A stretch of DNA of 33,311 bases from Campylobacteraceae bacterium (GTDB lineage: Bacteria > Campylobacterota > Campylobacteria > Campylobacterales > Arcobacteraceae), in contig JABSOL010000008.1 in assembly GCA_013215985.1 (NCBI GenBank), positions 1-33,311 of the forward strand. Direction: 5' to 3'. The position numbers and the translations under genes were made by a program. Below, in pieces: positions 1 through 33,311 of this stretch. Position 1 is the stretch's first letter. Every line of letters starts with the position of its first letter. The notes beneath the pieces are model-generated. The model was not told the DNA's origin and made no database searches. It saw nothing but the letters and a program-made list of their open reading frames with translations.

Positions 1-444
1 AAGAATTCTTCATTTTTTACTAATAATGACTTTATTATTGAGGACTTTAGTTTTATAATTAATAAAAAAATTAAAGATATGAATAAAGAAGAGACTAAAG
101 TCGTCAAAATATTAAATCGTACTAAGTATTTAAATTTTATTTCTATTTTCTTTAATGAATTAATAAGAAATAAAAATTTTATATTCTTTATGATGCCTTT
201 ATTCTTTTATTTATATAGCGCATTCATTTTTTATTCCAATAATACATTGAACTTTTTTGTAATTATGTGCTTATTATTAATTATTTTTGCGATTATAAAT
301 TTGGTTGGAACCTTCTTTATCGTTATTTTTATGAGAAAAAGTGTTATAATTAAAAGCATTGTCAAAAAAAAACAAGAAAAAATATATGCAATTAAGATAA
401 AAGAAAAGTATAAAGAAATAAAAGAAAAAAGAAATAAATATTAA
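1..444 (+). CDS. Hypothetical membrane protein, 5' end outside the window (partial)
   Basis: The frame of the 79..444 ORF is open back to base 1 (KNSSFFTNNDFIIEDFSFIINKKIKDMNKEETK...). Two hydrophobic helices (FIFFMMPLFFYLYSAFIFY; FFVIMCLLLIIFAIINLVGTFFIVIFM) and a Lys-rich tail. The ATG at 79 is probably internal. Confidence 0.6.
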   Translation, partial: KNSSFFTNNDFIIEDFSFIINKKIKDMNKEETKVVKILNRTKYLNFISIFFNELIRNKNFIFFMMPLFFYLYSAFIFYSNNTLNFFVIMCLLLIIFAIINLVGTFFIVIFMRKSVIIKSIVKKKQEKIYAIKIKEKYKEIKEKRNKY

Positions 445-804
445 TTATACTAGGAACATTTATTAAGTAAGATACAACTGTTGCAGAATGTTAATTATGA
501 GGAGAATAATACTCAGTATGGTATTTAAATAAATAAAAAGCTTGAGAAAATAACTGTTGAACAATTATAATCACTAATTTATGAATGTGTATTATATAAA
601 AATTTAAATGTGTTCTAAGGTGTCGACGCTCACAGAATTTTTTCAGTATTGAGTCATTTTTGTTTTTGCAGAGATGTATTCTACTATATTATGTTAAAAA
701 TAAAAAAAAAGTCAAAATAAACAAGATTAATAGTTTTTAAGACAATTATTTATAATAAAAAAGCTATAAATAATATACTGTTTATTATAATAACAATGTG
801 AATT

Positions 805-2160
805 TTGTTACATATAAAATATAAAGGATTAAGATTGAGTTATACTGAAATAGAGAAATTAGGTCGAGGTGGATTTGCAGAAGTTGTGAAAGTAACTGAT
901 GGAAATACTGAATATGCTAAAAAAATATTTTCACCTAGTCAAAATCTTTTGGATGGTGTAGGAATTGATGAATTAAAAAGAAGATTTAAAAGAGAAGTTA
1001 AGTATCAAAAAAGTTTAACGCATAGAAATATTTTAGAAATATTAGATGTTTATTTAACCGAACAACCTCCTTATTTTATAATGCCATTAGCTGATTGTAC
1101 ATTGGAGTATGAATTAAAACATAATATGCCAGATAGTCCTAAAATAAAAATAATACTATTTGATATTTTAGCTGGACTTGAATTTCTTCATTTAAAAGGT
1201 TTTAAACATAGAGATCTTAAACCTGCTAATGTTTTAAAATTTTCTGATAATAATGAAGATAGATATGCAATATCTGATTTTGGTTTAATTTCTGCAAATG
1301 AAAGTGATTCTTCTACTATCACTGCAACAGGACAAGGCGCAGGTACTCAAAATTATTCTGCTCCAGAGTTAATTAATGGAGGCTTGAAAAAGGCAACTTT
1401 TAAAGTTGATATTTATTCGTTTGGTGCAATTCTACATGATATTTTTGCATCAGGATCAAGTAGAACCCCCTATTCTGAAATTATTTTTCCAGGAGAAATT
1501 GGGATAATTATGTCTAAATGTACAAAAACTAATCCTTTGAGAAGATATAATTCTGTATCTGAATTAAGAGAAGAGATATATGATTATTTAAATACAAATA
1601 TTATATCCTTTGTATCAGATTTTGAAGAGTCTTTAGTCTCTTTATTAAAAGAAAAAAATAATCAAGGAAATCCATTAACTAATGATGAGTGGGATAGAAT
1701 TTTTTCATATATAGATGAAAATCCATGTGCTATTAATATTTATAAAACAATAAGTGAAGAACAAATATTAGAATTGCATGAAAATCCTTCACTTTTTAAT
1801 GCAATGGGCGAATATTTTGCTGAATATATAAAAAATTATAGCCATGATTTTGCTTATTGTGATATTTTGGCAAGTAAAGCTGAAAAATTTTATGATAATG
1901 GAGATTTAAGCTTAAAATCAGAAATTGCAATTACATTATTGTTATTGGGGACAAGTCATAATAGATGGTATGTTGAACAAAAATTTATGAGAATGATAAA
2001 TACAGAAATAAGTGATATTCTTGCTGAAAGAATTAAAGTAGAATTAGATGTACAAGATATAGATTTCATATCTAAAATGAATCATGTTTGTAATTCTATT
2101 TCTATAACAACTGATAATATGCACCCAATTCTAGAAAACTATTTAAATGAGTTACAGTAA
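805..2160 (+). CDS. Serine/threonine protein kinase with about 170 aa C-terminal extension of unknown function
   Basis: Gly-rich loop LGRGGFAEV, Lys in YAKKIF, HRDLKPANVL catalytic loop, DFGL, SAPEL, DIYSFGAIL. Apparent TTG start. Confidence 0.9.
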   Translation: MLHIKYKGLRLSYTEIEKLGRGGFAEVVKVTDGNTEYAKKIFSPSQNLLDGVGIDELKRRFKREVKYQKSLTHRNILEILDVYLTEQPPYFIMPLADCTLEYELKHNMPDSPKIKIILFDILAGLEFLHLKGFKHRDLKPANVLKFSDNNEDRYAISDFGLISANESDSSTITATGQGAGTQNYSAPELINGGLKKATFKVDIYSFGAILHDIFASGSSRTPYSEIIFPGEIGIIMSKCTKTNPLRRYNSVSELREEIYDYLNTNIISFVSDFEESLVSLLKEKNNQGNPLTNDEWDRIFSYIDENPCAINIYKTISEEQILELHENPSLFNAMGEYFAEYIKNYSHDFAYCDILASKAEKFYDNGDLSLKSEIAITLLLLGTSHNRWYVEQKFMRMINTEISDILAERIKVELDVQDIDFISKMNHVCNSISITTDNMHPILENYLNELQ

Positions 2161-2870
2161 TGATTAAAAATTCTAGTTTTTCAAGTCAAGGTAAGAATAA
2201 ATTAAATCAAGATGCAATATTGTTCTATTCAACTGATAACCATACCTATCTATTTGCTATTGCAGATGGAATGGGTGGAAAGTATGGTGGTAACATTGCA
2301 TCAAACTACTCTCTTAACTTAGTGGAAGAATTATTTAAAGAAGATAATAATATTAGTATTAAGAATATGTTTTCTTTAATATCCGAAAAATTAAAAGAAT
2401 TTTCAAAAAAATTTACTGAGTATTCTAAAATGGGAACAACCTTAACTATTTGTATCGTAAGAAATAATCGTTTATATTATGGACATGTAGGAGATTGCCG
2501 AATTTATCATTTGAGAAATGAAGGAATAGTTTCTAAAACGAAAGATCAAACTGAACTTCAAGAATTATTAGATAAGAAGGTTATAAATAAATATGCAGCA
2601 AAATCGTACCATCGTAAAAATATTTTACTATCAGTTATGTCAGCCACATCTTCTTACACTTTAGAAGAAGGGTATTTTGATATACAAACTAAGGATAGAT
2701 TACTATTATTAAGTGATGGCGTGTATAATGTAATTAGAAATAAAAAATATATAAGGGATCTTTCTCTTACTTCTACATCTTTAACTGTATTTATAGATAA
2801 AATCAGAAATACAATTATTGAAAATGGGGTAATAGATGATTATTCATGTATTGGTATTGAAATTGAATAA
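2160..2870 (+). CDS. PP2C-family (PPM) protein phosphatase
   Basis: NQD, ADGMGGKYGG, MGTTLTICIV, GHVGDCRIYHLR, LLLLSDGVYN and DDYSCIGIEI motifs. Start overlaps the kinase stop by 1 nt (TAATG). Confidence 0.92.
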   Translation: MIKNSSFSSQGKNKLNQDAILFYSTDNHTYLFAIADGMGGKYGGNIASNYSLNLVEELFKEDNNISIKNMFSLISEKLKEFSKKFTEYSKMGTTLTICIVRNNRLYYGHVGDCRIYHLRNEGIVSKTKDQTELQELLDKKVINKYAAKSYHRKNILLSVMSATSSYTLEEGYFDIQTKDRLLLLSDGVYNVIRNKKYIRDLSLTSTSLTVFIDKIRNTIIENGVIDDYSCIGIEIE

Positions 2871-2910
2871 TCCCATATTTTTTAATTATTAAAAATATAA
2901 TTAGGCCCAT

Positions 2911-4155
2911 TTAACTTATCTTTGGTAGACTAATCCTATCCAAGTAATTTGCATACCAACAAATTACCCCTCTCATTCCATTTACATAAGAAGCTCTATT
3001 ATAAGCTGCTTTAATTTTGTTTTGTTCTTTATGTGAGAGTAGGGCTTCTATTACTTCTGCTGTATATTTATGTCCATTTTCTGAATTAGCATTTTCATAT
3101 GCTATTGTTGAAAACATAGCTCTAAAACTATGAGGAACAAATTCTTCTTTTGTAAAGCCCATTCTTCTTAGTGCTGTAATTAAAGTATTATCACTCATTG
3201 GTTTATTTTTGAGTATATAACTTGGAAATACATATTTACTTTCAAAAGTATATTCTTTTATTTCATTTAGGATTTTTATTACTTGTGGAGGTAGAGGAAG
3301 AATAAATTCTATTTTAGTTTTCATTTTATGTTTTGGAATAGTCCATTCTTCTTTCTCAAAATCAATTTCAGACCATTCACAGTGTCTAATATTAAAACTT
3401 CGTACAAATACATAAGGAAGCATCTTTAAAGCCATTTTAGTACTGTAATCACCTGGGTAATCATCAATAGCTAAAAGTAATGCTTTTATATCTTTATCTT
3501 TTGTGAAAGTAGGGTAGTGTTTTTTTTCTCTTTTTCCAATTACTATTTTTTGATCAATATCAGAGATTATATTATGAGGTACATATTCTAATGTTACTGC
3601 ATACATAAATACTTTATTTAAAAGCATATAAACTCTTTTTGCAGTTTCTTGTATTCCTTTTGCTTTTAAATCTTTTAATACTTCTATAATGTCTAATCTA
3701 GTTATTTCATCAATAGCTTTATTTTTTAGAAAATGATAAGTATAGTTTTCTAAAGCACGACCTAATTTAATATGATAGTTTTCAGATACTTCAGATCTAT
3801 AATGTTCTAACCATTCTTGAGAGATTTTAAAAAAAGTGTTATCTTTTTTAATTTCTATAATTTTATTGTTAGCTTTCTTTTTTTTCTTTTCTTCTGCTGG
3901 ATCAATTTCGTTTGCAATTAAAGATTTATACTCTTCTTTTTTATCTCTTGCATTCTTTAATGAGAAAGATGGATATGTTCCTAATGATATAACTTTTTCT
4001 TTATCATTGAATCTATATTTGAATCTCCAACTCTTACCACCTTTTTTTGTGATTAATAAAAAGAGACCACCTCCATCAAAAACCTTGTAATCTTTTTCTT
4101 TGGCTTTGAGTGAATTTATTTTTGTTACAGTTAGTGGGACAATCGGCTTAGCCAT
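2911..4155 (-). CDS. P4/DUF4102-type tyrosine recombinase (integrase)
   Basis: N-terminal DUF4102-like region (LTVTKINSLKAKEKDYKVFDGGGLFLLITKKGGKSWRFKYRF...SLGTYPSFSLKNARDK). Catalytic motifs: Arg in FVRSFNIRHCEWSEID, HSFRAMFSTIAYE, LLSHKEQNKIKAAYNR. RBS-like AGGAGG upstream. Confidence 0.95.
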   Translation of the reverse strand: MAKPIVPLTVTKINSLKAKEKDYKVFDGGGLFLLITKKGGKSWRFKYRFNDKEKVISLGTYPSFSLKNARDKKEEYKSLIANEIDPAEEKKKKKANNKIIEIKKDNTFFKISQEWLEHYRSEVSENYHIKLGRALENYTYHFLKNKAIDEITRLDIIEVLKDLKAKGIQETAKRVYMLLNKVFMYAVTLEYVPHNIISDIDQKIVIGKREKKHYPTFTKDKDIKALLLAIDDYPGDYSTKMALKMLPYVFVRSFNIRHCEWSEIDFEKEEWTIPKHKMKTKIEFILPLPPQVIKILNEIKEYTFESKYVFPSYILKNKPMSDNTLITALRRMGFTKEEFVPHSFRAMFSTIAYENANSENGHKYTAEVIEALLSHKEQNKIKAAYNRASYVNGMRGVICWYANYLDRISLPKIS

Positions 4156-4168
4156 AATTTCCTCCTAT

Positions 4169-4233
4169 AATGGGGTACTTTTTTTATACCCTTTTTTCAA
4201 TTATAGAGAAAGTACCCCAAAAAGTACCCCATT
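4169..4233. repeat. Int-proximal inverted/direct repeats (AATGGGGTACTTTTT / AAAAAGTACCCCATT, plus an extra AAAGTACCCC)
   Basis: 15-nt perfect inverted repeat at 4169-4183 and 4219-4233, with a third copy AAAGTACCCC at 4209-4218, directly upstream of the integrase start. Confidence 0.85.
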
Positions 4234-4342
4234 AATTGAAATTAGTGCTGGATCTTAATGTATGGGAATAGACGATAAGTGGGTTAAATGCCGATAATAT
4301 CGGTCTTTGTTGGACTATATAAGATGTTGTTGGATAGTATTT

Positions 4343-4735
4343 TGGTGGAGATGTGGAGAATCGAACTCCAGTGTTAAAACATATCAAAATAGCGTCTACA
4401 TGTTTAGTAAAAGGTTGATTAATTTCATTTTAAAAAAGCTCTACCTGCAAGGCTTTTAAAAAACTAAGATTCTAAATGTCTTCTTGAAAGCAAATCAGCT
4501 TTCCAAAAATAAGCTATTAGGGGTGAACTCATTTAAATCTACCTATATAGCCTCAGTAGAATGAGCCTCCTAGTCTCGACCCAATAAAGGGGAGTCTAAA
4601 TTAAAACTTACGCTGCTGCGTAAGCTGGAGAATAATTTGTGTTATTTGCGTTTAAAAAAAATGAACCGTGTAACGGCATGTTCAGGCCGACATGCAACTA
4701 TCCCTCTATGCTCCAATCGATGCCAAGTCATCCCC
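4343..4735 (-). ncRNA. ssrA: tmRNA (transfer-messenger RNA)
   Basis: Minus-strand 5' GGGGATGACTTGGCATCGA and 3' GGAGTTCGATTCTCCACATCTCCACCA; acceptor GGGGATG pairs with CATCTCC. Tag ORF (4608-4649) reads GCA AAT AAC ACA AAT TAT TCT CCA GCT TAC GCA GCA GCG TAA = ANNTNYSPAYAAA*. Confidence 0.97.
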
Positions 4736-4814
4736 GAGTGTAGAAGTGTTGAAAGCGAATTCTAACAGATTAAACTGAATTGAACTTGAATAATCTGTTA
4801 AATAAGTAAAATTT

Positions 4815-5099
4815 CTATAAAACTTCTAATTCGAATGGTTCTACATGCGCATTATACTGATTAAAGTTTTCTTTAAAATGTAAATAATGATCTGTTTTAT
4901 AGTGTGATCTTAAAGCATCTTCATCTTTCCAAGATTGCATTACTATGAATTCAACTATATTAGTTTTTGTTTGATATACATCGTATAATAAACATCCTTC
5001 TTCTTCTTTTGAAGCTTGAATTGTTGTTTTTAATAAAGCTTTTAACTCTTCTATACAGTCTCTTTTTGCAAGATATATAATTTGTCTTGTTATTGTCAT
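4815..5099 (-). CDS. Putative quinol monooxygenase / antibiotic biosynthesis monooxygenase (ABM) domain protein
   Basis: 94 aa; KEEEGCLLYDVYQ, FIVMQSWKDEDALRSHYKTDHY are typical of YgiN/ABM dimeric alpha-beta barrel proteins. Confidence 0.85.
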   Translation of the reverse strand: MTITRQIIYLAKRDCIEELKALLKTTIQASKEEEGCLLYDVYQTKTNIVEFIVMQSWKDEDALRSHYKTDHYLHFKENFNQYNAHVEPFELEVL

Positions 5100-5207
5100 A
5101 TTGTTCTCTTTTATATAATAATTAATTTTTTATATTGTATTAAATATTTACTTTAATTTAAATCAATAATTAGCTATAATATCGCATATTTTTATTGGAG
5201 ATTTTAC

Positions 5208-6410
5208 ATGAGTAAAAAAGGTATATTAATCATAGGTGCTGGCGGAGTTTCTCGGGTTGCTACTGTTAAGTGTGCTATGAATATTGATACATTTGAAACA
5301 ATCACTTTAGCTTCACGAACTTTGTCTAAATGCGAAGTTATTAAAGAAGAGATTTTAAGAAATCAAAAAGTAAGTATTAATACAGCTTGCGTTGATGCGG
5401 ACGATGTTCCTGCTCTTGTTGCATTAATTAAAGAAGTTAACCCTAAATTAGTTTTAAATTTAGCACTTCCTTACCAAGATTTAACAATTATGGATGCTTG
5501 TACACAATGTAATGTTGATTATGTTGATACTGCTAATTATGAACACCCTGATGTTGCAAAATTTGAATACAAAGAACAATGGGCAAAACATGAGCAATTT
5601 AAAGAAGCTAATGTTAAAGCATTATTAGGTTCAGGTTTTGATCCTGGTGTTACTGGTGTTTACTGTGCTTATGCAGCTCAGAACTTATTTGATGAAATTC
5701 ATACTATTGATATTATGGATTGTAATGCTGGAGATCATGGTTATGCTTTTGCTACTAACTTTAATCCAGAAATTAATTTAAGAGAAGTTAGCTCAAAAGG
5801 TAGATATTGGGAAGAGGGTAAATGGATTGAAACTGAACCATTAGCGATCAGAATTGAACATGATTATCCTGAAATTGGTGTAAAACCATCTTATTTACTT
5901 TATCATGAAGAATTAGAATCTTTATGTAAAAACATTAAAGGTTTAAAAAGAATTAGATTCTTTATGACTTTTGGAGATTCTTATATTCAACATATGAAAT
6001 GTTTAGAAAATGTTGGAATGTTAGGTATTAAAGAAGTAGAACATAAGGGGCAAAAAATTATTCCTATGGAATTTTTAGCAACTCTTCTTCCAGATCCTGC
6101 ATCTTTAGGACCTCTTACTGTTGGTAAAACAAATATTGGTTGTATTATTGAAGGAATCAAAAACGGAATCAAAAAGAAAGTTTATATTTATAATATTTGC
6201 GATCATGAAGAATGTTATAAAGAAACTGGAGGACAAGCTGTTTCATATACAACTGGAGTTCCTGCTATGATTGGTGCTAAACTGATTTATAAAGGAATTT
6301 GGGATGGAAAAGGTGTATTTAATATTGAAGAATTTGATGCAAAACCTTTTATGGATGAAATGATGGTTCAAGGTTTACCTTATACTATTTTAGATCTACC
6401 TGTAGACTAA
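5208..6410 (+). CDS. Saccharopine dehydrogenase family protein, likely carboxynorspermidine dehydrogenase
   Basis: N-terminal Rossmann motif GILIIGAGGVSRVATVKCA, GSGFDPGVTGVYCAYA, GGQAVSYTTGVPAMIGAKL. nspC lies nearby. Confidence 0.9.
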   Translation: MSKKGILIIGAGGVSRVATVKCAMNIDTFETITLASRTLSKCEVIKEEILRNQKVSINTACVDADDVPALVALIKEVNPKLVLNLALPYQDLTIMDACTQCNVDYVDTANYEHPDVAKFEYKEQWAKHEQFKEANVKALLGSGFDPGVTGVYCAYAAQNLFDEIHTIDIMDCNAGDHGYAFATNFNPEINLREVSSKGRYWEEGKWIETEPLAIRIEHDYPEIGVKPSYLLYHEELESLCKNIKGLKRIRFFMTFGDSYIQHMKCLENVGMLGIKEVEHKGQKIIPMEFLATLLPDPASLGPLTVGKTNIGCIIEGIKNGIKKKVYIYNICDHEECYKETGGQAVSYTTGVPAMIGAKLIYKGIWDGKGVFNIEEFDAKPFMDEMMVQGLPYTILDLPVD

Positions 6411-6442
6411 TTATTTAAAAGAGATTTTTCTCTTTTAAATAA
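6411..6442 (+). terminator. Hairpin after the carboxynorspermidine dehydrogenase gene
   Basis: TTATTTAAAAGAGA-TTTT-TCTCTTTTAAATAA, perfect 14-bp arms starting 1 nt after the stop codon; no clear U-tract. Confidence 0.55.
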
Positions 6443-6543
6443 TAAAAAACTAAAAAAACTAAAAATAAATAATAAAAAATAATAATACACAAAGACTTAA
6501 CATATATTTTTGTATAATAAAATAAATTATTAAAGGATTTATT

Positions 6544-6708
6544 ATGCAAAAGTATATTTGTACTGTATGTGATTATATATATGACCCTAAAGTTGGAGAT
6601 GTTGATTCAGGTATAAAGCCAGGAACTGCTTTTGAAGATATTCCTGAAGATTGGGAATGTCCTGACTGTGGTGTTAATAAAGAGGATTTTGAAATATATG
6701 AAGAATAA
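6544..6708 (+). CDS. Rubredoxin (54 aa), absent from the supplied ORF track
   Basis: [54 protein letters not shown]; two CxxC motifs (CTVC, CPDC). Confidence 0.95.
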
Positions 6709-7837
6709 AGAGTTTAAAAGTTTAGAAGAATTACCAAGCCCATGTTTTGTGATGGAAGAAAAGTTACTAATAAAAAACCTTGAAATATTAAAAAGAGTTC
6801 AAGATGAATCAAATGTAAATATTTTACTTGCTTTAAAAGGATACGCACTTTGGAACTCTTTTCCTTTAGTTAGACAATACTTAAAAGGTTGCTGTGCTTC
6901 GGGATTACATGAAGCTCTATTAGCAAAAGAAGAGTTTGGAAAAGAAGTTCATACTTACTCACCTGCTTTTAAAGATGAAGAAATTGATGAAATTTTAGAT
7001 CTTTCAAATCATGTTGTATTTAACTCTTTCTCTCAATGGAATAGATACAAAAATAAAGCTGTACAAAAAACGTCATGTGGATTAAGAATAAACCCTGAAT
7101 ATTCAAGTGTAGAAGTTGACTTATATAATCCTTGCGCACCATTTTCACGTCTTGGAATTACAAAAGATAATTTTAAAGAAGATGAAATAGAAGGAATCGA
7201 AGGTTTACATTTTCATGCACTTTGTGAACAAAATGTGGATGTTTTAGCTGCTGTTTTAGAAAAATTCGAAAAAAACTTTTCAAAATATTTTAAAGATTTA
7301 AAATGGATTAATTTTGGAGGAGGACATCATATTACAAGAATTGATTATGATGTAGATGCTTTAATTATTTTATTAAAAGAGTTTAAAAGTAGATATCCTC
7401 ATTTAGAAGTATATTTAGAACCAGGTGAAGCAATAGGTTGGCAAACTGGATATTTAATGGCAAGTGTTTTAGATATTGTTGATAATAAAATGAACATAGC
7501 TATTTTAGATACTTCAGCAGAAGCTCATATGCCAGATACTTTAGCAATGCCATATAAAGCTGATATAAGAGATTTTTCCTCTTTACTTGATTTAGAATAT
7601 AAATATAGATTTGCAGGTAACACTTGTTTAGCTGGTGATATTATTGGTGATTATTCATCTTCTAAAGAGCTTAAAATAGGTGACAAAATTATACTTGAAG
7701 ACATGATACACTATACTATGGTCAAAACAACTACTTTTAATGGAATTAAATTGCCATCCTTAGCTATTAAAAAAGGCGATTGTTATCATCTTGTAACAAA
7801 CTATGGATATGATGAATACAAAAGAAGGTTATCGTAA
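6698..7837 (+). CDS. nspC: Carboxynorspermidine decarboxylase
   Basis: Fold III decarboxylase with [62 protein letters not shown]. Start moved from 6632 to the ATG at 6698 ([17 protein letters not shown]), because the extension overlaps rubredoxin out of frame. Confidence 0.93.
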
Positions 7838-7850
7838 ATAAAGGAAGATT

Positions 7851-8774
7851 ATGGGTCAAGATAGGAATATTATATTAAGTGAAATTGTGGATAACGAAGA
7901 TTTAAATAGTGAGAATATTAAAAAAGACCCTGATTGTATTTTAAAAAAGAATAAAGATAAAAAAAGATGTAAAGCCAAAAAAGTAAAAATTTGGGTTAAA
8001 AAAGACACCTTGGAATATGAACAAGAATTAACACTTCTTCAAATTGAATTATTAAAATTACAAAACTGGGTTAAAGAAAATGGTTTAAAAGTTTTAATGA
8101 TTTTTGAAGGAAGAGATGCTGCTGGTAAAGGTGGTACTATTAAAAGAATTACTGAGCATCTAAACCCAAGAGGTGCAAGAGTAGTTGCTTTAGAGAAACC
8201 AAGTGATATTGAAAGAACTCAATGGTATTTCCAAAGATATACTCATTATTTACCAAGTGCTGGAGAAATTGTACTTTTTGATAGGTCTTGGTATAATAGG
8301 GGCGGAGTTGAACCTGTTATGAATTTTTGTACTTCAGAAGAACATCATGAATTTTTAAGAGAAGTTCCTGACTTTGAAAAAATGTTAGTAAAATCTGGAA
8401 TTATACTTTTTAAATTTTATTTTTCTGTTTCTAAGAAAGAACAGTTAAGAAGATTTAAAAAAAGAGAAACTGACCCATTAAAACAATATAAATTATCACC
8501 AGTAGATATGGAATCTCAAAAACTATGGGATAAATATACAGTTGCTAAATATTCAATGCTTATGTCTTCTAATACTGATATATCTCCTTGGATAATTGTA
8601 CGAAGTGATGATAAGAAAAAAGCTAGAATTAATTGTATTAAACATATTTTAAATAATGTTTCTTATGGTAAAAAAATAGATGATTCAAAAATTATAATAA
8701 ATAAAAAGATAATAGTTAAAGGTTCTAAAGAAATAGAGAAAATGGAACAAGAAAATAAATTTGCAAGGGCATAA
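7851..8774 (+). CDS. ppk2: Polyphosphate kinase 2 family protein
   Basis: IFEGRDAAGKGGTIKRI Walker A, FDRSWYNRGGVEPVM, WYFQRYTHYLPSAGEIV, SPWIIVRSDDKKKARIN. Confidence 0.95.
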   Translation: MGQDRNIILSEIVDNEDLNSENIKKDPDCILKKNKDKKRCKAKKVKIWVKKDTLEYEQELTLLQIELLKLQNWVKENGLKVLMIFEGRDAAGKGGTIKRITEHLNPRGARVVALEKPSDIERTQWYFQRYTHYLPSAGEIVLFDRSWYNRGGVEPVMNFCTSEEHHEFLREVPDFEKMLVKSGIILFKFYFSVSKKEQLRRFKKRETDPLKQYKLSPVDMESQKLWDKYTVAKYSMLMSSNTDISPWIIVRSDDKKKARINCIKHILNNVSYGKKIDDSKIIINKKIIVKGSKEIEKMEQENKFARA

Positions 8775-8778
8775 ATAG

Positions 8779-9876
8779 ATGAATTTAAGTGATTTTGACA
8801 GAACAAACCATAGTGGATTATATATATCTAAAGAAGCTCATCCTGAATATGGTAAAAAATATATAGTTAGATTTCAACATAATAGAAAACGATATGTTAA
8901 AGTTTTGGGTTATACAAAAAAAGACAATATTACAAAACGCACAGCAATTTCTCAAATGAATGAATTCAAAAAATCTATTACTCTAAAAATTGAAGAAAAT
9001 ACTAATCCTGTTAATGCCGATATTAATGAAGAATTATTAAAAGAACTAAATGAATTAAAAAATATTTTAGGAAATAGTAAAAAAGTGGATAAAAAAACAT
9101 TAAAAGAAGGAATTCAAAAAATTTATAATGCTAACGAGCTTAAAAATTATCAAATTGAATTAATTAAACTTCAAACTTATTTAGAAACTGCAAATAAAAA
9201 AATGATGATTTTATTTGAAGGTAGGGATGCTTCTGGTAAAGGTGGAGCTATTAGACGAATTACTAGATATATGAATAATAAACACTATAGAGTAGTTGCT
9301 TTAGGAAAACCTACCGAGACTCAAAGAAATCAATGGTTTTTTCAAAGATATGTACAGCATTTTCCAACAGGAGGAGAAGCTGTATTATTTGATAGATCTT
9401 GGTATAACAGAGCTATGGTTGAACCAATATTTGGATTTTGTACAAAAGAAGAACATGATATCTTTATGGAAGATGTAGTTAATTTTGAACAAGATTTAGT
9501 AAGACAAAATATGATTTTAGTAAAACTTTATTTTTCTGTTTCTAAAGATGAACAAAAAAGAAGATTTGATAGAAGAATTAAAGATCCTCTAAGACAGTGG
9601 AAATTCTCAGAAGTAGATATGCAAGCTCAAGATTTATGGAGCGAGTTTTCTGAGAAAAAATATGAAATGTTAAGACGAACTAATTCAAGATCAGCACCTT
9701 GGCATATTTTAAGATCTGATAATAAACATGCAGCAAGGCTGGAAGCTATGAAAGTAATTTTAAATTCTGTTGATTATGATGGAAGAAATCCAGATCTTGA
9801 TTTTAAAGTTAATGATAAAATTAATATCTCAGTGCAAAAAGAATTAATGCACATGAGAAAGTCTGAGAACTACTAG
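8779..9876 (+). CDS. Second PPK2 family protein, with an about 90 aa N-terminal extension resembling an integrase arm-binding domain
   Basis: LFEGRDASGKGGAIRRI, FDRSWYNRAMVEPIF, APWHILRSDNKHAARLEAM. N-terminus GLYISKEAHPEYGKKYIVRFQHNRKRYVKVLGYTKKDNITKRTAISQMNEFKKS. Confidence 0.92.
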   Translation: MNLSDFDRTNHSGLYISKEAHPEYGKKYIVRFQHNRKRYVKVLGYTKKDNITKRTAISQMNEFKKSITLKIEENTNPVNADINEELLKELNELKNILGNSKKVDKKTLKEGIQKIYNANELKNYQIELIKLQTYLETANKKMMILFEGRDASGKGGAIRRITRYMNNKHYRVVALGKPTETQRNQWFFQRYVQHFPTGGEAVLFDRSWYNRAMVEPIFGFCTKEEHDIFMEDVVNFEQDLVRQNMILVKLYFSVSKDEQKRRFDRRIKDPLRQWKFSEVDMQAQDLWSEFSEKKYEMLRRTNSRSAPWHILRSDNKHAARLEAMKVILNSVDYDGRNPDLDFKVNDKINISVQKELMHMRKSENY

Positions 9877-9878
9877 AC

Positions 9879-11603
9879 CTACCAAGGAGAAGAAGATTTA
9901 TCTTCTTCTTTAGATTCTACTTTCCTTAATAAAATTGGAACTTGTTTATTCTCTAATTTTTTAAGCCACTTTTTTTCTTCTAAGTCTGAAATTATATTCT
10001 TTTTAATATTCTGAGAACTTTTTTTATTTTCTGACTTTTCACCTTTTGAATCTTTATCTTCTAGTTTTTTATTCTCTTTTGACTTTTTAGGATCTTTTTT
10101 ATTTTCTTGATTCTTTTTATCGTCTTTTTTATTCTTAGATTTATCTCTATCTTTTTGTTCTTGATTCTTTTTGTCTTTATTCTTTTGATCTTTCTGATCT
10201 TTGTTTTGATCTTTTTTCTTTTTCTCTAATTCTTTTTTAACTGTTTCTAGATTTTCTTTTGTTTCTTTATTATCTTTTATTTTTAAAGCTTTTTCATAAG
10301 ATTTTTTTGCTTCTTCTAATTTATTTAGATTTACATAAGTATTTCCCATATTATGGAGTTTTTTATATTCTAAGTCTTCATTCTTATATGTTAATGTTTT
10401 ATCGTATAGTTCTAAAGCTTTTTTATAATCTTTTTGTTTATAAGCAGCATTTGCTTGATTATATAAAGACTCTTCGGAGTTTTGAATTTTTTCATATTCA
10501 TTTTGTGCTTTTTTATAATCTTTATTTTTATAATCTGCATTAGCTTGATTTATTGTCTGGAAATCAAAAAGTCCAGCTTTTAAATTACTAGATGAGAATA
10601 TTAATAAAGTTAAAACTAAAGCTTTTGAAATAGAAGATAAAGATTTAATTGATCTAAAAGAAGAAAAAGATAATAAAAGAAGTAATACAGAAAATCCTAA
10701 AGGATAATAAAATAGTTCAGTATATATCTTATATTTTTTAGAAGATATTTTGTCTTTTTCTATTTTTGTAAATATATCATTTAATACAGCATCTACATCT
10801 TTATCATTCAAAGTATAATTAACATAAGCGCCTGTATTTATAAAAGATAGTTTTTTAATACTTTCATTTCTTTTTATTGTAATGATATTGCCATTTGAAT
10901 CAGTCATATATCCATCTTTTGTAGGAATTGGTGTAGGTTTATTTGAAGCTAGAGATATTGTATAAAGATTTAATTTGTTTTTTTCTAAAAAATCTATTTC
11001 ATCTTTGTATGAAGTATTATTCCCTCCATCACTTAAAAGAATAATATTTTTATGTTCATAATTTTTAAATAATTTATTACTAGCTTCTAGCATAGCATAT
11101 ATATTTGAACCATTATTAAAATCAATTTTTGAATCAAAGTTTTTAACTATATATTTTAATGAATTAAAATCTTGAGTAATAGGAGATAAAATAAAAGCAG
11201 ATTTTGCAAAAATTACTAAACCTAAAGCATTATGTTTTGACTTCTCTATAATCTTTTCTAGTTTTAGTTTTGCCATGTCTAACCTTGTAGGATAAAGGTC
11301 TTGTGCTAACATTGATTTTGATACATCAATAGCAACAACAATAGCATTTAATTCTTGTTTTATACTCTGTTCTTGTTCATTCATAACAGGTCTGCTTAAA
11401 GCTATAATCATAAAAAATATACTTGCAAAAAAAAGAATATTTCTAGAATTTTTTGACATTCCTTGATTTGTAACTCTTAAGTTTTCAATTATTTCTTTTG
11501 AAAAAAGTTTTTCAAAACTATCTTTTTGACTCGAAATTAAATATGCCAATATAAAAAATGGAATAAGCATAAAGTATAATACGTTAATATATAAAAAATC
11601 CAA
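9879..11603 (-). CDS. vWA domain + TPR protein (BatA/BatB + BatC-like) with a highly charged low-complexity C-terminus
   Basis: MIDAS DVSKSMLAQD within NAIVVAIDVSKSM, LLSDGGNNT; TPR-like QANAAYKQKDYKKALELYDKTL and NMGNTYVNLNKLEEAKKSYEKAL; then a Lys/Asp/Asn/Gln/Glu-rich tail. Confidence 0.88.
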   Translation of the reverse strand: MDFLYINVLYFMLIPFFILAYLISSQKDSFEKLFSKEIIENLRVTNQGMSKNSRNILFFASIFFMIIALSRPVMNEQEQSIKQELNAIVVAIDVSKSMLAQDLYPTRLDMAKLKLEKIIEKSKHNALGLVIFAKSAFILSPITQDFNSLKYIVKNFDSKIDFNNGSNIYAMLEASNKLFKNYEHKNIILLSDGGNNTSYKDEIDFLEKNKLNLYTISLASNKPTPIPTKDGYMTDSNGNIITIKRNESIKKLSFINTGAYVNYTLNDKDVDAVLNDIFTKIEKDKISSKKYKIYTELFYYPLGFSVLLLLLSFSSFRSIKSLSSISKALVLTLLIFSSSNLKAGLFDFQTINQANADYKNKDYKKAQNEYEKIQNSEESLYNQANAAYKQKDYKKALELYDKTLTYKNEDLEYKKLHNMGNTYVNLNKLEEAKKSYEKALKIKDNKETKENLETVKKELEKKKKDQNKDQKDQKNKDKKNQEQKDRDKSKNKKDDKKNQENKKDPKKSKENKKLEDKDSKGEKSENKKSSQNIKKNIISDLEEKKWLKKLENKQVPILLRKVESKEEDKSSSPW

Positions 11604-11660
11604 TTGTTTGCCTTTATTTAAAAAGATATTCTATTAAAGGTTTATTAAATATAAGGTAAA

Positions 11661-11690
11661 AATGCTTTAATTATTTCTAATTAAAGCATT
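11661..11690 (-). terminator. Intrinsic terminator for the M14 peptidase gene
   Basis: Minus strand: AATGCTTTAATTA-GAAA-TAATTAAAGCATT followed by TTT; 13-bp perfect stem just after the stop. Confidence 0.75.
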
Positions 11691-11694
11691 TGTT

Positions 11695-13281
11695 CTAATG
11701 TAGTCTAAAAATAGGGTATTGATCACCTTTTACTACAGGTATTATATTAAAAGTTGCATATGAATCTTTTGAGTCAGGTTCAAGTGCTAACATCAGCAGG
11801 TTTGCATTCTTTTGTGCCATTGATACAAGAACTGTTCCTTTTGGAAAAGTTAAAGTTCTTTGTACTAATTTTACTTTTAGAGTATTTCTAAATTCACCTT
11901 CATATATTTTTTTAGAAACTTTGTTAGAAATAATATTAAAAGCTTCAACATTCATTGTTTTTTCTTTATCTAAAACTGTTAGATCTAAACCAAGGTTTTG
12001 AATTTTTTTACTAACATATGAAAATGCGGGAGGAATTACATAAAATCTAGCTCTTTTTCTTGAAAGAGTTATAATAGCATTTGATGAATAGTGATATTCA
12101 ATGTTTTCTCTTATAATTTTATCTTCTGCTACATCAATAAAATCATAATCTTTTTTTCCAACTTTTCTTTTACTTTGAATAATAATATCTTTGTTTCCCC
12201 TTTTACCATTTTCAATTAAATTAATAATTGATGTATTAATAGTTGAAACAATTAAATCTTTATTCTTATATGCTGTATTAAGAATTGATTCATTCATAAT
12301 AAGTTGTGAAAAAACTCGTCTTTTAAAGTTTTGAGATCCAATTGCTACCCCTCTTGTCTCTAAAAGAATAGAGATAGCATTAGTAAGTCCAGCTGCATTT
12401 CTTCCAATTCTTGCAACCATTCCACCTTCTAATCCTATTATTTTGTTCTTTTCCTTTTTAAATGTACCATATACAGCATGAGTTAAATTGTTTTTATCTA
12501 AATCTTTTTCCATTTCTTTTATAACTAAGTTATTAGCTAAATTTCTAATATTAATATCTAAATTTAGATTTCTAGCACTTGCATATAAAGCATCATAAGA
12601 TACAGCATATGATGCTTTTCCTAAGTGTTTAAGGTTTGATCTATATGTTGTAAACTCATGATTATCAACAATAATATGAGCTTCAAATTGATTAAATACT
12701 TTTTTAATCATTTGCATTTCAGGAAGCACTAATTTTACATGGTCTCTATTAAAATCTATGTTTCTTGCACTTCTTCTTTGAAAATAATCAGTTCCATCTA
12801 TATTAAATCTTGGAACAATAATAATATCCATATTTTCAAGCCATGTCTTTGTTTGTTTTTTGTTTTTTTGCATTTTTGCCAATAATGCTAACATTCCTTC
12901 AGCTCCTGCTGGTTCATTTCCATGAATACCACCTTGTAACCATACTCTAATTTTATTTTTAGCATTATTGTTATTGCTTAAATATAAATAAGGTATTTTT
13001 TTGTTTTCTTGTGATTTCCCAAAATATTTTAAGTTAGCCCACTTATTATTTTTAGAAATATCTTCTACAAAACTTATCATTTCATTATATGTAGTAAATT
13101 CAAAGTTCTTGTTTTGTTTTTTTGAAAAAACTGGAGATTCAATAATAATATTATTTTCTGAATAATATTTATTTATTAAAATTTCACTCTCTTGTGTGTA
13201 GTCTGTAGCCTTATCTTGATATTGTGTTGCATTTAACATACCTACGAATACGAAAATAAGGCTCAATGTAATTTTTTTCAT
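11695..13281 (-). CDS. M14-family zinc carboxypeptidase, secreted
   Basis: GGIHGNEPAGAEGMLAL zinc-ligand motif, RFNIDGTDYFQRRSARNIDFNRDH, IIVDNHEFTTYRS. Signal peptide MKKITLSLIFVFVGMLNA, so start set at 13281 instead of 13311. Confidence 0.88.
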   Translation of the reverse strand: MKKITLSLIFVFVGMLNATQYQDKATDYTQESEILINKYYSENNIIIESPVFSKKQNKNFEFTTYNEMISFVEDISKNNKWANLKYFGKSQENKKIPYLYLSNNNNAKNKIRVWLQGGIHGNEPAGAEGMLALLAKMQKNKKQTKTWLENMDIIIVPRFNIDGTDYFQRRSARNIDFNRDHVKLVLPEMQMIKKVFNQFEAHIIVDNHEFTTYRSNLKHLGKASYAVSYDALYASARNLNLDINIRNLANNLVIKEMEKDLDKNNLTHAVYGTFKKEKNKIIGLEGGMVARIGRNAAGLTNAISILLETRGVAIGSQNFKRRVFSQLIMNESILNTAYKNKDLIVSTINTSIINLIENGKRGNKDIIIQSKRKVGKKDYDFIDVAEDKIIRENIEYHYSSNAIITLSRKRARFYVIPPAFSYVSKKIQNLGLDLTVLDKEKTMNVEAFNIISNKVSKKIYEGEFRNTLKVKLVQRTLTFPKGTVLVSMAQKNANLLMLALEPDSKDSYATFNIIPVVKGDQYPIFRLH

Positions 13282-13441
13282 TTCATTCCTTTTATTTTGA
13301 TTTATTAACAATAAAGTTTAACAAAATAAAATAAAAACATTATGTAAAGCTTATATTTATTCTTCTTAAAAAAATGTTTAAAGTTAGCTTTAGTAAATCT
13401 TGGGTAAAATCGCTGTAAATAATATTATATGGAGTGAATTT

Positions 13442-14743
13442 ATGGAATTTAACGCAAAAAGAATAGATACAGCAAATGCAGTAGTAACTGCAAATGTAGA
13501 AAAATCAACAATTGAAAAATCTGTTGATAAATTAGCTAAAGAAGCTGCTAAAACTATGGAAGTTCAAGGTTTTAGAAAAGGTAAAGTACCTGCACACGTT
13601 GTTAAATCAAGATATGGTTCTAAATTAGTTGAAGACGCTGAAGGTGACGTTGTTAGAGAAATCTTAGCATCTGCACTTAAAGAATTAAATATTTCTAATG
13701 AAGAAATTATTGGTGAACCATCAGTTTCTAAATTTGAGAAAAAAGAAAACGGTGATATTGAAATTGAAATCAAAATTACTAACAGACCAAATATTGATTT
13801 AGCTGATTATAAAGCTTTAGTTCCAGCAGTAGAAGATAAAGCTGTAGATGCTAAAGAATTAAAATCAAGATTAGATGAAATTGCTGCTTCTTCAGCTCCT
13901 TTAACTAAACTAAAAAGAAAAAGAGCTGCTAAAGAAAATGACTTTACTGTTATTGACTTTGAAGGTTTTGTTGATGGTGTTGCATTTGATGGTGGAAAAG
14001 GTGAAGCTTATACTTTACAAATTGGTTCTAACTCATTTATTCCAGGATTTGAAGAGCAAATCATTGGTATGAAATATGAAGAGCAAAAAGATGTAGTTGT
14101 TACTTTCCCTTCTGAGTACCAATCAAAAGACTTAGCTGGTAAAGAAGCTACATTCAAAGTTACTTTAATTGAAATTCAAGAAAAAGAAGCTGGTGAATTA
14201 ACTGACGAATTAGCACAAAAAATGCTTCCAGGTGAAGAAAATGTTACTGTTGCAACATTAACTGCTAAAATTGAAGAACAAATGAAAAATGAAGCAAAAG
14301 CTACTTACTATAGAGAAGAGTTAAAACCTGCTTATTTAGATATCTTAGTTGAAAAATTAATTTTTGACTTACCAGAATCTGTAGTTGATCAAGAAATCAA
14401 TTATGCATTAAACAACAAAGTTAAAGATTTAAACGAAGAAGAAATCAAAGCTTTACAAGAAGATCCTAAAAAAGTTGATTCTATGAGAGAAGAATTAAGA
14501 GCAGATTCTGCTAAATCTGTTAAAGCTACATTTATTGTTGATGCTTTAGCTAAAGCTGAAAAAGTAGAAATCTCTGATCAAGAAGTTTCTCAAGTAATTT
14601 ATTACGAAGCAATGCAAATGCAACAAAATCCTCAAGATGTATTAAAACAATACCAAGATGCAGGTTACTTACCAGCAATTAAAATGTCTATGATTGAAGA
14701 TAGAGTTATTTCTAAATTATTAGACGAGAAATTAGGAAAATAA
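13442..14743 (+). CDS. tig: Trigger factor
   Basis: [31 protein letters not shown]..., [23 protein letters not shown]-like [41 protein letters not shown]; clpP follows. Start moved to 13442. Confidence 0.97.
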
Positions 14744-14745
14744 TT

Positions 14746-15330
14746 ATGAGTTACATTCCATATGTAGTAGAACAGACTGGTCGAGGAGAAAGATCTTACG
14801 ATATTTTCTCTAGACTTCTAAAAGATAGAATTATTATGTTAAGTGGTGAAGTAAACGATAGCGTTGCTTCAACAATTGTTGCTCAACTTCTATTCTTAGA
14901 AGCTGAAGATCCTGAAAAAGATATTTACTTATATATAAACTCTCCAGGTGGAGTTATTACAAGTGGGATGGCAATTTATGATACTATGAATTATATAAAA
15001 GCACATGTTTCGACTATTTGTATAGGACAAGCAGCTTCAATGGGAGCGTTTTTATTATCAGCTGGAGAAAAAGGTAAAAGATATTCTTTACCACATGCTA
15101 GAATTATGATTCACCAACCATCAGGTGGTGCTCAAGGACAATCAACAGATATCCAAATTCAAGCAGCTGAAATTCAAAGAATGAAAGATGAGTTAAACGG
15201 AATCATATCTGAACAAACAGGACAAGATGTAAGTAAAGTTGCAGCTGATACTGAAAGAGATTATTTTATGTCTGCTGATGAAGCTTGCGCATATGGTCTA
15301 GTTGATGAAGTGATTAAAAGTCATAAATAA
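14746..15330 (+). CDS. clpP: ATP-dependent Clp protease proteolytic subunit
   Basis: [62 protein letters not shown]. Confidence 0.98.
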
Positions 15331-15848
15331 TGATTAGAGACGTTTTAACTTATCCAAATCCACTTTTAAGAAAAAAATCTATAGATGTTGTGGAGTTCAA
15401 TGATGAACTTCACACTCTATTAGATGATATGTATGAAACTATGATGGAAAACGCAGGAGTAGGACTTGCAGCTATTCAAGTTGCTGTTCCTTTAAATGTT
15501 TTAATTATATCTTTACCAAATGATGAAGACTTTCAAGATAAGAATGATTTGATCGAAGCTATTAATCCTAAAATTACTCATAAAGATGGTGAGCAAATTT
15601 TTAGTGAAGGGTGTTTAAGTATACCTGGATTTAATGAAGATATAAAAAGAGCCCAGCATATTCTTGTTGAATACAATGATAGAAATGGTAAATTAATAAA
15701 AATTGAAGCTGAAGATTTTCCAGCTGTTGCTTGGCAACATGAACTGGAACATTTAGAAGGTCATGTTTTTATTGAAAACTTATCTGTTACTAAAAGAAAA
15801 AAATTCGAAAAAGAGTGGAAAAAAGAAATGAAGAGTAAAAAGAAGTAA
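15330..15848 (+). CDS. def: Peptide deformylase
   Basis: NAGVGLAAIQV, EGCLSIPG, WQHELEHLEGHVF; start overlaps the clpP stop by 1 nt. Confidence 0.97.
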   Translation: MIRDVLTYPNPLLRKKSIDVVEFNDELHTLLDDMYETMMENAGVGLAAIQVAVPLNVLIISLPNDEDFQDKNDLIEAINPKITHKDGEQIFSEGCLSIPGFNEDIKRAQHILVEYNDRNGKLIKIEAEDFPAVAWQHELEHLEGHVFIENLSVTKRKKFEKEWKKEMKSKKK

Positions 15849-15858
15849 TTCTTTTTAC
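15835..15858 (+). terminator. Hairpin spanning the def stop codon
   Basis: GTAAAAAGAA-GTAA-TTCTTTTTAC, 10-bp perfect arms at the convergent boundary. Confidence 0.45.
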
Positions 15859-15894
15859 CTTTCATTCTTTTATTTTATCCTCAAACTACAAATC

Positions 15895-16917
15895 CTAAAC
15901 CTTAAAATTTAAAGCAGATATTAATCCCGCTTTTGTACCCTCATTATTTAAAAAAATTGAAGTAGATTCTAATTGTGCAATACTTGTAGTTATATCTTTT
16001 TTATATACAAATGAAGAAGCAATATCATTTAAATAAATTGCTCCAATATCGGCTGAAGCTAAAGATATCAATGTGTTCTCACCTTTTTCATTTTTAGACC
16101 ATACAAGTAAATTTTTATAAATATCATCATTCTCATCAATAAAGTCATTTTTATCTTTGTCATACTCTCTTAACTCCTTAAAAGCATTGTTAGTAGATGG
16201 ACCAAATAACTCACTTCCATTATCTATTTTATTATTATTGTTTTTATCAATTGCTAAATAAGAAGCATTTTTTAGCAGTGGAATTAAATCCATCTTTCCA
16301 TCATTATTTAAATCAAATTCAAAACTCATATCACTTAAAGAATCAAATGTATTTGTTGAATGTGATATAACTAAAGGATCAAAAAAAATAGCTTGATTAA
16401 AACTTATTCTTTTTTTATGTTTTTCATAAAATTCTTGAGTAAATGAAATATCTAAATTAATATTTATATCTTTATCTTTTGTTTTAATATTAATAGATGA
16501 AGAAAAATCAATTGTAGATTTTTTATAATATTCATATGAAGACTCGTAAATAAAAGATGATTTAATTTCATTAATATTATGATTTAAAGAATTCTTCTTT
16601 TCTTTTTTTATAGATTCTGCTTTAATATTAATTCTATCTTTATCATCAACATATTCTTCTGGTTGTAGTTTTATTTTCTTTTTTAAAAAAGTTTCTAATA
16701 TTATTTCAACAAGAAATTTTTGTACATAATCTTTTATTGATAAATCGGCTTCATTATTAAGCACTTCTTTTAATACTTTATTACTTTTTGCCTCATTAAT
16801 TTGATTTAAGTTTTTTAATGAAGCTTGAAAAGAAGAGAAGACATTTGTTTCTAAATTAACTTTGTTTTGTGTAAAACTTTTATTTTGCATATGTATCTCA
16901 GATGATAGAATATTCAT
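15895..16917 (-). CDS. Hypothetical protein with EF-hand-like Ca2+-binding loops
   Basis: Loops DLNNDGKMDLI, DKNNNNKIDNGSELFGPSTNNAFKELREYDKDKNDFIDENDDIYKNLLVW. No signal peptide evident. Confidence 0.7.
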   Translation of the reverse strand: MNILSSEIHMQNKSFTQNKVNLETNVFSSFQASLKNLNQINEAKSNKVLKEVLNNEADLSIKDYVQKFLVEIILETFLKKKIKLQPEEYVDDKDRINIKAESIKKEKKNSLNHNINEIKSSFIYESSYEYYKKSTIDFSSSINIKTKDKDININLDISFTQEFYEKHKKRISFNQAIFFDPLVISHSTNTFDSLSDMSFEFDLNNDGKMDLIPLLKNASYLAIDKNNNNKIDNGSELFGPSTNNAFKELREYDKDKNDFIDENDDIYKNLLVWSKNEKGENTLISLASADIGAIYLNDIASSFVYKKDITTSIAQLESTSIFLNNEGTKAGLISALNFKV

Positions 16918-17088
16918 AAGAACTCCTTTTATATATTTATATGATAGAACAATAAAAAATATAAATAAAGTAATAAAGAATAAAATTATCTAATATTTAG
17001 AATATAGAGTCTGTTTTAAGTTAGAAATAAGAATTGAACATAAATATTTCTGTTATATACTAACAAAAATATTTATATGATTTAAAAC

Positions 17089-17622
17089 TTATTTATTTTT
17101 ATTTAAACCTTCTTCGTGAGAAGAAGAATGACCTTTGTCATTTAATAATAAAGTTTGTCTATCTTGAGATATTTTATAAGCAGCTCCAAAACCTAAAACA
17201 AAGTTTCCTTCTCTAAGTGTTAGTTTGTAAAATCTTGAATCTTTCATCATTGAAAAAAATGATACTTTATCTTCAAATCTTTTTTTAAATAAATTATGAA
17301 TTTTTTCTTCTCTATCATCATTTTCAGAAAACTTTTCGGCTTCAGCTTTAAAGTACATTCTTCTTCTTGCGTAAATATGATCAGTTTTACTTTCATCTTC
17401 TAATAACATAACATGAGCTTTTTTTGTAGCATTCATATTATGTGAATGATTTACAGCAGTAGAAATAAATACATAAAAATTGCCTTCTTCATCTTCTACA
17501 AAAGGAGAATAAGATACAAAAGGTTCACCATCTGCGCTTACTGTAGATAATAAAAGTGATTGAATATTCTCAATAAACGGTTTTAACTCTTTTTTTGCAT
17601 CTTCTATACTTGTTCTTTTCAT
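17089..17622 (-). CDS. HutZ/HugZ-like heme utilization protein (pyridoxamine 5'-phosphate oxidase-like fold)
   Basis: LLLSTVSADGEPFVSYSPFVEDEEGNFYVFISTAVNHSHNM, DESKTDHIYARRRMYF, REGNFVLGFGAAYKI. Confidence 0.82.
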   Translation of the reverse strand: MKRTSIEDAKKELKPFIENIQSLLLSTVSADGEPFVSYSPFVEDEEGNFYVFISTAVNHSHNMNATKKAHVMLLEDESKTDHIYARRRMYFKAEAEKFSENDDREEKIHNLFKKRFEDKVSFFSMMKDSRFYKLTLREGNFVLGFGAAYKISQDRQTLLLNDKGHSSSHEEGLNKNK

Positions 17623-17953
17623 ATATAACCCTTAGTTTTTTCCACTTTACAAAAATATTACTTAATATTAAACATTAGATTCTTCTAATTAAAATTATTA
17701 AGCGATATAAAATTAAATTGTTAATAAATAATTTAATTATTTATTAACATAATATGAGTATAATAATCTTCATAATTATATTTGACTTTTACTTTATAAA
17801 TTTGATTAAGAGATTTTTTTAAATTCTAGGCAAAAATATTAGAAGATTTAATATTATGTACTTTTGTACACGTATATATCGCTTTAAATAGAATTAAGAG
17901 TAAATTGTCTGCAAAAAGGATATAATATAAAAATTTATAACAAAGAGAGAAAA

Positions 17954-18613
17954 ATGAAATATTTACTTGTTTTTATTGGCGCGTTATTCATTAATGCTTG
18001 TTCGTCAAAAGTGGCAGTTGTTGAAATTGATGAAAAATTTGCAATTGTATCAGATACAAAAAGTAAAAAAGTTGATTTTGTTTATGATAATGTTTTTAAC
18101 TATAGTGAAAAATATTATAAAATTAAATTAAAAAATAAATATGGAATGGTAAGTAAAGCAGATCAAAGAGTAATTGTTGCTCCTGTTTATGATTCAATCT
18201 CTAATTTATATAATGGATACGCTCTTGTTGAAAGAGATGGTAAATATGGAGTTTTAAACAAAGATATGAAGGGTGTTTTAAAAACACAATATGAAGAAAT
18301 CACTATTTTAGATAGTGATAAATTTATTGTTAAAAATAATTCTTTATATGCTTGTATAGACAAAAATGGTAAGTATGATTTAAAAGCAAAATACAATATG
18401 ATTTATAATGTTGTAGAAGGTTTTGCGAGAATCGAACTTGATAATAAATGGGGATTTATAAATTCTCAATGTGAAATAACAACTAATCTAAAATATGATT
18501 TTGCAGATGACTATAAAAATGGTTATGCTCAAGTTAAACTTGATAAAAAATGGACATATTTAGATGTAAACTCAGAAGAAGTTGTTAATAATAACTTTTC
18601 ACAAGTAAAATAA
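17954..18613 (+). CDS. WG-repeat-containing lipoprotein
   Basis: Lipobox-like MKYLLVFIGALFINAC/SSK; WG-like repeats NKYGMV, GKYGVLNK, NKWGFINSQ, KKWTYLDVNS. Confidence 0.78.
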   Translation: MKYLLVFIGALFINACSSKVAVVEIDEKFAIVSDTKSKKVDFVYDNVFNYSEKYYKIKLKNKYGMVSKADQRVIVAPVYDSISNLYNGYALVERDGKYGVLNKDMKGVLKTQYEEITILDSDKFIVKNNSLYACIDKNGKYDLKAKYNMIYNVVEGFARIELDNKWGFINSQCEITTNLKYDFADDYKNGYAQVKLDKKWTYLDVNSEEVVNNNFSQVK

Positions 18614-18629
18614 TTTTAAGGAATAGTAA

Positions 18630-19511
18630 TTGAATAAATGTGGTTATGTATCAGTAATAGGAAGACCAAATGCAGGTAAAAGTTCACTTGTAAACTGGTT
18701 AGTTGGAGAAAAAATTGCAATGGTTTCTCATAAAGCCAATGCGACTAGAAGAAGATCAAATATAATTGTTATGCATGGAGAAGATCAAATAATTTTTGTT
18801 GATACTCCAGGTATTCATCAAACAGAAAAATTATTAAATCAATTTATGTTAGATGAAGCATTAAAAGCAATGGGTGATTGTGATTTGATTTTATTTTTAG
18901 CACCAGTTACAGATAAAGTATCTCACTACGAAGATTTTTTAGTTAAAAATAAAAAGAATACAAAACATATTTTATTATTAACAAAAACAGACTTTGTATC
19001 AAATAAAGAGATTTTAGACAAAATGGAAGAGTATGAAAAACATGCTGATAAATTTGAATCTATTATTCCGGTATCTATTAAAAAAGCTACAACACATGCA
19101 GATATTCTTGATTATGTTGTAAGACACTTACCAGTACATCCTCATTTATTTGATCCTGAAATTATGACAACTGAACATATGAGAGATATTTTTAAAGAAT
19201 TTATTAGAGAAGCAATTTTTGATAATATTTCAGATGAAATCCCATATGAAACTGATGTTTTAATTAATAAAGTTGAAGAAAAAGATAATATTGATGTTAT
19301 CAAAGCTACAATAATTGTGGGAAAAGCTACTCAAAAAGGTATGATCATTGGAAAAGGTGCTATTGCTATTAAAAGAATAGGAAAAGATGCACGTTTAAAA
19401 ATCGAAAAACTTACAGGTAAAAAAGTTTATTTAGAACTATTTGTTTCTGTTAAAAAAGGTTGGACAAAAAGTGCAGCTGGACTTCAAGAACTAGGTTACA
19501 ATATTCACTAA
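18630..19511 (+). CDS. era: GTPase Era
   Basis: GRPNAGKSSLVNWLVGEKIAMVSHKANATRR, DTPGIH, TKTD, C-terminal KH region VGKATQKGMIIGKGAIAIKRIGKDAR. TTG start. Confidence 0.97.
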   Translation: MNKCGYVSVIGRPNAGKSSLVNWLVGEKIAMVSHKANATRRRSNIIVMHGEDQIIFVDTPGIHQTEKLLNQFMLDEALKAMGDCDLILFLAPVTDKVSHYEDFLVKNKKNTKHILLLTKTDFVSNKEILDKMEEYEKHADKFESIIPVSIKKATTHADILDYVVRHLPVHPHLFDPEIMTTEHMRDIFKEFIREAIFDNISDEIPYETDVLINKVEEKDNIDVIKATIIVGKATQKGMIIGKGAIAIKRIGKDARLKIEKLTGKKVYLELFVSVKKGWTKSAAGLQELGYNIH

Positions 19512-19520
19512 GTTATAAAC

Positions 19521-19569
19521 TTATTAAGATATTAAGAATAAAATATTTTATTCTTAATTATCTTAATAA
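19521..19569. terminator. 49-bp near-perfect palindrome downstream of era
   Basis: Outer arms TTATTAAGAT/ATCTTAATAA enclosing a perfect 26-nt palindrome TTAAGAATAAAATATTTTATTCTTAA. Terminator role inferred from position. Confidence 0.45.
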
Positions 19570-19743
19570 AACTCTCTAATTAATAATTTAATTAATTATT
19601 AATATCTATACTCATATAATTTAATATATTATTTAAATAATTATTTATATCTAAAATAAACCCCTTTTCTACGATTTAATCTTAATTAGATGACAAAAAA
19701 TAATAACATTGCTACAAATAATGAAATATAAATTAAAGTATAT

Positions 19744-22620
19744 ATGAAGTTGGCTAAAATGAAAATAAAAACTAAACTACTTTTTCTTATTTTAACTTCT
19801 GTATTATTAATGGCAGTAATGACTTCAATAGTTTCAATAATATCGATTAAAACTATGTCAAAAGAGAATATTGAGAACTTTAAAAAAGAATCTTATGTTA
19901 AAAAAGAAAAAGAACTAAAAAACTATGTTTCTTTAGCAATTAAAAATGTTGAGAATTATTATGCAAAAACTTCAATTGAAATGGTAAAAGTAGAAGTTGA
20001 AGAAGATTTGCAAAGACAAACAAACTTTTTATTCACAATTCTTACTAAACAGTATGAGAAATATAAAGATGAAATTTCTGCTTTTGAATTAAAAAGAAAA
20101 TTAATTGATATTGTAGAAGCATCAAGATATGGTAAAAATGGATATTTCTGGATAAATGATACTAAAGCAATAATTGTAATGCATCCTACAAAACCTTCAT
20201 TAAATTCTAAAAATTTAGATAATTTTAAAGATAAAAATGGAAAAAGAATATTTCATGAGTTTGCTAAAATAGCTTCAGAAAATGGCTCAGGTTTTGTAAA
20301 TTATGTTTGGCCAAAACCTGGTTTTGATAAAGCTCAATCTAAAGTTTCTTATGTGAAGTTATTCAAACCTTATAATTGGGTTATTGGAACTGGATCTTAT
20401 GTTGATGATATTACTTCAAAAATGAAAAAAGAAGCTTTAAAATCTGTTTCACAAGAAAGATTTGGAGAAAATGGTTATTTTTGGGTAACTGATTCATCTG
20501 CTAAGATGTTAATGCATCCAATTAAACCTTCATTAGATAATAAAGATGTATCAAAAGTTAAAGATAAAAAAGGAAAACTTTTATTTGTAGAGATGGCCAA
20601 AATTGCAAATGAAGAAAAAGAGGGTGGATTAGTTAGATATTTCTGGCCAAAGCCTGGATTTGAAGAAGCTCAAGAAAAGTTTTCATATATTCAAAGATTT
20701 GATAAATGGGATTTCGTAATTGGAACGGGAGTGTATATTAATGATATTAATGATGAAATATTATTAATGGAAGTTAAAACCAATAATTCAATTAATGATG
20801 TTATTTTGGATATATTAATTTATACACTTATTTCTTTAGTATTAATTAATATAATTGTAAATTTAATTTCAGCAAAAATATTAATTAAACCATTAAAATC
20901 ATTAAATGATAGTATACAATATCTAATTTCTGGTAAAGAAAGACGTAATAACGTTAGAGTTTACCCTAATAATGAAATTGGAATTATTATGAATAGTCTT
21001 AATTCTTATTTTAAACTTTTAAGAGATGAGGCAGCCGCTGATGCCCTTGTAATTAAAGAAGTTGAAGATGTTATTACAAAAGTTAATAATGGTTTTTATG
21101 TATATAAAATACATTCAAATTCAAATAACAATAGTATCCAGCAGTTAAAAAATTCTATAAACTCAATGATTGAGGGTACTAATACAAAATTAGAAAACAT
21201 CAATACAACGTTAAGTGAATATTCTAAATCTAATTTTACTTATAAATGTTCTGATAATAAAGGTTATACTCCTTCAAATGGTTTAATCGCTTCTTTAGAA
21301 AATTCTACTGATTTAATTGGAAATACTGTTTCAGAATTTTTAGCAATGATTACTATTTCAGGAGAAAAACTAAACTCTGATACGAAAGTATTAAAAGATT
21401 CATCAACAAATCTTTCTGCTTCTGCTAATACTCAAGCTTCCTCTCTAGAAGAAACAGCTGCCTCAGTTGAAGAAATTACATCTATTATTAAATCATCAAA
21501 TGAAAAAGTTAATAAAATGTCTATTCTTGCAGCTGCTCTTAATAAATCTGCTTTAGAAGGTGAAAAATTAGCTTTAAAAACTACCTCTTCAATGGAAGCT
21601 ATTGATAACGAAGTTAATTCAATTAATGATGCAATTACAGTTATTGATCAAATTGCATTTCAAACAAATATTTTATCTCTTAATGCAGCCGTTGAAGCTG
21701 CTACTGCAGGAGAAGCTGGAAAAGGTTTCGCAGTTGTAGCACAAGAAGTGCGAAATCTTGCAAGTAGATCTGCAGAAGCTGCTAAAGAAATTAAAGAACT
21801 TGTTTCTTCTGCAACATTAAAAGCAAATGAAGGTAAGAATATTTCAAAAGATATGATTGAAGGTTATACTTTATTAAATGCGAAAATATCAGAAACTATT
21901 GAACTAATTACTGATGTTACAGATGCTACAAAAGAACAAGAACATGGAATTGTACAAATTAATGATGCCATTAACTCTTTAGATCAAGCAACACAAGTAA
22001 ATGCTTCATCTGCTTCATCTATTAATGATCTTGCTCATGAAGTATCAGTTTTATCTGATGACTTATTAGCTATTGCTTCAAAAGCTAAATATCAAGAAAA
22101 TAAAAAAGATGAAGTTTGTGATGTAGAATTTGTGTTTTTAATTAATAAATTAAAAAATGATCATATTGTATTTAAAAATGTAAACTTTGCAAAAGTAGGT
22201 GAAGAAAATGCTTCTGCTTGGACTGTTAAAACTTGTACTGAATGTAATTTAGGAAAATGGATTATAGAAGAAGAACATAAATCTTCATCATTTGTAAATA
22301 ATACAAACTGGACAAATCTAAAAAAATATCATGAAGATGTACATCAAAGTGTTCAAGAATATATTAATTTAAATGCTCAAAAAGCTTCAAATACGGAACT
22401 ATCATCAATTTCTAAAAAAGTTGATGTATCAACACATAATGTATTTAAAACTTTAGACATTGTAAAAGCTCAATTTTGTAAAACATTTTCTACAAGTAAT
22501 AAAACTTTACCTCTTAGATCAGAAAATATTGCAAACGTAAGTAAAAAGCAAACTTTTATAAGTAAAAAGCAAGTAAATAATTCACTTCCTGCTAAAACTG
22601 ATGAATGGGAAAGTTTTTAA
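19744..22620 (+). CDS. Methyl-accepting chemotaxis protein: tandem Cache sensor modules, TM/HAMP-like region, MCP signalling domain and C-terminal CZB domain
   Basis: Two Cache-like repeats (YGKNGYFWINDTKAIIVMHPTKPSLN...; FGENGYFWVTDSSAKMLMHPIKPSLD...), hairpin IDQIAFQTNILSLNAAVEAATAGEAGKGFAVVAQEVRNLASRSAEAA, CZB-like KNDHIVFKN...CTECNLGKW...YHEDVHQSV, ending EWESF. Confidence 0.95.
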   Translation: MKLAKMKIKTKLLFLILTSVLLMAVMTSIVSIISIKTMSKENIENFKKESYVKKEKELKNYVSLAIKNVENYYAKTSIEMVKVEVEEDLQRQTNFLFTILTKQYEKYKDEISAFELKRKLIDIVEASRYGKNGYFWINDTKAIIVMHPTKPSLNSKNLDNFKDKNGKRIFHEFAKIASENGSGFVNYVWPKPGFDKAQSKVSYVKLFKPYNWVIGTGSYVDDITSKMKKEALKSVSQERFGENGYFWVTDSSAKMLMHPIKPSLDNKDVSKVKDKKGKLLFVEMAKIANEEKEGGLVRYFWPKPGFEEAQEKFSYIQRFDKWDFVIGTGVYINDINDEILLMEVKTNNSINDVILDILIYTLISLVLINIIVNLISAKILIKPLKSLNDSIQYLISGKERRNNVRVYPNNEIGIIMNSLNSYFKLLRDEAAADALVIKEVEDVITKVNNGFYVYKIHSNSNNNSIQQLKNSINSMIEGTNTKLENINTTLSEYSKSNFTYKCSDNKGYTPSNGLIASLENSTDLIGNTVSEFLAMITISGEKLNSDTKVLKDSSTNLSASANTQASSLEETAASVEEITSIIKSSNEKVNKMSILAAALNKSALEGEKLALKTTSSMEAIDNEVNSINDAITVIDQIAFQTNILSLNAAVEAATAGEAGKGFAVVAQEVRNLASRSAEAAKEIKELVSSATLKANEGKNISKDMIEGYTLLNAKISETIELITDVTDATKEQEHGIVQINDAINSLDQATQVNASSASSINDLAHEVSVLSDDLLAIASKAKYQENKKDEVCDVEFVFLINKLKNDHIVFKNVNFAKVGEENASAWTVKTCTECNLGKWIIEEEHKSSSFVNNTNWTNLKKYHEDVHQSVQEYINLNAQKASNTELSSISKKVDVSTHNVFKTLDIVKAQFCKTFSTSNKTLPLRSENIANVSKKQTFISKKQVNNSLPAKTDEWESF

Positions 22621-22647
22621 AAGAAAAGTTAAATCTTTTCTTTTTTT
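22619..22647 (+). terminator. Intrinsic terminator after the chemoreceptor gene
   Basis: AAAAGAAAAG-TTAAAT-CTTTTCTTTT followed by TTT; 10-bp stem overlapping the stop codon. Confidence 0.75.
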
Positions 22648-22753
22648 GAGTAAAGCTTAAAAAATTAAATTATCTTTTTATAAAATCTAAAGTAAAAATA
22701 GTTTTAGATATAATCGCAAAAATATAAATATAGTGCTTTGCACAAGGATTAAA

Positions 22754-24046
22754 ATGAATAAAGTAGAACTATTAAGTCCAGCAGGAAACCTAGAAAAGCT
22801 AAAAATTGCTATTTCTTTTGGTGCTGATGCTGTTTATGGAGGAGTATCACACTTCTCACTAAGAATTAGATCTGGTAAAGAATTTACTCTAGAAACTTTT
22901 CAAGAAGGTATTGATTACGCACATGAAAGAGGAAAAAAAGTTTATGTAACAATAAATGGATTTCCTTTTAATTCACAAATAGAGTTACTAAAAAAACATA
23001 TTAAATCTATGGCTGATTTAAAACCAGATGGTTTTATCGTAGCAGCTCCTGGTGTTGTTAGATTATGTAGAGAAATAGCTCCTGAAATTGATATTCACTT
23101 ATCAACTCAAGCTAATGTTTTAAACTATCTTGATGCTCAAGTTTTTTGGGACATGGGTGTTAGAAGAATTGTTGTTGCACGTGAAATTTCATTAAAAGAT
23201 GTTATTCAAATTAAAAAATATTTACCAGAAATGGAAATTGAAATTTTTGTACATGGTTCTATGTGTTTTGCATATTCTGGAAGATGTTTAGTTTCTGCTG
23301 TTCAAATGGGTAGAGTTCCTAATAGAGGAAGCTGTGCAAATGACTGTAGATTCGAATATACTTTATATGCTGCAAATGAAGATCATTCTTCATTATTCAG
23401 ACTTGAAGAAGAACCAGGTGTTGGTACTTATATCTTTAATGCAAAAGATATGAATATGGCTTCTCATATTAAAGAAATTTTAGATTCAGGTGCTGTTGAT
23501 TCATTAAAAATTGAAGGTAGAACTAAATCTCCTTATTATGCAGCAGTTACAGCTAATGCTTATAGAATGGCTATTGATGATTACTATGAAGGTACATTTG
23601 ATGAAGCTAAATACCAAAAAGAATTATTAACTACAAAAAATAGAGGTTTCTCTGATGCTTACTTAATTCATAAACCATTCGAGAGAAATGATACTCAAAA
23701 CTATGATTATGCCTTATCAAAAGGTTCTTTTGAAGTTTCTGGTTTAATTTGTGAAGATGAAAAACACTTCTTATGTAAATATAAAACTTTACCAGGTGAA
23801 GATGTTGAAATTTTCCCTCCAATGAACTCTAATATTGTTGAAGTTGACAATGAAATTGGTAAAATCTATAAAAAAGAAGATGGAAAATACTATATTAACT
23901 TTAAAAAGATTTTAACTGAAAAAAATAAAGAATTAGAATCAGTTCATTCAGGAAATGTTAATAAAATTCAATTACCAGGAACATTACCTTACTTAACTAT
24001 GTTAAGAATTGAAAATGATGGTGAAACTATAAATCCTTTCGCTTAA
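22754..24046 (+). CDS. U32 family peptidase (tRNA hydroxylation TrhP-like)
   Basis: MNKVELLSPAGNLEKLKIAISFGADAVYGG, HLSTQANVLN, FVHGSMCFAYSGRCLVSA, GSCANDCRFEY, SLKIEGRTKSPYYAA. Start set to 22754. Confidence 0.93.
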   Translation: MNKVELLSPAGNLEKLKIAISFGADAVYGGVSHFSLRIRSGKEFTLETFQEGIDYAHERGKKVYVTINGFPFNSQIELLKKHIKSMADLKPDGFIVAAPGVVRLCREIAPEIDIHLSTQANVLNYLDAQVFWDMGVRRIVVAREISLKDVIQIKKYLPEMEIEIFVHGSMCFAYSGRCLVSAVQMGRVPNRGSCANDCRFEYTLYAANEDHSSLFRLEEEPGVGTYIFNAKDMNMASHIKEILDSGAVDSLKIEGRTKSPYYAAVTANAYRMAIDDYYEGTFDEAKYQKELLTTKNRGFSDAYLIHKPFERNDTQNYDYALSKGSFEVSGLICEDEKHFLCKYKTLPGEDVEIFPPMNSNIVEVDNEIGKIYKKEDGKYYINFKKILTEKNKELESVHSGNVNKIQLPGTLPYLTMLRIENDGETINPFA

Positions 24047-25350
24047 TGGTTTATTTTAAAGTATCTGCCAATATTAATATTAAAACTACTGATGGTACTT
24101 TAGTTAAATACCTTTGCTCTCCTGAGCATTTAGTGTCTGATGAATATATATTTTGTTCATCATACACTGAATTCCAAGATTTAAAAAAAGTATTTTCAAG
24201 AGTTGATAAAAAATATCAGGCAAATGTTTTATTAGAAGAAAAAATTCTTAACTCAAAAAAGTTACCAATTGAGTTAGGAATTTCTAATTCTTTTGAATAT
24301 AGACTAATGCGTAAATATGACCTACGAATAAAAAATAATACATTTTTATTAGATGAACTAAAAGATAAAATAAAAGAAGTTTCATTTAATGAAAATAGAT
24401 TTGATTTTTATAAACAAATTAAAAACATTAGAAAAAAAGATATTAAAGTTGCTGTAATTGCTGGTATGGGAAGACATATGGGTGAAAACCTTTCTTCATG
24501 TACAGCTTTAAGAATATTGTATGAAGAATTAAACAGATTTTATGAAAATGTGCAAATAGATGTTTTTTTAGAATCTAGTGAAAATCAATATTATTCAAGA
24601 GATAAAGAAATCTTATTAACTCAAAACTTTATTTCATCTGTTAAACCCTTGGCTTTAACATTAAAAGAATTATGTGATTATGATTTTTTTATAGATAACT
24701 CTTTAGTATATGAAAAATCTTATTATAAAAACTTAGCTTATGTTGATGCATATTTATATAAATTTGGAATTGATTATACAAAAATAGATTCATCAAGAAA
24801 AGCAACTTATATTGATAGACTGGATAAAAAAGTATCAAATGAATTAATCTTAAAACTTCAAGATATTAAAAAACGATCTAAAATTGTCTTATATCATCCT
24901 TATGCCGCAAAAGAAGATAGAAGTATTCCAAAAAGTCATGCAATAAAATATTTAAAAAAACTAATTAAAAAAATGCCTGATTATACTATTATTACTTCTT
25001 TAGATATCGGAGCTGATAAAAATTTAGATTATATTAATTTAGCTTCTTATTCAAAATCATTTTCTGATTTTGCTTATATTATCTCACAAAGTGATAAACT
25101 TATCTCTTGCGATACTTCTGCTTATCATATTGCAGATGCTTTTTTTATACCTACAGTTGTTATTTTTACATCTGATATTATTGAAAAAAGAACAAAATAT
25201 TATAATTTTACAAAAAGTATTTTACTTAAAGATCAAACAAAACAATTCTCATCTTTCGTATTTGAAAACCAAGCCTTAGAACTATGTACTTTTAAAGCCT
25301 GGGATAAATTTAAAATCTCTAGGATTATAAGCTTATTAGAAACAATTTGA
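24046..25350 (+). CDS. GT9-like glycosyltransferase fold protein (heptosyltransferase-like), function uncertain
   Basis: VAVIAGMGRHMGENLSSCTALRILYEEL and SQSDKLISCDTSAYHIADAFFIPTVVIFTS resemble GT9 active-site segments; 1-nt overlap with the U32 peptidase. Confidence 0.6.
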   Translation: MVYFKVSANINIKTTDGTLVKYLCSPEHLVSDEYIFCSSYTEFQDLKKVFSRVDKKYQANVLLEEKILNSKKLPIELGISNSFEYRLMRKYDLRIKNNTFLLDELKDKIKEVSFNENRFDFYKQIKNIRKKDIKVAVIAGMGRHMGENLSSCTALRILYEELNRFYENVQIDVFLESSENQYYSRDKEILLTQNFISSVKPLALTLKELCDYDFFIDNSLVYEKSYYKNLAYVDAYLYKFGIDYTKIDSSRKATYIDRLDKKVSNELILKLQDIKKRSKIVLYHPYAAKEDRSIPKSHAIKYLKKLIKKMPDYTIITSLDIGADKNLDYINLASYSKSFSDFAYIISQSDKLISCDTSAYHIADAFFIPTVVIFTSDIIEKRTKYYNFTKSILLKDQTKQFSSFVFENQALELCTFKAWDKFKISRIISLLETI

Positions 25351-25393
25351 TATAATCTTTGATCTCTAAAAGAGTCTAAAATTAAGGAAGAGT

Positions 25394-25888
25394 ATGAAGT
25401 TTGTTTCAATTATTATGGGTAGTAAATCAGATTATGAAATTATGAAAAATTGTAGTGATACGTTTGAGAAATTTAATGTTAAATATGAAATGATTATTTC
25501 ATCTGCACACAGATCTCCTACAAGAACTAAGAATTATATGAAAGAAGCTGAAGAAAAGGGTGCTGTTGTATTTATTGCGGCTGCTGGAATGGCTGCACAT
25601 TTGGCTGGTGCATTAGCTGCTAGTACAACTAAACCTGTTATTGGAGTACCTATGAAAGGTGGAGCAATGGATGGTATGGATGCAATGCTTTCAACTGTTC
25701 AAATGCCTGCTGGTATGCCTGTAGGAACTGTAGCACTTGGCCGTGCTGGAGCTGTTAATGCTGCATACTTAGCTATGCAAATATTAGCAATTTCTGACAA
25801 AGAACTAGCTGTAAAATTAAAAGAAGATAGAATCATTAAAGAAAAAGCTGTTGAAGTTGATTCTTTAACTATTGAAGTTAGACTATAA
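25394..25888 (+). CDS. purE: 5-(carboxyamino)imidazole ribonucleotide mutase
   Basis: VSIIMGSKSDYEIMKNC, SAHRSPTRT, AAAGMAAHLAGALAASTTKPVIGVP, MPAGMPVGTVALGRAGAVNAA. Confidence 0.97.
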   Translation: MKFVSIIMGSKSDYEIMKNCSDTFEKFNVKYEMIISSAHRSPTRTKNYMKEAEEKGAVVFIAAAGMAAHLAGALAASTTKPVIGVPMKGGAMDGMDAMLSTVQMPAGMPVGTVALGRAGAVNAAYLAMQILAISDKELAVKLKEDRIIKEKAVEVDSLTIEVRL

Positions 25889-25891
25889 TAT

Positions 25892-25913
25892 ATACTAGGC
25901 TTAAGCCTAGTAT
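25892..25913. terminator. Palindromic hairpin after purE
   Basis: ATACTAGGC-TTAA-GCCTAGTAT, perfect 22-nt palindrome 4 nt after the purE stop; weak U-tract. Confidence 0.6.
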
Positions 25914-26013
25914 TAATAAAACATATTTTAGATTTAGAGACAGGTCAAAAGCGTGGAATCAAATATAATTTGAATGTATGGTTTTGATAAATATACAATT
26001 AGGAAAAGAATAC

Positions 26014-26949
26014 ATGTTAACATTTTCACAAATGCTATTAAAATTACAAGAATTTTGGGCAAAACAAGGTTGTAATATAGTTCAGCCTTATGATATTCCA
26101 GCAGGTGCTGGTACTTTTCATCCGGCAACTCTATTAAGATCACTTGATTCAACTCCTTGGTCTACAGCTTATGTAGCACCAAGTAGAAGACCAACTGATG
26201 GTAGATATGGTGAAAACCCAAATAGACTAGGGGCTTATTACCAATTTCAAGCTTTAATTAAACCAAGTCCAGAGAATATTCAAGATTTATATTTACAATC
26301 TTTAGAATACTTAGGATTGGATTTATCAAAACATGATGTTAGATTTGTTGAAGATAACTGGGAATCTCCAACACTTGGTGCTTGGGGTCTTGGTTGGGAA
26401 GTATGGTTAGATGGTATGGAAGTTTCTCAATTTACATATTTTCAACAAGTAGGGGGAATTCCTTGTGATCCTGTTGCTGTTGAACTAACTTATGGAACTG
26501 AAAGACTTGCAATGTATTTACAAGAAGTTGATTCTGTATTTGATATTGTATGGAGTGAAAATGAGCATGGTATTACTACTTATGCTGATGTTCATAAAGA
26601 AAGTGAATACCAGTTCTCAAAATACAATTTTGAAGTTGCAAATGTAGATATGTTAGTAAAACATTTTGATGATGCATTTAATGAGTGTAAGAGAGCTTTA
26701 GAAGCAGAACTACCATTACCAGCTTATGATCAATGTATGATAGCTTCTCATGCTTTTAATACGCTTGATGCAAGAAAAGCAGTATCTGTTACTCAAAGAC
26801 AAAATTATATTTTAAAAGTAAGAGAATTATCTCAAGCTTGTGCAAAAATGTATGTTGAACAAGAAGTTCCTAGAACTATTAGAACTGGTAATAAAAAGAA
26901 TTTAGCTATTTTAAAAGAAAAATTCCCAGAAAAGTTTGAAGACAAGTAA
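26014..26949 (+). CDS. glyQ: Glycyl-tRNA synthetase alpha subunit
   Basis: [69 protein letters not shown]. Start set to 26014. Confidence 0.98.
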
Positions 26950-27704
26950 TGTTAGTAAAAGATATATATGAAGTTTTAGATTCTATCTCACCTTTCTCTA
27001 AACAAGAAAAGTGGGATAATTCAGGATTATTAGTAGGATCAGGAGATGATGAGATTAAAGAAATACATTTAAGTATTGATTTAGATGAAGAAATGTTAGA
27101 GAAAATTCCAGAATTTTCATTAATTATTACTCATCATCCTTTAATTTTTTCTGCTTTAAAAAGAGTTAATTTTGATTCATATTCAACAAAACTTTTGAAA
27201 ATTCTAATTCAGAAAAATATATCTTTAATTTCTATGCATACAAACATAGATAATACTCATTTAAATAAGTATGTAGCAGAAAAAGTACTTGGATTTGTCA
27301 TTAGACCAAGTGACGAATTTGTAGTATATGCAGAAGTAAATATGCAATTTGATGATTTAGTAAAATATGTATCAGAGAAGTTAAATTTAGCATATGTAAA
27401 AACAGTAAAGTGTAATACTTTTATTAAAGATATTGCACTAGTGACTGGATCAGGAATGAGTTTTTTAAATGAAATAAAAGCAGACTGTTTTTTAACTGGT
27501 GATATTAAATATCATGAGGCTATGGAAGCAAAATCTAGGAAAATTTCACTAATTGACATCAGACACTATGAAAGTGAACAGGCCTTTAGCCACCTATTAA
27601 TGGGACTTTTGAAAGAAAATTTGATTAATAATGAATTAAAAGCTATAATAACAGCTTCGAAAAACCCATTTGTGTTTTATAAGCAAGGAGAACCTATTGA
27701 ATAA
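26949..27704 (+). CDS. Nif3-like dinuclear metal center protein (YbgI family)
   Basis: KQEKWDNSGLLVGSGD, LIITHHPLIFSALKRV, SMHTNIDNTHLN, VTGSGMSFLNEIKADCFLTGDIKYHEAMEAKSR. Confidence 0.93.
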   Translation: MLVKDIYEVLDSISPFSKQEKWDNSGLLVGSGDDEIKEIHLSIDLDEEMLEKIPEFSLIITHHPLIFSALKRVNFDSYSTKLLKILIQKNISLISMHTNIDNTHLNKYVAEKVLGFVIRPSDEFVVYAEVNMQFDDLVKYVSEKLNLAYVKTVKCNTFIKDIALVTGSGMSFLNEIKADCFLTGDIKYHEAMEAKSRKISLIDIRHYESEQAFSHLLMGLLKENLINNELKAIITASKNPFVFYKQGEPIE

Positions 27705-28410
27705 ATATTTAGAAGAATTAGTTAAGTTATCAAAATTTGATGCTAAAATCAGTGCATTTGATCCTAGAATCGAGAGCGAAAATGAAAAGTTAGCGGCATA
27801 CGTGAATGTTGCTGAAGAAGTTAAAGGTAATATTAATACTTTAGAAACTGAAATTGAAGACATTACGTCTAAAATTTCTAAAAACAATATGCATTTAGCT
27901 GAGTTAAAAACTAAGCTAGAAGATATTTCTAAAAAACATTCAGCTGTAAAAACTGAAAAAGAATTAAAAGCTTTACAATTAGAAGAAGAAATTTCTAAAG
28001 AACAAATTACTTTTGCTAATGAAGAAATTATTAGATTTGACGCAATTGTTACTACTAAAGAAGAGCAATTAAAAGAATTTCAAGTTAGATTAACTGAAGA
28101 AGAAACTAATGTTAAAGAATTAAAAATATTAGTTGATACTAATATTGAAAACATTTCTGTAGAAAGAAATGAAGTTTATGAAGATAGATCTAAATTATTA
28201 GAGAAATTTGATAATAAAATCCTTACTTTTTACCAAAAAATTAAAAGATGGGCTGTAGACACTGCTGTTGTTCCTGTTAAAAAACAAGCTTGTTATGGTT
28301 GTTTTATGAAGATCAATGACAAAGTTTATAATGAAGTTATTAAATCTGACGAAATTGTAAATTGTCCACATTGTGGAAGAATTCTTTATAAAGAAGTGGA
28401 AGAGGCTTAA
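27697..28410 (+). CDS. Coiled-coil zinc-ribbon protein (C4-type)
   Basis: Long coiled coil then CYGCFMKINDKVYNEVIKSDEIVNCPHCGRILYK. TTG start at 27697 with AAGGAG upstream (track start 27670). Confidence 0.88.
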   Translation: MNKYLEELVKLSKFDAKISAFDPRIESENEKLAAYVNVAEEVKGNINTLETEIEDITSKISKNNMHLAELKTKLEDISKKHSAVKTEKELKALQLEEEISKEQITFANEEIIRFDAIVTTKEEQLKEFQVRLTEEETNVKELKILVDTNIENISVERNEVYEDRSKLLEKFDNKILTFYQKIKRWAVDTAVVPVKKQACYGCFMKINDKVYNEVIKSDEIVNCPHCGRILYKEVEEA

Positions 28411-29556
28411 TTGAGCCTTTTCACCCTTTTTTACTATATATTCTCTTTTTTTATATACATATTAGCTCTTCCTTACTTACTTTATAAATCAAAAAAACCT
28501 AAATATAAAATTGCTATTCCTGCTAAGTTTTGGCTTAAGAATAATAATTCATTTTCTAGATCTGGTATTTGGTTTCATACTTGTTCAATGGGTGAGACTA
28601 TTGCAATAGCTCCTATTGTAAAAGCTTTAAATGAAGAAGTGAATATATCTGTAATTACTAATACTGCTTACCCTGAAGCTTTAAAACTAACTAAGAATGT
28701 AAGATACTTACCTTTTGAATTATTTTTACCGTTTTGGATAAAAAAACAGAAAGTATTAGTAGTTATGGAAGCAGAACTTTGGTATATGTTATTCTTATTT
28801 GCAAAAATAAGAAAAACAAAAACTATTTTAATAAATGCTAGAATTTCTGATAAGTCTGTTAAGTCTTATATGAAGTATTCTTGGTTTTATAAAAAGATAT
28901 TTAAAAATATTGATAAAGTTTTTGCTCAAAGTGAAGAAGACAAAAAAAGATTGGAGCTTTTAGGAGCTACAAATATAGAAGTTATTGGTAATATAAAATT
29001 AGCAAATCTTCCAAAAGTAAAAAATGTTTTCGAAAAACAAAAAGATTTTGTAATAACAGCAGCTTCAACGCATAAAAACGAAGAAGAGTTGATATTAAAA
29101 TCTTATAATAAAAGTTTAGGTAAATTAATTATTGTACCTAGGCATCCTGAACGATTTGACGAAGTGAATGTATTATTAGAAAATTATTCAAAAAAGAATA
29201 ATATGACTTATAATAGATACTCTTTAAATGAATCTTTTGAGAGCCAAATAGTTTTAGTTGATAAAATGGGCATATTAACTGATATAATGAATATATCAGA
29301 TGCCGTTATATTAGGTGGAGCTTTTGAAAAAATTGGTGGTCATAACCCAATTGAACCAGCATTTTTTTCTTGTAAATTGATAAGTGGAGAGCATATTTTT
29401 AATCAAAAATCATTATTTGAATGCGTAAATGATTATTATATTGTTAAAAATGAAGAACTAAAAGAGACTTTAGAAAATATTAAAAATCTAAAAAACTCTT
29501 CATTAGTTCAAAAAGGTTCAATTGAGCCTATTCTAAAGGAAATAAATGGAAACTGA
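28411..29556 (+). CDS. waaA: 3-deoxy-D-manno-octulosonic-acid (Kdo) transferase
   Basis: GIWFHTCSMGETIAIAPIVKAL, EAELWYMLF, LINARISDKSVKSYMKY, AASTHKNEEELIL, VPRHPERF, GGAFEKIGGHNPIEPAFF. Confidence 0.94.
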   Translation: MSLFTLFYYIFSFFIYILALPYLLYKSKKPKYKIAIPAKFWLKNNNSFSRSGIWFHTCSMGETIAIAPIVKALNEEVNISVITNTAYPEALKLTKNVRYLPFELFLPFWIKKQKVLVVMEAELWYMLFLFAKIRKTKTILINARISDKSVKSYMKYSWFYKKIFKNIDKVFAQSEEDKKRLELLGATNIEVIGNIKLANLPKVKNVFEKQKDFVITAASTHKNEEELILKSYNKSLGKLIIVPRHPERFDEVNVLLENYSKKNNMTYNRYSLNESFESQIVLVDKMGILTDIMNISDAVILGGAFEKIGGHNPIEPAFFSCKLISGEHIFNQKSLFECVNDYYIVKNEELKETLENIKNLKNSSLVQKGSIEPILKEINGN

Positions 29557-30295
29557 AAAAGCATATAAATTATTAGCACAACAAGAAGGAATTTCTAATT
29601 CTAAAGCTAAAGATATGATTGACAAAGGTATTGTAAGAGTTGCAGGAAGAAAAGTAACTATTGCACGTGGAGAAATAGATGTAAGATCAAACTTTGCTAT
29701 TAAAGATATAAATGATTTAAGAATTATATTTCAAGATGATGATATTATGGCTGTTGATAAACCAGCTTTTTTAACAGCTGATGAAGTATCTAGAAAATTC
29801 CCTAATTATTTATTATTAAATAGATTAGATAAAGAAACTTCTGGAGTTATGTTATTTGCTAAAAATAAAGAATTCCAAAACAAAGCTATTAGCGAGTTTA
29901 AAGCAAATAGAGTTTACAAAGAATATGTTGCTGTAGTTGAAGGTAAATTCATTGATGAAACTGAAATTGATAAACCAATTTTAACTATTAAACATTCTGG
30001 TAAAGCTAGGTCTACTATTGATAAAAAAGCTGGTAAACATGCTAAATCAACTGTATATCCTATGTACGTTGAAGGAAATAAATCTAAAGTTAAAATTGTA
30101 ATTGATACAGGAAGAACTCACCAAATTAGAGTTCACTTAAATTCAATTGGATTTCCTATTATTGGAGATGCTACATATGGTAAATTGTCACCAAATGTTC
30201 AAAGAGTTTTATTACATTCAAAAGCTACTGAAATCTTAGGATATAAGTTTGAAGCTAAAGAACCTAGAGAATTTAGAATCTTCGGACTTGAGTAG
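29546..30295 (+). CDS. RluA-family 23S rRNA pseudouridine synthase
   Basis: S4-like N-terminus, LLLNRLDKETSGVMLFAKN catalytic motif, GRTHQIRVHLNSIGFPIIGDATYG. Confidence 0.93.
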   Translation: METEKAYKLLAQQEGISNSKAKDMIDKGIVRVAGRKVTIARGEIDVRSNFAIKDINDLRIIFQDDDIMAVDKPAFLTADEVSRKFPNYLLLNRLDKETSGVMLFAKNKEFQNKAISEFKANRVYKEYVAVVEGKFIDETEIDKPILTIKHSGKARSTIDKKAGKHAKSTVYPMYVEGNKSKVKIVIDTGRTHQIRVHLNSIGFPIIGDATYGKLSPNVQRVLLHSKATEILGYKFEAKEPREFRIFGLE

Positions 30296-30317
30296 ACTTA
30301 AGTTAAAGATAAGAAAT

Positions 30318-30349
30318 AAAAAAACGAAGTAGCCTATAAAATGGCTACT
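30318..30349 (-). terminator. Intrinsic terminator in minus-strand orientation between two plus-strand genes
   Basis: Minus strand AGTAGCC-ATTTTATA-GGCTACT then TCGTTTTTTT; 7-bp stem with 7-T tract. Confidence 0.65.
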
Positions 30350-30462
30350 CCTTCAAAAAGACCCCTCCTGTAACATTAAATCTAACTTAAAATATACACG
30401 TTTAATCTATACTAAAGCATAGCTTGCATATAATTACGAAATTAAAAATTGGAGAGTATATT

Positions 30463-31827
30463 TTGTTTGATGTAATAAGTGATTCAATACGATCAGCTGT
30501 TAATAAAATTAGATTTAAAGACGATGCAGCTTCGTTAAAAAAAGCGACTACTGAGTTAAAAAAATCTTTATTAAAAGCAGATGTTCATCATAAAACTACA
30601 AAAGATTTAGTAGCTTTAGTAGAAGATGAAACAAAAAGACTAGGAATTGGTCAAGAATCATTTTTAAAAGCATTAAGCACATCTTTAGAAGGTATATTAA
30701 CAACTAAAGGAAACCAAGGTTTTGTTTATGCACCATCTTCAGTAACAACTATACTTATGACAGGACTTCAAGGTTCTGGTAAAACAACAACTACTGGTAA
30801 ATTAGCTTCTTACTTAAAACTTCGAAAAAAGAAAGTTTTAGTAGCAGCTTGTGATTTACAAAGACTTGCAGCTGTTGAACAATTAAAACAAATAGCAACA
30901 CAAATTGAAGTTGATATTTACTTTGATGATAACGAAACTAACCCAGTTAAAATTGCTCTAGCTGCACAGCAAAAAGCAAAAGATGGTTTATATGATGTAT
31001 TATTAGTAGATACAGCTGGACGACTTGCAATTGATGAAGAATTAATGAATCAATTAAAAGATGTTAGAGATGCTATTAATCCAAGTGAGATTTTTTATGT
31101 TGCTGATTCATTAACTGGTCACGATGCAAGTAAAACTGCTACAACATTTAAAGAAAAAATTGGTATTGACGGTGTTATATTATCTAAATATGATGGTGAT
31201 ACTAAAGGTGGAGTTGCAATTTCATTAGCTCACCAAGTTGGTGTTCCATTAAGATTCTTAGGAACTGGTGAAAAAATGCCAGATCTTGAAGTATTTATTC
31301 CTTCAAGAATTGTTTCTAGACTTATGGGTGCTGGTGATATTGAAGGTCTTGCTGAAAAAACATCTGCAATTATTGATGAAAAAACTGCTAAAGCAGTTGC
31401 TAAAAAGATCAAAAAAGGTGAGTTTAACTTTAACGACTTTTTAGATCAACTTGGAATGATGAGTAAATTAGGTTCAATGAAATCTATTATTGGAATGATT
31501 CCAGGACTATCAGCAATGACTGGTGGAATGAAAGATATGGATTTTGATAATTCTATTGAAATCAAAAGAATTAAAGCTTTAATTGGATCTATGACTCCTA
31601 AAGAGAGAGAAACTCCTTCTTTAATTAACCCTTCTAGAAAAAAGAGAATGGTTAAAGGTTCTGGACTTTCTGATGTACAAGTTAACAAAATTTTAAAACA
31701 ATTTAAATCAGCTTCTAAAATGGCTAAAAAACTTTCTTCTAAAGGCGGAATGAAAGGCCTTATGAATATGATGGGTCAAATGAAAGCTCCAGGTGGAATG
31801 GGTGGTTTACCAGGTATTGGTAAATAA
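30463..31827 (+). CDS. ffh: Signal recognition particle protein Ffh
   Basis: TGLQGSGKTTTTGKLASYL, DTAGRLAIDEELM, LSKYDGDTKGGVAISL, and a Met-rich M domain. TTG start at 30463 (LFDVISDSIRSAVNKIRFKD) preceded by GGAGAG. Confidence 0.97.
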   Translation: MFDVISDSIRSAVNKIRFKDDAASLKKATTELKKSLLKADVHHKTTKDLVALVEDETKRLGIGQESFLKALSTSLEGILTTKGNQGFVYAPSSVTTILMTGLQGSGKTTTTGKLASYLKLRKKKVLVAACDLQRLAAVEQLKQIATQIEVDIYFDDNETNPVKIALAAQQKAKDGLYDVLLVDTAGRLAIDEELMNQLKDVRDAINPSEIFYVADSLTGHDASKTATTFKEKIGIDGVILSKYDGDTKGGVAISLAHQVGVPLRFLGTGEKMPDLEVFIPSRIVSRLMGAGDIEGLAEKTSAIIDEKTAKAVAKKIKKGEFNFNDFLDQLGMMSKLGSMKSIIGMIPGLSAMTGGMKDMDFDNSIEIKRIKALIGSMTPKERETPSLINPSRKKRMVKGSGLSDVQVNKILKQFKSASKMAKKLSSKGGMKGLMNMMGQMKAPGGMGGLPGIGK

Positions 31828-31854
31828 GTAAAAAATAAAAAACAAAATATTAAA

Positions 31855-31903
31855 AATAGTATTGAGTTGTGAACTTTTTTAGAGTTCAGACTTCAATACT
31901 ATT
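31855..31903 (+). promoter_or_regulatory. Structured RNA element in the ffh-rpsP spacer (terminator/attenuator or leader candidate)
   Basis: AATAGTATTGA (31855-31865) pairs perfectly with TCAATACTATT (31893-31903); inner stem TGAACT (31870-31875) / AGTTCA (31883-31888). Confidence 0.6.
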
Positions 31904-31927
31904 ATTTAAAATCAAAAGGAAAATAAC

Positions 31928-32161
31928 ATGACAGTAATTAGATTAACAAGAATGGGTAGAAACAAGAAACCGTTTTATAGAATCGTTGTAACAGATTCAA
32001 GAAAGAGAAGAGATTCAGGTTGGATTGAATCAATTGGATACTATAACCCAGTTGTAGAGCCTAAAGTTCTTAAAATTGATATGGAAAGATATAACCACTG
32101 GTTAAGCGTTGGTGCTCAACCATCTGAAAAAGTTAATAAATTAGCTAACTCAGTTAAGTAA
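31928..32161 (+). CDS. rpsP: 30S ribosomal protein S16
   Basis: [41 protein letters not shown]. Confidence 0.98.
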
Positions 32162-32170
32162 GTTTTTCTT

Positions 32171-32410
32171 ATGATTACAAATTTCATAGAAGACTATGCA
32201 AAGTTAATCGTATCAAAACCTGAAGAAGTAAGTGTTTCTATCGATCAAATCGATGAAACATTTGCGGAAATTACTATTAAAGCTGATTCAAATGATATTG
32301 GTAAATTAATTGGTAAAAACGGAAATATGATAAATGCTTTAAAAACTATTGCAAATGGTTGTAAAGCAAAAGATGGTGTATCTTACAAGATACAAGTTTT
32401 AGCTAAGTAG
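32171..32410 (+). CDS. khpA: KH-domain RNA-binding protein KhpA
   Basis: 79 aa; IGKLIGKNGNMINALKTIANGCKAKDG KH motif between rpsP and rimM. Confidence 0.92.
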   Translation: MITNFIEDYAKLIVSKPEEVSVSIDQIDETFAEITIKADSNDIGKLIGKNGNMINALKTIANGCKAKDGVSYKIQVLAK

Positions 32411-32417
32411 GATTTTT

Positions 32418-32942
32418 ATGGAAAATGTATATATCGCAAAATTAGGAAAAACTGTTGGACTTAAAGGAGAAATTAAAATCTTCTTACAATCTGATTTTCC
32501 GGAACAATTCAGAGTAAATGCTTCATTTGCTACTAACAAAAAAACTACTTTAGTTGTCGAGTCTTTTAATGAAAAAAGAGGCGTAATTAAATTTAAAAAC
32601 ATTGATTCTATTGAATCTGCTAAAAGACTTACTAATACAGAAATTTTTACTTCTATTGAACAAACAAAAGAATCTTGTAATTTACAAAATAAACAATATT
32701 TTTGGTTTGATATAAAAGATTGTAAAATTCTTGAAAATGATGAAGACTTAGGTAAGGTTGTAGAAATTCATAGATATCCACTTGGTGATTATCTTGAAAT
32801 TAAAACATCTGAAACTTATCTTGATAAATCTTTAGCTAAAACTTTTTTAATACCATATACTGACGAGTATGTGATTTCAGTAGACTTAGATACAAAAAGC
32901 ATATTTGTTAAAGGTGCTTTAGCTATTTTAGAAAACTCTTAA
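32418..32942 (+). CDS. rimM: Ribosome maturation factor RimM
   Basis: VYIAKLGKTVGLKGEIKIFLQSDFPEQF, QYFWFDIKDCKI, LGKVVEIHRYPLGDYLEIK, FLIPYTDEYVISVDLDTKSIFV. Confidence 0.95.
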   Translation: MENVYIAKLGKTVGLKGEIKIFLQSDFPEQFRVNASFATNKKTTLVVESFNEKRGVIKFKNIDSIESAKRLTNTEIFTSIEQTKESCNLQNKQYFWFDIKDCKILENDEDLGKVVEIHRYPLGDYLEIKTSETYLDKSLAKTFLIPYTDEYVISVDLDTKSIFVKGALAILENS

Positions 32943-33311
32943 TACTTTAAATAAGTAAAACTGTAAACCTTAATAGTTTTTAGTGAATTATATCACAAGA
33001 ATAAATTTAAGGTTCTACATAACTCACAATATATTCTACACTAATACTTAATCCAATTTCACTTCTAATAGTATATTAACTTACTTATGTATTAACCATT
33101 AAACGACTTTTATAACATTTAATACCATTGTTCTATAATTATATATTTATTGTATATATGCTCTTAAATAGCTTTTATATCTATGATTGTATTTATTTGT
33201 AATAAGAAAATGTATGTTTTTGATTATATATTTGATTTGTGATATAAATACTATCTTTCGAAGGTATTTATATCTTATAAGAGATTAGTAGTTACATCTT
33301 TTGTTAAATTC

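Follow-up and report, generated by a model that had tools for sequence, protein, structure and literature searches.

A kinase-phosphatase gene pair lies at the very beginning of contig JABSOL010000008.1 from the Campylobacteraceae assembly GCA_013215985.1, next to an integrase gene and the gene for tmRNA. The window (the whole stretch of 33,311 nucleotides that was analysed) starts with the first base of this contig from a draft genome, so that the element cannot be followed further to the left. The relevant features are:

1..444, + strand: 5'-truncated membrane-protein-like ORF to the left of the pair, without family match
805..2160, + strand: gene for a Ser/Thr protein kinase (Pkinase domain, catalytic motifs)
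1564..2157, + strand: all-alpha C-terminal domain of the kinase (confident structure prediction, family alignment)
2160..2870, + strand: gene for a PP2C-type Ser/Thr phosphatase of 236 aa (PP2C_2 domain), its start overlapping the kinase stop
2911..4155, - strand: tyrosine integrase (Arm-DNA-bind_3 and Phage_integrase domains) at the 3' end of ssrA
4343..4735, - strand: tmRNA gene (ssrA), the 3' end of which is the integration target and faces the integrase

A prior sequence-only reading had placed the two ORFs at 805-2160 and 2160-2870 with a 1-nt overlap, and both the coordinates and the overlap were confirmed. The overlap has the motif TAATG; stop/start overlaps of this type are the usual mark of translational coupling. 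The kinase is assigned to Pfam Pkinase (E=1.1e-34, residues 13-216), and all of its Pfam matches are to kinase-domain families, with a kinase domain that spans approximately residues 13-265 and a C-terminal helical domain at approximately residues 254-451. The phosphatase is assigned to PP2C_2 (E=3.8e-15). Across 46 non-redundant pairs, the Arg and Asp of the HRD motif, the catalytic-loop Asn and the DFG Asp are invariant, as are all five sampled acidic residues of the PP2C; in the family alignments, the catalytic Lys of strand beta-3 (K40 when the 451-aa protein is numbered) never varies. The window kinase has the APE Glu, which only 40 of the 46 representatives retain. While the catalytic residues and the APE Glu reported earlier for the window proteins thus stand, the 451-aa start probably does not. 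The N-termini of kinase homologues align from about window residue 11, and an in-frame TTG at position 835 has a Shine-Dalgarno-like AAAGGA 6 nt upstream. The kinase therefore probably starts at this TTG, which results in a protein of 441 aa.

The integrase reads toward the kinase-PP2C pair, and its start adjoins the 3' end of the tmRNA gene. In a congener (G003), ssrA and the integrase are about 98% identical to the window, but homology stops at window position 2937, within the last codons of the integrase, and is followed by unrelated sequence; the kinase is absent from this genome. Since homology ends inside the integrase and the kinase is missing there, the pair behaves as exchangeable cargo at ssrA. 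This agrees with its earlier description as cargo of an ssrA-integrated element, for which integrase and tmRNA were also confirmed. A 23-mer search of the draft genome for the distal att site, a further copy of the ssrA 3' end, gave no hit. Other genes are found at the ssrA 3' end in congeners, so that ssrA is an integration site, and seemingly a hotspot of integration, in the genus. Downstream of ssrA, one congener (G002, L152) has VirD4-like coupling-protein and relaxase-like genes and another (G001, L151) has a Fic-like ORF and a chemotaxis-receptor-like ORF, all named by eye from their translations. The ORF at 1-444, at the contig edge, is very A+T-rich (18% G+C) and is probably further cargo of the element.

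The kinase is patchily distributed. It was found in none of the 59 other genomes from relatives and in none of 396 Campylobacterota genomes, searched with whole-protein or C-terminal profiles (the two sets partly overlap and together comprise about 450 other genomes). Full-length relatives (the long form) occur elsewhere. By tblastn, three Acinetobacter plasmids (L004, L005, L006) match with 97% coverage and 36-38% identity, and on all three the PP2C is the next gene after the kinase. These plasmids may share a backbone; each also carries a BrnT/BrnA toxin-antitoxin pair downstream of, and convergent to, the kinase-PP2C pair. A genome scan identified the pair in Oceanibacterium hippocampi, where a tyrosine integrase and the 3' fragment of a tRNA lie next to it. 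A scan of viral contigs with the single kinase as query returned no relatives, whereas alignment queries recovered them: three prophage contigs (L014, L015, L016) carry the long-form pair. A fourth (L017), a Myxococcus-like prophage contig, codes for a long-form kinase including its C-terminal domain without a PP2C, which makes it the one exception among nine long-form loci. In L016, the pair lies between a P2-type replication gene A (gpA, PF05840) and the portal/terminase genes (portal/gpP), and in L014 it adjoins the portal gene of the L016 type. The gpA-gpQ interval of P2 is a hotspot of antiviral systems (Rousset et al., PMC9122126). Distant Streptomyces kinases (L009, L053) also lack a PP2C; the one from a Streptomyces plasmid (L009) has a weak match to the C-terminal domain and is located beside a site-specific integrase. 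A neighbourhood survey had been suggested as a check on the pair, and it found that the two genes stay together, beside integrases or inside phages.

A short form of the kinase (about 255-280 aa) lacks the C-terminal domain and is also followed by a PP2C. It is found in lambdoid-type phages, at moron-like sites of temperate phages. Carriers are Escherichia phage Flotzy, Cronobacter phage phiES15 (021/022) and dozens of viral contigs, as well as prophage-like regions of plasmids from Ewingella and Arsenophonus. On two plasmids, the short-form pair is located beside the defence system Septu: p251 from Vibrio tubiashii (PtuA E=2e-171, PtuB E=8e-79) and plas3_LRT from Acinetobacter baumannii (PtuA E=3e-127, PtuB E=1e-63). 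The short-form pairs (kinase in PHROG 2361) resemble the window pair in gene order and overlap, and their kinase and PP2C are homologous to those of the window, but the kinase has only about 255 aa, is devoid of the C-terminal domain and, like its PP2C, occupies a separate branch of the tree. The long forms are a single clade (support of 0.96 in the kinase-domain tree, which includes L017, and of 0.99 in the PP2C tree), so that the C-terminal domain marks one lineage. Literature searches returned no paper on the function of short-form phage kinase-PP2C pairs.

At nearly all intact loci, the kinase gene precedes the PP2C gene, the two overlapping or lying no more than 10 nt apart. The strictness of pairing was analyzed in short-form loci from draft viral contigs. 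For a kinase-anchored scan, the best 80 of 225 loci were evaluated. Both genes are intact in 75 of these 80, an intact kinase is accompanied by a partial PP2C in two (a cut at the contig end and a frameshift, L133), and a broken kinase by an intact PP2C in three, one of which is an assembly repeat. No intact kinase without a PP2C gene was encountered among these best 80 of 225 loci. The loci L032/L137 were not accepted as a broken pair, their internal kinase/PP2C duplications looking like an artefact of viral-contig assembly. With the PP2C as bait, the kinase is deleted or frameshifted in 6 of 35 loci. Across the two scans, a broken or deleted kinase accompanies an intact PP2C at L020/L022, L023, L027, L045, L047 and L069. 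The comparison of 6/35 with 1/79, where 79 is the number of kinases that are intact or as good as intact (80 loci minus the assembly repeat L137), gives Fisher p=0.003 for loci that are non-independent and contigs that are drafts. With about six lesions in kinases and one in a PP2C, the asymmetry of decay is small, and it comes from draft viral contigs. In addition, kinase and PP2C distances correlate over 46 non-redundant loci (Mantel r=0.78, p=1e-4), which is the co-inheritance looked for in a type VII-like toxin-antitoxin system with an enzymatic antitoxin. Such a pattern of pairing, decay and co-divergence would be expected of a kinase that does harm in the absence of its phosphatase.

The C-terminal domain of the kinase is a conserved domain with no known relative. 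A C-D motif and the run S-H-N-R-W-Y-V are invariant. AlphaFold2 predicts an all-helical fold (pLDDT 89.9, pTM 0.82) from alignments without the plasmid rows. No relative was detected in Pfam, PHROG or among PDB sequences, a Pfam search with the domain from nine members returned nothing significant, and Foldseek gave no significant match (best E 0.037 in PDB and 0.3 in BFVD). A likeness to 14-3-3 and Pumilio proteins is weak (E about 0.1, TM <0.45) and was not adopted. The initial impression that this region matches nothing known was thus borne out by all of these searches. Sensing, substrate choice and PP2C binding are three candidate roles of the domain.

The closest known system to the window pair, one that the sequence-only reading does not name, is KKP (kinase-kinase-phosphatase, PfpC-PfkB-PfkA), which prophages carry as a module (Guo et al. 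2024, PMC11341870). Its two kinases are jointly toxic, and its PP2C reverses this toxicity (PMC11341870); the PP2C is inhibited by Gp59 of phage T4 (PMC11341870). KKP also governs the lysogeny of Pf prophages via MvaU phosphorylation (PMC11341870). As in KKP, a Hanks-type kinase is encoded together with a PP2C on prophages and other mobile elements, and the logic which we propose (kinase as toxin, PP2C as antitoxin) would be the same. Unlike KKP, there is one kinase instead of two, and the order is kinase-PP2C rather than PP2C-kinase-kinase, which holds for all long-form relatives that have a PP2C. The cold-shock domain of PfkA and the FHA domain of PfkB are replaced by an unrelated helical C-terminus. 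With one kinase, the opposite gene order, and neither a cold-shock nor an FHA domain, the pair is thus a KKP-like two-gene module rather than a member of KKP. Literature searches returned KKP as the sole kinase-phosphatase module of phage defence.

The kinase also matches PADLOC models, Mad6 of MADS being best (156 bits), followed by PD-T4-6 (118 bits) and Stk2 (91 bits), but these matches cover mainly the kinase domain. The window PP2C matches PADLOC PDC-M21 weakly (38 bits). PD-T4-6 and Stk2 are single-gene systems without a PP2C, unlike the window pair, and no other MADS gene is seen near it.

We consider it probable, with KKP as an experimentally tested precedent, that the pair is a mobile two-gene module of toxin-antitoxin type, based on phosphorylation, which most likely serves anti-phage defence of the abortive type. 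In an uninfected cell, the co-translated PP2C would hold the kinase and its targets dephosphorylated. Infection could act through a phage product, through loss of the PP2C or through a signal that the C-terminal helical domain of the kinase detects. The balance would then shift to the kinase, and host or phage proteins would become phosphorylated, arresting growth or phage production. We infer the toxicity, neutralisation and defence of this scheme from the operon-like pair, its intact active sites, the near-obligate pairing, the co-divergence, the residence on mobile elements and the nature of the pair as swappable cargo. The defence reading is strengthened by location: a long-form pair is in the P2 gpA-gpQ hotspot (L016), another is portal-adjacent (L014), and short-form pairs have Septu as a neighbour on two plasmids. 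The two-gene phospho-switch of the sequence-only reading is upheld in its core, a coupled mobile pair, and gains on the side of defence. The requirement of KKP toxicity for two kinases, only one of which is present here, counts against such a module, as do the kinases without a PP2C (L017, L009, L053) and the intact kinase beside a frameshifted PP2C (L133).

A rather unlikely alternative is that the pair regulates its own element, the balance of kinase and PP2C setting how far a host nucleoid protein or repressor is phosphorylated and thereby controlling excision, lysogeny or the silencing of co-resident elements. That the pair adjoins integrases or sits in prophages fits this reading, and KKP provides a precedent in steering lysogeny through MvaU (PMC11341870). 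However, the pair is also found on plasmids without integrase or phage genes and the short form beside Septu, and control of excision would be pointless there. The small Acinetobacter plasmids, on which the pair accompanies BrnTA as a second toxin-antitoxin pair, would fit instead with a pure addiction (stability) module, in which loss of the element would free the kinase so that segregants are killed or arrested. Near-obligate pairing of kinase and PP2C would be accounted for as well, but the PP2C is not obviously unstable, copies in prophages and chromosomal islands need no segregation aid, and the gpA-gpQ and Septu neighbourhoods favour defence; we thus judge addiction improbable.

Far less probable still, and largely refuted, is housekeeping signalling by a Hanks-type kinase and PP2C (as in PknB/PstP) or a TerY-P or T6SS post-translational locus. 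The catalytic domains are common to the window pair and the Stk1/PknB-PstP housekeeping pairs; the kinase domain also matches PknB, and the PP2C matches Stp1 and PppA by sequence. Their scores are, however, far under the curated cut-offs: 106.4 bits against 450 for the Stk1/PknB equivalog (NF033483) and 149.4 bits against 230 for Stp1 (NF033484), so that neither assignment was made. The window kinase has neither PASTA domains nor a membrane segment, and the pair is mobile and patchy, being absent from the other Campylobacterota genomes searched (about 450) and present on plasmids and phages. A TerY-P triad was rejected as there is no vWA gene in what can be read of the element, and regulation of the PpkA/PppA type as there is no T6SS gene there or among those listed for the carrier plasmids. 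Nor are vWA, tellurium-resistance or secretion genes listed on the three complete plasmids with the pair, for which the PLSDB tables are incomplete. The earlier remark that the pair has no visible TerY or secretion partner is therefore in line with both the readable element and the plasmid lists.

If the defence module is real, the design with a kinase as toxin and a phosphatase as antitoxin is general and does not require two kinases. A smaller, two-gene version of a KKP-like system would then occur on plasmids, in P2-type as well as lambdoid prophages, and in islands, with the long form contributing a conserved C-terminal domain as a candidate for sensing or substrate choice. It is tempting to speculate, although we hold this to be somewhat short of probable, that the window pair represents, for the Campylobacterota, a two-gene system of phospho-immunity that is as yet undescribed. 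Its SHNRWYV domain would sense or target, doing the work that is divided in KKP among a second kinase, a cold-shock domain and an FHA domain, and the system would be part of a wider uncharacterised family of temperate-phage kinase-PP2C morons.

A separate observation concerns the Vibrio plasmid p251 (L007:256-6569). Septu PtuAB, a PDC-S35 candidate and a restriction endonuclease are located right before the short-form pair in this region, resulting in a compact defence cluster.
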